From Roseobacter sp. MH60115 (GTDB lineage: Bacteria > Pseudomonadota > Alphaproteobacteria > Rhodobacterales > Rhodobacteraceae): 64,000 nt of DNA. Below the pieces are notes generated by a model that ran no database searches, was not told where the DNA came from, and saw only the letters and a program-made list of their open reading frames with translations. Every line of letters begins with the position of its first letter. Position 1 is the first letter of the stretch. This document shows, piece after piece, positions 1 to 64,000 of the stretch. The position numbers were made by a program, and so were the translations under genes. Where the stretch lies: NCBI RefSeq assembly GCF_015644665.1, contig NZ_JADOBQ010000005.1:372001-436000 (forward strand), in the 5' to 3' direction.

Positions 1-303
1 GTCCGGGTCCAGAAGGGCGGGCATGCGCACCTCATCCCAATCCCATCGGTCGGTGATGCGGGTGGTGCCGAGGAACAGGGCCGTGGCGTCGCCGTCTGGC
101 AGGCTGGGCGCGGGGAGGAAGTGGCAGACGACATCAGTACCGCGATATGGAGAGTTTTCGCGGGTTTGAAAGCTGGCGAAGCATCCAAATGCCAACGCAC
201 CGCCGCGACGCCAAGCGGCGGCACCGCGCTGGTCATGCCGCAGCAGGCGTATCTGGGCCGGGTTCATATCAAGTTTGCGCAGAAAGTCATTGAAATCGAA
301 CAT
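1..303 (-). CDS. N-terminal part of a hypothetical protein, possibly GIY-YIG nuclease family
   Basis: The minus strand is open from an ATG at 303 to the window edge (101 codons, no stop), so the 3' part lies outside. The protein starts MFDFNDFLRKLDMNPAQIRL and continues with LLRHDQRG. This resembles the N-terminal extension of a group of GIY-YIG-type proteins, but the nuclease motif itself would lie beyond the edge, so the name is a guess. Composition and codon use look like normal high-GC coding sequence. It is probably the first chromosomal gene next to the decayed island that follows. Confidence 0.6.
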   Translation of the reverse strand, partial: MFDFNDFLRKLDMNPAQIRLLRHDQRGAAAWRRGGALAFGCFASFQTRENSPYRGTDVVCHFLPAPSLPDGDATALFLGTTRITDRWDWDEVRMPALLDPD

Positions 304-492
304 GCCGCTATTGTTGCCTGATGCCCGCCCAGTGTGAAAGGTGTTGATTGGCGGAGATTGGTGTTGCGCGGGTCCGGGCCGGAAGAGTTGGTCAACCAAT
401 TTCTGTGCAATATTTAATTCAGTTCAGGAAAGTGGTCCGCAGTTTGCCCCAATGCGGATGTGGCTTGGTGCCCAGTTTCTATACTTTTCCGT

Positions 493-571
493 TTCGACAT
501 TTGACTAAACCGGACAAAACGCGGAAATCGCACCCGAAACAGGGTTTTGTATGGTTTTGTCAAATGTCGAA
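493..571. repeat. 19-bp inverted repeat at the left edge of the island
   Basis: Arms at 493-511 and 553-571 match at 18 of 19 positions (core TTCGACATTTGAC and its complement), with a 41-nt spacer. The spacer carries further GACAAAAC/GTTTTGT elements. The repeat fills most of the 300-base gap between the hypothetical gene at 303 and the DUF3987 remnant ending at 604. It could be an old attachment site, an operator or a replication-type repeat. No second copy was seen in the window. Confidence 0.6.
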
Positions 572-603
572 GCGAGCAAAGACCAAGTCCTAGGACCTGC
601 CCC

Positions 604-1875
604 TCATCGCATTTTGTTCACCAGTGGATTGACGGCATAGGCTTTCGACGGCCTGCCCGGGCCAGTGCTTTTGATCGGAGCAATCCAGTCCGCACTGATC
701 AGAACATCAATCGCCGGATGGATTTCCTTGGCTGATGTGAGCCCGCGCTGTCCCCGTTTTTGGATTTCCCGGGTGGTGATTTTCGTGAGCCCATCGTTCA
801 GGATCATCTCCGCGATCTTGCGCGCGCCCTTCACTTCTGGCGGCGCACCAGCAGCGCCATACGTGCGATACGCGTGCAGTCGGTAGTGGTCGCCCACCAA
901 GAGGCAGGCGCAGTCCAGATGGCCGCTGTCGAGGTCGGTGACAGCAGGACACTCCGGGTCCACGGCGTAGTCCAGCAGTGCCAACACACCCGCCATTCTG
1001 ACCGTCAATCCGGGCAACTTGCCGATGTGGCTCTTCAGCTTGCCATCCACCTCCTTTTCCCATGCGCAGCATTGTTCCCGGAAGGCGAACAACCTGTCCT
1101 GTGCTTCTTCATTGAGGTTCAGATACACCGGCGTCAGTATACCGTCTTCTGACGTTGCAAGCTGTAGATCGAACAGTCGTTTGAGTGCTTTCAGAATGAA
1201 GTCCTTGTCGATAGCTTCCGCACGTCTCTTCAACGGGGCCTCCGCTGGATAGACGGTCAGCAAGCGTGCCAGCAACCCATCGTCTTCAGAATGCAGAAGT
1301 GAGCTGTCCAACCTGTCTGGCTGTATGCCGCCTATCACCGAGATGCACAGACGATCAATAATTATCGGATCAGGATTGTTTTTACGATCCACCGAGTAGG
1401 ATCGCCCACCATTGGCTTGAAGCCAAAATGGCCGATCTCCCCCACCGTTGTATCTGCTCATGCTTTGCAGCCATCCGGCCAGTTCATCATCAACGAGCAA
1501 GAGGCCGCGCGGGTTCTGGCTGGATAGCTCAGCCGTCTTTTCAATGGTGACATCGCCAATCCTGATACGCTTGCGATGGGGGAGATCAGGTTTTTCGGCG
1601 CTGGCCGGTTTGTCCGGCGGGTCAGTGTCACGGGCAAAGGCCTTCTTGGCCTTGGCCTCCCATGCGTCATGGCTGAGCTTGGCAAGCTCGCTTTCATGAT
1701 CCCACTTCTTCAGTTCAGCTTTGTACTGGGCGGTCAGGTCTTCTTCGATGTTGGTCAAAGGATGCAGGACAGCTTCCACTGCAGGGCTTTTCCCGGAGCT
1801 GGGGTCGCCAACCAACATCACCCAAAGCGCCAATGGTTCCGACCAATCCGGTGCTGGTCTTACCCACCGGGCATT
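604..1875 (-). pseudogene. C-terminal half of a DUF3987 (primase/helicase-like) gene
   Basis: The longest ORF starts at a TTG at 1833, but recognisable homology runs upstream in frame to an ARWVRP segment near 1873. The frame then meets a TAG near 1912 after unrelated residues. Visible features are a P-loop (GDPSSGKS), a Walker-B-like LLLVDDE, and a C-terminal stretch typical of DUF3987 proteins of plasmids and integrated elements. The usual N-terminal 250 or so residues are absent here; a matching N-terminal half lies on the opposite strand at 6204-6439. Most likely this is one gene broken by an inversion and now non-functional. The alternative is two independently truncated copies. Confidence 0.75.
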
Positions 1876-1923
1876 CAGGCGACACTTTTCTGGATTAGCA
1901 GGACAGGACTTCTATCAAGCGGC

Positions 1924-3756
1924 TCAACTGACATCCCGCAGCTCCGGTGACCAGAACTGGCCCCCCGTTTCAAGCAGCCTGTCATGCAGATCGGTCTTGC
2001 TCATCGGCTTGCCGAAGTAGAAACCTTGCAGATAATCACAGCCCATCTCGCTCACGATGCGGGCGTGCTCGTCGGACTCGACGCCTTCGGCCACAACCCG
2101 CATGCCGAGACTCTTTCCGATACCGATTATGGATGCCGTCAGCGACCTCGCGCCCGCATCCTCGACAACAGGTTGGATGAAATGGCGGTCGATCTTCAGG
2201 ATCGCAGGCCTGATTTGCAGCAACCCTTGCACCGATGCGTGCCCAGTTCCGAAATCGTCCAGTGCAATCGTCACGCCCAACTCGTCCAGCTCGTCGATGG
2301 TCCACCGAACCACATCGCCGATGCGGTCCAGATAGACAGACTCCAAAATCTCCACCGTCAGCCGTTTTGAATCGATGCCCGAGCTCTTGATGTCATGGAT
2401 GAAGGTTGGATCTGCCAGCCTGGCTGCGGAGACATTCACCGCAACGCGTGGCAGATCAACGCCCGCTTCGTCAAAATATGACAAAGCCCCGGACAAGCCT
2501 GCAAACACGATTTCGTCAATCCTCTTGAGAATCCCGAGGTGCGCAGCGGTATCGAGAAATGCAGCTGGCGCGAGGATACCCTTGGTGGGATGAGGCCACC
2601 TGACCAGTGCTTCGGCGCACACGATCCTTCCGGTCTGCGCATCAATCAGGGGCTGAAAATATGAAACAAACTCACGTCTTTCGCAGGCCAGCAGGAGATC
2701 CGATGCCAGTTGCTTGGTTGCAATGGATTCAGCATGCATCTCTTCCGTAAAAAATGACCACCGCCCCCGTCCTTGCGATTTCGCATGATAGAGCGCCGCG
2801 TCGGAATCTGCGACGACCTGCTCTGGAACCTCCATTTTGGCATTGGCAATGGCAACACCGACGCTTGCGCTGCAGGCAGTTGATTTGCCGTCGAATGAAA
2901 AAGGCGCCTGCATCCTCTGCACAATCTCGTCCGCGAGACTGCTGACATTGAGGGCGCTTGTGCCGAGCGGCTTGAGAATGACAAACTCGTCGCCGCCAAG
3001 ACGCGCGACCAGATCGGTCTCATCGGTCAGGTCCCGCAGCATATGGGCGACGGAAACCAGCAGCCGGTCGCCCGCATCGTGACCAAGCGTGTCGTTAACA
3101 AATTTGAACCGGTCAAGATCGATGTAGAGCACCGCGAATTCTGTTCCGTGCGCCTTGAGATTCCCAATCCAGGTTTTCAATTCAACCTCAAAGTGCCGCC
3201 GGTTTGAAAGACCGGTCAGGGCGTCTTCATTCGCGTCCTTGGCCACCGACCTTGCCAGTTCGTGCAGGCGCGCGTTTTCTTTCTCCAACCGGTGAACTTT
3301 TGCGATTGTTTTCGCATAGCCTTCCTGATCCACTATCGTCGACTGATCGCTCTGCACCACGGCGGGTGTGATGCGTTCTTCCTCAAGTTCAATGATCGAG
3401 CAGAGCCACCAATGGTCCCCTGTCTCTGGATCGGATAGGTGTGTCCAGCCCATGCGCTGCAGATAATTTTCACCGTTTTTGCGGTTGTTTAGGCCTTTGG
3501 TCGAAAAATTCTCCCAATTCATCAGCTTTTCGATGATGTAGAGGTGAACGCCCTGCTCCAGATCCGGGCCAATCAAAATGGTTCCGCGTTGACCAAGAAC
3601 CTCGTCAGCGCCATAACCAGTGATCCTGGTGAAGGCCTTGTTGCACCATTGAAATTCCATAATGGCGCCGTCGTCACTCGACGCCAAAGCAAGTGCCAAC
3701 CCTTCGGCGCACTTGTCGTTGATTTGATTGAGTATTCGAGCAGGAACCACAAGCAA
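1924..3756 (-). CDS. PAS-GGDEF-EAL protein (cyclic-di-GMP turnover)
   Basis: A 610-residue cytoplasmic protein with an N-terminal PAS domain (about 15-130), a short coiled linker, a GGDEF domain with intact GGDEF at about 254-258, and an EAL domain with intact EALVRW near 382. The EAL domain also has recognisable LDDFGTG, KIDRHFI and VAEGVES metal- and substrate-binding motifs. Both diguanylate cyclase and phosphodiesterase activity are therefore possible. The inhibitory RxxD site expected just before GGDEF reads DETD, so product inhibition is probably lost. No transmembrane segment is seen. The gene sits inside the segment proposed to be inverted, and neither neighbour suggests a dedicated partner. 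Confidence 0.9.
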   Translation of the reverse strand: MLVVPARILNQINDKCAEGLALALASSDDGAIMEFQWCNKAFTRITGYGADEVLGQRGTILIGPDLEQGVHLYIIEKLMNWENFSTKGLNNRKNGENYLQRMGWTHLSDPETGDHWWLCSIIELEEERITPAVVQSDQSTIVDQEGYAKTIAKVHRLEKENARLHELARSVAKDANEDALTGLSNRRHFEVELKTWIGNLKAHGTEFAVLYIDLDRFKFVNDTLGHDAGDRLLVSVAHMLRDLTDETDLVARLGGDEFVILKPLGTSALNVSSLADEIVQRMQAPFSFDGKSTACSASVGVAIANAKMEVPEQVVADSDAALYHAKSQGRGRWSFFTEEMHAESIATKQLASDLLLACERREFVSYFQPLIDAQTGRIVCAEALVRWPHPTKGILAPAAFLDTAAHLGILKRIDEIVFAGLSGALSYFDEAGVDLPRVAVNVSAARLADPTFIHDIKSSGIDSKRLTVEILESVYLDRIGDVVRWTIDELDELGVTIALDDFGTGHASVQGLLQIRPAILKIDRHFIQPVVEDAGARSLTASIIGIGKSLGMRVVAEGVESDEHARIVSEMGCDYLQGFYFGKPMSKTDLHDRLLETGGQFWSPELRDVS

Positions 3757-3854
3757 GCTTTACATTTTTTCATGGTTACATAGCTGCCAAACGACTAAGA
3801 AGGTTTAAGCAAGAACAATGTGAGAACTTTTTTTATAGAAAAGTGGAACAAAAA

Positions 3855-4133
3855 ATGGGCGCTCAGGTCACTTGGCGCTTCATGATCCGTTCGCCTTCCA
3901 ACGAGCAAGTGCGCGCTGCGACGCGATGTGGATCTGGGCGGACGACGGCGGCTATGGCGTTGGCCTCGGGATTTCTGGCTTTGGGCAAGCGTGTGATGGT
4001 GATGGATTGCAGCAGCCAGGCTTGCAGTCACCTTAAGTGTCACGACCCTTCCACCTTACAGACGTGGCTGACGGCAATGGAGGCTTGCCGGTTTCGGTCG
4101 CCTCAACTGGAGTTGGCCGAATGTCCGACATAG
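3855..4133 (+). pseudogene. ParA/VirC1-like ATPase remnant
   Basis: The reading frame carries a degenerate P-loop (GSGRTT), then ALASGFLALGKRVMVMD, a deviant-Walker-type order seen in ParA/MinD/VirC1 ATPases. A WLTAMEA segment follows before a stop at about 4133. Only about 90 residues remain of a family that is usually 200-250 long. The N-terminus is not family-like, and the lysine expected after the glycines in the P-loop is arginine. I read it as a partition-type gene fragment left from a plasmid or integrative element. Confidence 0.45.
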
Positions 4134-4247
4134 AGGTGTGTTTTGTCGACGTTGGAATGGCCCTACCGCTTGGCGGGCGAACAACAATTTTCGTCATCAT
4201 TTTACCTCCGCAAGAGCTTATGCTGCCAGTACTTTTCATAGAGCTGA

Positions 4248-4610
4248 TCAAGCCGCAGCAGTTTCATTGACACTTCGAACTAACGAGATGATTTGAGCTG
4301 ATTGAATTGAATCAAAAAGTCCATTTATTCCCAAGTCATCTAAGTCAGTACACGGACTTTCATAGAAGCTTTTGGGGTCGACTACGCCACTCTCGCATAG
4401 GCTGTTGATGATCAGCTTGATGAATTCCATTTGGTTCGCTGAAAGCCGGTTGGCCGCCGCAAAATCGCTGAACACAGCTTTCGCCGCCGCTCGATCAAGT
4501 CCCGTCAGGGATCGCAGAAATACCCCGAGGCCGCCTTCGTTCTGCAACCCATCAAGGACTTCGTGGTCGGCAAACTGTATACCTTTATCGGAATGGCAAG
4601 TGGGAACCAC
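4248..4610 (-). pseudogene. C-terminal remnant of a type I restriction HsdR subunit
   Basis: The 120-codon frame contains GGLGVFLRSLTGLDRAAAK followed by LSANQMEFIKLIINSL and YESPCTDL. This is the order seen at the C-terminus of EcoEI-type HsdR proteins. The helicase and nuclease domains are missing and no hsdM or hsdS gene is nearby. The first 20 or so residues do not look like HsdR and belong to the fusion junction. Type I restriction genes are common cargo of mobile islands, which fits the surrounding decay. Confidence 0.6.
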
Positions 4611-4894
4611 ACCGAAAGTCGCTGCTTAGCAACGACTCTGACATTCAGCAAAACTTTCGCGATTACTGTTCAGTGGCTCATATTTGTGCTGCGCTCGTGT
4701 CGTTTCCCAACGAAGCTTCTTGGCCAATGCCTTTTGAACCGAACCCTGAAGCACACGGTCGATTTGTATCTACAGTCATTGCCATGCAAAGCTACCTTCA
4801 GAACGCCACCACCTTCAACAAGTGGGGCCTCCAAGAGCTTATCGTGCCGGAAAGGTTCGACTTTGACCGCTTTCCGCCGTTTGTTTCCATGTAG
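4574..4894 (+). pseudogene. 3' fragment of an unidentified gene
   Basis: A frame open from upstream of 4574 to a stop at 4892-4894 encodes a natural-looking tail, including WPMPFEPNPEAHGRFVSTV and FDFDRFPPFV, with no clear start codon near its beginning (GTG at 4673 is the first candidate). Its 5' part runs antiparallel into the HsdR remnant, so the junction of two broken genes lies near 4575-4610. I do not recognise the family. Confidence 0.3.
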
Positions 4895-4928
4895 GACCGC
4901 GCTCTTGCATTCCATTGAGTACCGTTGC

Positions 4929-4969
4929 CCCCGGGGGGGGGCAAATACACAAAGACACCCCCCCCGGGG
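4929..4969. repeat. All-G/C 12-bp perfect inverted repeat with homopolymer runs
   Basis: Arms at 4929-4940 (four C then eight G) and 4958-4969 (eight C then four G) are perfect complements around a 17-nt AT-rich loop. The G run is nine long and the C run eight. It lies in the 250-base non-coding stretch between the gene fragment ending at 4894 and the AlpA-like gene at 5144. It could form a very stable hairpin, and the G run could slip during replication. No T tract follows on either strand, so it is not a standard terminator. Confidence 0.6.
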
Positions 4970-5143
4970 TCCCTTGACCTGACTTATGCCACTCGCACAG
5001 ACAAGAGTTGAGTTTTTGCAGTTTGGATTTTTTGTGATTGTCAATTAGGGAACTTCATCTTCCCCAAGGAACTTGAAGCACCCGAATTTGCAAACTCAAC
5101 CTATGCGGTAGTTGTGTCCCATGACAAACCATGAGGCACACAA

Positions 5144-5326
5144 GTGAAATATCTATCATTCAAAGAACTACAGAAAAAACTGGGTGGCAGGGGCCGCACC
5201 ACAATCTACCGCGACGTGGGATTGGGGAGACTGCCTGAGCCCATGAAAATCGGGGGGCGGCTCTACTGGGTTGAGGTCGATGTCGATCATTTTCTTGCAT
5301 CAGGAAAAAACGGAGGTCAGCGCTAA
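5144..5326 (+). CDS. AlpA-family helix-turn-helix regulator
   Basis: A 60-residue protein with the AlpA/excisionase layout: a helix-turn-helix around RTTIYRDVGLGRLPEPMKIG, then a wing (GRLYWVEVDVDHFLA). The start is a GTG. It overlaps the next gene by three bases (the TAA shares an A with the ATG), so the two are translated together. Small AlpA-like proteins usually control excision or early genes of prophages and integrated elements. Here it precedes a primase-like gene and the DUF3987 N-terminal half, a common cassette. No integrase is visible. Confidence 0.8.
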   Translation: MKYLSFKELQKKLGGRGRTTIYRDVGLGRLPEPMKIGGRLYWVEVDVDHFLASGKNGGQR

Positions 5327-6204
5327 TGAAGATTCCAAGAATCAATCCGCGTGATCTCGTCCACAAATTAGGCGGCTTTTGGGATCGGGACGAAGGATTT
5401 TCTGCATGTCCACGCTGCCAACCGGGACAGCCTTTGGGCTGCGATCAATTGCGTGTGACAGTTTGCCAGCCTCGCGCAGGGTTCGACGTGACCTGCGAGA
5501 ACGAAGGATGTCATCCCACGGATATCCTCGCTGAGATTGCAAAAATCCTGCCGAACGGCAAGCTCAAAACAAAAATCATCCATCTGATGGCCATCGAAAG
5601 GTGGGAACAAGAACAAGCCTCTTTCAATATTGCACGGGATCACTGGTCCAAGGCAGTACCATTGGCAGGGACGCTTGGCGAAAACTACTTTCGTTCAATC
5701 GGCATAACGGCATGCCTTCCCTCGTCATTGAGGTGGGAGCAGAAGGCTTGGCCAGGCCCCGATGGGTTTGGCGAGCACGCGATTCTGGCTGAATTACTCC
5801 CGAACGGCGGTATTTACAGTCAACCTTTCACGGTCCGCGCGGGTCAATTGCACAAACAAGCACCCTTTTTATGCGGTCCAACTTCTGGCTGCGCAGTGCG
5901 GCTGTCCAAACCTAATGGCCCTCTGGTCGTCTGCCACGGCATTGAATCCGGACTGAGCTTGAACAGCGGTATTTTGCGCGGACCACATGAGGTTTGGGCT
6001 GCTCTTTCAAATTTGCAATTCGAGCATTTTGAATTGCCTGCTGTGCCCAGTCATTTGATTGTAGCTGCAGATGGCACCGAGCAAATTCACGCAGCGGCTG
6101 CCTCTCTTGCCAGTCGGGCTGGTGATGTGGGCTGGGAGGTGTCGTTGATGGCCGCACAGGACGGCAAGACTTGGAACGATGTCCTGCGTGAGCGGACAAG
6201 CTGA
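5326..6204 (+). CDS. Primase-like protein with zinc finger and Toprim-type domain
   Basis: A 292-residue protein. The N-terminal 65 residues hold a cysteine-rich finger (CPRC, then CENEGC), as in DnaG-type and mobile-element primases. The C-terminal 110 residues match the Toprim fold of element-encoded primases (LVVCHGIESGLSL, then LIVAADGTE, then GKTWNDVL). In relatives these motifs usually read EGIET and AADND. Here the catalytic Glu position is His and the second Asp of the DxD is missing, so catalysis is doubtful. It overlaps both neighbours (AlpA-like gene and DUF3987 half) by 1-4 bases, which marks a single operon. Confidence 0.65.
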   Translation: MKIPRINPRDLVHKLGGFWDRDEGFSACPRCQPGQPLGCDQLRVTVCQPRAGFDVTCENEGCHPTDILAEIAKILPNGKLKTKIIHLMAIERWEQEQASFNIARDHWSKAVPLAGTLGENYFRSIGITACLPSSLRWEQKAWPGPDGFGEHAILAELLPNGGIYSQPFTVRAGQLHKQAPFLCGPTSGCAVRLSKPNGPLVVCHGIESGLSLNSGILRGPHEVWAALSNLQFEHFELPAVPSHLIVAADGTEQIHAAAASLASRAGDVGWEVSLMAAQDGKTWNDVLRERTS

Positions 6205-6647
6205 TGTCGGGAGCACCAGAACGCGAAAGCGCTGTTGCGCAGAGACTTGCATGGCTAGAGCCCGACAGGACCATTCTGCGGCCAGAAAGGCCTCCGGCAC
6301 CAGTGCTGAGTGACGCGCAGTTCAACGAGGTTTTTGGCGGCTGTGCGGACTGGATACGCAAAGCCGCCGCTGCGAAGAGTGCGCCAGTCGATTTTGTCGC
6401 CGGGGCGCTGCTGGCAACAATCAGCGGTCTTGTCGGCAAGCCTGAGGCGGCATCTCGTGTGCGCCCAGTGTTCTTGAAACGGATTGGGACCGCCAGGGTG
6501 GTCAGTAGAGATTTCCGATTTCAAGGCCAGCCGCCCTATGCAGCAGCCGTCACAGCCAGGTCAATTGCGCGAGAAAGAGCTTCGTCCGCTGAGTATGTGG
6601 GGGCGGCGGCAGAGCAAACCTGTCTGCGGCCTGGACCGATTTCATAG
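6204..6647 (+). pseudogene. N-terminal half of a DUF3987 gene
   Basis: The ATG overlaps the stop of the primase-like gene (ATGA). The first 78 or so codons encode a DUF3987 N-terminus: FGGCADWIRKAAAAKSAP followed by VDFVAGALLATISGLVG. After codon VGK (about 6439) the sequence is no longer family-like and runs to a chance stop at 6647. The expected continuation (NARWVRP, then the P-loop) is found on the opposite strand ending at 1875. The gene is therefore disrupted; only a short N-terminal fragment could be made. Confidence 0.7.
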
Positions 6648-7451
6648 ACACAAGACACATAGGCACCATCCGCAATTGCGGAAGCGCATGGTATCCATCT
6701 TCCTCCAGGACCTTCGACGGCGTTTCCGATACACACGTTCACGGAGCCCGGAGGAGGGCAAGACACTAAAGAAGATGCGTCAAGAAGTCTGTCAATGCTC
6801 ATAAACATGCCTTTCCACATGCTATATCTCGGTCAGATCCGCCCAAAATATGGCTGGGCTTCTATGGCTGTCTTCTGAATGCCACATTTCAGGAAGCTGA
6901 GAGAAGCAGTGCGGAGGCTACGGATGCCCCTACAAATTTCATTTAAACTCAAAAGTACAAATAAATATTTAAAAACAATGTATTGAAGGTGAATTTTGGA
7001 TGGAGATGAGTTTCGCTAAATTCTATCAATCTTTCTTACTTTGGCCGCTTTTATCTTGGTTGCTGCTGAGACTGAATACCAATCATGGAATGCGCAGGGA
7101 GCCCGGTAACCCACCTCCCGGAAACGCAAAGAAGGCTGCTGTGCAATAGGTAAATTCTGGTCACTTGCTTGGTGTGAGCCGTCCTTTAGAGCGGGTGCGA
7201 TGCTGGGAGGCAGTCAAGCTGCGTTGCCAAATCATTTCCTTGCAAGGTGTTGGCTTTTTAGGAAAAAAACAGGCGTGGATAGATCTGTGCTAAAACGAAA
7301 ACACATCTTTTTTCCAGCGCACTGCACGCATAGATTGAGCCAGCGACCCAGGCGATTTTTTGTTTTCGAGCATCAAAGTTGGCTAACAAATCCTTAACCA
7401 ATTGATGGGAATGTACTTGCCTGATCGGAAACAATTGGCCAAGTGGGTGGC
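6648..7451. other. Non-coding stretch to the right of the broken DUF3987 gene
   Basis: About 800 bases without a convincing gene. A 94-codon minus-strand frame (6536-6820) with a protein-like tail (GRRQVCSAAAPTYSADEAL) may be a remnant of an unknown gene. The stretch 6930-7060 is strongly AT-rich. No integrase, IS end or tRNA copy was recognised. This is probably the right margin of the decayed island. Confidence 0.4.
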
Positions 7452-8231
7452 ATGTTACCATATAGTTTGTTTAAAATTGTAACCAGCCTGTCCGACATTC
7501 TCCGCCAACTTGAGGCCATGGGAATTCGGGTTGAGGTTGGTGACGACTTCGCCAAGTACCGCGCATACCGGAGCAAGCAGCTTGACCGGGGTGCGATTTA
7601 TCCGATGTTCGATGTCGCGAGTTCGTACATCGAACGAACGAACGGCTTCTGGATTTGCGGTTTTGACTCAGACGGTGAGCTGATCCACACGCAGGCAGTG
7701 CGGCTCCTCGATCTGTCGGACGTTTCGCTTGCCGCACATCTGAACGACCACCGCCACAAATACATCACCCCAGATACAACGCCTGATCCGGATCTTACTT
7801 TCTACTCGGGTCCGGAAGCCCTCGACAGCATCACGGGACAGGTCTGTTATCAGGGGGATTTCTGGCTCCGTGCCAACGGTCTTGGGGGGCCACGCAGCCA
7901 GGGTGCGACCGAACTTTTGTCGCGTGTTCTGTTCGAGATTATGGTCGGCGCCTGGAACCCGTCCTTTGTCTTTGCCTTCGTGCCCAAACGATTGGGGGCG
8001 AAGGGCGCCCACCTTCGGTACGGCTATACGCATTGCGAACTTGGTCGATGGCTGGGACCGGACCAACAGGTAACTGAAGAAGAATATCTGATCTGGATGG
8101 GAGCCAAAGACATGGCCAACATGCTTGCACCGGCGCCGGAAAACCGTCACCGCGCGCTCGGAGTTGCGACGGCCCCCACCACCACATCTCCTGACGCAAA
8201 GGGCCATCTCAACGCACGTGCAAATGTCTGA
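7452..8231 (+). CDS. Conserved hypothetical protein
   Basis: A protein of about 259 residues from the ATG at 7452 (an in-frame GTG at 7443 is the alternative). It has no signal peptide or membrane segment. Distinctive stretches are YPMFDVASSYIERTNGFWI, HRHKYITPDTTPDPDLTFY and LRYGYTHCELGRWLGPD. I do not recognise a named family; the layout could suit a GNAT-like fold, but that is speculation. It lies 17 bp upstream of the MFS gene on the same strand, so the two probably form an operon. Confidence 0.65.
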   Translation: MLPYSLFKIVTSLSDILRQLEAMGIRVEVGDDFAKYRAYRSKQLDRGAIYPMFDVASSYIERTNGFWICGFDSDGELIHTQAVRLLDLSDVSLAAHLNDHRHKYITPDTTPDPDLTFYSGPEALDSITGQVCYQGDFWLRANGLGGPRSQGATELLSRVLFEIMVGAWNPSFVFAFVPKRLGAKGAHLRYGYTHCELGRWLGPDQQVTEEEYLIWMGAKDMANMLAPAPENRHRALGVATAPTTTSPDAKGHLNARANV

Positions 8232-8248
8232 TCGGCGGGATTGATCCA

Positions 8249-9433
8249 ATGACATCCCATATGCCGGACATCGAGAAAACGGCCTCCACTGCCGCGTCAC
8301 CGCGCAAAGCGATATTCGGTCCAATCGTCGCAAACGTTGCGTTTGTGATGGAGCTCACGCTGGTTCCATTGCTCTTGCCAGCAATCCAGATGCAGTTCGG
8401 CCTGTCGATTGGCGCGCTGGCCTGGGTCTTCAACGCCTACGGCATCGCGGTTGCAATCGGGGTTCTTCTCGGAGGCTGGTGCGGCGACGCCTTCAATACT
8501 AGGAAAGTCTTTGGCTACGGTGTCGTCTGTTTCGCTGCGGGATCGCTGGTGGTTGCCGCCGCTGAGAGTTTTGAGATGCTCATCATCGGGCGTATCGTGC
8601 AAGGCCTCGGTGCGGGCATCTTTTCACCGCTTGTTCCCATTCTCCTGACACAGGCCGCATCGCTGAAACCCGGGCGGGCGCTCATCGTCTGGGGCAGTAT
8701 TTCAGGCTATGTTGCGGCCTTCGCACCGCTCTTCTATGGCAGCTTCCTCGGCCAATATGGATGGAAAATCGCGTTCATTTTTATCGCATTCTTGGCGGCA
8801 ATCGCATGGTCGATCCTGAACGGATCGCAAACCGACGACGCGCCTACGCCAGATCCAGGTCGGACGAAGGACTACTCGGAGTTTTTTCGCGCCCGTAATC
8901 TCTGGGTGACATTCCTCTATGTGTTCTGCACTTATGGATCGATCACCTACTATCTTTTCCGCCTCCCGGTCTGGCTGTCCGAAAATGACGTGGAGGCAAC
9001 GAGCGTTGGCTTTGTGCTTTCAACCATGTGGCTGACATTCTCCGGTTTGAGCACTCTTTTGCGAAACATGGTGGATGGGCCTCGTCTTCGGGTGATTATG
9101 TTGGCCGCCCCGCTTCTCATTGTTGCAGGATTTCCGCTTTTGTACTCTGGCGATAGTCTCTTGCTGCTCGTATTGTCGTCGGTTCTCGTCGGCTCAGGTC
9201 TGGCCTGCAGCAATGCACCATCGACGCAATTGATCCTGAAGTTCGCGCCGAAGGGGATGCGCGCCGTGTCGACAAGCCTGGATATCACCTTTGCGCGCGT
9301 CGGTGGAATCGCGGCAGTTGCTTTCCTCGCAGACACCGAGTTTGCCTATGCTGCGGTCGCGATAGGCGGTTCCTGTCTGATCGCAGCCATTTGCGCGCTT
9401 ACGGCGAACAAAGGGATTGCGGAGGACAGATGA
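8249..9433 (+). CDS. MFS transporter
   Basis: A 394-residue membrane protein with about twelve hydrophobic segments and a cytoplasmic motif-A-like loop (GGWCGDAFNTRKVFGYG) after TM2. The size and the 6+6 arrangement fit the major facilitator superfamily, closest in style to drug/metabolite:H+ antiporters. The substrate cannot be told. The start ATG at 8249 follows the upstream hypothetical gene by 17 bp, suggesting co-transcription. The next downstream gene is the oppositely oriented tRNA-Arg. Confidence 0.85.
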   Translation: MTSHMPDIEKTASTAASPRKAIFGPIVANVAFVMELTLVPLLLPAIQMQFGLSIGALAWVFNAYGIAVAIGVLLGGWCGDAFNTRKVFGYGVVCFAAGSLVVAAAESFEMLIIGRIVQGLGAGIFSPLVPILLTQAASLKPGRALIVWGSISGYVAAFAPLFYGSFLGQYGWKIAFIFIAFLAAIAWSILNGSQTDDAPTPDPGRTKDYSEFFRARNLWVTFLYVFCTYGSITYYLFRLPVWLSENDVEATSVGFVLSTMWLTFSGLSTLLRNMVDGPRLRVIMLAAPLLIVAGFPLLYSGDSLLLLVLSSVLVGSGLACSNAPSTQLILKFAPKGMRAVSTSLDITFARVGGIAAVAFLADTEFAYAAVAIGGSCLIAAICALTANKGIAEDR

Positions 9434-9846
9434 CTTCCCGATCGGCGCCGCGGCCCTGTTTTTCGTTTTCAAAAAGCCCGTTGTCCGCGCCGGTCTAATC
9501 CGCATATTGGTCACATGATCAACTGCTGCTTTTGCTGATACCGCAAACCTTTGCGAATGCGGCATGCTTATCGCTGCGATCCAGCCCATTTCGCCAAGCC
9601 GAGAAGGGCGTGTTGGTTGAACGCATGGGCTCAGCTGGACGTAAATCGGCAGGGTTCGAGAGACGCTTTCGAACCGCGATGCGTTTTCTCTCAAGCCCCT
9701 GCAATATTTGGGAAGGTCCAAGGTTGGACGACTGACATACCGTCCTTTTCAGCCCCGTTGCCCGACACCAAAACAAAGATTTCGAACCGCAAAAACCACT
9801 ATAGATTTCAGAGCTATAGACGATCTTTCCGACCCTGAAAAAGCAA
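9434..9846. other. Intergenic, no gene seen
   Basis: 413 bases between the MFS stop and the tRNA 3' end. Short frames exist on both strands but none has a family-like sequence. A CTATAG-N9-CTATAG inverted repeat lies near 9800-9825. No direct repeat of the tRNA 3' end was found. Confidence 0.4.
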
Positions 9847-9923
9847 TGGCGAGCCCTGAAGGATTCGAACCCTCGACCTGCCGATTAGAAGTCGGCTGCT
9901 CTATCCAGCTGAGCTAAGGGCCC
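9847..9923 (-). tRNA. tRNA-Arg (anticodon UCU)
   Basis: The minus strand folds into a full cloverleaf. The acceptor stem GGGCCCT pairs with AGGGCTC (one G-U), the D-arm reads TTAGCTCAGCTGGATAGAGC, the anticodon loop is CTTCTAA with anticodon TCT, and the T-arm contains GGTTCGAATCC. CCA is encoded at 9849-9847 and the discriminator base is G. The 3' end points left, toward the decayed island. Confidence 0.96.
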
Positions 9924-10293
9924 GTTGCTGCGCGACATCTAAACGATCAACGGCGGGCAGGCAAGACGCAGGCATACACTCTGTGGCAGAGACTTTCTTC
10001 CAATGGGTGAGGCGGGTCCGAAGACCAACCGCTTTCGAAAACCAAGCTGCTGGCGTGACGCGCATTCGCCGAACCAAAGGGCATAGGTTATTGCTTTTTT
10101 GGTAACACCACTGGCGGCCGAGGGCTTGCAAACTGCAGTGATCAGGCCAGTCGCTGCGATATCCCCTGAGCTTTCAGCACAAGACGCAAGATCACATTGA
10201 TGGGGCGCTGCTGATTGTGGCGGGTTTGGCGCCTCCGCTTCGCGGCGAGCAGGTGGAGTTATCGGTCAAGCAGCTTCCCGAAAAAGGTCTCAC
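9924..10293. other. Intergenic, no gene seen
   Basis: 370 bases between the 5' end of tRNA-Arg and the stop of the AraC-type gene. It must contain the tRNA promoter on the minus strand. No convincing ORF, repeat or terminator was found. Confidence 0.4.
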
Positions 10294-11511
10294 CTATGTG
10301 ACTTTGACCATCTTTCCGTCGTCGCTCACGCGCGAATTGCGCAGGGCGGAGGGTGTCATGCCCACATGTTTCTTGAACGCCTTGTAGAAGGAGGATTTCG
10401 AATTGAAGCCGACGTCATAGGCAATCGCCAGAACGGTTTCTTCGGAATTCTCTATCCGCTCGACAGCGTCTTCGATCCGCCAGCGGTTCACGTAGTCAAA
10501 GAAATTCGTGCCGATGGTTTCGTTCAGGGTCTGTGAAAGGTAGTTCGATGTCACCCCGATGTGCTTGGACAGATCCCACAGCGACAGGTTGGGGTCGCGG
10601 TAGAGAAGACTGTTCTGCATTGCCGACCGGATCTTGCGCGCCAGCCGCTGCGCCTGCTCTTCGGAGAGGGCGGATCGTTCGTATTTCTGACCGTTCACCA
10701 CCGATACCTGTTCTTCCCGCGTGTCGGAGGTTCTTTCGCGGATAAGCCCCGGTTTCTGCCGAAATCCCCAAAGCGCCAGAACCCAGACCACCGCGGTATT
10801 GACCAGCACATCAATTACCGGTTGCTCCAACACACTGGTTGGCAGGATCTGCACGCCAAGCAGTTGCACCAGCACATTCGCCACGTTGAAGATCAAAAAG
10901 CAGCCACAAACGATGCTGATCCACCACACCCAATAGAGCTCTCGGTGTTCGGTGCTTGAAAACAGGTCCTTCAGCCTTGTGTTGTAGAACGTCAGCAGCC
11001 GGATGATCAGGACCACATAGAAACCCACCTGCGCGTAGAAAAGAATCGTCAGCGCCCAGATGGCAAAGATGATGATCGGGACCAGCGCATGATCCGATGT
11101 GCCCTCCGCCTCCAGAGTTTCGTAGACATCGTACGGCAGGATCAGGAGCAACACCGAAACACAAAGACCGTACATGGCGGGCACGGCATGCAGGACCTTG
11201 TATCTCAAGTCGGAAAAACTGTCTTCGGTTGTCAGCCCGCGCACATAGAGCCAGAACAGCGGCGCCAGCATCATCGAAAACGGCAGGTTGAGCGGTGCCA
11301 ACAGCATGATGAATTCGTCCATGCCGCGCTGCGTGGCGATCACATTCAGGATGGTCGGAGCGGAGGATGCGGCCTCGGCGACGAAAAACAGGCCAAGGGG
11401 CCAGTAGATCTGCCTGTGCTGTTTTTTCAAAAGCAGGACATTGGCGCAGAAAATCGACACGCCGAGCATGAAACTGCAAAACCCAAAATACAGTAATTCT
11501 TCACCGGACAT
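10294..11511 (-). CDS. AraC-family regulator with N-terminal seven-helix membrane domain
   Basis: A 405-residue protein. About seven hydrophobic segments occupy residues 5-255, and a C-terminal AraC-type double helix-turn-helix (about 295-395) follows: LSLWDLSKHIGVTSNYLSQ, then ETVLAIAYDVGFNSKSSFYK and FKKHVGMTPSALR. Such 7TM-AraC proteins are thought to sense a signal in the membrane and act on DNA directly. The divergent gene at 11807 encodes a small membrane protein and is the natural target candidate. The 295-base intergenic region between them would hold the operator. Confidence 0.88.
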   Translation of the reverse strand: MSGEELLYFGFCSFMLGVSIFCANVLLLKKQHRQIYWPLGLFFVAEAASSAPTILNVIATQRGMDEFIMLLAPLNLPFSMMLAPLFWLYVRGLTTEDSFSDLRYKVLHAVPAMYGLCVSVLLLILPYDVYETLEAEGTSDHALVPIIIFAIWALTILFYAQVGFYVVLIIRLLTFYNTRLKDLFSSTEHRELYWVWWISIVCGCFLIFNVANVLVQLLGVQILPTSVLEQPVIDVLVNTAVVWVLALWGFRQKPGLIRERTSDTREEQVSVVNGQKYERSALSEEQAQRLARKIRSAMQNSLLYRDPNLSLWDLSKHIGVTSNYLSQTLNETIGTNFFDYVNRWRIEDAVERIENSEETVLAIAYDVGFNSKSSFYKAFKKHVGMTPSALRNSRVSDDGKMVKVT

Positions 11512-11806
11512 GTTCGAGCCTCTGACTGTTCACGACCTCATATCGGTCAGTGGGGCATTTCTCATCCTGTAACCTGTCTTCGCGTACACGCAAGGACCAG
11601 AATAGCCGCAGTCTCACGCCCCGAAAATCCGACGATTTGTCCCGCCTCATTGGCATTCGTCTTGGACATTTCTTTCAGCTTTGGAGTGTCCGCGTATGGT
11701 TTTCACCGACACTACCGGACGACTATCCCGTTTCGAAATGACAAAAAGCCATGGGCTCGAATGTCCGAACCAAACATAAGCCAAGAAAAAATCCGGAGCA
11801 GTCAAA

Positions 11807-12466
11807 GTGAATTCGATCAGTACCCCGATCCCCGCGCGCCTGAAAACAGACGGCGGGGTCAAACCTCTTCAGCCCCTCACGCTGGTAGTGGAGATGCTTG
11901 CGCCGATGGCGCTCTTCGTGGGCGTCGTCCTCATTATCCAGATCGACGTGAGATTTCTTGGAAACGGCCTGCGTGAAAATTCGATGACCGAGCTTTCTCA
12001 AAGCGCGCTTCTGATTTTTTCCGCAAAGGTTTTCGCGATGCGCGCCTGTCAGGACGTCGGATCGCGCGGCTATCTGATCCTGGTGGCGACGCTGTTTGCC
12101 TGCATGTTCGTACGCGAGAACGATGGGTTTCTGGACCATATCCGACATGGCTTCTGGGTCTTTCCTGCCATGTGTGTCGCGATTGCAGGCGGCCTGTCGG
12201 CCCTGCATTGTCGGGACAGCATCGTCATCCCCTTCCTGCGCCACTTCGAGCAGCGCGAGACAACTTACATCTTCATCGGTCTCTTGGTGGTGCTGGTGTT
12301 CAGTCGCCTCTTTGGCACAACATCGCTGTGGCAGCCCCTCATGGCGGACGCCTATGACGCATCGTTCAAGACGGTTGTGCAGGAGGGGCTTGAGCTGCTC
12401 GGCTACGCGCTGATCGCCTACGGGTCCGCGCGTTTGTCCGCGCGCCAGTTGGCTCAAGCGGGCTGA
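11807..12466 (+). CDS. Hypothetical integral membrane protein
   Basis: 219 residues with about six hydrophobic segments, for example 25-47, 96-115 and 165-182. A charged loop (VRENDGFLDHIRHGF) lies after the third. The start is a GTG. No family was recognised. It is divergent from the 7TM-AraC gene and convergent with mipA, so it is a single-gene unit that may be controlled by its neighbour. It is probably an inner-membrane protein of unknown role. Confidence 0.7.
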   Translation: MNSISTPIPARLKTDGGVKPLQPLTLVVEMLAPMALFVGVVLIIQIDVRFLGNGLRENSMTELSQSALLIFSAKVFAMRACQDVGSRGYLILVATLFACMFVRENDGFLDHIRHGFWVFPAMCVAIAGGLSALHCRDSIVIPFLRHFEQRETTYIFIGLLVVLVFSRLFGTTSLWQPLMADAYDASFKTVVQEGLELLGYALIAYGSARLSARQLAQAG

Positions 12467-12497
12467 ATGCAGGGATTTGCCCGCTTGTCTGGTGCCA

Positions 12498-12527
12498 CCG
12501 GGCAGCATAGGTCGCGATGCTGCCCGG
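12498..12527. terminator. Hairpin between convergent genes
   Basis: Perfect 11-bp arms (CCGGGCAGCAT at 12498-12508 and its complement at 12517-12527) with an 8-nt loop lie between the stops of the membrane-protein gene (12466) and mipA (12539). Only a weak T run follows on the plus side (CGCTTTGG). It is likely a bidirectional transcription end. Confidence 0.55.
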
Positions 12528-12538
12528 CGCTTTGGTCG

Positions 12539-13276
12539 TCAGAACTTGTATATGACGGCGATGCCAGCCGATGCCTGGCTGCCCCTTTCCGTCAATGGGC
12601 TGTCGTCATAAGCGCTGCCAAATCGTTCGTAGGACAGCGAGCCGACAACGGCGGTCTTATCCGACACCGGAACAGTGGCTGACACCTGAGCGACGGGGCT
12701 GAAGGTCGACCCGGGCGCATAAGCGCCGCGCAGGGCATTGGCTTCGCTTGCGGACACGCCAACGAGATAGTCATTCAGATCGCCGCTGCGGTAGCGGACA
12801 CCCAGGGAGGCATCGAAATGAACACGGCCCGAAGAGAAGCTTCTGCCAAGATGTACCTGCGCCTCATACCCGTCGTGCTCTGAGGATACGTCATGCAGAA
12901 AGGACCCCTGTAGATAGAGGTCCCGCGCAAGGGACTGGCGGGCGGAGAAGCCCACTTCGAAGGCCGTATCGCGATCAAGGCCCTGAAAGAGCGCAGTGTC
13001 CGGGAAATCAGGGTCCCCGCGTGGGCTGAGATGCAGGTTGAAGCCAAGTTGGTCGGTGTTCACCAGTTTATAGGCAATCCCGTCAAAGCCGATGTGAAAT
13101 CTCTCTGTGTCGTAGGCAATAAAGGGAAATCCGCTCAGGCTGTTGCCATCGTCGCGGTAGAGTTCCGTTTGCGCGCCAAGGCCGACCCCAATGGTCCATT
13201 CGCCTTCGGCCAGGGCGGCCGATGACAGGCCAAAAACTGTGCAAATAGATACAATCAGCGTGTTGCTGTTTTTCAT
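12539..13276 (-). CDS. MipA/OmpV-family outer-membrane protein
   Basis: 245 residues with a signal peptide (cleavage after about residue 23, AALAEG) and a beta-strand-rich body ending in a C-terminal aromatic residue (VIYKF), as expected for an outer-membrane barrel. The order GVGLGAQTELYRDDGNSLSG, then FPFIAYDTERFHIG fits the MipA/OmpV family, and the length is typical. Family members scaffold murein enzymes or act as porin-like proteins. Its role here is not shown. It is followed by an inter-gene hairpin and preceded by the beta-lactamase-like gene on the same strand. Confidence 0.85.
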   Translation of the reverse strand: MKNSNTLIVSICTVFGLSSAALAEGEWTIGVGLGAQTELYRDDGNSLSGFPFIAYDTERFHIGFDGIAYKLVNTDQLGFNLHLSPRGDPDFPDTALFQGLDRDTAFEVGFSARQSLARDLYLQGSFLHDVSSEHDGYEAQVHLGRSFSSGRVHFDASLGVRYRSGDLNDYLVGVSASEANALRGAYAPGSTFSPVAQVSATVPVSDKTAVVGSLSYERFGSAYDDSPLTERGSQASAGIAVIYKF

Positions 13277-13333
13277 AGTGTGGTTCCAGTGATGTGTTTG
13301 ATGGTTGTCGAAACTTAGGTGGTCTTTTGCGGG

Positions 13334-14269
13334 CTAGTGCCAGTTGCTCCTGGGCAAAGCGCCGATGCTCCTAAGAACATGTCGTGCTGTTTCCTGGCGC
13401 TTGCGCCGGTCCGTCGGATGGATCATGTCGAGATTGACGGCGAAAACATGGGTCTGTTGCCGGGGGTGCGCCTGTTCCACCCAGCCCACGCACCAACCGA
13501 TGTCAGGGTGCGTGCCGCGCGGGCCCCACCCGGTTTTGGCAAAGAACTTCCAGTCAGGCCCACTGTCTTCCAGCATGACGTGCCGCGCGTGTTCCTGTGC
13601 CTTCTGGGACAAGGGCAGGTCGCTTGAAACCAGCCGCGATAGGAAGTCGACTTGTTCCATCGCCGAGATTTTAAGGGGGCCGCGTGACCAATAGCTTGTC
13701 AGGTCGGGAACCCGTCCGACCGCGCGGTTGCCATACGCCAGCTTTTCCATCCAGCGTGACATTTCCGCGTGGCCGACCGATTTTGCAATGTCCTGATAGA
13801 CGCGGATCACCGACCCCTTGAAGGCCTCCCGGAGCGTTTGATCTATGTGCCAGGCGTCGACAAATCCCGTTTCTCCACGCCATGGGACAACCTCATCAGG
13901 CGCGGCAATCCCCGCTTCCAATGCGATAAGGGTGTGGGGGATGTCTGCCGTGGAGGCGGGAATAAATGCCTGTCTGGCCCGCGCCGGATTGCTGACCCAC
14001 AGGTGCCCGTCATTCAAGCGGCGGACCACGACGGTTGATGTTCGTATGTTGATGCCCAAATTCCAGACCGCATCAGACATATCGGTCGGCCCGATGTATT
14101 CTTGCGCCGCGGCGTTCAGCGGTGTGCATATTGCCATGGTTCTGAACCTGCCTTTCCATTCGTTTCTTTTTTTGCGTGTCGCGGGATTGACGCCCCGCGG
14201 ATCGTGAACGTAGCCAGCCATCCTGGTGCGCTGCGGTGAGGACAGGCGAGGATCAGTGGCAATGACCAT
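13334..14269 (-). CDS. Class D beta-lactamase homologue lacking the active-site lysine
   Basis: The body matches OXA-type enzymes: IPASTADIPHTLIALE, VVPWRGE, GSVIRVYQ, LAYGN, ISAMEQVDFL, and the KTGWG motif. In class D enzymes the first motif is STxK and its lysine is carboxylated for catalysis. Here it reads S-T-A-D (Ser106 in this frame), so normal hydrolysis is not expected. The N-terminus is also odd: the frame opens at 14269, but the family-like part starts near an ATG at 14137 (MAICTPLNAAAQEYIG), which resembles only the end of a signal peptide. It is either a decaying gene or a protein kept for binding or another role. Confidence 0.75.
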   Translation of the reverse strand: MVIATDPRLSSPQRTRMAGYVHDPRGVNPATRKKRNEWKGRFRTMAICTPLNAAAQEYIGPTDMSDAVWNLGINIRTSTVVVRRLNDGHLWVSNPARARQAFIPASTADIPHTLIALEAGIAAPDEVVPWRGETGFVDAWHIDQTLREAFKGSVIRVYQDIAKSVGHAEMSRWMEKLAYGNRAVGRVPDLTSYWSRGPLKISAMEQVDFLSRLVSSDLPLSQKAQEHARHVMLEDSGPDWKFFAKTGWGPRGTHPDIGWCVGWVEQAHPRQQTHVFAVNLDMIHPTDRRKRQETARHVLRSIGALPRSNWH

Positions 14270-14740
14270 CTCGCGTGCATCTCGGCGACCCGCTTCGCGC
14301 CGTTTCTTGTCCTGGACCTCCTTTCAGATTGATGTTTATGTCCCGACTGGAACTGCTCTTCTCACGGCGTGATTGATACGGACAAAGCGCCTGTGTCGTC
14401 GTCCGATCCAATGGGCGCGGACACGGATCGAGGCCGTATCCGTCGGGAGAGACCCGCGTCTCCCTGCGCGCGCTCGGACGGGTGGCCACCTAGGGTGTCA
14501 GGATTGGTCGTAACCATCCCCACCCGAACCGGATGTTTCGGTGGGAGCCGCTTTGGCAAAGGATGTGGGCTGACCGCCAAATTTCGCTGCCGGGATGAGC
14601 CCTATGCCACCTCTCTGACGTCCTGACTTCAGCAAACCGTTTCATCTACTCATAAAAGTGCAGTCTGTGCAGAGGACGGCTGAGGCGGAAAATCCCGACT
14701 TTGATGACAAAGTGCTGAGACTCATTCTAGAATGTAATCC
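14270..14740. other. Intergenic, no gene seen
   Basis: 471 bases upstream of both the beta-lactamase homologue (minus) and the HEAT-like gene (plus). Short overlapping frames exist in all directions without family-like sequence. The promoters of both flanking genes should be here. Confidence 0.35.
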
Positions 14741-15265
14741 ATGCAATCCGGTCTTGAGCGTCAAATACAGAATTTCGATGGTGTTGCCGTTTCAATACTG
14801 TCGGAGGCGCGCGTTGCCTGCACAAGTGCGAGCAGTTATTTTGATGACCTAGTATCATTGTGTTTTGATCCTAGACCGCTTGTTTCGAATGGAGCCACTT
14901 GGATCCTTAAGGCCGAAATCGAAGAAGGAGCGCGATTGGCACCCGGCTTGGTTGAACGCGTTGTTGATTCACTGGAGCGCCTTCAGTCTTGGCAAGCAAA
15001 ACTCCACATTTGCCAATCAGTTGAGGGCTTTCAGTTTACAGCAGCGCAAGCTGATCAGGTCATGCTGTGGGCTAAATCACTTTCTGACCACTCCCGCCCA
15101 TTTCTAAGGGCATGGAGCCTGAATGCGAGAGTTATACTTGGGATCAGGTAAGCCAAGCTCAGACCTGCATTAATGCTTGACCTGGAGGCCGCAGATGCAG
15201 ATGGAGCTGCATCAGTTCGAGCACGGGCGCGGAAACTGCGAAAGCTACTCTCTCAGCAGGCTTGA
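14741..15265 (+). pseudogene. HEAT-repeat-like gene interrupted by an in-frame TAA
   Basis: From ATG 14741 the frame encodes 136 residues with helical repeat character: DPRPLVSNGATWILKAEIEE, then LQSWQAKLHICQSVE and RPFLRAWSLNAR. It stops at a TAA at 15149-15151. The same frame then continues without a shift for 37 codons, including ASVRARARKLRKLL, a typical last HEAT helix, to TGA at 15263-15265. The simplest reading is one 174-codon gene with a nonsense mutation. Stop read-through or a sequencing error are alternatives. The region is AT-richer than its neighbours. The molecular role is unknown; HEAT proteins usually bind other proteins. Confidence 0.6.
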
Positions 15266-15392
15266 ATTTTCTCAAAACTAATCGTCTTGGGTGGAATGGC
15301 ATTTCCTAGGATGACGGCTTTGGACTCTGACCCGTCATCTGACACTTTTTATCGGATAGCCACATCAGCCCCGAAGCCGACATTGGATTTGA

Positions 15393-15442
15393 GCGGCAAA
15401 AGTCGGAATCGCGGGACATCGGTGCGGTTTGACTTTTGCTGC
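15393..15442. repeat. Imperfect inverted repeat
   Basis: Arms at 15393-15404 (GCGGCAAAAGTC) and 15431-15442 (GACTTTTGCTGC) match at 11 of 12 positions around a 26-nt loop. It lies between the HEAT-like gene and the cupin gene, in non-coding sequence with the look of a dispersed intergenic repeat. No second copy was found in this window. Confidence 0.4.
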
Positions 15443-15502
15443 CGAATGTCCGCTCCTTTAGATTTCCTAGATAGGGGTACATGCCATGACAGGTCGCAAT
15501 TC

Positions 15503-15868
15503 ATGCCCTACACAAACAACATGATTACAAAAAACCGTACAAACGCGGACCATTACCTCTGGAGCGACGGGGCCTGCGACGGATGGCGGCTACTCGACGG
15601 TAACGATCTCAGCGTGATCGAAGAGAGGATGCCCCCGGGGACTGCCGAGGTCATGCACTTCCATGAGCGGGCCAACCAAGTCTTTTACGTTTTGTCCGGT
15701 ACTCTGACGCTGAAGGTTGGCGAGAAGTTGGAGCATCTATCGTCTGGAGACAGCTTCAACGTTTGTCCTGGACAGCGACATCAGGCGCGCAACGAGAGTA
15801 ACAGCGAAGATGCGTGCTTCTTGGTGATATCCGCGCCCACAACCAAGGGCGACCGGATCCCCAGTTAG
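15503..15868 (+). CDS. Small cupin-domain protein
   Basis: A single cupin barrel of about 121 residues. Metal-ligand-like motifs are MHFHERANQVFYVLSG (first motif, two His and Glu spacing) and GDSFNVCPGQRHQARNES (second motif, His). The longer open frame begins at 15287, but the family-like part starts near 15503-15521. The ATG at 15503 is preceded by AGG at a workable distance; the ATG at 15521 is the alternative. Such proteins bind a metal and small ligands and are often mannose-6-phosphate isomerase-like. The substrate is unknown, and no operon partner is adjacent. Confidence 0.75.
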   Translation: MPYTNNMITKNRTNADHYLWSDGACDGWRLLDGNDLSVIEERMPPGTAEVMHFHERANQVFYVLSGTLTLKVGEKLEHLSSGDSFNVCPGQRHQARNESNSEDACFLVISAPTTKGDRIPS

Positions 15869-16206
15869 GTGTGCTCCTGTATTTGAGTGGACTCATCTAG
15901 TGGATCCTGCGTGGGAGGAAGCTGCAGAGCCGTCATTCGCGATATGTGCAGCACCGGTCACGTTGGGCTCACTCCAGATTTTCGCCATCCGGCGCGATCT
16001 GCACGCTTATAGGTCAATGACAAAACGACCATCCTTTGGACATATTTTCTCGCATCGCGAGCAGGGGGATTTGATCATGAATCCTCCGGTTGTGTCGGAT
16101 GGAGGTCGAATTGCAACACTCTGGAATCCCGTGGAAATCCATTGTTCACAGGGTGTCATCTGCTTGTTACGAAAATCGCAAAGATAAAAAGCAGGTAGGC
16201 GGGTAT
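15869..16206. other. Intergenic, no secure gene
   Basis: 338 bases. A 95-codon plus-strand frame (15900-16187) shows fragments such as PSFAICAAPVTLGSLQIFA but no recognisable family and no ribosome-binding site. It may be a remnant. The promoter of the Hint-domain gene should lie at the right end. Confidence 0.3.
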
Positions 16207-17274
16207 ATGAAAACGGGCTTCAGAGGCACGTTCTTGATCTCCTGGTCACAAACAGAAATCGACGGTCTGGAGGCCGCACCCATGCAGTCCTTGAGCATTG
16301 GGGCCGCATGGGCATGGCGGGGAGACACGGTCCAGGTCGATGGGCCATCTGGTGTTCTGCGGTTGGACCGGGAACACGGGTCTACAAGGCTGCGCGGGCG
16401 TGCGGCCAGGATGGTGCACCGGCTGGTGGATGCCGCGCTCGACGCGCACCCACGGGACGATCTGTGGCAAGGCAATGACATCACCAATGACGCTGACAGT
16501 AGTTTCGTCGTCACCGATGGCGCGCAACGCTACACCGTCACGGTGATTAATATCGGGCGGGGCGCACAGCCGCTCCTGATGTTTCTCGATGAAATCCCGC
16601 CCCGCGGAACGGATTTATGGATCGCGCACCATACGCTCGGGGTGAGGCCCGCAATTGGGCGCGCAGCCGATAGCGGCGGCGTGATTTGTTTCAGCCAAGG
16701 CACGCGCATCACCACGCCTACAGGCCCACGTCTGGCTGAGGATTTGCGCATTGGCGATCACGTGCTCACCAAAGACAACGGCCCACAGCCCATCGAGTGG
16801 ATCGGCAGCAGGCACATGACGGGCGCCCGGCTGTTTGCGATGCCGCACCTGCGCCCGGTTCGCATTCGCATGGGCGCCTTGGGAGTCGAACGCCCCGATC
16901 AGGAACTGCTGGTGTCGCCGGAGCACCGGATGCTGATCACGGGGGCGCGCGCGCATGACCTTTTCAACACACCTGAAGTTCTGGTGGCCGCCAAGGATCT
17001 TGTTGATGGCCAGCTCATTTCGGCTGATCTGACCGTGCGGGACGTGACCTACATTCATCTGCTCCTGCCCGCCCATAATGTGGTCTGGGCCAATGGGGTC
17101 GCAACGGAGAGCTTTCACCCGGCCAATGCAGCATTCCATACGCTGGACAGCGCGGACAAGGCGCGGCTGCTTGCGCAGTATCCCGATCTGGCGAGTGATC
17201 CGCATACCTACGGCGGGTATGCGCGGCGCAATCTCACCACGTCGGAGGCGGCGCTCCTGCAGCGCGCGGCGTGA
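16207..17274 (+). CDS. Hint-domain (Hedgehog/intein-type) protein
   Basis: 355 residues from ATG 16207, which is preceded by a GGTAGGCGGG ribosome-binding region; the frame is open upstream but not family-like there. The N-terminal 150 residues (MKTGFRGTFLISWSQTEIDG, later RAARMVHRLV) form a domain often seen in Rhodobacterales. A Hint domain follows, starting at Cys161: CFSQGTRITTPTGPRLAEDL, then VSPEHRML and the end block LPAHNVVWANGVATESFHP. Hint domains can cleave their own backbone at the leading cysteine. A C-terminal region after the Hint domain is short. The biological role is unknown. It is convergent with tlpA, 6 bp apart. Confidence 0.85.
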   Translation: MKTGFRGTFLISWSQTEIDGLEAAPMQSLSIGAAWAWRGDTVQVDGPSGVLRLDREHGSTRLRGRAARMVHRLVDAALDAHPRDDLWQGNDITNDADSSFVVTDGAQRYTVTVINIGRGAQPLLMFLDEIPPRGTDLWIAHHTLGVRPAIGRAADSGGVICFSQGTRITTPTGPRLAEDLRIGDHVLTKDNGPQPIEWIGSRHMTGARLFAMPHLRPVRIRMGALGVERPDQELLVSPEHRMLITGARAHDLFNTPEVLVAAKDLVDGQLISADLTVRDVTYIHLLLPAHNVVWANGVATESFHPANAAFHTLDSADKARLLAQYPDLASDPHTYGGYARRNLTTSEAALLQRAA

Positions 17275-17280
17275 TCGGAC

Positions 17281-17856
17281 CTAGCTGTCGGCCCCCAAAA
17301 CAGCGCTGATCACGGCTTTGGCGCTGTCGCTGGACCAATCCGCATCCCCTCTGAGGCGGGCCACTTCACGACCCTCGGGGTCAATCAGCACCGTGATTGG
17401 CAGTCCGAAAATACCCATCTGGCTTGCCAGTGCCTGGCGCGGGTCCTGGTGGCGGGGCAGATTTTCAACGCCGATCTCGGCAAAGAATTTCTTGATGCCT
17501 TCAGGAGAATTGCGTCCCGTCGCGATGGTGACCACCTCGAAGTCGTCGCCGCCGAATTCAGCCTGCAACTCCGACAGTTGCGGCATCTCCTTGCGGCAGG
17601 GCGCGCACCATGTGGCCCAGAAGTTCAGTAGAATGTATTTGCCTCTGTAGGCCTCAAGCGTCTCTTCACCGGCGCCGTCGGCCAGTTGATAGGCGGCGTC
17701 CGATGTCGCCTCTGGCACCTCGTGAAAGACCAGCTTTTTCATGTCGCCCGCGCGCAGAAGGGCGGCTTGGGCAAGATCTGCCTGTGCGGTGACTGGAGCC
17801 AAGATTGCGCCTGCGCCAAGGGCCGTATAAACGAGCGCAGCAATTATTCTTTTCAT
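17281..17856 (-). CDS. tlpA: TlpA-family thiol:disulfide oxidoreductase
   Basis: 191 residues. A signal peptide or anchor spans residues 1-26, and a thioredoxin fold follows with WCAPC (Cys84, Cys87) and the cis-proline region [12 protein letters not shown]. The protein acts in the periplasm as a reductant, in the family usually for cytochrome c or cytochrome oxidase maturation. It is divergent from argH with only 24 bp between the start codons, so the two promoters must overlap the coding regions or each other. Confidence 0.88.
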
Positions 17857-17880
17857 TTCCCCTCCGAAGGGTTCAGACCG

Positions 17881-19293
17881 ATGACAGACACACCCGCCTC
17901 CAGTGCCGCCAACACCTCAAACAAGATGTGGGGCGGTCGTTTTGCTGCCGGTCCGGATGCGATCATGGAGGCCATCAATGCCTCCATCGGCTTCGACAAA
18001 CGTATGGCAGCGCAGGATATTGCGGGCTCACGTGCGCATGCCGCGATGCTGGGGGCAACGGGCATTTTGCAAGCTAGCGATGTTGAGGCCATTCGGGAAG
18101 GCCTGCTCACAGTCTTGTCAGAAATCGAGGGCGGTACCTTTCAATTCTCCACGGCGCTGGAAGACATCCACATGAACGTCGAGGCGCGCCTGAAAGAGAT
18201 CATCGGCGAACCTGCGGGGCGGCTGCACACCGGGCGCAGCCGGAACGATCAGGTGGCAACCGATTTCAAGCTTTGGGTGCGGGATCAACTGGACGCGGCG
18301 GAAGGCGGGCTGATCGCGCTGATCAAAGCGCTGTTGGCGCAGGCCGAGGCGGGTGCCGACTGGGTCATGCCGGGTTTCACCCATTTGCAGACCGCCCAGC
18401 CGGTGACATGGGGCCACCACATGATGGCCTATGTGGAGATGTTCGGGCGCGATCTCAGCCGCATGCGGGATGCGCGGGCACGGATGAACACATCGCCCCT
18501 GGGGGCCGCAGCCCTTGCGGGCACCTCTTTCCCGATTGACCGGGCCATGACGGCAGAGGCGCTTGGGTTTGATAGCCCTGCGGCAAATTCGCTGGACGCT
18601 GTCAGCGACAGGGATTTCGCACTGGAATTCCTCGGCGCGGCCAGCATTTGTGCCGTGCATCTCAGCCGGTTTGCCGAAGAACTGGTGATCTGGTCCTCGG
18701 CGCAATTCCGGTTTGTGACCTTGAGCGATCGCTTCTCCACCGGTTCCTCCATCATGCCGCAAAAGAAAAATCCGGATGCAGCGGAGCTGATCCGCGCCAA
18801 GGTCGGGCGGATATTTGGCGCCAATACCGCACTTATGATGGTGATGAAGGGACTGCCGCTGACCTATTCCAAGGACATGCAGGAAGACAAGGAGCAGGTG
18901 TTTGATGCCGCGGACAACCTGATGCTGGCGCTGGCCGCGATGACCGGCATGGTGTCCGATATGACGGCAAACCGTGACAGCCTCGCCGCCGCCGCTGGAT
19001 CGGGGTTTTCCACCGCAACCGACCTGGCTGACTGGCTGGTGCGGGTTCTCGACCTGCCGTTCCGCGACGCCCATCACATCACCGGCAGTCTCGTCGCCAT
19101 GGCCGAAGCCAAGGGCTGCGATTTGCCAGATCTGACCCTGGAGGATATGACATCTGTGCACGGCGGTATAACCTCAGAGGTCTTCGACGTGCTCGGGGTT
19201 GAAAACTCCGTCAACAGCCGTACGTCCTACGGGGGGACCGCACCCGCCCAGGTACGTGCCCAGATCGCCCGCTGGAAGGAGATGATCGCATGA
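17881..19293 (+). CDS. argH: Argininosuccinate lyase
   Basis: 470 residues from ATG 17881. It catalyses the last step of arginine synthesis, splitting argininosuccinate into arginine and fumarate. The fumarase/aspartase-superfamily signature [12 protein letters not shown] is at about 287-298, with [13 protein letters not shown] and [17 protein letters not shown] also intact. The length is standard. The frame is open upstream into tlpA antisense, but [21 protein letters not shown] is the family N-terminus. Its stop overlaps the start of a small lipoprotein gene, a linkage seen in related bacteria. Confidence 0.97.
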
Positions 19294-19463
19294 CCCGTCT
19301 GACACTCATTTTGTTGTGCACAGCGCTTGCTGCCTGCGGCGTGGATGGCGAACCGGTGGCCCCTCAGGTCAACGGGAGCGTGACCATCAATCAAAACGGT
19401 ATCTATCCCAGTGCGTCCGTCGGGGTCGGCAAAGGCCCGATTTCGGTCTGGTTGGGGCTGTGA
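19290..19463 (+). CDS. Small lipoprotein downstream of argH
   Basis: 57 residues from the ATG that overlaps the argH stop (ATGA). It has a short hydrophobic leader followed by a lipobox (LAAC) and a small glycine-rich mature part ([20 protein letters not shown]). It is likely anchored in the outer or inner membrane. Its position makes it translationally coupled to argH and, at its end, to a second tiny lipoprotein. The function is unknown. Confidence 0.8.
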
Positions 19464-19624
19464 TGCGTCTGGCGATCTGTGTGGGCGCTTTTGCCGCGTT
19501 GTCGGCATGCACAGGCCCTTCCGTGCCGCGCGCTGTCCCTGACACGCCCGCGCCTGAAGCTCAGGCGTCCAAGAGCAGCATCCGGGTCTCGGGCACCGCC
19601 ATCATCGGCTACGTGAAGGATTGA
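19463..19624 (+). CDS. Second small lipoprotein
   Basis: 53 residues whose ATG shares a base with the stop of the previous lipoprotein gene. The leader ends in a lipobox (LSAC), and the mature part is short, proline-rich, then SSIRVSGTAIIGYVKD. It resembles the first in size and in having a repetitive Gly/Ser/Ile tail, so the pair may have arisen by duplication. The function is unknown. Confidence 0.7.
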   Translation: MRLAICVGAFAALSACTGPSVPRAVPDTPAPEAQASKSSIRVSGTAIIGYVKD

Positions 19625-19628
19625 TGCG

Positions 19629-19952
19629 GTGACCCCGTTGCGTCTTGTCTGGCTTGCGCTGGCGGTGTGGGGCACGATCCACCCGATGAGCTATTTTCTG
19701 CAGTGGTTTGGGGAAAACAGCTACGATCTGATGGCCATGGTCGATGCCTGGCATGCCAATGCGGCCACCAGCGGCCTTGTCTGGGACCTGACGATTGCAG
19801 CAGCGGCACTCACGATATGGGTGGTTGTAGAAAGCATCCAGCAGCGTCGTTGGATCGGTCTGCTGGCCATACCCGCAACCTTCGGGATCGGCGTCAGCTG
19901 CGGATTGCCGCTCTACCTGTTCCTGCGGTCGGGGTCTGATGGTCGACCCTGA
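19629..19952 (+). CDS. DUF2834-type membrane protein
   Basis: 107 residues from GTG 19629. Three or four hydrophobic segments are seen, with an N-terminal LALAVWGTIHPMSYFLQWF pattern typical of the DUF2834 family of small membrane proteins. The function is unknown. It follows the second lipoprotein by 4 bp and is the last gene of the argH run. A 170-base gap separates it from lysA. Confidence 0.7.
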   Translation: MTPLRLVWLALAVWGTIHPMSYFLQWFGENSYDLMAMVDAWHANAATSGLVWDLTIAAAALTIWVVVESIQQRRWIGLLAIPATFGIGVSCGLPLYLFLRSGSDGRP

Positions 19953-20124
19953 ATTGTCCTTCCGCGTTGAAATCCGGAATGCCAGTCCCTGAACTCGAAA
20001 CACCTGCGCTCAATTTGACGGGCATCGTCTCTTTGCCCGCCTGATGGTTTTCCGAGGCAGGCACGGTGATTGCGTTAGCCCGCCGGTCTGATATGAGGCA
20101 TGAGCTTTCAATCAGAGGCCCGAC

Positions 20125-21390
20125 ATGGACCATTTTCTTTACCGGGACGGCGCACTTCACGCGGAAGACGTGCCCGTGAGTGACATCGCCAAGGCGGTGG
20201 GCACGCCGTTCTACGTCTATTCGACCGCCACGCTGCTGCGGCACTTTCACCTTTTCGATGACGCGCTGGACGGCCTCGACCATCTGGTCTGCTATGCGAT
20301 GAAGGCCGCCAGCAATCAGGCCATTTTGAAAACCCTCGCGCAGGCCGGCGCGGGTATGGATGTTGTCTCCGGGGGCGAATACAGGCGTGCCAAGGCCGCG
20401 GGCGTGCCCGGTGACCGCATTGTGTTCTCCGGCGTGGGCAAGACTGCCGCTGAAATCCGGCTCGCGCTCGAAGGCGGTATCCGCCAGTTCAATGTGGAAT
20501 CCGAACCCGAGATGGAGGTGCTGAACGCCACCGCCGTCGCGATGGGCAAGGTTGCGCCGATCACGATTCGGGTCAATCCGGACGTGGATGCCAAGACCCA
20601 TGCCAAGATTGCCACCGGCAAGTCGGAAAACAAGTTCGGCATCCCGATTGCGCGGGCGCGCGAGGTCTATGCGCTGGCGGCCTCGCTGCCCGGTCTTGAG
20701 GTGATCGGCATCGATGTGCACATCGGCAGCCAGTTGACGGATCTTGCGCCCTTTGAGCTGGCCTATCAGAAAGTCGCCGAGCTGACGGGGGTGCTGCGCG
20801 CGGATGGGCACACCATCCGCCGTCTCGATCTGGGCGGCGGGTTGGGCATTCCCTATGCGCGCGACAATCAGGCGCCGCCGCTGCCCGTGGACTATGGCGC
20901 GCTGGTCAAACGCACCCTGGGCCATCTGGGCTGCGAAATCGAGATCGAACCGGGACGGCTGATCGCCGGAAATGCCGGGCTCATGGTGTCCGAGGTGATC
21001 TACCTGAAGTCCGGCGAGGGTCGCGACTTCCTGATCATCGACGGCGCGATGAACGACCTGATCCGCCCGGCCATGTATGAAGCCTACCACGACATCATTC
21101 CCGTGACCGAACCTGCGCCGGGCGTTGAGCAGGTAAAATATGATATTGTCGGGCCGGTTTGCGAATCCGGGGACACCTTCGCCAAGCAACGCATGATGCC
21201 TCCGGTCGCCGCTGGCGCGCTTGTCGCTTTCCGGTCAGCGGGGGCTTATGGCGCCGTTATGAGCAGTGAATACAATTCCCGCCCCCTGATTCCGGAGGTT
21301 TTGGTGAATAAGGATCAATTTGCGGTTATTCGCCGACGTCCGACCTTTGACGAAATGATAAATCGCGATACCATTCCGGAATGGCTTTGA
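20125..21390 (+). CDS. lysA: Diaminopimelate decarboxylase
   Basis: 421 residues, a normal length. PLP-dependent fold-type III enzyme making L-lysine from meso-diaminopimelate. The PLP lysine is K60 in CYAMKAASNQ. Other family markers are VSGGEYRRA, HIGSQ, EPGRLIAGNAG and the C-terminal CESGDTFAK active-site cysteine block. It has its own upstream gap and is followed 40 bp later by the DUF4175 gene, an order common in Rhodobacterales. Confidence 0.97.
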   Translation: MDHFLYRDGALHAEDVPVSDIAKAVGTPFYVYSTATLLRHFHLFDDALDGLDHLVCYAMKAASNQAILKTLAQAGAGMDVVSGGEYRRAKAAGVPGDRIVFSGVGKTAAEIRLALEGGIRQFNVESEPEMEVLNATAVAMGKVAPITIRVNPDVDAKTHAKIATGKSENKFGIPIARAREVYALAASLPGLEVIGIDVHIGSQLTDLAPFELAYQKVAELTGVLRADGHTIRRLDLGGGLGIPYARDNQAPPLPVDYGALVKRTLGHLGCEIEIEPGRLIAGNAGLMVSEVIYLKSGEGRDFLIIDGAMNDLIRPAMYEAYHDIIPVTEPAPGVEQVKYDIVGPVCESGDTFAKQRMMPPVAAGALVAFRSAGAYGAVMSSEYNSRPLIPEVLVNKDQFAVIRRRPTFDEMINRDTIPEWL

Positions 21391-21430
21391 CCCCGTATTC
21401 CCGGGGGCGAAGACCAACGGAGAAAAACCG

Positions 21431-24043
21431 ATGGCGTCATTTTCCCGGAACGATGCGGACCGCGGCCTGAGAGCCGTGCGCTGGCCTTTGCGGCTGACCC
21501 GCCTGGGGATGATCGCCGAAGCTTTTGTGCAGAGCCTCTGGCCCTTGATGACGGTGTGCCTGTTTGTGCTGGGCGCACTGATGCTGGGCCTGCAGGACAC
21601 GATTGCCATCGAAGCCGTCTGGGGTCTGGCCGTCCTTGCCGGTGTCAGTGCGCTGGGCGCGCTGGGGTATGCCTTCATGCGGTTCCGGCTGCCGACACGG
21701 GAGCAGGCCATTGCCCGACTGGATGCCAGCCTGCCGGGACGTCCATTGCAGGCACTGCTGGATACGCAGACGATCGGGGCGACGGATGCCGCCTCCACCG
21801 CCGTCTGGCGGGCGCATCAGGCGCGTATGGCCGCCCGCGCTGCCGAGGCCGAGCCGGTGCCCGCCGATCTGCGCGTCGCGTCCCGCGATCCTTACGCGCT
21901 GCGGTATCTCGCGGTTTTGCTCTTTGGGATCGCCCTGCTCTTTGGCTCCATTTGGCGGGTGGGATCGGTTGCGGATATGACGCCCGGGGGCGGCGGACTG
22001 GCCGCCGGTCCGGTCTGGGAGGGCTGGGCGGAAAGCCCCAGATATACCGGTCGCCCGACGATCTACCTCAATGATATTCCCGAAGGGGCGCTCCGCGTAC
22101 CGGTCGGCAGCCTCATCACCCTGCGCCTTTACGGCGAAGTCGGCGCCCTGACCCTGTCGGAGACCGTCTCCGGCCGGACCGAGGTGCCACCAGCCTCCGA
22201 CCCGGCGCAGGATTTCACCGTGGTGCAGGACGGCACGGTCACGATCAATGGCCCCGGGGGCCGCAGCTGGCGGGTCGAGGTTATCCCCGACAGCCCGCCC
22301 CAGATTGCCGTGCTGGAGGATCCGTCCGCCTCCGCCTTGGGGGAAACGACACTGCCGTTCGAGGCGCGTGACGACTACGGCGTTGAGGCGGGCGAGGCCC
22401 GCTTCACACTCGATCTGGCGTCGGTCACCCGTCATCACGGCCTGACCATCGCGCCAGAGACACGTCCCGATCTGATTGTGCCCCTGCCCACCCCCATCGC
22501 CGGGGACCGCCGCGCGTTCGAGGAAAACCTGATCGAGGACTTCTCGGAGCATCCCTGGGCCAATTTGCCGGTGTTCGTGCGTCTCTCCGCACTCGACGGC
22601 GCGGAACAGACCTATGAAACGGAGCCACGCGCGATGGTGCTGCCCGGGCGGCGGTTTTTTGACCCGGTGGCCGCTGCCGTGATCGAACAGCGGCGCGATC
22701 TGCTGTGGTCGCGCAAGAACAACAAGCGCATCAGCCAGATCCTGCGCGCCGCTGCTTACTTGCCCGAGGAGTTGTTCCGCAATCAGACCGATGCGCTGCG
22801 GCTGCGCAAGGTCATCCGTCAACTGGAGACCTTCGCCACCTACGGGCTCAGCGATGACATGCAGGAAGACCTCGCCCAGGAAATGTGGGATCTCGCGATC
22901 ATCCTTGAAGAAGGCGATCTGGCCGATGCTGCAGAACGCATGCGCCGGGCGCAGGAGCGGCTGAACGAGGCGATCCGCAATGGCGCGTCGGATGAGGAAA
23001 TTGCGGAGTTGATGCAGGAACTGCGCCGCGCCACGGACGACTATTTGCAGCAGATGATGCGGCAGGCGGAGCGCCAACGTCAGCAAAACGACGAAAACGG
23101 CGGCCCGCAAAACGAAAATACCATGACCATGACGCAGGATGACCTGCAGCGCATGATGGACCGTATTCAGGAATTGATGGAGCAGGGCCGCATGGCCGAG
23201 GCGCAGCAGGCGCTGCAAGAGCTTCAGCAGATGATGGAGAACATGCGCGTCACCCAAGGCCAGCAAGGGCAGGGCGGGCAGAGCCCCGGCGAGCAGGCGA
23301 TGGAAGGTCTCTCGGAGACACTGCGTGAGCAACAAGGCCTGTCCGATCAGGCCTTCCGCGATCTGCAGGAGCAATTCAACCCCGGTGCCCAGGCGGGCGA
23401 AAGTCAAGGGAATGAAGGCCGCAGTGGTGGTCAGGGTCGGGGTCAAAGCCACGAGGGCCAATCGGGTCAAGGCGAAGGCAACGGCGAACAGCCGGGGCAG
23501 CCACAGGAACGCGGCGACGGCTCTGCGGGCGATCCGCGACCGGGTAGCGAAGGCTCCATCGCCGACCGTCAGCAGGCCTTGCGCGACGAGTTGCGCCGCC
23601 AGCAGGGCAATCTGCCCGGTGCGGGCACACCCGAAGGCGATGCTGCGCGCGATGCGCTGGACCGGGCCGGACGCGCGATGGACGGGGCCGAAGATGCCCT
23701 GCGCAACAATGATCTGGCCGAAGCCATCGACAATCAGGGCCAGGCGATGGAAGCGCTGCGTGAAGGTATGCGGGCGCTTGGCGACATGATGGCGCAACAG
23801 CAGCAGAACCAGCAACCGGGGCAAGGCACGCAGCAATCGGATCGCAGGGCGGAAAACCGTGACCCGCTGGGGCGCGAGTCCGGCAATTCCGGTGCGGATG
23901 GGGATACTGGGCCGCTGGCTTTGAACGATGATGCCTACGGGCGTGCGCGGGAGCTTCTGGATGAAATCCGGCGCCGGTCAGGTGAAACAGCGCGCCCCGA
24001 AGAGGAGCGCAATTATCTCAAGCGTCTCTTGGACCGCTTCTGA
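21431..24043 (+). CDS. TIGR02302/DUF4175 family membrane protein
   Basis: 870 residues. Two or three transmembrane helices lie in the first 70 residues (WPLMTVCLFVLGALMLGL, then VWGLAVLAGVSALGALGYAF) and another near 160. A large soluble part follows, with helical and then very Gln/Gly/Glu-rich low-complexity sequence (about 530-790) and a C-terminal RNYLKRLLDRF. The layout and ending are those of the alphaproteobacterial TIGR02302 family, whose role is unknown. It is convergent with the zinc-ribbon gene, 10 bp apart. Confidence 0.9.
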   Translation: MASFSRNDADRGLRAVRWPLRLTRLGMIAEAFVQSLWPLMTVCLFVLGALMLGLQDTIAIEAVWGLAVLAGVSALGALGYAFMRFRLPTREQAIARLDASLPGRPLQALLDTQTIGATDAASTAVWRAHQARMAARAAEAEPVPADLRVASRDPYALRYLAVLLFGIALLFGSIWRVGSVADMTPGGGGLAAGPVWEGWAESPRYTGRPTIYLNDIPEGALRVPVGSLITLRLYGEVGALTLSETVSGRTEVPPASDPAQDFTVVQDGTVTINGPGGRSWRVEVIPDSPPQIAVLEDPSASALGETTLPFEARDDYGVEAGEARFTLDLASVTRHHGLTIAPETRPDLIVPLPTPIAGDRRAFEENLIEDFSEHPWANLPVFVRLSALDGAEQTYETEPRAMVLPGRRFFDPVAAAVIEQRRDLLWSRKNNKRISQILRAAAYLPEELFRNQTDALRLRKVIRQLETFATYGLSDDMQEDLAQEMWDLAIILEEGDLADAAERMRRAQERLNEAIRNGASDEEIAELMQELRRATDDYLQQMMRQAERQRQQNDENGGPQNENTMTMTQDDLQRMMDRIQELMEQGRMAEAQQALQELQQMMENMRVTQGQQGQGGQSPGEQAMEGLSETLREQQGLSDQAFRDLQEQFNPGAQAGESQGNEGRSGGQGRGQSHEGQSGQGEGNGEQPGQPQERGDGSAGDPRPGSEGSIADRQQALRDELRRQQGNLPGAGTPEGDAARDALDRAGRAMDGAEDALRNNDLAEAIDNQGQAMEALREGMRALGDMMAQQQQNQQPGQGTQQSDRRAENRDPLGRESGNSGADGDTGPLALNDDAYGRARELLDEIRRRSGETARPEEERNYLKRLLDRF

Positions 24044-24053
24044 ACCTCGCGCT

Positions 24054-24956
24054 CTACTGACTGCTGGAGGCTGCGGCGGCATCAAGCCACCCCAGCACGT
24101 CCTCAGCCTTGCCATCAAGCCACATCCGCCACTGATCCACCATTCCGACATAGGCGCTGAGCCACGGATCAGCTTGCGGTACGGCTTTGGCCAGTTCTGG
24201 CGCAAAAGCGTAGACCAGAGCGAGGATGGCGGCGAGCAGGACCACCACGACAAATCCACGTCCAAAACTGCGCTTTTCCTGAACTTCGACCTGGGCGGTT
24301 TGTCCGGCGTCTTCGCCCGGCGATCTGTCGTTGTTGGACCGCAGGGTAGAGTTGATTTCCTCGATGTTCGGCAACAGGTCGCGGCGCGCGCCGGAAACGG
24401 CAGTGGCCTCCACAACGGGCAGCGATGGCGGTTCACCCCGCATGCGTGCCATACGGTCGCGGGTTTCGCCTGCACGCTTGCGCGCCTCGTCACTGCCTTC
24501 CGCCTCTGTCAGGCCAAGATCAGGCTGACTTTCCATGCTTCCGGCGGTTTCGTTCTCGCGGGCTTTTTTCTCAAGCTCTGCCTCTTCCCGCAACACGTCG
24601 GCCACCGCCGGGTCCAGCGGTTTGCGCGACCGCGCTGCTGGCGTCTCTTCCTGCTCGGGTTCGGCCTCTGGTTCAGGTTCGGGATCCGCTGGGCTCTCTT
24701 CTTCGGCAGTCGCAGGCTCCTCAACGACGGGTACCGTTTCGGGCTCCGGCTCCGGGGGTGCGTCTGCGTCTGAGACAGTCTCTTTGGTCTCGGCAGCCGG
24801 CTTGCCTGCGGCGTCTTCATTGTCCTGTTCCGCATTAGGATGCGCCTGAAACCACATCTGCCCACAATTGGAGCACTGCACGTCGCGCCCCTCGGGCGGC
24901 ATCACGTCATCGGGGACTTCGTATTGCGCATCGCAATTCGGACAGATCAGGCGCAT
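24054..24956 (-). CDS. MJ0042-type zinc-ribbon protein with C-terminal TM helix
   Basis: 300 residues. The N-terminal zinc ribbon has CPNC (5-8) and CSNC (28-31). A long acidic, proline-rich linker (about 40-230) follows, and then one transmembrane helix (GFVVVVLLAAILALVYAF, about 235-255) near the C-terminus. The family is found in many Alphaproteobacteria, often beside ftsEX as here (divergent). The function is unknown; cell-envelope regulation is only a guess from the neighbours. Confidence 0.88.
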   Translation of the reverse strand: MRLICPNCDAQYEVPDDVMPPEGRDVQCSNCGQMWFQAHPNAEQDNEDAAGKPAAETKETVSDADAPPEPEPETVPVVEEPATAEEESPADPEPEPEAEPEQEETPAARSRKPLDPAVADVLREEAELEKKARENETAGSMESQPDLGLTEAEGSDEARKRAGETRDRMARMRGEPPSLPVVEATAVSGARRDLLPNIEEINSTLRSNNDRSPGEDAGQTAQVEVQEKRSFGRGFVVVVLLAAILALVYAFAPELAKAVPQADPWLSAYVGMVDQWRMWLDGKAEDVLGWLDAAAASSSQ

Positions 24957-25119
24957 GTCAGGTCCTGCTTCATAATGACCCCAGTTCGATTATTGTTTTT
25001 CTGCACCATATTGACATCGCACCCGTGCGAAAAGCGTTAACTGCGCACAAAGCTTGCAAGTGATGCATTGAAACCAGATCGCTGCTGGGGCACAACAGCG
25101 CAACAAAAAAGGGGGCCGC

Positions 25120-25797
25120 GTGATCGAGCTGGAAAATGTCGCCTACAGCTACGGGGGCGGCGCGCTACTATCTGAGATTTCGCTCAAGCTGGCGCCGGGT
25201 TCTTTCCATTTTCTGACCGGTCCCTCGGGCGCGGGTAAAACCACCCTGCTCAAGCTGTGCTATGGCGCATTGTTGCCGACCCATGGCGACGTGACGCTGT
25301 TCGGCGAGGATGTCTCGCGGCTGGAACGCGACGACATCGCGCTGGTGCGTCGGCGCATGGGGGTCGTGCATCAGGATTGCCGGTTTCTGGATCATCTGAC
25401 GGTTTCGGAAAACATCGCACTGCCGCTGACGGCGTCCGGACGTCCTGCAAGTGCCGGACAGGATGATCTGACCGAACTGATGGCCTGGGTCGGGCTGACC
25501 CACCGTGCCGATGCTGTGCCGCCGGAGCTGTCAGGGGGAGAGCGCCAGCGCGCCGCCCTGGCCCGCGCGGTGATCATGTCGCCGGATGTGGTTCTTGCCG
25601 ATGAGCCCACCGGCAACGTGGACTGGGAAATGTCGCAGCGGTTGCTGCGGCTACTGGTCGAGTTGAACAAGATGGGCAAGACCGTTCTGATCGCCACCCA
25701 TGACCTCAGTCTGATCCGGGCCGCCAAGAGCCAGATCCAGGCACGGGTGTTGCGCATCGCAAATGGCCGCCTGCAGCTCGCCGGTGCGGACCTGTGA
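25120..25797 (+). CDS. ftsE: Cell-division ATP-binding protein FtsE
   Basis: 225 residues from GTG 25120. Complete ABC ATPase: Walker A GPSGAGKTT (34-42), signature LSGGERQRAALARA (137-150), Walker B VVLADE (157-162) and H-loop THD. Together with FtsX it controls peptidoglycan hydrolases at the septum. The stop overlaps the ftsX start by four bases, so the pair is translationally coupled. Generic ABC subunits can look similar, but the ftsX partner settles it. Confidence 0.94.
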   Translation: MIELENVAYSYGGGALLSEISLKLAPGSFHFLTGPSGAGKTTLLKLCYGALLPTHGDVTLFGEDVSRLERDDIALVRRRMGVVHQDCRFLDHLTVSENIALPLTASGRPASAGQDDLTELMAWVGLTHRADAVPPELSGGERQRAALARAVIMSPDVVLADEPTGNVDWEMSQRLLRLLVELNKMGKTVLIATHDLSLIRAAKSQIQARVLRIANGRLQLAGADL

Positions 25798-26699
25798 CGG
25801 TGTCCCGCATCGATCTCAAACGTCTCATTCTCGGAGACAAACAGGCCGACCGCGTGGTGCCGCCCTCGGGTTTCACGGCGCAGCTGACGATTTTTGCAGC
25901 CGCCGCGATGGCTTTTCTGGCTGTCTTCGCCATGGCCCTTTCGCTGGCCTCCGGGCGTCTCGCGGCCCGCTGGGGGAATGAGCTCGCACAGTCGTCGACC
26001 ATCCGGATCGTGGCGCCGCTGGATCAGCGGCAGGCCCAGACCGATGCAGCCTTGCGCATTCTCGAAACAACAGCGGGCGTGGCCTATGCCCGCGCCCTGG
26101 ACGATGCCGAGCAACAGGCGCTGCTGGCGCCCTGGTTCGGTGCAGACCTCGACTTGCAGGCGCTTCCGGTGCCGCAGTTGATTGAAGTGATCGAAGAAGA
26201 CACTGGTTTTGACGCTGCCGGGCTGCGGCTGAGACTGGCGGCGGAGGTGCCGGGCGCCGTTCTCGATGATCACAGCAGGTGGCGTGCACCGCTGGTGGCT
26301 GCCGCCAACAGGTTGCGCCTTCTGGGGTGGATTTCCGCTGTGCTTCTGGGGGCCAGCGTGGCGGTCATGGTGACCCTGGCCGCGAACACCGCGCTGGCGG
26401 CAAATGCGCAGGTCATCGCGGTGCTGCGCCTGGTAGGGGCCACGGATCGCTACATCGCGCAGGCGTTCATTCGCCGCTTTACCCTGCGCGCCTTCGGCGG
26501 CGCAATCATCGGCATCGCGCTCGCCATGGCGGCGGTTTCCTTTCTGCCCAAGGCCTCTGACACGGCCGGTTTCCTGACAGGTCTCGGATTTCAGGGCTGG
26601 CACTGGTTTTTGCCGTTCCTGATCCCTGTGCTGTCGGCGCTCGTTGCCTTTGTCGCGACCGGCACCGCGGCTAAGCGCGCTTTGAAAAGGTTGGCCTGA
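25794..26699 (+). CDS. ftsX: Cell-division protein FtsX
   Basis: 301 residues from GTG 25794. Four transmembrane helices are visible (about 32-52, 178-200, 222-245 and 268-292), with a periplasmic loop between the first two. This is the FtsX/permease topology. The C-terminal half carries AVLRLVGATDRYIAQAF, a typical FtsX cytoplasmic segment. It overlaps ftsE and, by one base, the following plsC start. Confidence 0.93.
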   Translation: MTVSRIDLKRLILGDKQADRVVPPSGFTAQLTIFAAAAMAFLAVFAMALSLASGRLAARWGNELAQSSTIRIVAPLDQRQAQTDAALRILETTAGVAYARALDDAEQQALLAPWFGADLDLQALPVPQLIEVIEEDTGFDAAGLRLRLAAEVPGAVLDDHSRWRAPLVAAANRLRLLGWISAVLLGASVAVMVTLAANTALAANAQVIAVLRLVGATDRYIAQAFIRRFTLRAFGGAIIGIALAMAAVSFLPKASDTAGFLTGLGFQGWHWFLPFLIPVLSALVAFVATGTAAKRALKRLA

Positions 26700-27439
26700 T
26701 GATTCAGTATATTCGATCGGTTATTTTCATCACACAGATGTACATTGCCATGCCCATCGTCGGTCTGGGCTTTGCGCCCTGGGCGATGTTCAGCCGCCGG
26801 GGGGCGTATGCGGCGTGTAAAACCTACTCGCGCTATGTGTTCTGGACCGCGCGGTGGATGGTCGGCATGCGCTGCGAAGTGCGGGGCACCGTCCCGCAGG
26901 GCGAAGCGCTGATCGCAGCCAAGCACCAGTCCTTTCTGGACATCATGATGATCTTCACGGCACTGCCCGCCGCCAAATTCATTATGAAGAAGGAAATCCT
27001 GATGACGCCCATCATCGGACAATACGCCAAGCGGCTGGGGTGTGTCGCGGTGGATCGCGGCAAGCGCGGTGCGGCGATTGACAAGATGGTGTCAGACGTG
27101 AACGCAGGCCGAGCAGAGCCGGGGCAGCTGATCATCTATTCGCAGGGCACACGTGTCGCGCCGGGTGCGAAACTGCCCTATAAGGTCGGTACTGCCGTGC
27201 TCTACGGCCAGTTGGGTCAGCCGTGCGTGCCCGTTGCAACGAATGTTGGTGTTCTGTGGCCGAAACGCGGGATGTTGCGGAAACCCGGTGTCGCCGTGGT
27301 GGAATTCCTGCCCGCGATAGAGCCGGGCCAGACGCGGGACGCCTTTATGAGCACATTGGAAACCATGGTGGAAGAAAAGTCCGATGCCTTGATGGCGGAA
27401 GCGGGGTTCACATATGACGGACACAGTCACGCGGATTGA
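26699..27439 (+). CDS. plsC: 1-acyl-sn-glycerol-3-phosphate acyltransferase
   Basis: 246 residues. An N-terminal membrane segment is followed by the PlsC domain with the HX4D motif (H75-QSFL-D80) and the second block ending in YSQGTRVAPG, where the acyl acceptor binds. It makes phosphatidic acid for phospholipid synthesis at the inner membrane. The ATG overlaps the ftsX stop. Its 3' end overlaps the following flavoprotein gene by 26 bp. Confidence 0.92.
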   Translation: MIQYIRSVIFITQMYIAMPIVGLGFAPWAMFSRRGAYAACKTYSRYVFWTARWMVGMRCEVRGTVPQGEALIAAKHQSFLDIMMIFTALPAAKFIMKKEILMTPIIGQYAKRLGCVAVDRGKRGAAIDKMVSDVNAGRAEPGQLIIYSQGTRVAPGAKLPYKVGTAVLYGQLGQPCVPVATNVGVLWPKRGMLRKPGVAVVEFLPAIEPGQTRDAFMSTLETMVEEKSDALMAEAGFTYDGHSHAD

Positions 27440-28031
27440 CACGCTTGAGGCGCTGTTGGCGCTTTATGGCACGCCGGGCGCGGCATCGCTGCGCAAGGTC
27501 GCGCATACCATGACGCCGCTCTACCGGAAATGGATCATGTCCTCAAAGCTCTGCGTGCTCAGCACCGTGGGCCCGGAGGGGACGGATGGCAGCCCGCGCG
27601 GGGATGACGGGCCCGTGGTTCAGGAGATCGACCCGGGCACGCTGGCCCTGCCGGACTGGCGCGGCAACAACCGGTTGGATTCGCTGCGTAACATCGTAGC
27701 GGATGGCCGGGTTTCGCTGATGTTTATCGTGCCGGGATCAAACAACGTGGTCCGGGTGAACGGCCGCGCGTCACTGACCGCCGATGCGGATATGCGCGCG
27801 CGTTTCGAAAGGAAGGGCCGGTGCCCCACCACCGTCATCATCGTCGAGATCAAAGAGATCTATACACAATGCGCGCGGGCCTTGATGCGGGCAGGGATTT
27901 GGTCCGCGACGGATGCGCATGCCCATCTGCCCACCGTGGGCGACATACTGGCTGAAGTCAGTGAGGGCGAAGAGGGCGGCAGGGCCTATGACGATGCCTG
28001 GGGCGCCCGCGCGGCCCGCACGATGTGGTAA
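27414..28031 (+). CDS. Pyridoxamine-5'-phosphate-oxidase-like flavoprotein
   Basis: 205 residues with a split-barrel FMN-binding fold: KLCVLSTVGPEGTDGSPRGD near 42-61, LPDWRGNNRLDSLRN near 78-92, then VSLMFIVPG. These match the MSMEG_1061-type group of the PPOX superfamily rather than true PdxH. Members bind FMN or F420 and reduce small substrates; the substrate is unknown. The start lies inside the end of plsC, indicating coupled translation. Confidence 0.85.
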   Translation: MTDTVTRIDTLEALLALYGTPGAASLRKVAHTMTPLYRKWIMSSKLCVLSTVGPEGTDGSPRGDDGPVVQEIDPGTLALPDWRGNNRLDSLRNIVADGRVSLMFIVPGSNNVVRVNGRASLTADADMRARFERKGRCPTTVIIVEIKEIYTQCARALMRAGIWSATDAHAHLPTVGDILAEVSEGEEGGRAYDDAWGARAARTMW

Positions 28032-28127
28032 AACTCCCCATCTTTGAACGGAAGATGCCCCATTTAGGCCATTTTTGCGGTGTGCAGTCGCCTTGAGGCA
28101 CTGAAGCAACGAGAAAAAGAGGCGATC

Positions 28128-29171
28128 ATGGATCTGGGCAATGATTTCGTGAACGGAGTGCTTGCGCACGCATACTCCACAGTTACCGCTCCGCTGGATC
28201 CGGCGAACCGCATATTCGCCCTGTATATTCTGACGTCACTGGTCTTTGCCTTCTGCATCTACCTCGCGGCCAGAAAGCGAAACGAGGAGACGGAAGGCAC
28301 CTTTCTCAAGTTCCTCTTTCCGAAAAAGGTGTGGGATCACCCGTCGGCATGGTTGGATCTGCGCTACTTCTTTTTTCACAACATGATCGGTCATTTCATG
28401 ATGGTTGGTCTTGCGGCCTGGATGTCGACGCTGACCTTCGGGTGGATCACCGGCGGTCAGTCGCTGCTTGACCTGTCGCGGGAAAACACATTGTCCACGA
28501 TGTCCAATATCGGTCTTGCCTTCCTGTTCATGATCATCGCAACTCTCGTCATCGATTTTATTGCCTTCCTCACGCACTACGTGCAGCATAAATCTCCGCT
28601 GCTTTGGCAGTTTCACAAAGTGCACCACAGCGCAGAAGTGATGCATCCGATCTCCAACTTTCGCGAACACCCCATTGACAATCTGTTTTATTCGCTGACC
28701 TTCGGCGTAGGCTACGGCGCGACCATTGCGGGTGCCATGATCCTCTTTGGATTTGTCCCCAATGTTCCGTCCCTGTTGGGTGTGCCGTTGCTGGGGTTCC
28801 TCTTTAACCTTGCGGGATACAACTTGCGTCACTCGCACATCTGGTTGCGCTGGCCCGGAAAGCTGTCGATGATCTTCCCCTCACCGGCACACCATCATGT
28901 GCACCACAGCTGCCACCCCGATCATATCGACAAGAACTTTGCATTCATCTTTCCAATCTGGGACGTGATTTTCAAAACCTACCACATGCCCGAGGACAAC
29001 CGCGATGTGAAGTTTGGCATCGGCGAGGAAGACACCGGTGAAATGACCACCTGCCTGCGGCTCTACACCATACCCTTCCGCGATGCTTTCCGGCTGGTGC
29101 GACGTATGTTCGGCCGCCGTGGGGCGGGCGAAGTGGAACAGCCTGTATCATCCGTGACCCCGGCGGAGTGA
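28128..29171 (+). CDS. Sterol desaturase / fatty-acid hydroxylase family protein
   Basis: 347 residues from ATG 28128, preceded by GAGAAAAAGAGG. Several transmembrane helices surround the di-iron histidine clusters HYVQH and HKVHH (about 150-168) and HHHVHHSCH (about 255-263), in the standard order for the family. The enzyme inserts oxygen or a double bond into a lipid; sterol, hopanoid and fatty-acid substrates are all possible. It is convergent with lpd across a shared terminator hairpin. Confidence 0.9.
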   Translation: MDLGNDFVNGVLAHAYSTVTAPLDPANRIFALYILTSLVFAFCIYLAARKRNEETEGTFLKFLFPKKVWDHPSAWLDLRYFFFHNMIGHFMMVGLAAWMSTLTFGWITGGQSLLDLSRENTLSTMSNIGLAFLFMIIATLVIDFIAFLTHYVQHKSPLLWQFHKVHHSAEVMHPISNFREHPIDNLFYSLTFGVGYGATIAGAMILFGFVPNVPSLLGVPLLGFLFNLAGYNLRHSHIWLRWPGKLSMIFPSPAHHHVHHSCHPDHIDKNFAFIFPIWDVIFKTYHMPEDNRDVKFGIGEEDTGEMTTCLRLYTIPFRDAFRLVRRMFGRRGAGEVEQPVSSVTPAE

Positions 29172-29189
29172 TCTGCACATATCTCAAGT

Positions 29190-29221
29190 AAAAAGGGCAA
29201 GATCGCATTCCGATCCTGCCC
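29190..29221 (-). terminator. Rho-independent terminator after lpd
   Basis: On the minus strand an 11-bp stem (29221-29211 with 29205-29195, one mismatch, 5-nt loop) is followed by TTTTTA. It would end the long sucCDAB-lpd transcript. The hairpin may also serve the convergent desaturase gene. Confidence 0.8.
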
Positions 29222-29247
29222 GTTGCTGTCGAACTGAAAACCCAGCC

Positions 29248-30636
29248 TCACATGTGGATCGGACCGTCTCCGCAGGCCAGGGCAGCCTCGCGGACCGCCT
29301 CTGAATAGGTCGGGTGCGCGTGGCATGTCATCGCCAGATCCTCGGCGGAGGCCCCGAATTCCATGGCGACACAAATCTCGTGGATCAGATCGCCTGCCGC
29401 CGGGCCGATGATGTGGGCCCCCAGAATGCGGTCCGTGTCCTTATCCGCCAGAATTTTGACAAAGCCGTCCCCGGCAAAGTTTGCCTTGGCGCGCCCATTC
29501 CCCATGAACGAGAATTTGCCGACCTTGTAATCGCGCCCTTGCTCTTTCAGCTCTTCTTCGGTCGCGCCCACATTGGCCACCTCCGGATGCGTGTAGATGA
29601 CACCGGGGATCACGCCGTAGTTCACATGCCCATGTTTACCCGCGACCTGTTCGGCTGCAGCCATGCCCTCGTCCTCGGCCTTATGGGCCAGCATCGGGCC
29701 TTCGATCACGTCGCCAATGGCGTAGATGCCGGGCACGTTGGTCTCCCACTTGCCGTTCACCGCGATCTGGCCGCGCTCCGTCATTTTGATGCCAACCGTA
29801 TCAAGGCCAAGCCCCTCGGTGTAAGGCTTGCGACCGGTTGCGACCAGCACGACATCGGCATCAATCACGTGTTCACTGTCGTCCTTGCGCAGTTTGTAGG
29901 TCACCTTTGCCTTGGTTTTCATGGCTTCGGTCTTTTGCACCGCGGCGCCCATGACAAAGGTCAGACCCTGCTTTTTCAACGTGCGCTGGAAGGTTTTCTG
30001 GATTTCGGCATCCATGCCCGGCGTGACGACATCCAGGAATTCCACGACCGTCACTTCTGACCCCAGACGCGCATAGACCGACCCCAGTTCCAGCCCGATC
30101 ACACCGGCCCCGATCACCACCAGCTTTTTCGGCACCTTGCCGAGCTCCAGCGCGCCAGTGGAGGTCACCACTACCTTTTCGTCGACCTCGACACCCGGCA
30201 GGGAGGCTGGCTCAGAGCCTGAAGCGATGATGATGTTCTTAGTTTCATGCACGTCATCGCCCACTTTGACCTTGCCCGCCTCGGGGATCGACGCCCAGCC
30301 CTTGAGCCAGTCCACCTTGTTCTTCTTGAACAGAAATTCGATGCCGCTGGTGTTCTGGCCGATGGTCTTTTCCTTGTATGCCATCATCTGTTTCCAGTCG
30401 ACCGACGGGCTTTTGCCCTTCAGCCCCATGGCGGCGAAGTTATGCTCTGCTTCATGCAGCATATGGCTCGCATGCAGCAATGCTTTCGACGGGATGCAGC
30501 CCACGTTCAGACAGGTGCCGCCCAGTGTCTCGCGCCCCTCGACACAGGCCACCTTCAGCCCCAGTTGCGCGCAGCGGATGGCGCAGACATAGCCGCCGGG
30601 GCCGGAGCCGATGATGATCACGTCGTAGTTAGCCAT
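29248..30636 (-). CDS. lpd: Dihydrolipoyl dehydrogenase (E3)
   Basis: 462 residues. The FAD site is GSGPGG (10-15), the redox disulfide [13 protein letters not shown] (C42/C47), the NAD site [17 protein letters not shown] (about 180), and the C-terminal catalytic His-Glu block [10 protein letters not shown]. It reoxidises the lipoyl groups of 2-oxo-acid dehydrogenases. Placed at the end of the suc block, it most likely serves the 2-oxoglutarate complex. It ends just before a strong terminator. Confidence 0.97.
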
Positions 30637-30743
30637 GGGTCAGATCCTTTGATTTGGAACGTCGGTGTTGTCTCGGCGCACCGCCGGTGAGGCAATGATG
30701 ACCGTGTCAGGTTTCAGAATGCGTCCCGCCATAGTTGCCCCGC

Positions 30744-31154
30744 CTAGACCAAAGCTGCAAGCAGCATCAGGGTTGTGGCGCCGAGGCCAACGAACCAGAT
30801 CACCGACCGCCAGGGCACCCAGCCGAAGGCGTAGGCGGGGACATAGAGGACGCGCGCGGCCAGATAAATCCACGCGCAGGCACGGGTGAGGGGGGAGGAC
30901 TGGTCACCCAGCGTGACCACCAGCACGGCGATGGTGAAGAGGATCAGCGCCTCGAAATGGTTGCTCAACGCCCGGTAAAGCCGGGCAGTGCGCGGCGACA
31001 GCCGGTCGACCAGATCGCCGCCCAGGGTGTCGCGGTCGCGCGGGCTAAGGGTTTCGCCCGGGGCGAGCTCAATATTAGCAGGCACCGCCATCAACACGAA
31101 TTGCCCCACCTGCAACAGGGCAGCCAACGCCAGGACGGTCAGCTCCACCGTCAT
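30744..31154 (-). CDS. MAPEG-family membrane protein
   Basis: 136 residues from ATG 31154; the longer open frame to 31256 is not family-like upstream. Four hydrophobic helices with the conserved RALSNHFEALILF segment (about 65-78) and a closing YVPAYAFGWVPWRS match MAPEG proteins. Members are glutathione- or lipid-linked membrane enzymes; bacterial ones are mostly uncharacterised. The start overlaps the stop of the UDG-like gene by four bases. Confidence 0.82.
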   Translation of the reverse strand: MTVELTVLALAALLQVGQFVLMAVPANIELAPGETLSPRDRDTLGGDLVDRLSPRTARLYRALSNHFEALILFTIAVLVVTLGDQSSPLTRACAWIYLAARVLYVPAYAFGWVPWRSVIWFVGLGATTLMLLAALV

Positions 31155-31693
31155 GTGCCGAGCGCTTTCGCAATGGCGCGGGCCTTGGCGCGCATGCTGA
31201 GGCCCCGTGCACTCGGATGCGGGACCGCGTGATGTGCAATGCTGAAACGGGTGCACGCATGGCTGGCGACTTGTCCTAGGGCCACAACCGGACGGCCCGC
31301 CACCTCGTGCCGGGTGATGGCGTCGAAACTCGCCTCCACATCGCTGGCGGGCACCGTGGCGGAACGGCTGGCGGGCAACAGGTGAAACGCATGGGTGAGA
31401 TAGACCGCGCCCCGCGCCAGACCGGCCAGTCCGAGCGCCAGATCGAGCACCCGGTTGAACAGCATCTGCGGCAGCATGCCGAGGCGTTTGAGTGTGTCGC
31501 GATGCGCGCGCGCCGTTGGGGCATCGAGCCAGTTGTAGCTGATCAGCACCCGGCCCGCCGGGTTGCCGCAGGTCAGGTGGTAGGGCGTGATATAGTCGCC
31601 CTCGACCCCCGCATCGGCATAGGTGTCATACCCTGGCCGCGTAAAGCTGCGCCGGGCGGCGATCAGACGGGTCCGCTCCTCGGGGGCGAGCAT
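31151..31693 (-). CDS. Uracil-DNA-glycosylase-like protein
   Basis: 180 residues. The C-terminal part has a UDG-superfamily look: VVALGQVASHACTRFSI followed by PHPSARGLS, matching the second catalytic motif (HPS). The usual first motif (GEAPG or GQDPY type) is not evident; in its place is VLISYNWLDAP. It may therefore be a divergent, possibly non-canonical member. It lies between two MAPEG genes with four-base spacing or overlap on both sides. Confidence 0.6.
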   Translation of the reverse strand: MLAPEERTRLIAARRSFTRPGYDTYADAGVEGDYITPYHLTCGNPAGRVLISYNWLDAPTARAHRDTLKRLGMLPQMLFNRVLDLALGLAGLARGAVYLTHAFHLLPASRSATVPASDVEASFDAITRHEVAGRPVVALGQVASHACTRFSIAHHAVPHPSARGLSMRAKARAIAKALGT

Positions 31694-31697
31694 CGGC

Positions 31698-32081
31698 TCA
31701 AAGCGCCAGCAGGTAGAGGGCGGTGGTGGCCACGATCCCCACCGTCCAGGCGAGGCTGCGCAGGCCGACGATTCCGAAGGCGTAGGAGGGCAGGTAGATC
31801 AGGCGGGCGATCAGAAAGGCCTGCGCAGCCAGCAGGGTTTCGTTGGTGCTGCTGTCGGTGACGTAGATGAGCAGAACGGCCGGGGCAAAGAGCACCATGG
31901 CAGTGACAGAGTTGTTAAGCGCCCGTTCCAGCCGCCCGGCGATGCCTTTGACGGTGCGGTTCTCATCGCGGGAGCCCAGCAGGTAGCCCATGCCGAGCTG
32001 TGTAAGACCGCCGGTGGCCTGCAGGATCAGCGTCAGGATGACCAGAAGGCCGTAGAGGGCGAGGATTTGGATTTCGGTCAC
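31698..32081 (-). CDS. MAPEG-family membrane protein (second copy)
   Basis: 127 residues from GTG 32081. Four helices and the ending IYLPSYAFGIVGLRSLAWTVG match the other MAPEG protein in this operon. The conserved NHFEA element reads NNSVTA here, losing the glutamate found in most relatives, so the activity may differ. It is paralogous to the gene at 30744-31154 and is separated from it only by the UDG-like gene. Confidence 0.8.
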   Translation of the reverse strand: MTEIQILALYGLLVILTLILQATGGLTQLGMGYLLGSRDENRTVKGIAGRLERALNNSVTAMVLFAPAVLLIYVTDSSTNETLLAAQAFLIARLIYLPSYAFGIVGLRSLAWTVGIVATTALYLLAL

Positions 32082-32113
32082 GACGGGTCTCCTTTTTAGA
32101 CTTCTCTGGTTTG

Positions 32114-32809
32114 CTACTCTTTAGTTCTTTGGGGTGAAGGCAGCCTCTTGGGAGGCGAAGGAAGTCGGGGGATTGCGGGTTCGTTAGGTAGTTGCAGCGT
32201 CTCAACTTTTTTATCCTCTACTTCCTTTTGAAGACCAACAATTTGTATGATTGTAGTGATTGCATCCGGGGCATCTGCCAAAAAGGAAGTTGTGCCCAAA
32301 ATTCCGGCTGCACAAAATGCGAGCGTTTTCATGAGGGCAGAATATTCAATTCTTCCTTCATTGATTTCCTCTTCTAGAGCGCTCAGAAGCTTAAGTATCT
32401 TTTGTTTCTTTTTTTGTGCAAGATCAGCTTCTTGTACACTGCCTCTTAGCCGAGAAATCTCATCGAGCAGCCGTTCTTGTGCCGGTTGCGAAATGAGTAA
32501 AACATCATCTGCTTTCGCTCTTGTCTCCCGAATGCTCAGGCGCGCAGCCATGGCCGCGACTTGAGACCGAAAATGGGGAAAGGACTCAAAAACATTTGTC
32601 GGTTCAAAGTCACCGATTGCTCCCAAACCCAATTCATTCGCACTGGCGTTCAAAACCTGGACGTATTCAAGAAGGTCGCCCTCCTCAAATCCGCTCTGCA
32701 AATCAGAATTGGAATTCAGGCGTACTTCAAGCAAATCCCTTAGATCTAGCCACCGGGCAATATTTCCTTGGGGCAGATTGTCAAAGTCCTCCCGCCGTAA
32801 CAGCGGCAT
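32114..32809 (-). CDS. AT-rich hypothetical protein inserted after sucB
   Basis: 231 residues. The N-terminal half is acidic and helical, a coiled-coil-like stretch lies around QEADLAQKKKQKILKLLSAL (about 125-145), a hydrophobic segment follows (TLAFCAAGILGTTSFLA, about 162-180), and the tail is proline-rich. The nucleotide sequence is visibly AT-richer than both neighbours, suggesting transfer. Its ATG sits one base after the sucB stop, so it would be translated with the TCA enzymes. I do not recognise a family. Confidence 0.65.
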   Translation of the reverse strand: MPLLRREDFDNLPQGNIARWLDLRDLLEVRLNSNSDLQSGFEEGDLLEYVQVLNASANELGLGAIGDFEPTNVFESFPHFRSQVAAMAARLSIRETRAKADDVLLISQPAQERLLDEISRLRGSVQEADLAQKKKQKILKLLSALEEEINEGRIEYSALMKTLAFCAAGILGTTSFLADAPDAITTIIQIVGLQKEVEDKKVETLQLPNEPAIPRLPSPPKRLPSPQRTKE

Positions 32810-32810
32810 A

Positions 32811-34367
32811 TCACAAATCCATCAACAACCGCCGTGGATCCTCCAACGCCTCTTTCACGCGCACGAGGAAGGTCACCGCGCCCTTGCCGTCCACGATCCG
32901 GTGGTCGTAGCTCAGCGCCAGATACATCATCGGGCGGATCACCACCTCACCGCCAATCGCCATCGGACGGTCCTGGATCTTGTGCATGCCCAGAATGCCC
33001 GATTGCGGCGGGTTCAGGATTGGCGAGGACATCAGCGAGCCGTAAACCCCGCCGTTGGAGATCGTGAAGGTGCCGCCCTGCATCTCGGCCATGCTCAGCT
33101 TGCCGTCCCGCGCCCGCGCGCCCTTCTCGGCAATCGCCTGTTCGATGGCGTGGAAGCTCATCGCATCGGCATCCCGAATGACCGGCACCACCAGCCCCGT
33201 GGGCGTGCCCGCGGCGATGCCCATATGCACGAAGTTCTTGTAGACGATATCGGTTCCGTCGATCTCGGCATTGACCTCGGGCACCTCCTTCAGCGCGTGG
33301 CAGCAGGCCTTGGTGAAGAACGACATGAAGCCCAGTTTCACGCCGTGTTTCTTCAGGAAAAGGTCCTTGTACTCGTTGCGGAGCGCCATGACCTCGGTCA
33401 TGTCCACCTCGTTGTAGGTGGTCAGCATAGCGGCGGTGTTCTGGCTGTCCTTCAGGCGCTTGGCGATGGTCTGGCGCAGACGCGTCATTTTCACCCGCTC
33501 TTCGCGGGCAGCGTCATCGGCGGCCACAGGCGCACGCGGCGCGGCGGCGGCAGGCGCGGGCGCCGGTGCTGCGCTGGCCGCGGCAATCGCGGCGGTTACG
33601 TCCTCTTTCATCACACGCCCGTCGCGGCCCGAACCCGTGACCTGATCGCGATTCAATCCCGCTTCGGCCATGGCCTTTTTGGCAGAAGGCGCGTCTTCGA
33701 CATCCTTCTCCGGACCGCCCTGTCCGGCGGGGGGCGTGCTGTACTGCGTATCGCCCTCCGGTGCGGCAGGTTCGGTCGCCGCCGGTGCCGCCCCCTCACC
33801 CGGCGTCATGATCGCAAGCTTTGCGCTGGCTTCCACGGTGGTGCCCTCAGGCGCCAGGATCTCGGTGAGTGTCCCCGCGGCAGGTGCTGGCACTTCCACG
33901 CTCACCTTGTCGGTTTCCAGCTCGCAGAGCATCTCATCCGCCGCCACGCTATCGCCCACGGATTTGAACCAGGTGCTCACGGTCGCCTCGGTCACGCTTT
34001 CCCCCAGCGTGGGCACCATCACGTCGATGGGGGCGCCACCGCCGTCAGATGCCGTGCGGGCTGCGGAGGAGGGTGCCTCCGCCTCCTTGGCGGCTTCCTT
34101 ACCCTTGGGCGCGGCGTCAGAACCCGCGTCGCCCTCGGAGATATTGGCCAGCAGGGCATCGACCCCCACAGTATCGCCTTCGTTTGCGACGATCTCATCC
34201 AGCGTGCCCGCCACCGGACTGGGTACCTCGACGGTGACCTTGTCGGTTTCCAGCTCACAGAGCATTTCATCCACGGCGACGGTGTCGCCGGGCTTCTTGA
34301 ACCATGTGGCCACGGTGGCCTCGGTGACGGATTCGCCCAGCGTGGGGACGCGAACTTCGGTGGTCAT
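32811..34367 (-). CDS. sucB: 2-Oxoglutarate dehydrogenase E2 (dihydrolipoyl succinyltransferase)
   Basis: 518 residues from ATG 34367 ([20 protein letters not shown]). Two lipoyl domains are present, with ELETDKV at K43 and again at K154, joined by Ala/Glu-rich linkers. An E3-binding domain follows ([20 protein letters not shown], about 240), and then the catalytic domain ending in [13 protein letters not shown] (H489, D493). The enzyme transfers succinyl groups to CoA in the core of the complex. Many SucB proteins have a single lipoyl domain; two are present here. Confidence 0.96.
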
Positions 34368-34387
34368 TTGAGTATTCCCTTCGACGC

Positions 34388-37345
34388 TTATTTCTTGAGT
34401 GTCAGCGCATCGTCCACGAGCGCTGCTTGTTGGGCTTTGTGCTGGCTGGCCAGACCCGTGGCAGGGCTGGCAGACGTGGCGCGGCCTGCATAGATCGGGC
34501 GCGGATGCTTGGCCTTGATCCGGCCCAGCACCCATTCGATGTTGGGCTCAATAAAGGTCCAGGCGCCCTGGTTCTTGGGTTCCTCCTGGCACCAGACGAC
34601 TTCGGCCTGCTTGAACCGTTCCAGCTCCTTGACGGCGGATTGTGCCGGGAAGGGGTAAAACTGCTCCAGCCGTAGCAGGTAGATGTCATCGATCCCGCGG
34701 GCGTCGCGCTCTTCGAGCAGGTCGTAGTAGACCTTGCCTGAACACATCACCACGCGCTTGATCTTGTTGTCCGAGACAAGCTTGGTGTCGGAATTGCCTT
34801 CCTGCGCATCATCCCACATCAGCCGGTGGAAACTGGAGCCGGTGGTGAATTCCTCCGCCTTGCTCACGGCCAGTTTATGACGCAGCAGCGACTTTGGCGT
34901 CATAAGGATCAGCGGTTTCCGGAAGGACCGGTGAATCTGTCGCCTCAGGATGTGAAAGTAGTTTGCAGGCGTGGTGCAATTCGCAACGATCCAGTTGTCT
35001 TGTCCACACATTTGCAGAAAGCGTTCCAGTCGCGCGGAGGAGTGTTCCGGCCCCTGACCTTCAAAGCCGTGCGGCAGCAGGCAGACGAGCCCCGACATGC
35101 GCAGCCACTTGCTTTCCCCGCTTGAGATGAACTGGTCGAACATGATCTGCGCCCCGTTGGCGAAATCGCCGAACTGCGCCTCCCAGAGGGTCAGCGCATT
35201 GGGCTCAGCCATCGAATAACCGTACTCAAACCCCAGCACGGCATATTCGCTGAGCATCGAGTCGATGACCTCGTAATGCGCCTGCCCGGGCTTGATGTTG
35301 TTGAGCGGATAATAGCGCTCTTCGGTGTTCTGGTTCACCAGCCCCGAGTGCCGCTGCGAGAAGGTGCCGCGGGTGCTGTCCTGACCGGCCAGCCGCACCG
35401 GATAGCCTTCGGTGAGCAGCGAGCCGAACGCCAGCGCCTCGGCGGTGGCCCAGTCGATCCCTTCGCCACTGTCAAACATTTGTTTCTTGGCGTCCAGCAG
35501 GCGTCCAACGGTCTTGTGCATGGGGAAATCATCGGGTGCCGTACTCAGCGCCTTGCCCACTTCCATCAACGTGCCTTTGGCAATGGCGGTCTTGCCCCGC
35601 TGGTATTTGTTCTTCTGCTTGTCGAGATGTGACCACTTTCCATCGAGCCAATCCGCCTTGTTCGGACGGTACTCCTTGCCCGCCTCGAACTCCTCGCTCA
35701 GATAGGCTTGGAACGCCGCCTTCATATCTTCGATCTCCCCCTCGGGGAGCAGCCCGTCCTTGACCAGACGCTCGGTATAAAGGCTGAGCGTTGTCTTGTG
35801 GCCCTTGATCTTCTTGTACATCACCGGGTTGGTGAACATCGGCTCGTCGCCCTCGTTGTGTCCAAAGCGGCGGTAGCAGATGATGTCGATCACCACGTCC
35901 TTGCGGAATTTCTGGCGGAATTCGGTGGCGACCTTCGCAGCATGAACCACAGCTTCCGGATCATCGCCGTTCACGTGGAAGATCGGCGCCTCGACCACCA
36001 GGGCGTTATCCGTGGGGTAGGGGCTGGAGCGGCTGAAGTGGGGGGCGGTGGTAAAGCCGATCTGGTTGTTTACGACCAGATGCATGGTGCCGCCCGTCTT
36101 GTGCCCGCGCAGTCCGCTGAGCGCAAAGCACTCGGCCACCACGCCCTGACCGGCAAATGCGGCATCGCCGTGCAGCAGAATGGGCATGCAGGAGGTGCGA
36201 TCGGGGTCGTTGTTCTGGTCCTGTTTGGCGCGCGCCTTGCCGAGCACGACCGGGTTCACCGCCTCAAGGTGGCTGGGGTTCGCCGTCAGGCTCAGGTGAA
36301 CCTCGTTGCCGTCGAACTCGCGGTCGCTGGAGGCGCCGAGGTGGTATTTCACATCGCCGGAGCCATCTACGTCTTCCGGTTTGAAGCTGCCGCCCTGGAA
36401 TTCATTGAAGATCGCCTTGTAGGGTTTGGCCATCACATTGGCCAAGACGCTCAGCCGCCCGCGGTGCGGCATGCCGATCACGATATCGCGCACGCCCAGA
36501 GCGCCACCGCGTTTGATGATCTGCTCCATTGCAGGCACCAGGCTTTCGCCGCCATCAAGGCCAAAGCGTTTGGTACCCATGTATTTCACGTGCAGGAATT
36601 TCTCGAAGCCTTCGGCCTCGACCAGCTTGGCGAGGATCGCCTTGCGCCCTTCACGCGTGAAAGAGACCTCCTTGCCAAAGCCCTCGATGCGCTCCTTCAG
36701 CCAGCCCGCCTCTTCAGGGTTGGAGATATGCATGTACTGCAGCGCGAAGGTGCCGCAGTAGGTGCGTTTCACAATCGAGATGATCTCGCGCATCGAGGCG
36801 GTTTCCAGCCCCAGCACGTTGTCGATGAAGATCGGACGGTCCATGTCGGCCTCGGTGAAGCCGTAGGATTTCGGGTCCAATTCGGGGTGCGGTGTGTTCT
36901 CGCGCATGCCCAGCGGGTCAAGGTCGGCCACCAGATGGCCCCGGATGCGGTAGGCGCGGATGATCATCAGCGCGCGGATGCTGTCGAGCACGGCGCGTTT
37001 GATCTGGTCGTCGGTGACTTGCACGCCCGCTTCGGCGGCCTTGGCGCGGATTTTCTTGTCTGCGCCCTTGAGTTCGGCCTCCGGTGCCCACTCGCCAGTC
37101 AGCGCCTGCGTCATCTCATCGCCCGGTTGCGGCGGCCAGTCGGTGCGCGCCCAGCTGGGCCCTTCGGCCTCGCGTTTCACCGCAACCTCGTCATCCCCCA
37201 TCGCCTTGAAGAAGGCCCGCCAGGCATCATCGACCGCGTTGGGGTCGGATGCATAGCGCGCGTACATCTGTTCGAGGTACTCGGCGTTGTGCCCCTGCAT
37301 GAAGGAGGAGGCATGGAACTGGTCATTGGGGGTGTGTTCGGTCAT
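34388..37345 (-). CDS. sucA: 2-Oxoglutarate dehydrogenase E1
   Basis: 985 residues from ATG 37345 ([20 protein letters not shown]), which overlaps the DUF805 stop by four bases; upstream in-frame sequence to 37429 belongs to that gene in another frame. The thiamine diphosphate motif runs from [20 protein letters not shown] to [10 protein letters not shown] (about 389-430). E1 decarboxylates 2-oxoglutarate and hands the succinyl group to SucB. The length is standard for alphaproteobacteria. Confidence 0.97.
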
Positions 37346-37836
37346 GGGGTTACCTCTGTTGGGTTGGGACCGTATTGGTTGGGGCCGGGTTGGGAGGGGC
37401 ATGACAGCAGGTAGATCATCCGTAGCCAAGCTGCGAAAAGGATCAGACCTGTGAGGGCGAAAAGGGTAAAGAGTATCACGTGAACTTGTCCTGCGCCGCG
37501 CGTTTCAAGTCCAATCCCGATCGACAAAAAGACAAGCGTGGCGAGTACGAGATAGAGCGCCTCGCGCGCTGATCGCCCGGTGTCATGCAGTCTTCGGCTG
37601 GCGGCGGCGGCGACTGCTGGCAGAAGTGCAACTGCCAAGAGCATCTCGATGGGTGCTTGCGAAGATGGTAGCAGTTGCGGGGAAGTAAGCGTCCCATAGC
37701 CAATTCGTACTTGCCTTGTGATGAGCACAGCCATCCATACCAAGAGCAAAAACCGCCAGAACTCCGACCTTGGAGCGCGGCCAGAAAAGGTGACATAGTT
37801 GCTCAAGCAGGTTTTGAGGGTCTCTATAAGTGTCAT
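37342..37836 (-). CDS. DUF805 membrane protein
   Basis: 164 residues. It begins with the family block LKTCLSNYVTFSGRAPRSEF, has four hydrophobic helices, and carries RRLHDTGRSA between helices 2 and 3, all typical of DUF805. The role of the family is unknown. It sits between sucD and sucA and shares four bases with the sucA start (ATGA), so sucA translation probably depends on it. A structured 200-base spacer lies upstream. Confidence 0.85.
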   Translation of the reverse strand: MTLIETLKTCLSNYVTFSGRAPRSEFWRFLLLVWMAVLITRQVRIGYGTLTSPQLLPSSQAPIEMLLAVALLPAVAAAASRRLHDTGRSAREALYLVLATLVFLSIGIGLETRGAGQVHVILFTLFALTGLILFAAWLRMIYLLSCPSQPGPNQYGPNPTEVTP

Positions 37837-37851
37837 AGCTATAGACCTCCC

Positions 37852-37936
37852 GCCCGGCGGCTTGCGCCGGGCAGCGGCCGAACCGCACCCGCGGGGCGGA
37901 TACTTTGCGTCCCGCCACTCGGTTCGGGCGCTGCCC
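37852..37936 (-). promoter_or_regulatory. Overlapping hairpins between sucD and the DUF805-sucA pair
   Basis: A short perfect hairpin (GCCCGGCG at 37852-37859 with 37865-37872, 5-nt loop) and a larger stem (37869-37884 with 37921-37936, 15 of 16 paired) share bases 37869-37872, so both cannot form at once. They lie 16-100 bp upstream of the DUF805 start, within the transcript running from sucD to sucA. The arrangement could act as an attenuator, a processing site or a translation switch. Confidence 0.45.
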
Positions 37937-38038
37937 CCAGTGCGTTAGTCCAACGCTTGAGTGCTGGCCGGGGCTCCGCCCGTTCGGACCTCAAACGCGC
38001 CACTGGAGCGTTTGCCTCGCTTATGCTCGGTCCGGTCC

Positions 38039-38926
38039 TCACCCCTTTTCAATCGCCTCTTTCACGGCTTCGCCCAGCGTGGCAGGGCTGTCGGCGACCA
38101 CAATCCCGGCGGCGCGCATGGCTTCGATTTTGTCCTCGGCACCGCCCTTACCGCCAGCGACGATGGCACCGGCGTGGCCCATGCGGCGGCCCGGAGGGGC
38201 GGTGCGGCCCGCGATGAAACCCGCTGTGGGCTTCCAACGGCCCTTCTTCTTCTCGTCAGCCAGGAATTGTGCTGCGTCTTCCTCGGCGCTGCCGCCGATT
38301 TCGCCGATCATGATAATGCTCTGCGTCTCGTCATCCGCCAGAAACATTTCCAACACGTCAATGTGCTCGGTCCCCTTGATCGGGTCGCCGCCGATGCCCA
38401 CCGCTGTCGACTGGCCATAGCCCAGATCGGTGGTCTGCTTGACCGCCTCATAGGTCAGCGTGCCGGAGCGTGAGACCACCCCGCAGGAGCCGCGCTTGTG
38501 GATGTGGCCGGGCATGATGCCGATCTTGCAGGCGTCGGGCGTGATCACACCGGGGCAGTTCGGCCCCACGAGCCGCGAGGCGGAGCCTTCCAGCGCGCGC
38601 TGCACCTTCATCATGTCGAGCACCGGGATACCTTCGGTGATGCAGACGATCAGCTCCATCTCCGCATCGATGGCCTCAAGGATCGAATCCGCGGCGAAGG
38701 GCGGCGGCACGTAGATCACGGAGGCATTCGCCTCGGTCTTGGCCTTGGCCTCATGCACGGAATTGAAAACCGGCAGGTCCAGATGTGTCTGACCGCCTTT
38801 GCCGGGGGTCACACCGCCAACCATCTTGGTACCATATGCAATGGCCTGCTCAGTGTGGAACGTGCCCTGCGAGCCGGTGAGGCCCTGGCAGATGACTTTT
38901 GTGTTTTCGTCGATGAGTACGGCCAT
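38039..38926 (-). CDS. sucD: Succinyl-CoA synthetase alpha subunit
   Basis: 295 residues. The CoA-binding Rossmann domain starts with [19 protein letters not shown]. The phosphorylated active-site histidine is H251 in RRMGHAGAI, and the ligase block [11 protein letters not shown] is intact. With SucC it converts succinyl-CoA to succinate with ATP or GTP formation. It is separated from sucC by four genes of cell-envelope type rather than adjacent, and is followed by a structured spacer. Confidence 0.97.
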
Positions 38927-39045
38927 TGTTCTTCCTTTGACTTACAAATTGAGGCTGGCGGCATGGATACCACCATCGTTTAGGGCATCACCGCTTTTGG
39001 TTGGGATGAAAGGCGTGGCAGCGGGCAAGGTGGTCCGGATGTCGC

Positions 39046-39864
39046 TCATAGTCGGTCCACCTCCTCTGCCGTATCGGGCATGAAGGTGATTTTATGCAGG
39101 CTGGCGCGCCCCATGAGCAAACGCAGCAGGGTCGGCAGAGGATAGGCGATCTCGTAGTATCCGCGCTTGAGCTTCTGGCGGAGCAACGCAAGACCTGTCG
39201 GGCGGACGCGCTGCGCAGCTTGAAGGGCAGCCCCCTGCTGTTCGTTTCCCTGCTCCAGCAGTGCGGGTTCAACCTGATACATCTTCATGCGTCGGGCAGC
39301 AGGCGAGGCATTGAAGTTGAAGAGCAGATTGTCGATGGTCAGATTGAAGGGGCGTTGTGCCAGAAAACGCTCTGCAGCGCTGCGCGTCAGAATATACCCC
39401 GCCGCGCCGACATGGCGGGACAGGAGCCGCGCGATCCGGCGACCCCTGTGATGTGTATGATGCGATGAAAGCAGTACGCGCAGCCTGCGGGCGCGCCAGC
39501 GTTCGAGCTTCACCACATCCGCATCGGCGGGCCACCAACTCAGATCCTCAAGCCAGTTCCCCAGGTCAGTGGAGACAAAAACATCGTCTTCCATAACCAG
39601 GCAGAACTCTGCGTCTGTCTTCAGAAACCGCTCCCACACCTGCGCATGGCTGATGGTGATGGCCATATTGGTGCTGTGGAACGGTCCCCAGGGGCCCTCC
39701 GCTTTGCACTGGCGCTGCATCTGCGCAGGATCTTCACTGGCGCTGTCAAAGGCGGGGAAAAACTGTGCGTCCACCCCGGCTTTTGCCAGTTCTGCGCGCA
39801 TCCGGGCACGTCGCTCATCGGCACGGGCGAGGTTGATCATCTCGATATAGAGGCGCTGTGTCAT
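39046..39864 (-). CDS. Glycosyltransferase family 25 (LPS-type) protein
   Basis: 272 residues from ATG 39864 (MTQRLYIEMINLARADERR). The GT25 signature MEDDVFV is at about 91-97, preceded by the ISHAQVW block, and the C-terminus is basic and membrane-associating. It probably adds a sugar to lipopolysaccharide or another surface glycan on the cytoplasmic side. The start codon overlaps the stop of the upstream exported-protein gene, so it belongs to the sucC-sucD interval operon. Confidence 0.85.
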   Translation of the reverse strand: MTQRLYIEMINLARADERRARMRAELAKAGVDAQFFPAFDSASEDPAQMQRQCKAEGPWGPFHSTNMAITISHAQVWERFLKTDAEFCLVMEDDVFVSTDLGNWLEDLSWWPADADVVKLERWRARRLRVLLSSHHTHHRGRRIARLLSRHVGAAGYILTRSAAERFLAQRPFNLTIDNLLFNFNASPAARRMKMYQVEPALLEQGNEQQGAALQAAQRVRPTGLALLRQKLKRGYYEIAYPLPTLLRLLMGRASLHKITFMPDTAEEVDRL

Positions 39865-40346
39865 CAGCCGTCCTCCCAATCTGCGGGCAGTCGGTCGACG
39901 GTCATGAAGGTCTGGCTGTCGCGCGTGCCCACATGCACCACCGCCACCCGTCCCCGCAGCAACGCGCGCCCTTCGATCAACGCGGTGCCGGTCAAAGGGG
40001 CGTGTGTGTCGGGCAGGTCGATGAAGGTTCCGAAAACCGGCGGGGTGGCCATCTGTGCCCGCAGCGCTGCTATCGCCACTTCGGTGTGATCGCCGTCAAA
40101 ACTGACTTCGCAGCGTCGTTCGATCCGGGCAGGTGTTTCGGGCGCCGGTTCCAGAGATTTGTCCCAGAAGGTCAGCGTGTAGGGAAGGGGCGCGCCATCG
40201 CGCGCTTCCATGCGTGCGCGTGCCTGCGCGACGGTCTGCCCTGCCTTGAAACAGACCGCGTTAAACGTGGCGATGGCCTCGCTCGCACCTGCGCTGGCAT
40301 GGGCTGGCACCGCCAGCATGGCGGATATGACGAAGGCCCGGATCAC
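39864..40346 (-). CDS. Exported hypothetical protein
   Basis: 160 residues from GTG 40346, the codon that overlaps the previous stop (GTGA). It has a signal peptide (about 1-19, ending AHASA) and a periplasmic body with CEVSFDGDHTEVAIAAL and two cysteines that could form a disulfide. No family was recognised. It pairs with the adjacent lipoprotein, which has a similar style and size. Confidence 0.7.
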   Translation of the reverse strand: MIRAFVISAMLAVPAHASAGASEAIATFNAVCFKAGQTVAQARARMEARDGAPLPYTLTFWDKSLEPAPETPARIERRCEVSFDGDHTEVAIAALRAQMATPPVFGTFIDLPDTHAPLTGTALIEGRALLRGRVAVVHVGTRDSQTFMTVDRLPADWEDG

Positions 40347-40867
40347 GTTGCACCCGGCGTGAAATGGATAAGCGCATAACGATACCACCCAAGGCTGACC
40401 GTGCGCTCCGTGGCAATAAGCGAGGGGGGCGTGGTGGGCAGCGACCACGCTTGTTCGATGTTCTTGCCCAAGGGCGCGGGATCAATTGCACGCGCCCCGG
40501 GATATGTGGCGGTCACATAGTTCTGAAACCGCGCGGTCTGGCCGGTGCGCGATTCCGCCTGTACGACGCACATTTTGTCAGAAACGGCGATAGCGGGGCG
40601 CCGGTCGTCGATCACATAGGCGCGGGCGCCCGGCGTGCGTTCCGGCAGCGGCACATAGCCTGCCGCGCGCAGGGTTGCGTCATCCCGCGGGCCGACCGTG
40701 CAGAACCGGTCAAAGGCGTTGATCATCACTGCGGGCGCGCTTTTCGGCACCAGATTGAACCGCCACATGTTGCGCAACTCGGCGGTGTCGGAAGACACGC
40801 CTTGCGTTGAGCAGGCGGCCAGAAGGCAAAGGGGTGCGGCGCAGCAGAGACTCAGGAGCCTGGTCAT
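40343..40867 (-). CDS. Hypothetical lipoprotein
   Basis: 174 residues. The leader ends in a lipobox (LLAAC, Cys at about 19), and the mature part contains FDRFCTVGPRDDATLRAAGY and SDKMCVVQAESRTGQTARF. No family name can be given. The ATG overlaps the stop of the upstream membrane-protein gene (ATGA), and its own stop overlaps the next start. It is probably membrane-anchored in the periplasm. Confidence 0.72.
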   Translation of the reverse strand: MTRLLSLCCAAPLCLLAACSTQGVSSDTAELRNMWRFNLVPKSAPAVMINAFDRFCTVGPRDDATLRAAGYVPLPERTPGARAYVIDDRRPAIAVSDKMCVVQAESRTGQTARFQNYVTATYPGARAIDPAPLGKNIEQAWSLPTTPPSLIATERTVSLGWYRYALIHFTPGAT

Positions 40868-41553
40868 CCTGCAACCTCCTCAAGGTCCGCTGGTACGTGG
40901 GCTGCATTGTATCGCCGGTAGAAGGCAAAGGCAGCGACGAGAAAGCTCAGCGCCATGCCGAACTCGGCAACTTCCTCATAGGTCAGTGCGGCAAGATCAA
41001 TGCTTTCGGTGATCTCGATGCCGAAAGCCTTGAGTTTCCGGTCAAACCCGTCCGCGATCTTGGAGGTTGCCGCCAGAAAAACACCAAGCCCGACGCAGAG
41101 CGCGACGCCATCACGCTGCTTCACACGGCGCGGCAGGCCGCGTATGCCCCGCACAATCACCAGCCACACGCAGACGGCGATCAGCAACAGAAGGCCAAAG
41201 GAGATCAGCCGCTCGAACCAAGGGACCGTGTCGCCGACGAACTGCCTGCTCTTGAACAGACCTTCGGTGAACAGCAGCTTGTCGAGGTCGAATTCCCGCA
41301 TGCAGAATAAAACAAGCATGCAGACAAAGGGCCACACCATGCGGAAGACGGGCAACAACGGCACGATGGCCACCAGATAAAGCAGCGCGGAACTGGTCTC
41401 CAGCACACCGCTCTCCTGAAGGAGCGCGCGCTGGGGCGTGCTATCCAGAACGAGCATGGACACAAACAACGCGCCCATGACCACTAAACAGAGGACAACG
41501 TAGGCGGCCGCCGCGCCTGGCCGCGCGGCAAGCTGGCTATGGCCGGCGGTCAT
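40864..41553 (-). CDS. Hypothetical integral membrane protein
   Basis: 229 residues with about six hydrophobic helices (for example 18-40, 57-71, 117-137 and 206-222). A cytoplasmic charged loop (MREFDLDKLLFTEGLFKSRQ) lies between helices 3 and 4. Family unknown. It begins only 4 bp after the sucC stop, so it is co-transcribed with sucC, and it is coupled by overlap to the lipoprotein gene that follows. Confidence 0.72.
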   Translation of the reverse strand: MTAGHSQLAARPGAAAAYVVLCLVVMGALFVSMLVLDSTPQRALLQESGVLETSSALLYLVAIVPLLPVFRMVWPFVCMLVLFCMREFDLDKLLFTEGLFKSRQFVGDTVPWFERLISFGLLLLIAVCVWLVIVRGIRGLPRRVKQRDGVALCVGLGVFLAATSKIADGFDRKLKAFGIEITESIDLAALTYEEVAEFGMALSFLVAAFAFYRRYNAAHVPADLEEVAG

Positions 41554-41557
41554 GCTG

Positions 41558-42751
41558 CTAGCCTTTCACAGCTTTCACGATCTTCTGCGCGCCGTCTTTC
41601 AGGTCATCCGCCGCGATCACGTCCACGTCCGAGTTGTTGATGATGTCCTTGCCCTGCTGCACATTGGTGCCTTCCAGACGGACAACCAGCGGCACCTGCA
41701 GGCCTACCTCCTTGACCGCCGCGACGACGCCCTCGGCGATCACATCGCAGCGCATGATACCGCCGAAGATGTTCACCAGGATGCCTTTGACGTTCGGGTC
41801 GGAGGTGATGATCTTGAAGGCTTCGGTCACCTTTTCCTTGGTGGCGCCGCCGCCGACGTCGAGGAAGTTGGCAGGCTCGGCCCCATAGAGCTTGATGATG
41901 TCCATCGTCGCCATGGCAAGGCCCGCGCCGTTCACCATGCAGCCGATTTCGCCATCGAGTGCGATGTAGTTCAGATCGTATTTCGAGGCCTCCAGCTCCT
42001 TGCTGTCCTCCTCGGTGGTGTCGCGCAATTCGGCGACATCCGGGTGCCGGTAGATGGCATTTCCGTCAAAGCTGACCTTGGCATCGAGCACTTTCAAGTC
42101 GCCGCTGTCGGTCACAATAAGCGGGTTGATCTCCAGCATCTCCATGTCTTTTTCCATGAAGGCCTTGTAGAGCAGACCCATCAGCCCGACGCATTGCTTG
42201 ACCTGTTTGCCCTCGAGACCCAAAGCAAAGGCGATGCGACGTCCGTGGAACGCCTGGTAGCCCGAGGCTGGGTCGACCGAAAAGCTGAGGATTTTCTCAG
42301 GGGTCGCCGCAGCCACCTCCTCAATGTCCATGCCGCCTTCGGTGGAACAGACAAAGCTGACGCGGCTGGTCTGGCGATCCACCAGAAGGGCCAGATACAT
42401 TTCCGTCTCGATGCCCGAGCCATCCTCGATGTAGATGCGGTTGACCTGCTTGCCCGCAGGTCCGGTCTGATGCGTGACCAGAGTGCGGCCCAGCATCTTT
42501 TTTGCCTCCTCTGCGGCTTCTTCCACCGATTTGGTCAAACGCACGCCGCCCTTGTCTCCGGCGTCCGGTTCCTTGAACTTCCCCTTGCCACGTCCGCCGG
42601 CGTGGATCTGCGCCTTGACCACCCACATCGGACCGTCCATCGCACCTGCCGCCGTCTTGGCTTCTTCGGCGCGCAGCACCACCCGACCGTCCGAGACCGG
42701 CGCGCCATAGCTGCGCAACAATGCTTTCGCCTGATATTCGTGGATATTCAT
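41558..42751 (-). CDS. sucC: Succinyl-CoA synthetase beta subunit
   Basis: 397 residues, the standard length. An N-terminal ATP-grasp domain opens with [20 protein letters not shown] and carries [17 protein letters not shown]. The C-terminal ligase domain contains [15 protein letters not shown] and [14 protein letters not shown]. It forms the nucleotide-binding part of succinyl-CoA synthetase. It is first in the long minus-strand block, and a pair of TGTGATCACA palindromes lies 115-145 bp upstream of its start. Confidence 0.97.
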
Positions 42752-42860
42752 GGATAGGGTCCCGTTTTGTTGGATCGGATCGTTTCGCCGATATAAGCCG
42801 CGAAGTTTCCACGAGGGAACCTGTTTTGGCCTGTACTATGGCTTGACAGTGAGAAATCGA

Positions 42861-42901
42861 CATTTTGTGATCACAGGATTTTCTGCTGTGATCACAAAAT
42901 G
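42861..42901 (-). promoter_or_regulatory. Paired TGTGATCACA palindromes upstream of sucC
   Basis: Two perfect 10-bp palindromes at 42866-42875 and 42887-42896 are spaced 21 bp start to start. Together they form a larger perfect inverted repeat with 15-bp arms (42861-42875 and 42887-42901) around an 11-nt spacer. The same pair with the same spacing precedes sdhC. This is a likely binding site for a dimeric regulator on one DNA face; which protein is unknown. Confidence 0.75.
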
Positions 42902-42956
42902 CATCTGCAGGACAATTTTCATATAATGCAAGGGATTCGCAGCCCAAAGGCTCAGG

Positions 42957-43541
42957 TTAGGCAATGAAGAGTCGTTGGCAGGCCGCGACCATCTCGCGCT
43001 CATAGGCGGTTTGCGCCCAGCCGCGGCGCTGGACGAGATCTTCCCATGTGGTCACCGAGAGCATGGACCACATGAGATCTGTGGCCATCTCCGGGTCCGT
43101 ATCGGCGGGCAGATCACCGTCAGCGTGAAGCGCCTGGATCGCCGCCGCGCACCCCTCACGCATGTCGGACATGCGTTGTGACCAGGCGGATGCGGCTTCG
43201 GTATCCGTGGCCGCCATGTCCATGAGTGGCTTTGCGACACGGTAGATTTTCGGCACGTAACTGCACCAGGCCAGGACAAACGCCTCCAGCCTGACGCGTC
43301 CGGATGGCGCGGTGCGACTGGCCTGCAATTGACTGTCCATATCGAGCTGGGCATCGAGCGCTTTGGTCGCGGCGATCAGGACTTCGGCGCGGGAGCCGAA
43401 GTGCAGATAAATCGCCTGACGGCTTACCCCCGCCTTCTTGGCGACATCTGAAAGGCGCGTCGCGTCACGCTGATCGCCTTCAAGCAGGGCAAGTGCTGCG
43501 TTGACGATACGCTCTTTTGTTGAATTTCCTCGGCTTGACAT
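42957..43541 (-). CDS. TetR-family transcriptional regulator
   Basis: 194 residues from ATG 43541 (MSSRGNSTKERIVNAALALL). A TetR helix-turn-helix is at about 29-52 (RLSDVAKKAGVSRQAIYLHF), followed by a helical ligand-binding domain. The ligand is unknown. It lies between mdh and sucC on the same strand, with the paired-palindrome site just downstream of its stop. This placement does not by itself make it the regulator of that site. Confidence 0.88.
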   Translation of the reverse strand: MSSRGNSTKERIVNAALALLEGDQRDATRLSDVAKKAGVSRQAIYLHFGSRAEVLIAATKALDAQLDMDSQLQASRTAPSGRVRLEAFVLAWCSYVPKIYRVAKPLMDMAATDTEAASAWSQRMSDMREGCAAAIQALHADGDLPADTDPEMATDLMWSMLSVTTWEDLVQRRGWAQTAYEREMVAACQRLFIA

Positions 43542-43599
43542 GCCGTCAAGGAGCAAGTCAGCCCGGCAAAGTCAAGGTCGTCCGCGATCTACGACCGGC

Positions 43600-43624
43600 A
43601 AAAAAGAACCCGCCGGAGCGGGTT
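43600..43624 (-). terminator. Rho-independent terminator after mdh
   Basis: On the minus strand a perfect 7-bp stem (AACCCGC/GCGGGTT, 43624-43618 with 43613-43607) with a 4-nt loop is followed by CTTTTTT. It lies 29 bp after the mdh stop and separates mdh from the tetR-sucC region. Confidence 0.85.
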
Positions 43625-43652
43625 CCCTGACGTGCATTTAGTCCTGAAAAGT

Positions 43653-44660
<1,008 letters not shown>

Positions 44661-44808
44661 TTAACGCCCGATTGCGCAAGTTCGCTTGCATGGTTGTGTT
44701 CGGGCGGGCGCTGTCGTGATCTGTGCATGCCGAATCGCGTGCTCCTTTGCACGCATGGATGGCGGGGTGCTGATCAATTGTGCAGGGCACCAGAGGAGAG
44801 GCAGCAGA

Positions 44809-45564
44809 TTGCTCACACTGGATTGGATGTTTTTTGCGGTAGCTGGGCCGGCTGTCATCTTTGCCGGTATTTCCAAAGGTGGGTTCGGGTCCGGTGCTGC
44901 GTTTGCCGCCGCGAGTATTCTGGCACTCGTGGTCGAGCCCGGGCTGGCGCTGGGCGTCATGCTGCCGCTTCTGATGCTGATCGACGTTGCATCCCTGCGC
45001 CCGTACTGGCGCAAGTGGGACGGTCAGGCGGCGCTGCTGCTGATCCTCGGGGGGATGCCGGGTGTGGCTTTGGGCGCGGCGCTCTACAGGATCGCGGAGC
45101 CCGATGTGCTACGGGTTCTGATCGGCGCGATTTCTATCGCCTTTGTCCTGTGGCAGGTGGGCCTCGCCCCGAAACTGATGGCACGCTCGGCGCGCAGACT
45201 TCCGCTTTGGGCAGGGGGCGTTGCCGGGCTGGTGGCCGGCTTCACCAGCTTTGTCAGCCATGCGGGCGGCCCGCCAGCTGCCGTGTATCTGCTCTCCATG
45301 AAGCTGACGAAAACCCAGTATCAGGCGACGACCGTGCTTGTTTTCTGGGTGATCAATATCGCGAAATTCATCCCTTACGCTTTCCTAGGGATGTTCACGC
45401 TGGAGACGGGGATGGCAAACCTCGTGCTGGCACCCTTTGCCCTGCTTGGGGCCTGGCTGGGCGTGCGCGCCCATCGGCTGGTGCCGGAGCGACTGTTCTT
45501 CGGATTGACCTATGCGCTGCTGAGTCTGACCGGGATCAAACTGATCTGGGACGGTCTGACCTGA
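44809..45564 (+). CDS. TSUP-family (TauE/SafE-like) membrane transporter
   Basis: 251 residues from TTG 44809, preceded by AGAGGAGAGG at a good distance; longer upstream frames lack family sequence. Seven or eight helices carry the family blocks FAGISKGGFGSGAAF near the N-terminus and FTSFVSHAGGPPAAVYLL near the middle. TSUP proteins export or import sulfite, sulfonates or other anions. The substrate is unknown. It is divergent from mdh. Confidence 0.87.
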   Translation: MLTLDWMFFAVAGPAVIFAGISKGGFGSGAAFAAASILALVVEPGLALGVMLPLLMLIDVASLRPYWRKWDGQAALLLILGGMPGVALGAALYRIAEPDVLRVLIGAISIAFVLWQVGLAPKLMARSARRLPLWAGGVAGLVAGFTSFVSHAGGPPAAVYLLSMKLTKTQYQATTVLVFWVINIAKFIPYAFLGMFTLETGMANLVLAPFALLGAWLGVRAHRLVPERLFFGLTYALLSLTGIKLIWDGLT

Positions 45565-45648
45565 CAGGTTGGCGGGTGTCGGCCCGTCCGGCAGACGGTC
45601 AAGGATCTGCACTGCGTGCCAGGTGGGCCGCTGGCCCACCTTTGTGGT

Positions 45649-45981
45649 TCAGGCGTCGTTGCCTTTGGCGGGCAGAGCCTCTGCAAGTGTTTCGTAAGAC
45701 TGTCCGGACGCAACGAGGCATGTCAGGCCGTTGGGCGTCGTGACCGTAATTGTCCAGGTGCCGGTTTCATCCGAGGCAAATACCTCGATCACCGCGTTAT
45801 TGGCACCGAGCCCCATGGACTGACGGGATTCGCCGTAACCCTCGGCCAGCCGGTCGACAACAGCGTCGCGTGGCGCACAATTGCGCGCATTTTGCGCTGC
45901 GGCATCGGTGGTAGAAGCAATATAAAGTGCGGCTGCCGCGCTGAGCGCGCCCAAATGCAGCATCTTGGATATGCGTGTCAT
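45649..45981 (-). CDS. Small exported hypothetical protein
   Basis: 110 residues with a signal peptide (about 1-29, TTDAAAQ) and a compact periplasmic domain. Two cysteines (NCAPRD and LTCLVAS) probably form a disulfide, and WTITVTTPNGLTCLVASGQ near the C-terminus is a typical ending of small Rhodobacterales proteins of this kind. The function is unknown. It is convergent with the TSUP gene and divergent from mcl2. Confidence 0.75.
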   Translation of the reverse strand: MTRISKMLHLGALSAAAALYIASTTDAAAQNARNCAPRDAVVDRLAEGYGESRQSMGLGANNAVIEVFASDETGTWTITVTTPNGLTCLVASGQSYETLAEALPAKGNDA

Positions 45982-46312
45982 AATGTGTCTGCCTTCATGT
46001 CAAAGGCGGCACCCGCTGTCATCTGGCCCAACCGGCTTTACCGGTGATGACCGGGCGGCCCCGGTTCAAGATAAATGCCGTTGATATCACGAGATCAGGT
46101 GCATCCAGCGGCCAGGCCGAAGCAGGGTTTGCCGAGATATCCGACGCAAACACCATCCGCTTTAGGGCTGAAATAATGGTTAATCCGCCGTACGGATATA
46201 GATTGAATTTGAAATTTGCTGCATTGCGGCACAAATCTGCTTGCAGTTTCTTTCAAAAAATGCCCCATTCCGCGCAATTTTGTGACCTGCTGATGAGCGT
46301 GGACCTTTGCCA
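45982..46312. other. Intergenic region upstream of mcl2
   Basis: 331 bases without a convincing gene. It is AT-rich in its right half and should hold the promoter of the mcl2 operon and that of the small exported protein. It contains the 13-mer listed separately at 46219-46231. Confidence 0.5.
46219..46231 (+). promoter_or_regulatory. CTGCATTGCGGCA element upstream of mcl2
   Basis: A 13-bp sequence 82 bp upstream of the mcl2 start, flanked by TTTG on the left and CAAA on the right, which adds dyad symmetry. The identical 13-mer precedes ccr, and a 12-of-13 match precedes ecm. All three belong to the ethylmalonyl-CoA pathway. Confidence 0.6.
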
Positions 46313-47170
46313 ATGACTGTCTCTCAACGCCCTTTGCGTTCTGTTCTCTACATTCCGGGTTCAAAACCTCGGGCACTTGAAAAAGCCCGGAGCTTGCCTG
46401 CGGATGCCATTATATTCGATCTCGAAGACGCTGTGGCACCGGACGAAAAATCAACCGCGCGCAGCACGCTGGCGCAGGCGCTTTCCGACGGCGGTTACGG
46501 TGCGCGCATGAAGATTGTGCGCATCAACGACCTGGGAACCGAATGGGGGGCGGAGGATGCGCGTGCGGTTCTGTCGATGGGGGCAGATGCGGTGTTGCTG
46601 CCCAAGGTAAACGGGCCTGCGGAGCTTGATGCATTGGCAGAGATCACGGGCGATCTGCCGCTGTGGGCAATGATGGAAACGCCCACGGGCATGCTGCGCG
46701 CCGCAGAGATTGCCGCCCATCCGCTGTCGCAGGGCATGGTGATGGGGACAAACGATCTCGCCAAGGACATGGGCACGCGTTTTCGTGTCGACCGCATGCC
46801 GCTCATGACCGGGCTGGGCCTGTGTTTGCTTGCGGCAAAGGCGCACGGCCTGGCCATCATCGATGGGGTCTACAACGCTTTTCGCGATGCGGAGGGGCTT
46901 GCTGCGGAATGCACGCAGGGTCGCGATATGGGGTTTGATGGCAAGACACTGATCCACCCGGCCCAGTTGGATGTCACCAATGCGGCGTTTGCCCCATCCG
47001 AGGAGGAAGTGGACCTCGCCCGTCGCCAGATTGCCGCCTATGATGAAGCCCTTACGAACGGCCAGGCGGTCGCCGTGGTTGACGGGCGCATCGTCGAAAA
47101 TCTGCATGTTGCAACTGCACGCGAAACACTGGCAAAGATGGACGCGATAGCAGCTCTCAACGCGGGGTAA
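46313..47170 (+). CDS. mcl2: CoA-ester lyase family protein, likely (3S)-malyl-CoA thioesterase
   Basis: 285 residues from ATG 46313. HpcH/HpaI aldolase fold with LRSVLYIPGSKPRALEKARS, the metal and CoA region DAIIFDLEDAVAPDEK, and MMETPTGMLRAAEIA. The length and the short N-terminus fit the Mcl2-type thioesterase that releases malate from malyl-CoA, rather than the longer malyl-CoA lyase Mcl1. Citrate-lyase-beta-like activity cannot be excluded. Its operon contains mch, which supports a place in the ethylmalonyl-CoA pathway. Confidence 0.8.
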   Translation: MTVSQRPLRSVLYIPGSKPRALEKARSLPADAIIFDLEDAVAPDEKSTARSTLAQALSDGGYGARMKIVRINDLGTEWGAEDARAVLSMGADAVLLPKVNGPAELDALAEITGDLPLWAMMETPTGMLRAAEIAAHPLSQGMVMGTNDLAKDMGTRFRVDRMPLMTGLGLCLLAAKAHGLAIIDGVYNAFRDAEGLAAECTQGRDMGFDGKTLIHPAQLDVTNAAFAPSEEEVDLARRQIAAYDEALTNGQAVAVVDGRIVENLHVATARETLAKMDAIAALNAG

Positions 47171-47174
47171 GCCA

Positions 47175-47732
47175 ATGACACTTCTCATCGCCGGATTGGT
47201 CCTCTGGACCCTTGTTCACTACTTCAAACGACTGGCCCCGGATCAGCGCGTGGCCCTTGGCGCGCCGGGCAAGGGTCTTGTCGCGCTGGGTGTTGTTGCC
47301 GGGCTCATTCTGATGATCATCGGCTACCGCGCGGCGGATTTCATCCCCGTCTGGCAGCCGCCCGCTTTCATGGTGCATGTCAATAACACGCTGATGTTGT
47401 TGGCGTTCTGGGTCTACGGCTCTAGCGCCGCAAAAGGGGCGAAAGCCTGGCCCGCCTATAGAATCCGGCACCCGCAACTCACCGGGTTCAAGATCTGGAG
47501 CGCGGCGCATCTGCTGGTCAACGGTGATCTCGCATCCATCCTGCTCTTTGGCGGCCTGCTGGCTTGGGCCGTGGGCCAAGTGATCCTGATCAACCGCGCC
47601 GAGCCTGATTGGACGGCACCCGAACCCGCGGGCACCGCGACCTATGTGCGCCTGGCCGTCATTTCGCTTGTCCTCTTTGCACTCGTCGCCGGCATTCACA
47701 TCTGGCTTGGCGTCTGGCCCTTTCCCGTCTGA
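47175..47732 (+). CDS. NnrU-family membrane protein
   Basis: 185 residues with about five hydrophobic helices. The pattern VHYFKRLAPDQR near the N-terminus, RHPQLTGFKIWSAAHLLVNG in the middle and GIHIWLGVWPFPV at the end is that of NnrU/isoprenoid-type membrane proteins. NnrU was named from denitrification clusters, but none is visible here. It begins 4 bp after mcl2, so it is in the same operon. Confidence 0.85.
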   Translation: MTLLIAGLVLWTLVHYFKRLAPDQRVALGAPGKGLVALGVVAGLILMIIGYRAADFIPVWQPPAFMVHVNNTLMLLAFWVYGSSAAKGAKAWPAYRIRHPQLTGFKIWSAAHLLVNGDLASILLFGGLLAWAVGQVILINRAEPDWTAPEPAGTATYVRLAVISLVLFALVAGIHIWLGVWPFPV

Positions 47733-47748
47733 TTTTCGGAGATAGCTC

Positions 47749-47952
47749 ATGAAACTCTACCGCTTCCTCTCTGAGGAGGACACATCGGCCTTCTGCCACA
47801 AGGTAACGGAGGCGTTGAACAAGGGGTGGGAGCTGCACGGCAGCCCGACGCAAACCTGGGACCACGCCGCAGGTGTCATGCGCTGCGGACAGGCGGTGCT
47901 GAAAGAGGTGGACGGGACCTACACGCCCGACACCAAGCTGGGGGCGCAGTGA
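47749..47952 (+). CDS. DUF1737 protein
   Basis: 67 residues. The protein starts MKLYRFLSEEDTSAFCHKV and contains ALNKGWELHGSPTQTWD, typical of DUF1737, a family of small proteins of unknown role. Its stop overlaps the mch start (TGATG), and it follows nnrU by 16 bp, so it is part of the mcl2-mch operon. Confidence 0.85.
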   Translation: MKLYRFLSEEDTSAFCHKVTEALNKGWELHGSPTQTWDHAAGVMRCGQAVLKEVDGTYTPDTKLGAQ

Positions 47953-48986
47953 TGGGGGTGAAGACCAACGCGGGCCGGTTTTTTGAAGACTATGCCGTCG
48001 GCCAGATGATCCATCACGCGGTGCCGCGCACGGTCAAGATGGGTGAGCGCGCGCTCTACCACATGCTCTACCCCGCACGTCACGCGCTCTATTCCTCAGA
48101 TCAGTTTGCGCAAAGCTGCGGGCTGCCGTTCAGCCCGCTCGACGACATGATCGCCTTCCACGTTGTCTTCGGCAAGACCGTGCCGGATGTGTCGCTGAAC
48201 GCGGTGGCGAACCTCGGCTATGCCCAAGGCCGCTGGATCACGCCGGTCTGGCCCGGGGACACGCTGCGCTCGGTCTCCGAGGTGATCGGGGTCAAGCAGA
48301 ACTCCAACGGTAAGACCGGGGTGGTCTGGGTGCGCACCACCGGCCTCAACCAGCACGACGAGACGGTGCTGGAGTATGTGCGCTGGGTCATGGTGCGCAA
48401 ACGCCACACGGATGCGCCCGCGCCGGAGACGGTAGTACCCGATCTGCCCAAGGCCGTGGCGGCAGAGGATCTGGTGATCCCGAAGGGCCTCGATTTCACC
48501 AACTACGATTGCACGCTGGCGGGTGAGCCACATCGCTGGGGTGACTACGCCATCGGCGAGCAGATCGACCACGTGGACGGTGTGACCGTCGAAGAGGCGG
48601 AACACATGATGGCCACGCGGCTTTGGCAGAACACCGCCAAGGTGCATTTCGATACCTCCGCCCGGCCCGACGGATCCCGCTTGATCTACGGCGGTCACGT
48701 GATTTCTATGGCGCGCACGCTCAGCTTCAACGGGCTGGCCAATGCGCAGATGGTGGTGGGGCTGAACGGGGGGGCGCATGCCAATCCCTGTCTTGCCGGC
48801 GACACCATTCGCGCGTGGTCCGAAGTGCTCGACAAGGCCGAGACATCTGCGCCGGGTGTCGGCGCGCTGCGCCTGCGGCTGGTGGCGACAAAGGGCGGCG
48901 ATCCCTTCACGCTGAAAGGCGAGGATGGGAAGTATCTGTCTGATGTTCTGCTCGATCTGGACTACTGGGCGCTGATTCCGACGTAG
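47952..48986 (+). CDS. mch: Mesaconyl-CoA hydratase
   Basis: 344 residues from ATG 47952. Double MaoC-like hydratase: the first half carries GRFFEDYAVGQMIHHAVPRT, the second GEPHRWGDYAIGEQIDHVDG and an IYGGHVISMARTLSFNGLAN block. The length and order match Mch enzymes that hydrate mesaconyl-C1-CoA to beta-methylmalyl-CoA in the ethylmalonyl-CoA pathway. The upstream frame into DUF1737 is a shadow. It is the last gene of the operon. Confidence 0.92.
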   Translation: MGVKTNAGRFFEDYAVGQMIHHAVPRTVKMGERALYHMLYPARHALYSSDQFAQSCGLPFSPLDDMIAFHVVFGKTVPDVSLNAVANLGYAQGRWITPVWPGDTLRSVSEVIGVKQNSNGKTGVVWVRTTGLNQHDETVLEYVRWVMVRKRHTDAPAPETVVPDLPKAVAAEDLVIPKGLDFTNYDCTLAGEPHRWGDYAIGEQIDHVDGVTVEEAEHMMATRLWQNTAKVHFDTSARPDGSRLIYGGHVISMARTLSFNGLANAQMVVGLNGGAHANPCLAGDTIRAWSEVLDKAETSAPGVGALRLRLVATKGGDPFTLKGEDGKYLSDVLLDLDYWALIPT

Positions 48987-49010
48987 AAACCGCAAAGGGA
49001 GGGACAGGCG

Positions 49011-49727
49011 ATGGTGAGGCGGACAATTTTGGCAGGGGTGCTGGCGGTCGTGGCGGCCACGTCGGCTGCTGCGCAATCGCGCGAGGATGATTTCGTGGCG
49101 GCGAACGTGCTGGCCATTCTCTACCACGAACTTGGCCACGCCCTGATCGACATCCTGAACCTGCCGGTTTTCGGTCAGGAAGAGGACGCAGCGGACGTGC
49201 TTAGCGTCCTGCTGATCCATGACCTCTACGAAGAAGAGGCCGCTGCGGGCATTATCTATGATGCGGCTTTTGGTTTCCTCGGAGAGGCGGAAGGGAACGA
49301 GCCTGCCCCCTGGGATGTGCACGGCCCCGATCTGCAGCGCTACTACACCATGGTTTGCCTGTTTTACGGTGCCAATCCAGAGGCCCGCGAGGCGCTGGCA
49401 ATCGAACTGGATTTGCCGGAGGAGCGGGCCGAAACCTGCGTTGAGGAGTTCGAGCTTGCCTATGACAGCTGGGGTCCGGTGCTGGACGGGATCACGGCGG
49501 AGGAGCCTGGCGTATCGATGGTACTCCAGAGCGCGGATGACACGCTGATTGGCCAGTTGATGGTTGATGAGGTCCGCGCGCTGAACGAAGACTTCGATCT
49601 ACCAGAGACTCTGACCCTCCGGGCTGAGGTCTGTGGCGAGGCCAACGGTTTTTACGATCCGGGAACGCGCGAGATCATCATTTGCAGTGAATTGGATGGT
49701 TATCTGCGGTCACTGGCGGAATTCTGA
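49011..49727 (+). CDS. DUF4344-type exported metallopeptidase-like protein
   Basis: 238 residues. A signal peptide (about 1-21, SAAAQS) is followed by a conserved HELGH zinc motif (39-43), an acidic body rich in Glu and Asp, and two late cysteines. The motif and size fit the DUF4344 family of putative periplasmic metallopeptidases. Substrates are unknown. It lies 24 bp after mch on the same strand and could be transcribed with it. Confidence 0.85.
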   Translation: MVRRTILAGVLAVVAATSAAAQSREDDFVAANVLAILYHELGHALIDILNLPVFGQEEDAADVLSVLLIHDLYEEEAAAGIIYDAAFGFLGEAEGNEPAPWDVHGPDLQRYYTMVCLFYGANPEAREALAIELDLPEERAETCVEEFELAYDSWGPVLDGITAEEPGVSMVLQSADDTLIGQLMVDEVRALNEDFDLPETLTLRAEVCGEANGFYDPGTREIIICSELDGYLRSLAEF

Positions 49728-49781
49728 GGCCCCTTAGAAAAATGATCTGGGATTGGCGGCCAGTTTGCGTAGTCTGGCCCA

Positions 49782-50447
49782 ATGAAACGGCTGATCTCCT
49801 CTCTGGTGATGATGGTCCTCGGCGGGCAGGGCGCGCTTGCCTGCCAGCTGGCGCTGGTGCTCGCCGTTGATGTATCGGGATCCGTCGACAGCCGCGAATA
49901 TGACATCCAGATGCAGGGGCTGGCCGCGGCGTTGCGCGACGGCACCGTTGTCGATGCACTGATCGAGCAGGAGGCGCAGGTCACGTTGATCCAGTGGACC
50001 GGCTCTTCCCGCCAGCGGCAGACTGTGCCCTGGACGCAGATCCGGACCGATGTCGACGTGACGGCGCTGGCGGAGATCATCGCCACCAACCGCCGGGTGT
50101 GGCGCAACTACTCTACGGCCATCGGCGAAGCGCTTGTGGCGGCTGAGGCCGCCCTGATCGAAGTGCCGGAGTGTACCCGCAAGGTCGTGGATGTTTCCGG
50201 TGATGGCATTTCCAATGAAGGCGTATTGCCCCTGACCCGACATCCGGCGCTCTCGGCCATGGGCGTGACGGTGAACGCGCTGGCGATCGAGACCGATGAG
50301 GGCGACCTGACCGGCTGGTTTTATGAAAACCTGATCCTGGGCGACGGCGCATTCGTGATCACCGCTGATGGGTTTGAGGATTATCCTGCGCAGATCAGAC
50401 GCAAATTACAGCGCGAGACCACGCGACAGCTCAGCTACCTGCCATAA
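49782..50447 (+). CDS. DUF1194 exported von Willebrand-type protein
   Basis: 221 residues with a signal peptide (about 1-20) and a vWFA-like domain containing the MIDAS motif DVSGS (30-34) and the later VDVSGDGISNEG block. The DUF1194 family is common in Alphaproteobacteria, probably periplasmic, function unknown. It is followed by the paired palindromes and sdhC promoter region starting right after its stop. Confidence 0.87.
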   Translation: MKRLISSLVMMVLGGQGALACQLALVLAVDVSGSVDSREYDIQMQGLAAALRDGTVVDALIEQEAQVTLIQWTGSSRQRQTVPWTQIRTDVDVTALAEIIATNRRVWRNYSTAIGEALVAAEAALIEVPECTRKVVDVSGDGISNEGVLPLTRHPALSAMGVTVNALAIETDEGDLTGWFYENLILGDGAFVITADGFEDYPAQIRRKLQRETTRQLSYLP

Positions 50448-50478
50448 TGTGATCACGCGCTGTTCTCGTGTGATCACA
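50448..50478 (+). promoter_or_regulatory. Paired TGTGATCAC palindromes upstream of sdhC
   Basis: TGTGATCACG at 50448-50457 and TGTGATCACA at 50469-50478 are spaced 21 bp start to start, with an 11-nt spacer, exactly as upstream of sucC. The right copy ends 126 bp before the sdhC start. Only one base differs from the perfect palindrome. It is probably the operator of the sdh operon. Confidence 0.75.
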
Positions 50479-50603
50479 AATAACGGCAAGTTAATGATTT
50501 TTGTACAAAACGCGCCAATTAACCGCGCCTTGAGGCGGCGCAGACACGTGACAAGCCCGCAATAAGCAGTAAAAAGAAATGCAGGGAACAAAAGGAATCT
50601 CAC

Positions 50604-50987
50604 ATGGCTGATGTCAATCGGGGCAACCGCCCCTTGTCGCCGCATCTGACGATTTATCGTCCGCAGCTGACCTCCATGACCTCCATTCTGACGCGCATCA
50701 CCGGCAATGCGCTTCTGATCTCTTCCTTGTTGATTGTCTGGTGGTTTCTGGCAGCCGCGACCTCACCCGAGTATTTCGCCTATGCGGATGGCGTGCTGAC
50801 CAGCTGGTTCGGTGATCTGGTGATGACCCTGTCTCTTTGGGGGCTGTGGTATCACACGCTGGCGGGGCTGCGGCATCTGATCTGGGATCAGGGCATCGGC
50901 CTCGATCTCGATACCGCCTACAAACTTGGTTACGTGGTGATCGGCGGCTCGGTGCTGCTGACCCTGCTGACCATCGTGATCATATAA
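50604..50987 (+). CDS. sdhC: Succinate dehydrogenase cytochrome b556 subunit
   Basis: 127 residues. The protein begins with the family block NRPLSPHLTIYRPQLTSMTS, has three membrane helices, and carries histidines H84 and H91 in LWYHTLAGLRHLIWD, one of which is the heme ligand. It anchors the complex and binds quinone with SdhD. First gene of sdhCDA-lipoprotein-sdhB. Confidence 0.96.
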   Translation: MADVNRGNRPLSPHLTIYRPQLTSMTSILTRITGNALLISSLLIVWWFLAAATSPEYFAYADGVLTSWFGDLVMTLSLWGLWYHTLAGLRHLIWDQGIGLDLDTAYKLGYVVIGGSVLLTLLTIVII

Positions 50988-50997
50988 GGGGGCCGCC

Positions 50998-51369
50998 ATG
51001 AGCTATCTCACAGACCGCAAGCGCGCCGTGGGTCTCGGGTCCGCGAAAACCGGGACAGAGCATCACTGGTCGATGACCGTCAGTTCCGGTGCCCTGCTGA
51101 TCCTGATCCCTCTTTTTGTCTTTACCTTTGGCCCGATGCTGGGCGCTTCGTATGAAGAGGTCACCGCCTACTTTAACCGCCCGTTCCCCGCAGTTGTTGC
51201 CGGGCTGACCATCATCGTGACCTTCAAACATTTCGCCGGAGGTGTGCAGGCGCTGATCGAGGACTATGTGCATGGGTTGGCGCAGAAAGTTGCCATCGTT
51301 GTGATGACCTGTGTCAGCTACGCGGCCATGGCCGTGGGCCTTTACGCAATCGTGCGGCTCGCACTCTGA
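50998..51369 (+). CDS. sdhD: Succinate dehydrogenase membrane anchor subunit
   Basis: 123 residues with three membrane helices. The N-terminus reads YLTDRKRAVGLGSAKTGTEH, and the KHFAGGVQALIEDYVHG block carries the second heme-region histidine and the conserved Asp-Tyr pair. It forms the quinone pocket with SdhC. It is spaced 10 bp from sdhC and 50 bp from sdhA. Confidence 0.95.
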   Translation: MSYLTDRKRAVGLGSAKTGTEHHWSMTVSSGALLILIPLFVFTFGPMLGASYEEVTAYFNRPFPAVVAGLTIIVTFKHFAGGVQALIEDYVHGLAQKVAIVVMTCVSYAAMAVGLYAIVRLAL

Positions 51370-51419
51370 CCCCAATGACCGTGCAGGCGGGGCCCGCACG
51401 AGACCCAGGAGACTGATCC

Positions 51420-53225
51420 ATGGCTGAATACGAATACGAAACACATGAATACGACGTCGTGGTGGTCGGAGCCGGCGGCGCCGGGTTGCGGGCGACGCTC
51501 GGCATGGCCGAACAGGGGCTGCGCACGGCCTGCGTGACCAAGGTCTTTCCAACACGGTCTCATACGGTGGCCGCCCAGGGTGGTATCGCAGCGTCACTGG
51601 CCAACATGGGCCCCGACACCTGGCAGTGGCACATGTACGACACGGTCAAGGGGTCTGACTGGCTGGGCGACACTGACGCGATGGAATACCTCGCCCGCGA
51701 GGCGCCCAAGGCGGTTTATGAGTTGGAACACTACGGCGTGCCATTCTCGCGCACCGAAGAGGGCAAAATCTATCAGCGTCCCTTTGGCGGGCACACGACG
51801 GAATTCGGCGAAGGCCCTGCGGTGCAGCGCACCTGCGCCGCCGCCGACCGGACCGGCCATGCGATCCTGCACACGCTTTATGGCCAGTCGCTGAAGAACA
51901 ACGCGGAATTTTACATCGAATACTTCGCCATCGACCTGATCATGTCCGAGGACGGCGTCTGCCAGGGCGTGCTCTGCTGGAAACTGGATGACGGCACGCT
52001 GCACCTCTTTGCCTCCAAGATGGTTGTTCTGGCCACGGGGGGGTATGGCCGGGCGTATTTCTCCGCCACCTCGGCACACACTTGCACCGGCGATGGCGGC
52101 GGCATGACGGCGCGGGCCGGGTTGCCGCTGCAAGACATGGAGTTCGTGCAGTTCCACCCCACCGGCATCTATGGCGCGGGCTGCCTGATCACCGAAGGCG
52201 CGCGCGGCGAGGGCGGCTACCTCACCAACTCCGAAGGCGAACGCTTCATGGAGCGCTATGCGCCGCAGTACAAAGACCTCGCGCCGCGTGATTACGTCTC
52301 CCGCTGCATGACCATGGAGATCCGCGAGGGCCGGGGCGTCGGCAAGAACGGCGACCACATTCACCTGAACCTCAATCACCTGCCGCCCGAGACGCTGAAA
52401 CTGCGCCTGCCGGGTATCTCGGAGAGCGCCCGCATCTTCGCAGGCGTGAACCTCAACAAGGAGCCGATCCCGGTGCTGCCCACGGTGCACTATAATATGG
52501 GCGGTATTCCCACGAACTACTGGGGCGAGGTGTTGGCACCGACGAAAGATGACCCCGACCGCGTCTCGCCCGGCCTGATGGCCGTGGGTGAGGCAGGTTG
52601 TGCCTCCGTGCACGGGGCGAACCGCCTGGGCTCCAACTCGCTGATTGACCTCGTGGTCTTTGGCCGCGCCGCCGCCATCCGCGCGGGCAAGGTGGTCGAC
52701 CCCGACAGCGCCGTGCCCACGCCCAATGCCGCCTCGGTGCAGGCCGCGCTCGACCGTTTCGACAACACCCGCTACGCGAAGGGCCACACGCCGACCGCCG
52801 AGCTGCGGCTTGAAATGCAGCAATGCATGCAGAAAGACGCCGCCGTTTTCCGCGCCAATGAGACGCTGGCCGAAGGGAAGACCGCGATGGAAGACGTGGC
52901 GGACAAATGGTCCGACGTCGGCGTGACCGACCGTAGCCTGGTGTGGAACTCCGACCTGATGGAGACGCTGGAACTGGCGAACCTCATTCCCAACGCCGTC
53001 GCCACCATCACCGGGGCTGAGGCGCGCAAGGAGAGCCGCGGGGCGCATGCCCATGAGGATCACCCCGAACGCGATGATCAGAACTGGCGCAAGCACTCGC
53101 TGATCTGGTTCAAGGGCAACAAGGCGTCTTTGGGCTATCGCGGCGTGCACGAGCAACCGCTCACCAGCCACAATGACGGCGGGATCGACCCCAAGAAAAT
53201 CGCGCCCAAGAAGCGGACCTTCTGA
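51420..53225 (+). CDS. sdhA: Succinate dehydrogenase flavoprotein subunit
   Basis: 601 residues. The FAD site is [14 protein letters not shown] (15-28), and the covalently flavinylated histidine is H48 in [11 protein letters not shown]. The catalytic region includes [11 protein letters not shown]. The C-terminal helical domain is complete. It oxidises succinate to fumarate. Its stop overlaps the ATG of a small lipoprotein gene by one base. Confidence 0.97.
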
Positions 53226-53557
53226 TGCGCCTGCCTTTGATCTTATGCGCCGCTCTCGCGCTTTCGGCTTGTGTTGAAATCCAGCAAGCGACCGACCGCG
53301 CGGGCCGGGATACGGCCAAAACCGTGCTGCCCGAGGCCCTCGCCGTCTATTTCCCGCAGGTGCCCAAAGCGCTGTTTACGCCATTTACAAACTGTGTGGT
53401 GGACAATGCCGATGCCGCTGAAGTGCAGGCGCTGGCTGCGGATGCCATCACCGGGGTCGATCAGGGCACGGCGGACACCATTCGCACGGTACTTGCCCGC
53501 CCCGAAACCCAGAATTGCCTGCGTGCTGCCGCTCCGACGGCGCTCGGCACGCTCTAG
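53225..53557 (+). CDS. Small lipoprotein between sdhA and sdhB
   Basis: 110 residues. The leader ends in a lipobox (ALSAC, Cys16), and the mature part is helical with two further cysteines (NCVVDNADAAEVQALAADA and NCLRAAAPTALG). The ATG overlaps the sdhA stop, and sdhB follows 21 bp later, so it is translated within the sdh operon. The function is unknown; a role in assembly or membrane association of the complex is a guess from position only. Confidence 0.8.
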   Translation: MRLPLILCAALALSACVEIQQATDRAGRDTAKTVLPEALAVYFPQVPKALFTPFTNCVVDNADAAEVQALAADAITGVDQGTADTIRTVLARPETQNCLRAAAPTALGTL

Positions 53558-53578
53558 ACCGAACAGGAGACCGCAGAC

Positions 53579-54358
53579 ATGGTTCAACTGACCCTGCCCA
53601 AGAACTCCCGCATGACTAAGGGCAAGACATGGCCCAAGCCCGAGGGCGCGAACAACCTCCGGAAATTCCAGATCTACCGCTGGAACCCGGATGACGGTGA
53701 AAACCCCCGGGTCGACACCTATTTCGTTGATCTGGACAGCTGCGGCCCGATGATCCTGGACGCGCTGATCAAGATCAAGAACGAGATCGACCCGACACTG
53801 ACCTTCCGCCGCTCCTGCCGGGAAGGCATTTGCGGCTCCTGTGCGATGAACATCGACGGGATCAACACGCTGGCCTGTATCTATGGCATGGATGAAGTGA
53901 AGGGCGACGTGCGCATCTACCCGCTGCCGCATATGCCGGTGGTCAAGGACCTGATCCCGGACCTCACGCATTTCTACGCCCAGCACGCCAGCATCATGCC
54001 CTGGCTGGAGACCAAGACGAACCGTCCGGCCAAGGAGTGGAAACAGTCCATCGAAGATCGCAAGAAACTCGATGGCTTGTATGAATGCGTCATGTGCGCC
54101 TCCTGCTCCACCTCCTGCCCGAGCTACTGGTGGAACGGTGACCGCTACCTCGGGCCAGCAGCGCTCCTGCACGCCTACCGCTGGATCATCGACAGCCGCG
54201 ACGAGGCCACGGGCGAGCGGCTGGATGATCTCGAAGATCCGTTCAAACTCTACCGCTGCCACACCATCATGAACTGCGCCAAGACCTGCCCCAAGGGGCT
54301 CAACCCAGCTGAGGCGATTGCCAATATCAAGAAGATGATGGTCGAACGCCGGGTGTGA
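53579..54358 (+). CDS. sdhB: Succinate dehydrogenase iron-sulfur subunit
   Basis: 259 residues. The 2Fe-2S ligands are in [16 protein letters not shown] and TLAC, the 4Fe-4S in [12 protein letters not shown], and the 3Fe-4S in [17 protein letters not shown]. All expected cysteines are present. It passes electrons from SdhA to the membrane quinone site. Last gene of the operon; convergent with the VPLPA-CTERM gene 69 bp away. Confidence 0.97.
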
Positions 54359-54427
54359 GCCCGGCATTCGTGGTGGTTGACGTGGAGCCCTTCAGCACCT
54401 GCTCTGATCCGGGGGTGCTGGTCGGGG

Positions 54428-55153
54428 TCATGCCTGGGGTGATGTACGGTTTGCCTTGCGTCGCAGCATTCCGACCGCCGAGAGCGCTGTCAGACACAGG
54501 AAGAACCCGGCTGGCAAGGGAACCGGCGCGACTGCGGGGGTGAAGTCTCCCGAGATCGCGGTGTTGTCCGTGTCCTGGATGAACGAAAACGACCGCCCTG
54601 CAGCCAGACCGCCCAGGCCGCTGAAATCCACGGTCATTGCGCCGTAGAGGTCACCCGCATGCGCCGTGTCCGTCAGGCTGATCGGGCGGGAGAAGAGCAC
54701 GGAAACCTCTCCGGGCGTCTTGTCGTTTGTTGTGAAGCCGCGCCCGTAGGCACTGCCGGATGTGCCGACCGACGCGCCGATGATATCGAAGATGGTATCA
54801 CCCGGAACACCGTCAATTTGCAGAGACTGCAGCCTGCCCTGCGAGACGGCGACTACAAAAGGGCTGGAAAAGCTTGACGTGCCGTCGAGCGAGAGGGAGA
54901 ACCAGCCCCCGTCGGCCACGCCCGATTTTGCGCCGTTTGCCAGAAAAGTGGCCTTGCGCTTAGCACCTTTTTCAAAAATCCCGGTGATCTGCATACCGTC
55001 CATGTCAGCACCGCTGGTCGTGTATCCGCTGATGCCCGAGGTGCTGGCGGCACCAATCTTGTCGGTTTCTATGGAGATGGTTGCCGCCTGGGACAGGCCT
55101 GCCATCGACAAGTAGGCGGCAACAGGCAGGGTTAGAAATGTGAACGTCTTCAT
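54428..55153 (-). CDS. VPLPA-CTERM sorting-signal protein
   Basis: 241 residues from ATG 55153 (MKTFTFLTLPVAAYLSMAGL, signal peptide to about 23). A beta-rich Ser/Gly/Thr body is followed by a C-terminal VPLPA motif, a hydrophobic helix (GFFLCLTALSAVGML) and basic residues. This is the tripartite signal read by exosortase-like enzymes in Rhodobacterales. No exosortase is nearby. It is likely an exported surface or matrix protein of unknown role. Confidence 0.85.
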   Translation of the reverse strand: MKTFTFLTLPVAAYLSMAGLSQAATISIETDKIGAASTSGISGYTTSGADMDGMQITGIFEKGAKRKATFLANGAKSGVADGGWFSLSLDGTSSFSSPFVVAVSQGRLQSLQIDGVPGDTIFDIIGASVGTSGSAYGRGFTTNDKTPGEVSVLFSRPISLTDTAHAGDLYGAMTVDFSGLGGLAAGRSFSFIQDTDNTAISGDFTPAVAPVPLPAGFFLCLTALSAVGMLRRKANRTSPQA

Positions 55154-55306
55154 GGGAATACTCCTCAATTTGTGTCTGACGTCACATCTAACCAAGCGGA
55201 AGGAACGGCGCGATTGAGCTTTCGGACAGAACAGATACTCATTCGCGCGCCTTCTACTCAAAAGGATATCTTCGGGCCGATGGACAGCACGGCCCGCAGC
55301 CCCTAA

Positions 55307-55528
55307 ATGACTGATATGCATATCGTTGTCGGTCTGATCATCGCCTTTGTCGTCGTTGCCATCTTTGCGCGGCGCAACCGGGGCACCCGCCGCTGCCGCT
55401 GGCGCGAAGACCGCAACGGGGATCGGGGCAGCCTGCGAAAATACAAATGTGCGGCCTGCGGGGCCGAGGCCTTCACCGCGTCCAAGGGTCCGCCCGACAC
55501 CTGCAAATCCCACCTGCCGCCTGTCTGA
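55307..55528 (+). CDS. Small membrane-anchored zinc-ribbon-like protein
   Basis: 73 residues. One N-terminal hydrophobic helix (HIVVGLIIAFVVVAIFA) is followed by a basic segment and a CxxC pair (KCAACGAEAF) plus a later Cys in DTCKSHL. It may bind a metal. It resembles small conserved Rhodobacterales proteins without a known role. It lies 34 bp upstream of the DUF1989 gene on the same strand. Confidence 0.65.
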   Translation: MTDMHIVVGLIIAFVVVAIFARRNRGTRRCRWREDRNGDRGSLRKYKCAACGAEAFTASKGPPDTCKSHLPPV

Positions 55529-55562
55529 GAACAGGCCTCCTTCAGCAAAGGATCGACACGCC

Positions 55563-56408
55563 GTGACCACACCTGCCGATGCCGAGACGCGCCGCGCCGT
55601 CAAACCCGCAATCTGCTATCCGGTGGAGACGCTGCCCGCCCCTGATATGGCGCTCTACGATCAGGCGCGCAGGGAGCTGACCAAACTTGATGAGGTGCTC
55701 GTGCCAGCCCGCGAGGCCCGTTGTTTCGCCGTGCCCGCCGGACATTTCTTTCGCATCACCAGTGTCGAGGGGCCGCAGGTAGGCGATTTAAACCTGCACA
55801 ATGCGTCAGATCTCAGTGAACGGTTCTATTCTGGCAAGACCCGCGCGCTGCATGGCACCCACATCACGCGAGGGGAACGGATGTGGTCATCCTTTCCGCA
55901 TCTGCGCCCCATGGCAACGATCACCCACGATACGCTGGGATGGTACGGGATCGACACCTTCGGTGGCTCGGTGCATGACGTGATCGGCACGCGTTGTGAT
56001 CCCTACACCCATGCGCTTTTGTCGGACGGCGGGCAGTACCATCACTGCTGTCACTCCAACCTCACGCGGTCGCTCGCAGCACATCTGGGCGTGCCACGCG
56101 CCGAGGCGGAGCCCTTGGTACATGACGTGCTGAACGTCTTCATGTGCACTGGGTTCACCCGTGACACCGGGCAGTACTTCATGAAGGCAAGCCCGGTGCG
56201 CCCCGGTGATTTCCTGGAGTTCTTTGCTGAGATCGATCTGCTCGGAAACCTCTCCGCTTGTCCGGGCGGCGACTGTTCGTCCGAGCATTCCAGCGATACG
56301 GCCCCCTGCCACCCGCTACTGGTCGAGGTGTTCAGCCCGGCAGAGGGCCGCTTGACCGGATGGCAGTCGCCTGCCGTCAATAGCTATGACCGCAGTCATG
56401 GGGCGTGA
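55563..56408 (+). CDS. DUF1989 (urea carboxylase-associated) family protein
   Basis: 281 residues from GTG 55563. Features include VPAREARCFAVPAGHFFRIT, VGDLNLHNASDLSERFYSGKT and a Cys/His-rich block YHHCCHSNLTRSL, as in DUF1989 proteins that are often encoded near urea carboxylase or aminomethyltransferase genes. The C-terminus carries CPGGDCSSEHSSD. No urea genes are nearby. The enzymatic activity is unknown; a metal-dependent hydrolase is possible. It is convergent with deoD, whose stop abuts it. Confidence 0.82.
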   Translation: MTTPADAETRRAVKPAICYPVETLPAPDMALYDQARRELTKLDEVLVPAREARCFAVPAGHFFRITSVEGPQVGDLNLHNASDLSERFYSGKTRALHGTHITRGERMWSSFPHLRPMATITHDTLGWYGIDTFGGSVHDVIGTRCDPYTHALLSDGGQYHHCCHSNLTRSLAAHLGVPRAEAEPLVHDVLNVFMCTGFTRDTGQYFMKASPVRPGDFLEFFAEIDLLGNLSACPGGDCSSEHSSDTAPCHPLLVEVFSPAEGRLTGWQSPAVNSYDRSHGA

Positions 56409-57113
56409 TCAGCTGAACGCAGCCTCAAGCGCGATCTCGACCATGTCGCCAAAGGTCTGCTCGCGATCCTCTGCGGGCAGCGCCTCGCCCGTCTGCAGGT
56501 GGTCGCTGACCGTGAGGATCGCCAAGGCCCGGCGGCCATGGCGTGCCGCGAGCGTGTAGAGCTCTGCCGCTTCCATTTCGACCCCCAGAATACCGTGGCG
56601 CACCATCTGCTCGTCCAGATCGGGGCGCTCCGCGTAGAAGACATCCGAAGAATAGATCCCACCGACATGGGTTGTCGTGCCCCGTGCCTTCGCGGCTGCG
56701 ACCGCAGCGGCCAGCAGGTCGTAGCTGGCCGTCGGCGCAAAATTCACCTCCTTGAAAATCCCGGAGGAGGGCGAGGTGATCGTGGTCGCCGACATGGCGA
56801 TGATCACGTCACGCACCGACACATGAGGCTGCATCCCACCGCAGGAGCCGATGCGGATCAGGGTCTGTGCATTATATTGTGAGATCAGCTCGTTGGCATA
56901 GATCGACAGGGACGGCATACCCATGCCGGACCCTTGGATCGTGACCCGATTGCCTTTGTAGGTGCCGGTGAATCCCAGCATCCCACGGACTTCGTTGACC
57001 AGCTTGGCGCCGTCCAGAAATGTCTCCGCCGCCCATCGTGCGCGGTAAGGATCGCCGGGCATCAAGACGGTTTCGGCAATATCGCCGGGGGCGGCGCCAA
57101 TGTGGATCGTCAT
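56409..57113 (-). CDS. deoD: Purine-nucleoside phosphorylase (DeoD type)
   Basis: 234 residues from ATG 57113 ([20 protein letters not shown]); the longer frame to 57239 lies in the H-NS-like gene. Conserved blocks are [29 protein letters not shown] for phosphate, and [20 protein letters not shown] for the nucleoside. The length and blocks match the hexameric bacterial enzyme. It releases purine bases with ribose-1-phosphate. It begins 4 bp after the H-NS-like gene stop, suggesting one operon. Confidence 0.95.
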
Positions 57114-57117
57114 ATGG

Positions 57118-57453
57118 TCAGATTTCCATGGTTTTGGGGTCAACGCCCGCTGCCAGCGCGTCCCGGTACCAACCGGGTTGACGCCCCATGCCGCTCCATG
57201 TCTGCTTGGGGTCGGTGGGATTGGCATACTTTGGCTCACGCGGCTTTTTTGGAGCCGTTTTCGGTGTCCGCTTTGGCCCTGGAGCGGTACCAGTGGTGAG
57301 TTCGTCGAGTTTGAAACCGAACTTTGCTGCCGCCGCTGCCGCCGCTTTTTTCGCTTCGCGCCGTTCTTTGTTTTCTATTATTTTCAATGCTTTATGTGCG
57401 TCTTTGATCAGTTTTTCCAACTGTTTGCGCGTCATTTTTGACAGGTTTGCCAT
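57118..57453 (-). CDS. H-NS-family nucleoid protein
   Basis: 111 residues from ATG 57453. The N-terminal helix is a coiled coil with Lys/Glu/Ala repeats ([20 protein letters not shown], then an Ala-rich stretch). A basic, proline-rich linker leads to the C-terminal DNA-binding motif [20 protein letters not shown], a form of the H-NS signature. It probably bridges or silences AT-rich DNA. It lies between ecm and deoD. Confidence 0.85.
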
Positions 57454-57541
57454 ACCGCCTCTCCCTTGAATGGTCGGCGATTGATACAACTACGTATTGG
57501 CCAGATACAAGTGCGTCTCTTCAAGTGTGTCTTGCAGGACA

Positions 57542-59509
57542 CTATTCCGCGGCGACTGCCTGCGGATCGGCGAGTGTCACGATGTCCATCATGATGGTAT
57601 TGAGCTCGAAATCCTTGGGCGTGTAGACCCGGGCGACCCCCATGGACCGCAGACGTTCCGCGTCATCATCCGGGATGATGCCGCCAACGATGACGGGCAC
57701 ATGGCCAAGGCCTGCCGCGCGCATCTGGTCCATCAGATCCTCCACCAATGGGATGTGGCTGCCGGACAGGATCGACAGGCCGACCACATGGGCATTGTCC
57801 TCCTGCGCCGCCGCAACGATTTCTGCAGGTGTCAGACGGATGCCCTCATAGGCGATATCCATGCCGCAGTCCCGCGCACGCACGGCGATCTGTTCGGCCC
57901 CGTTCGAGTGGCCGTCGAGCCCTGGTTTGCCGACAAGAAACTTGAGACGCCGACCCAGTTTGTCGCTCACGACATCCACCGCCTCGCGCAGATCATCCAG
58001 ACCCTCGGTCTTGTTCGACCGCGCGCCTGACACGCCCGTCGGGCCCCGGTATTCGCCATGCACGGCCCGCATCTGGGCGGCCCATTCGCCGGTTGTCACA
58101 CCCGCCTTCGCCGCCGCGATGGAGGGGGCCATCACATTGCGCCCGTCGGCAGCAGCCGCGCGCAGATCGGCCAGCGCCTCGTCTACCGCCCGCTCGTCCC
58201 GGTCAGCACGCCAGGCGTCCAACCGTGCGATCTGTTCCGCCTCGACCGCCGGGTCGACCACCATGATGCCGCCATCACCTGTCATCAGCGGCGAGGGCTC
58301 GCCTTGCTGCCACTTGTTTACGCCGACGACGATGGTTTCACCCGCCTCGATCCGGCCCAGCCGTTCCGCGTTGCTGTCGACCAGCCGCGCTTTCATATAG
58401 TCGATGGCCTCGATGGCGCCGCCCATGCCGTCAAGGTTCGCCAGCTCGTGCCGCGCGCCGTCTTTCAACGCTTCAACCTTGGCATCCACCGCCGGGTTGC
58501 CATCGAAAAGATCGTCGAATTCCAGCAGGTCCGTCTCATAGGCCATGATCTGTTGCATCCGCATGGACCACTGCTGGTCCCAAGGGCGGGGCAGGCCAAG
58601 CGCCTCGTTCCACGCGGGCAATTGCACGGCGCGGGCGCGGGCCTTTTTGCTGAGCGTCACCGCCAGCATTTCGATGAGAATACGGTAGACGTTGTTCTCA
58701 GGCTGCTGTTCGGTCAGGCCCAGCGAGTTCACCTGCACGCCATAGCGGAAGCGGCGGAACTTCGGGTCCTCGACGCCATAGCGTTCGCGGCAAATCTCGT
58801 CCCAGAGATCCACAAAGGCACGCATCTTGCACATCTCGGTGACAAAGCGGATGCCTGCATTCACGAAAAACGAAATGCGACCGACCACGGCCGGGAAGTC
58901 CTCCGCCGCCACACGCGGTTTCAGCGCATCCAGCACCGCAGTGGCGGTGGCCAGCGCAAAGGCCAGTTCCTGCTCCGGCGTCGCGCCCGCCTCCTGCAGA
59001 TGGTAGGAACAGACGTTCATCGGGTTCCATTTGGGCACGTTGGTATAGCAATACTCCGCCACATCCGCGATCATCTTGAGGCTGGGCGCGGGCGGGCAGA
59101 TATAGGTGCCGCGGCTCAGATATTCCTTGATCAGGTCGTTCTGGACCGTGCCCTGCAGCTTCGAGACATCGGCGCCCTGTTCCTCAGCCACCGCAATATA
59201 GAGCGCCAGCAGCCAGGGAGCCGTCGCGTTGATCGTCATCGAGGTGTTCATCTGCTCCAGCGGGATCTGGTCAAACAGCGTGCGCATGTCGCCCAGATGG
59301 CTGACCGGAACACCCACTTTACCCACTTCGCCCCGCGCGAGCACGTGATCGCTGTCATAACCCGTCTGGGTGGGCAGATCGAAGGCCACCGACAGGCCGG
59401 TCTGGCCCTTGGCGAGGTTCGACCGATAAAGCGCATTGGACGCCTGGGCAGTTGAGTGACCCGCATAGGTACGGATCAACCAGGGGCGGTCTTTCTTGGC
59501 GTCGGACAT
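57542..59509 (-). CDS. ecm: Ethylmalonyl-CoA mutase
   Basis: 655 residues from ATG 59509 (MSDAKKDRPWLIRTYAGHST). The N-terminal TIM-barrel domain contains SVAFDLPTQTGYDSDH and NTSMTINATAPWLLALY. The C-terminal cobalamin domain has the DxHxxG motif in GLDGHSNGAEQIA and VVGLSILSGSHIPL. The order and size match ethylmalonyl-CoA mutase (MeaA-like) rather than methylmalonyl-CoA mutase. It converts ethylmalonyl-CoA to methylsuccinyl-CoA using adenosylcobalamin. Confidence 0.93.
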   Translation of the reverse strand: MSDAKKDRPWLIRTYAGHSTAQASNALYRSNLAKGQTGLSVAFDLPTQTGYDSDHVLARGEVGKVGVPVSHLGDMRTLFDQIPLEQMNTSMTINATAPWLLALYIAVAEEQGADVSKLQGTVQNDLIKEYLSRGTYICPPAPSLKMIADVAEYCYTNVPKWNPMNVCSYHLQEAGATPEQELAFALATATAVLDALKPRVAAEDFPAVVGRISFFVNAGIRFVTEMCKMRAFVDLWDEICRERYGVEDPKFRRFRYGVQVNSLGLTEQQPENNVYRILIEMLAVTLSKKARARAVQLPAWNEALGLPRPWDQQWSMRMQQIMAYETDLLEFDDLFDGNPAVDAKVEALKDGARHELANLDGMGGAIEAIDYMKARLVDSNAERLGRIEAGETIVVGVNKWQQGEPSPLMTGDGGIMVVDPAVEAEQIARLDAWRADRDERAVDEALADLRAAAADGRNVMAPSIAAAKAGVTTGEWAAQMRAVHGEYRGPTGVSGARSNKTEGLDDLREAVDVVSDKLGRRLKFLVGKPGLDGHSNGAEQIAVRARDCGMDIAYEGIRLTPAEIVAAAQEDNAHVVGLSILSGSHIPLVEDLMDQMRAAGLGHVPVIVGGIIPDDDAERLRSMGVARVYTPKDFELNTIMMDIVTLADPQAVAAE

Positions 59510-59588
59510 GGCAACCTCGTGAATCAGGCAAAGCAATTTTATTACGTCACAAGACTGATACTTGGAATATTATGCCAATGTCAATTCG

Positions 59589-59601
59589 CTGCGTTGCGGC
59601 A
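59589..59601 (-). promoter_or_regulatory. CTGCGTTGCGGCA element upstream of ecm
   Basis: The 13-mer on the plus strand, 80 bp upstream of ecm (which is on the minus strand), differs from the mcl2 and ccr element by one base. Read toward ecm it is immediately followed by GAATTGACA, where TTGACA suggests a -35 box. It could be an activator or repressor site. Confidence 0.5.
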
Positions 59602-59608
59602 TGGCCGG

Positions 59609-60202
59609 TTATTTTGCCGGGTTCTGCCAGAGCATCTGCGTTGCCGATTTGAACCTGAAAACGTGGCGAAAGGGTCCCGTGCGCTCAATCCCATGCGGTA
59701 CAAAGCCTTCCCGCAGATAAAGCGCCTTGGCACGGGGATTGCTGTCAATAACGTCAAGGCGCACGGCGGGCTTTCCCATGGCCTGCGCCTGTGATTTGAC
59801 CGCTCCGAGCAGGGCGGTCCCAACACCCAACCCGCGCGCGCTTTCATGCACGCATATGCCGTCCATCAGCAGGACGTCCGGTGCCACGTCCCGTTCTACA
59901 ACGGAGAGGGTCAGGCCGCGCCAAACGGCACCCCAGGTGCCGTAGACGGCTTGCAAATCCTTGAAATCACCGCCAACCAGCGCCCCTTCCGCCGTCTTGA
60001 ACCCCGCAATACCAAGGATGCGTCCATCAGGTCCGCGTGCGACCAGCGCAAACGCCGGATCGATCACGGCACACAGGAATTCCCGCGCGCGCGGGTCCGG
60101 CCCCAGTACACGCCCCAGTTTATAGCCGAAGGCTTGCCAGTAGAGGGCTGCGAAGATGGGCCTCTCATCGGTGTCGAAGCCAGATGATATCTCGTATGCC
60201 AT
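59609..60202 (-). CDS. GNAT-family N-acetyltransferase
   Basis: 197 residues from ATG 60202 (MAYEISSGFDTDERPIFAAL); the longer frame to 60718 overlaps the acyltransferase gene and is a shadow. The acetyl-CoA motif is VHESARGLGVGTALLGAV, and the C-terminal NPRAKALYLREGFVPHG is the usual final block. The substrate is unknown. It is divergent from the acyltransferase gene with 45 bp between starts. Confidence 0.87.
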   Translation of the reverse strand: MAYEISSGFDTDERPIFAALYWQAFGYKLGRVLGPDPRAREFLCAVIDPAFALVARGPDGRILGIAGFKTAEGALVGGDFKDLQAVYGTWGAVWRGLTLSVVERDVAPDVLLMDGICVHESARGLGVGTALLGAVKSQAQAMGKPAVRLDVIDSNPRAKALYLREGFVPHGIERTGPFRHVFRFKSATQMLWQNPAK

Positions 60203-60247
60203 GCATTTGATATTGTTCTTGCCGCCCTGTCCTGCAAGGGTCGCCCC

Positions 60248-61615
60248 ATGACGCAAGTCGTTGAAATACCGTTGTGGCTGTTCGTGCTGATCGTGCTCTT
60301 TGCAGCCGTGACCTTTGCGTCGCACTTTCTGTTTCCCTCTGTCCGCTGGTTTTTCAGGCGAAGGTTGGAGCGCGCGGTCACGCGCCTGAACGAACGTCTG
60401 ACCCGGCCCATTGAACCCTTCAAGCTGGCGCGGCGCTACGACATGATCCAGCGGTTGATTTACGATCCCGAGGTCACACGCGAAATCGTCAATCATGCGC
60501 AGACAAACAAAGTCCCCGAAAACGTGGCCTTCGAACGCGCCCGTGCCTATGCGCGAGAGATCGTCCCGAGCTTCAGCGCCTTCACCTATTTTGGCCTTGG
60601 TACGCGCATGGCGCGCCTGCTGGTCAATTCGATCTATTCGGTTTGGACCGGGCCGCACAATGACGAGGTGATCCGCTCCATCCCAAAGGATGCGACGGTG
60701 GTCTTCATCATGAACCACCGCTCGAACATGGATTACGTCCTGGTGACCTATCTTGCTGCACGGACCTCTGCCTTATCCTACGCGGTGGGGGAATGGGCGC
60801 GCGTCTGGCCGCTGAGCCGTCTGATCCGGATGATGGGAGCGTACTTCATCCGGCGCAAATCGCGTGGCGGGCTCTATCGCAAGGTGCTGGCGCGTTACGT
60901 GCAGATGGCAATTTCGGGCGGGGTCGCGCAGGGTATCTTTCCCGAAGGCGGGCTCAGCCTGAACGGGCGTCTGATGCCGCCGCGGCTGGGGCTTTTGTCC
61001 TACGTGGTCGAAGGACATGATCCAGAGGGGCGGGATGTGGTCTTTGTGCCTGTGGCCATCAACTATGATCGCGTCCTCGAGGATCGGGTCCTGATCGCGG
61101 CGGGAAAGCGCGGTGACCGCCGCTTTGGAGCGCGGATCTCCGTTGTGGTCCGGTTCATCCTCAGCAAGTTCTGGCAGGGGCTGCGAGGGCGCGTCACGCG
61201 CTTCGGCACGGCGGCGGTTGCCTTTGGGCAGCCGCTGTCGTTGAGCGCCTTCGGCGCGGACCGCCCCGTCGAAGAGCTTGCGGATGATCTGATGCGCCGT
61301 ATCGAGGCGGCCATGCCCGTGCTTGCGGTGCCTCTGGTCTGTCATGTCCTGCAGGCCCGCAGTGAACCGCTGCCCGAGGCCGTGCTGATCGACGAGGTCA
61401 AAGCCGCGCTCGAGCTGCTGTCGGTTTCCACACCGCCGAGTATCTCCGAAGACCTGCCCGCTACCATAACCGCGGCCTTGGGTCAGTTGCGCAAACATGG
61501 CGTGATGGAAAGAACGGCGGACGGATGGCACCCGTTGCCCGATCAGCAGGCCGTTGTCAGTTACTATGCGAACTCGATCGCGCACTGCTTTGAGGATGCC
61601 GCATCTGCAGCATAA
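60248..61615 (+). CDS. PlsB-like glycerol-3-phosphate acyltransferase family protein
   Basis: 455 residues. An N-terminal membrane helix is followed by the acyltransferase domain with HX4D in NHRSNMDYVLV (about 156-166) and FPEGGLSLNGRLMPPRLGLL (about 236-255). The C-terminal region resembles PlsB rather than PlsC. It probably acylates glycerol-3-phosphate in phospholipid synthesis. The next gene is ccr on the same strand, 148 bp on. Confidence 0.82.
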   Translation: MTQVVEIPLWLFVLIVLFAAVTFASHFLFPSVRWFFRRRLERAVTRLNERLTRPIEPFKLARRYDMIQRLIYDPEVTREIVNHAQTNKVPENVAFERARAYAREIVPSFSAFTYFGLGTRMARLLVNSIYSVWTGPHNDEVIRSIPKDATVVFIMNHRSNMDYVLVTYLAARTSALSYAVGEWARVWPLSRLIRMMGAYFIRRKSRGGLYRKVLARYVQMAISGGVAQGIFPEGGLSLNGRLMPPRLGLLSYVVEGHDPEGRDVVFVPVAINYDRVLEDRVLIAAGKRGDRRFGARISVVVRFILSKFWQGLRGRVTRFGTAAVAFGQPLSLSAFGADRPVEELADDLMRRIEAAMPVLAVPLVCHVLQARSEPLPEAVLIDEVKAALELLSVSTPPSISEDLPATITAALGQLRKHGVMERTADGWHPLPDQQAVVSYYANSIAHCFEDAASAA

Positions 61616-61712
61616 ATTTCTGCGCCTGCAGGGTCATAAAATTACAAAAAGTAAGCTGTAGATGTTGCAATGTTGCGCGGCACTGCATATTCAATCCCCA
61701 CAAGCCGCGATT

Positions 61713-61725
61713 CTGCATTGCGGCA
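61713..61725 (+). promoter_or_regulatory. CTGCATTGCGGCA element upstream of ccr
   Basis: Identical to the 13-mer upstream of mcl2, 38 bp before the ccr start. A weaker relative (TGTTGCGCGGCA, 61671-61682) lies 43 bp further upstream in the same orientation, about four helical turns away. The pair could be a two-site operator. Confidence 0.6.
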
Positions 61726-61762
61726 TCATTGATTTGAGTATGTCGCTAAGCAGGAGGCTTGC

Positions 61763-63043
61763 ATGGCACTGGATACCACCATCGCGCGCTACGAGGCGCC
61801 GGAAAAAGACCTCTATGAAATGGGTGAAATGCCCCCCATGGGCTATGTGCCCAAACAGATGTATGCATGGGCGATCCGCCGGGAACGGCACGGTGAACCC
61901 GACAGCGCAATGCTACAGGAGGTCGTGGAGGTCCCGAAGCTCGACAGCCAGGACGTGCTGGTGCTCGTGATGGCCGCCGGGGTCAACTACAACGGCGTCT
62001 GGGCCGCACTTGGCGTGCCGATCAGCCCTTTTGACGGGCACAAACAGCCCTATCACATCGCCGGGTCGGACGCCTCCGGCATCGTCTGGGCTGTGGGCGA
62101 CAAGGTCACGCGCTGGAAGGTGGGCGACGAGGTTGTGATCCATTGCAACCAGGACGACGGCGACGACGAGCACTGCAACGGCGGCGACCCGATGTATTCG
62201 CCGAGCCAGCGGATCTGGGGCTACGAAACCCCCGATGGGTCCTTCTCGCAATTTACGCGGGTCCAGAGCCAGCAACTGATGCCGCGCCCCAAACACCTGA
62301 CCTGGGAAGAGGCGGCGTGTTACACACTGACACTTGCCACTGCCTACCGGATGCTCTTCGGGCACGAACCGCACGACCTCAAGCCCGGCCAAAACGTGCT
62401 GGTTTGGGGCGCATCCGGTGGCCTTGGATCGTACGCGATCCAGCTGATCAACACCGCGGGCGCCAATGCCATCGGCGTGATCTCTGATGAGAGCAAGCGC
62501 CAGTTTGTCATGGATTTGGGCGCCAAGGGCGTTCTGAACCGGAAGGATTTCAACTGCTGGGGGCAGCTGCCAACGGTGAACACGCCGGAATACGGTGAGT
62601 GGTTCAAGGAAGCGCGCAAGTTCGGCAAGGCGATCTGGGACATCACCGGCAAGGGCGTGAACGTCGATATGGTGTTCGAACACCCAGGCGAGGCGACCTT
62701 CCCCGTCTCCACCTTCGTGGTGAAGAAAGGCGGCATGGTCGTGATCTGCGCGGGCACCACCGGCTTCAACCTGACCTTTGACGTGCGTTACATGTGGATG
62801 CACCAGAAGCGTCTGCAGGGCAGCCACTTTGCGCATCTGGCGCAAGCCTCGGCGGCGAACAAGCTGATGTTGGAGCGGCGGCTTGATCCCTGCATGTCAG
62901 AGGTCTTCACTTGGGCGGACCTGCCGCAGGCGCATATGAAGATGATGCGCAACGAGCACAAACCCGGCAACATGTCCGTTTTGGTGCAGGCGCCGACGAC
63001 CGGGCTGCGGACCCTCGAAGATGCGTTGGAGGCACGCCGTTAA
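61763..63043 (+). CDS. ccr: Crotonyl-CoA carboxylase/reductase
   Basis: 426 residues. Medium-chain dehydrogenase fold: AAGVNYNGVWAALGVPISPF carries the CO2-binding Asn region, VWGASGGLGSYAIQLINTAG is the NADPH site, and HFAHLAQASAANKLM the C-terminal substrate block. The N-terminus (LYEMGEMPPMGYVPKQMYAW) is specific to Ccr. It reductively carboxylates crotonyl-CoA to ethylmalonyl-CoA, the entry to the pathway completed by ecm, mch and mcl2. It ends before a strong terminator. Confidence 0.96.
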   Translation: MALDTTIARYEAPEKDLYEMGEMPPMGYVPKQMYAWAIRRERHGEPDSAMLQEVVEVPKLDSQDVLVLVMAAGVNYNGVWAALGVPISPFDGHKQPYHIAGSDASGIVWAVGDKVTRWKVGDEVVIHCNQDDGDDEHCNGGDPMYSPSQRIWGYETPDGSFSQFTRVQSQQLMPRPKHLTWEEAACYTLTLATAYRMLFGHEPHDLKPGQNVLVWGASGGLGSYAIQLINTAGANAIGVISDESKRQFVMDLGAKGVLNRKDFNCWGQLPTVNTPEYGEWFKEARKFGKAIWDITGKGVNVDMVFEHPGEATFPVSTFVVKKGGMVVICAGTTGFNLTFDVRYMWMHQKRLQGSHFAHLAQASAANKLMLERRLDPCMSEVFTWADLPQAHMKMMRNEHKPGNMSVLVQAPTTGLRTLEDALEARR

Positions 63044-63071
63044 TCTAACATCGAGTTGTTTAAACATGACG

Positions 63072-63107
63072 AACGCCCGCGAATCACGTATAGGTTGCGC
63101 GGGCGTT
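63072..63107 (+). terminator. Rho-independent terminator after ccr
   Basis: A perfect 10-bp stem (AACGCCCGCG at 63072-63081 with its complement at 63098-63107) and a 16-nt loop begin 28 bp after the ccr stop and are followed by TCTCGTT. The U tract is short, but the stem is strong. Confidence 0.65.
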
Positions 63108-63260
63108 TCTCGTTATGGTTGTGACGCTCTTTAGTATCAATTACTTACAAAATCCGACCTCGCTATTTCTGGGGAGTTAATAACTGCGAATTTTCAACGC
63201 TTGTTCACACATGTTATAGTTGTGTTAATCTTTCATTAACCTTTAAGAGGCGAGTCTGCT

Positions 63261-63476
63261 ATGCGAAGTGATTGGATTTTGGACGTTCTCACGGACTTGA
63301 AAACATTTGCGACAGCAAACGACTTGCCGGTGTTAGCCGAGCAGTTGGATGATACCGCGATTGTTGCTCTTGCCGAGATCGCCGCCCTTCACGAGAGGAC
63401 GCAGGGCACGGCACATGGTAGCGAACACGACGGTGGAGGAAGTCTTGGCGGAGCTGGAGCAGGCGGACACGCTTGA
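63261..63476 (+). CDS. Small hypothetical protein upstream of luxR
   Basis: 71 residues. A helical, acidic first part (MRSDWILDVLTDLKTFATAN, then LAEQLDDTAIVALAEIAAL) and a Gly-rich tail. The frame overlaps the start of the luxR-type gene by 62 bases in another frame. This gene order recurs in Rhodobacterales and the sequence is protein-like, so I consider it real. The function is unknown. Confidence 0.65.
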   Translation: MRSDWILDVLTDLKTFATANDLPVLAEQLDDTAIVALAEIAALHERTQGTAHGSEHDGGGSLGGAGAGGHA

Positions 63477-64000
63477 ATCCATACAGGACGCCATCCTCAA
63501 ACTCAGGGAGTATTTCGAAGTCGAAAATATGGTCTACCACTGGGTGGACAGTGCCGGGGAACAATATGGTTACGGCACCTACCCGCTGGAATGGGCCACA
63601 AGGTATCAAGAGCAGAACTATATCCGGATCGATCCGGTCATCGCCGGATGTTACAAACGCTTTCACCCGGTGGATTGGAAGAAACTCGATTGGTCCGGCA
63701 AGGCCGTGCGCGCCTTTCAGGCAGAAGCGGTGGAGTACGGCATCGGCACCCAAGGCTATTCCATTCCCATCCGGGGGCCTAACGGTCAGTTCGCCCTCTT
63801 TACGGTGAATCACACCTGCGATGACGCGGAGTGGGAAAAATTTACGGAGGATAATCGGCGCGAACTGATCCTGATCGCGCATTATTTTAACCAAAAGGCG
63901 CTCGAGTTCGAACCGAACCGGGCGCCGGAGCAATCACAATCGCTGTCGCCACGCGAAATCGACGCGATGACGCTGCTTGCAATCGGGTACAGCCGGGCGC
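63415..64000 (+). CDS. LuxR-family quorum-sensing regulator (5' part)
   Basis: Open from ATG 63415 to the window edge (195 codons, no stop). The autoinducer-binding domain shows the conserved Trp-Tyr-Asp pattern (W60, Y64, D73-P74, W88) and SIPIRGPNGQFALFTVN. The HTH begins at LSPREIDAMTLLAIGYSRA and is cut off. It probably binds an acyl-homoserine lactone. No luxI gene is visible. It overlaps the small gene before it, so the two are likely coupled. Confidence 0.88.
   Translation, partial: MVANTTVEEVLAELEQADTLESIQDAILKLREYFEVENMVYHWVDSAGEQYGYGTYPLEWATRYQEQNYIRIDPVIAGCYKRFHPVDWKKLDWSGKAVRAFQAEAVEYGIGTQGYSIPIRGPNGQFALFTVNHTCDDAEWEKFTEDNRRELILIAHYFNQKALEFEPNRAPEQSQSLSPREIDAMTLLAIGYSRA

Follow-up and report, generated by a model that had tools for sequence, protein, structure and literature searches.

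AkgR of R. sphaeroides is said, from an mBio study of 2015, to be RSP_0981 and to activate genes of the TCA cycle directly. In the sections of the literature cited here, RSP_0981 is a GntR-family regulator with predicted control of RSP_0967-6 (succinyl-CoA synthetase), RSP_0974-6 (succinate dehydrogenase, sdh), and RSP_0965-62 (2-oxoglutarate dehydrogenase) (PMC4344238), and GTGATCAC is a motif identified among the binding sites of the R. sphaeroides activator AkgR (PMC6365646). On the basis of regulon and gene position, we treat RSP_0981 as the probable AkgR. The same GTGATCAC palindrome is linked to PS417_07240, a GntR regulator of deoxyribonate catabolism in Pseudomonas simiae that is 32% identical to AkgR, yet this system differs in the portion of the source cited: it serves another pathway, its palindrome spans -47 to -40 relative to the start codon, and regulation is a proposal only (PMC6365646). 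By sequence, the nearest solved structure is that of McbR (4p9f_A), a GntR protein of the FCD type that matches residues 20-212 with E = 1.3e-19. McbR is a distant relative and has another regulon.

Here, within the window (the whole stretch of 64,000 nucleotides that was analysed), we describe two pairs of this palindrome upstream of sucC and sdhC (Table 1). They are a new occurrence of the known AkgR regulon, as the predicted sucCD and sdh targets and the GTGATCAC operator are both present. The palindrome pairs are almost certainly docking sites of AkgR, and a motif that had been found by eye is now tied to a named regulator.

Table 1. Positions of target genes, operator palindromes and promoter elements in the window
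Feature	Position	Strand	Basis or remark
sucC, succinyl-CoA ligase beta subunit, target	41558..42751	-	Pfam and NCBIfam NF001913 above cut-off
sdhC, succinate dehydrogenase cytochrome b556 subunit, target	50604..50987	+	TIGR02970 above cut-off
sucD-like ORF, downstream of sucC	38039..38926	-	ORF list; other ORFs between
tetR-family gene beside sucC pair	42957..43556	-	not supported as regulator
Proximal operator palindrome of sucC	42866..42875	.	TGTGATCACA; sequence reading, conserved pair
Distal operator palindrome of sucC	42887..42896	.	TGTGATCACA; 21 bp from proximal site
Distal operator palindrome of sdhC	50448..50457	.	TGTGATCACG
Proximal operator palindrome of sdhC	50469..50478	.	TGTGATCACA; 21 bp from distal site
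Predicted -35 box GTGACA, sdhC promoter	50548..50553	+	EM family motif; +78 from proximal 8-mer
Predicted -10 box TAAAAA, sdhC promoter	50570..50575	+	same EM motif, read in sequence
Tentative -10 box TTATATC, sucC promoter	42790..42796	-	sequence reading; weak, inferred

Paired palindromes at two promoters and across the family

Both pairs have a spacing of 21 bp with an 11-nucleotide spacer, exactly where the initial annotation had placed them (42866/42887 and 50448/50469). Its estimate of a similar distance to the start codon, about 115-125 bp, comes close to the 119.5 bp (sucC) and 130.5 bp (sdhC) that we measure from the centre of the proximal site. We observe 8 strand-matches to TGTGATCAC in the window against 0.61 expected, with a maximum of 4 in dinucleotide shuffles, whereas the excess is less marked for TGTGATCACA when one mismatch is allowed (5 matches, a number reached in 3 of 100 shuffles, against an expected 1.67). 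Across the 4.76-Mb genome (19 contigs), exact TGTGATCACA has 6 occurrences; the two pairs account for 3 of these, and the remaining single places are near a universal-stress-protein gene (L001), at L002, and at akgR (L003). A check for random copies had been suggested, and a genome-wide search for 21-bp pairs tolerating up to 3 mismatches returned the sucC and sdhC pairs as the only ones with at most one mismatch, the next best having 2. A wide regulon in this genome was rejected, given the few other exact single sites and the absence of a third 21-bp pair within one mismatch. The sucD-like ORF is possibly part of the same operon as sucC; its homologue in Cereibacter johrii (90% identical over 236 aa) directly follows sucC.

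The exact pattern GTGATCAC-N11..14-GTGATCAC (spacing of 19-22 bp) was found in 135 of 150 family genomes, sampled at one per genus, in most cases with two copies in a genome and never with more than three. In an order sample it was present in 385 of 390 genomes, every one of them assigned to the same genus or family, and in a class sample in 11 of 387; 6 of these 11 belong to the own family, which leaves 5 of 381 outside it, a frequency no higher than expected by chance. This expectation, approximately 0.05 exact pairs per 4-Mb genome, derives from the density of single sites in relatives' DNA with the two promoters excluded (90 sites per 1.59 Mb, or 1 per 17.7 kb). The measured density was used since the reversed-pattern control, which gave 0 in every row listed for family, order and class, contains CTAG, a tetranucleotide that is rare in many bacterial genomes.

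Conservation upstream of the two genes, the other check that had been proposed, was followed in the approximately 12 kb upstream of sdhC (less at contig ends), which was located in 145 of the 150 genomes. A pair with at most one mismatch precedes sdhC in 117 of the 145 fetched stretches and sucC in 107 of the 110 stretches where sucC was found; the three exceptions (L133, L143, and L225, from G043, G147, and G092) all come from genomes without an AkgR orthologue. In 35 stretches no sucC match was obtained, yet two of them carry an exact pair immediately behind mdh, at the position that sucC usually takes; these are the two exact pairs that had seemed to fall beyond the masked promoters of the 1.59 Mb. 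Chance is ruled out as the origin of the pairs by the shuffles, their rarity genome-wide, their conservation in the family and the site density: the palindrome pairs are real and far beyond chance.

The two helical turns that had been noted between the sites turn out to be near-invariant. Among sdhC pairs with at most 2 mismatches (n = 120), the spacing is 21 bp in 106, 20 bp in 13, and 19 bp in 1, and among the corresponding sucC pairs (n = 107) it is 21 bp in 99 and 20 bp in 8. The spacer between the sites is A/T-leaning and poorly conserved. Most of the genera sampled in the family retain the paired layout almost unaltered. The 25 of 145 sdhC regions with at least 3 mismatches are divided between 12 from genomes without an AkgR orthologue and 13 from genomes with one, and some of the latter retain a single site (e.g., L204 and L227). 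Absence of the sdhC pair from these 13 orthologue-bearing genomes indicates that it is dispensable or has been lost in some lineages.

Some genomes carry additional sites. Three sites in 21-bp steps precede sucC in Rhodobacter calidifons and Pseudotabrizicola algicola, two of 10 named genomes that were chosen for closer comparison. An extra pair lies before a Lyase_1 gene in G037, read as fumC from its N-terminal sequence, and another before a Vut_1 gene in Shimia ponticola.

A GntR/FCD regulator that tracks the pair

The akgR-like gene of this genome lies outside the window, 266 kb away (G000:C15:148333-148980). Its product contains a GntR DNA-binding domain (PF00392, 1e-13) and an FCD domain (PF07729, 5.7e-16), both above cut-off. 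With orthologues defined by a best E value of at most 1.5e-78, the next lower class beginning at 3.8e-48, we find one in 135 of the 150 family genomes. Orthologue and exact pair occur together in 133 genomes, the pair alone in 2, the orthologue alone in 2, and neither in 13 (Fisher p = 6e-15, not corrected for phylogeny). The two genomes with a pair and no detected orthologue, G018 and G105, are assemblies of about 210 and 320 contigs. Both orthologue-only exceptions are weak, because in G035 both pairs are present with one mismatch each (L176) and in G139 sdhC was not found.

We also searched named records with a PufL query, which returned 80 loci, and chose the 10 genomes from these; the named relatives suggest that the family is the Rhodobacteraceae. 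All 10 encode an AkgR orthologue (E<=1e-96) and contain at least two pairs. The PufL of C. johrii is identical to the R. sphaeroides query, and within 14 kb this species carries akgR, sdhBADC, the sdhC pair, mdh, the sucC pair, sucC, and the start of sucD. The regulator of our genome is 76% identical to the single C. johrii match (E<=1e-20), which is encoded close to sdh. This position agrees with the RSP_0981 tag, and the numbering of the RSP tags fits the C. johrii gene layout.

On this comparative evidence we regard the assignment of the pairs to AkgR as firm, and a model in which they serve as AkgR operators is, with high confidence, their best explanation. The suggestion that sucC and sdhC share one regulator is borne out, as the pair is conserved upstream of both and tracks the akgR gene.

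Promoter phase and the predicted mode of action

An unsupervised EM motif search of the 117 sdhC regions with a pair recovered a sigma-70-like promoter, CGTGACA-N16-TAtnAa. A [GT]TGAC[AT] box is present in 102 of these 117, compared with 4 matches in all on the opposite strand, and in 90 of the 117 the -35-like box starts +65 to +69 from the proximal 8-mer. A further 17 box matches favour whole helical turns (mean cosine of 0.50 at 10.5 bp, p = 0.001), where the null is uniform placement, shared ancestry is uncorrected and some regions contribute two matches. The predicted sdhC -35 box of this genome, at +78, lies about one turn further from the sites than the most frequent position in the family (+66/67), for which the predicted start lies about 100 bp beyond the proximal site. 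The fixed phase of the sdhC -35 box relative to such distant sites suggests activation from one face of the DNA. In sucC regions, the EM motif is a weaker AT-rich box with CGTTT near +54, approximately one turn closer, and the search of relatives resolved no clear -35/-10 pair for sucC. The tentative sucC -10 box in Table 1 falls near an AT-rich position at about +80 in relatives.

In the proposed mechanism, each palindrome would be the operator for one AkgR dimer, and at both sucC and sdhC two dimers 21 bp apart would occupy the same DNA face. AkgR would activate from far upstream, the sdhC sites of most relatives being some 100 and 120 bp upstream of the predicted start, and the fixed helical phase to the sdhC -35 box would probably bring it into direct contact with RNA polymerase, in the manner of class I activation. 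Our analysis establishes the identity and conservation of the sites, their spacing and promoter phase, the target genes and the co-occurrence with akgR. We infer AkgR binding in this genome, the direction of regulation at each promoter and cooperativity between dimers from sequence comparison. Going by the name alone, 2-oxoglutarate or a related metabolite may be the AkgR signal.

The promoter of akgR itself shows a different layout. In our genome, a clean single site stops 8 bp short of the ATG chosen as the start of the GntR/FCD gene, and an in-frame ATG also exists upstream of this start. We compared 60 akgR upstream regions, comprising the 30 best matches (which over-represent close relatives), the 10 named genomes, and 20 loci further down the ranking. 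Exact GTGATCAC occurs within the last 64 bp upstream of akgR in 47 of the 60, and in 41 of these 47 the site falls between -21 and -13 relative to the projected start; a TTGAC box usually lies a short way upstream of it. The site is missing in the other 13 loci, including C. johrii (L324) and G046 (L384), for which the akgR upstream sequence shown is shared. An operator just downstream of a TTGAC -35-like box should hinder polymerase, so that AkgR is predicted to be blocking its own promoter and probably represses itself.

The sdhC architecture could also be read in another way, with AkgR acting as a repressor only or as a DNA-bending architectural protein and activation provided by another factor, e.g., RSP_1663 (CceR) or NtrC. 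In favour of this reading, RSP_1663 and NtrC are also predicted at sdh in the cited sections on R. sphaeroides (PMC4344238), and the sites, approximately 100-120 bp upstream of the predicted start, are separated from the promoter by a stretch that is AT-rich at about +18, +38, and +49. However, sites so far upstream of the -35 box are ill-suited to simple repression, and AkgR is termed a transcriptional activator in the text cited (PMC6365646); we consider this explanation improbable.

Returning to AkgR as the activator, we tentatively propose a two-site code, to which we give slightly less than even credence. At two promoters of the TCA cycle, a pair of near-identical sites, sometimes three, at 21-bp steps would act cooperatively as a platform for activation from one DNA face, and the single operator in the core promoter of akgR would make AkgR an autorepressor. 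Whether AkgR activates or represses would then depend on site number and phase and not on site sequence. Most of this large family would share the arrangement, but C. johrii and some others would have lost the autoregulatory site.

Other candidate regulators and comparison with described systems

The tetR gene beside sucC had been named in the initial annotation as a candidate for the regulator shared with sdhC. The gene lies next to the sucC pair and its product is a TetR_N protein, and TetR regulators often bind palindromes near their own genes. However, tetR matches at E<=1e-20 are confined to 13 of 150 genomes, own genome included, compared with 135 of 150 for the pair, and the two show no association (Fisher p = 1.0, 150 genomes). 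The next best match after the own genome is 54% identical, and only 2 of the 145 fetched sdhC-sucC stretches (own genome and G027) contain one. We therefore reject tetR as a conserved local regulator with its operator here, on its distribution and its lack of co-occurrence with the pair, and binding of the pairs by its product is extremely unlikely.

Equally little speaks for a CRP/FNR-family protein binding the sites as fused half-sites, a likeness that had been pointed out earlier: TGTGA/TCACA resembles CRP half-sites, but the CRP/FNR consensus is TGTGA-N6-TCACA, with a 6-bp gap, and the half-sites here are fused without it. This likeness is probably coincidental, because the pair tracks the GntR/FCD regulator, a GntR-family regulator has been predicted for this regulon in R. 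sphaeroides (PMC4344238), and GTGATCAC is reported among AkgR sites in the text cited (PMC6365646).

In the R. sphaeroides AkgR (RSP_0981) regulon, as far as the cited sections describe it, we likewise recognize a GntR-family regulator, the same GTGATCAC palindrome, and the same sucCD and sdh targets. These sections describe AkgR without the 21-bp pair, the promoter phase or the self-site, some of which the primary study may cover, and the words "tandem," "helical," "spacing," and "autoregul" do not occur in the main text of PMC4344238. In a limited literature search, with the primary AkgR study outside it, neither the near-invariant 21-bp pair nor the sdhC phase nor the single akgR operator was found to be described. 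The self-site predicts a feedback loop that is probably not visible in Cereibacter work, and its absence from C. johrii is unlike most sampled loci. The near-invariant spacing and the promoter phase provide a testable model for a GntR-family activator acting at a distance. Finally, our comparison indicates that AkgR control of succinyl-CoA ligase and succinate dehydrogenase is a family-wide trait and not a peculiarity of R. sphaeroides.

Operator sites in the strain's own genome

The distal sdhC operator (starting at 50448) directly adjoins the stop codon (50445-50447) of a DUF1194 (VWA-like) gene. Elsewhere in this genome, a lone TGTGATCACA lies 44 bp upstream of a universal-stress-protein gene.

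Variation within the family

Both a strong match to the GntR/FCD regulator AkgR and an exact operator pair are absent from 13 of the 150 family genomes sampled (among them G016, G043, G054, G076, and G147), an apparent joint loss or absence. Upstream of sucC, three GTGATCAC sites follow one another in 21-bp steps in two genomes. An additional 21-bp pair in one relative precedes a Lyase_1 gene, judged from its sequence to be fumC, and hints that the AkgR regulon sometimes includes fumarate hydratase. In another genome a Vut_1-family gene is preceded by a pair whose spacing is 20 bp.

Locations of operator sites and the adjoining gene
Feature	Location	Genome
DUF1194 (VWA-like) gene and its junction with the distal sdhC operator	window 49782-50450	own
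Single site	L001:1501-1510	own
Triple array, sucC	L343:1010-1059 and L340:1638-1687	Rhodobacter calidifons, Pseudotabrizicola algicola
Pair, Lyase_1 gene	L345:1094-1122	G037
Pair, Vut_1-family gene	L342:1044-1071	Shimia ponticola
Pairs, TonB-receptor-plug genes	L355:992-1020 and L354:1501-1530	outside family

Pairs outside the family

Two genomes of a single genus outside the family have pairs upstream of TonB-receptor-plug genes. In one of these stretches, L355, a GntR/FCD gene whose product is 30% identical to AkgR is divergent, so this operator may also serve a regulator related to AkgR.
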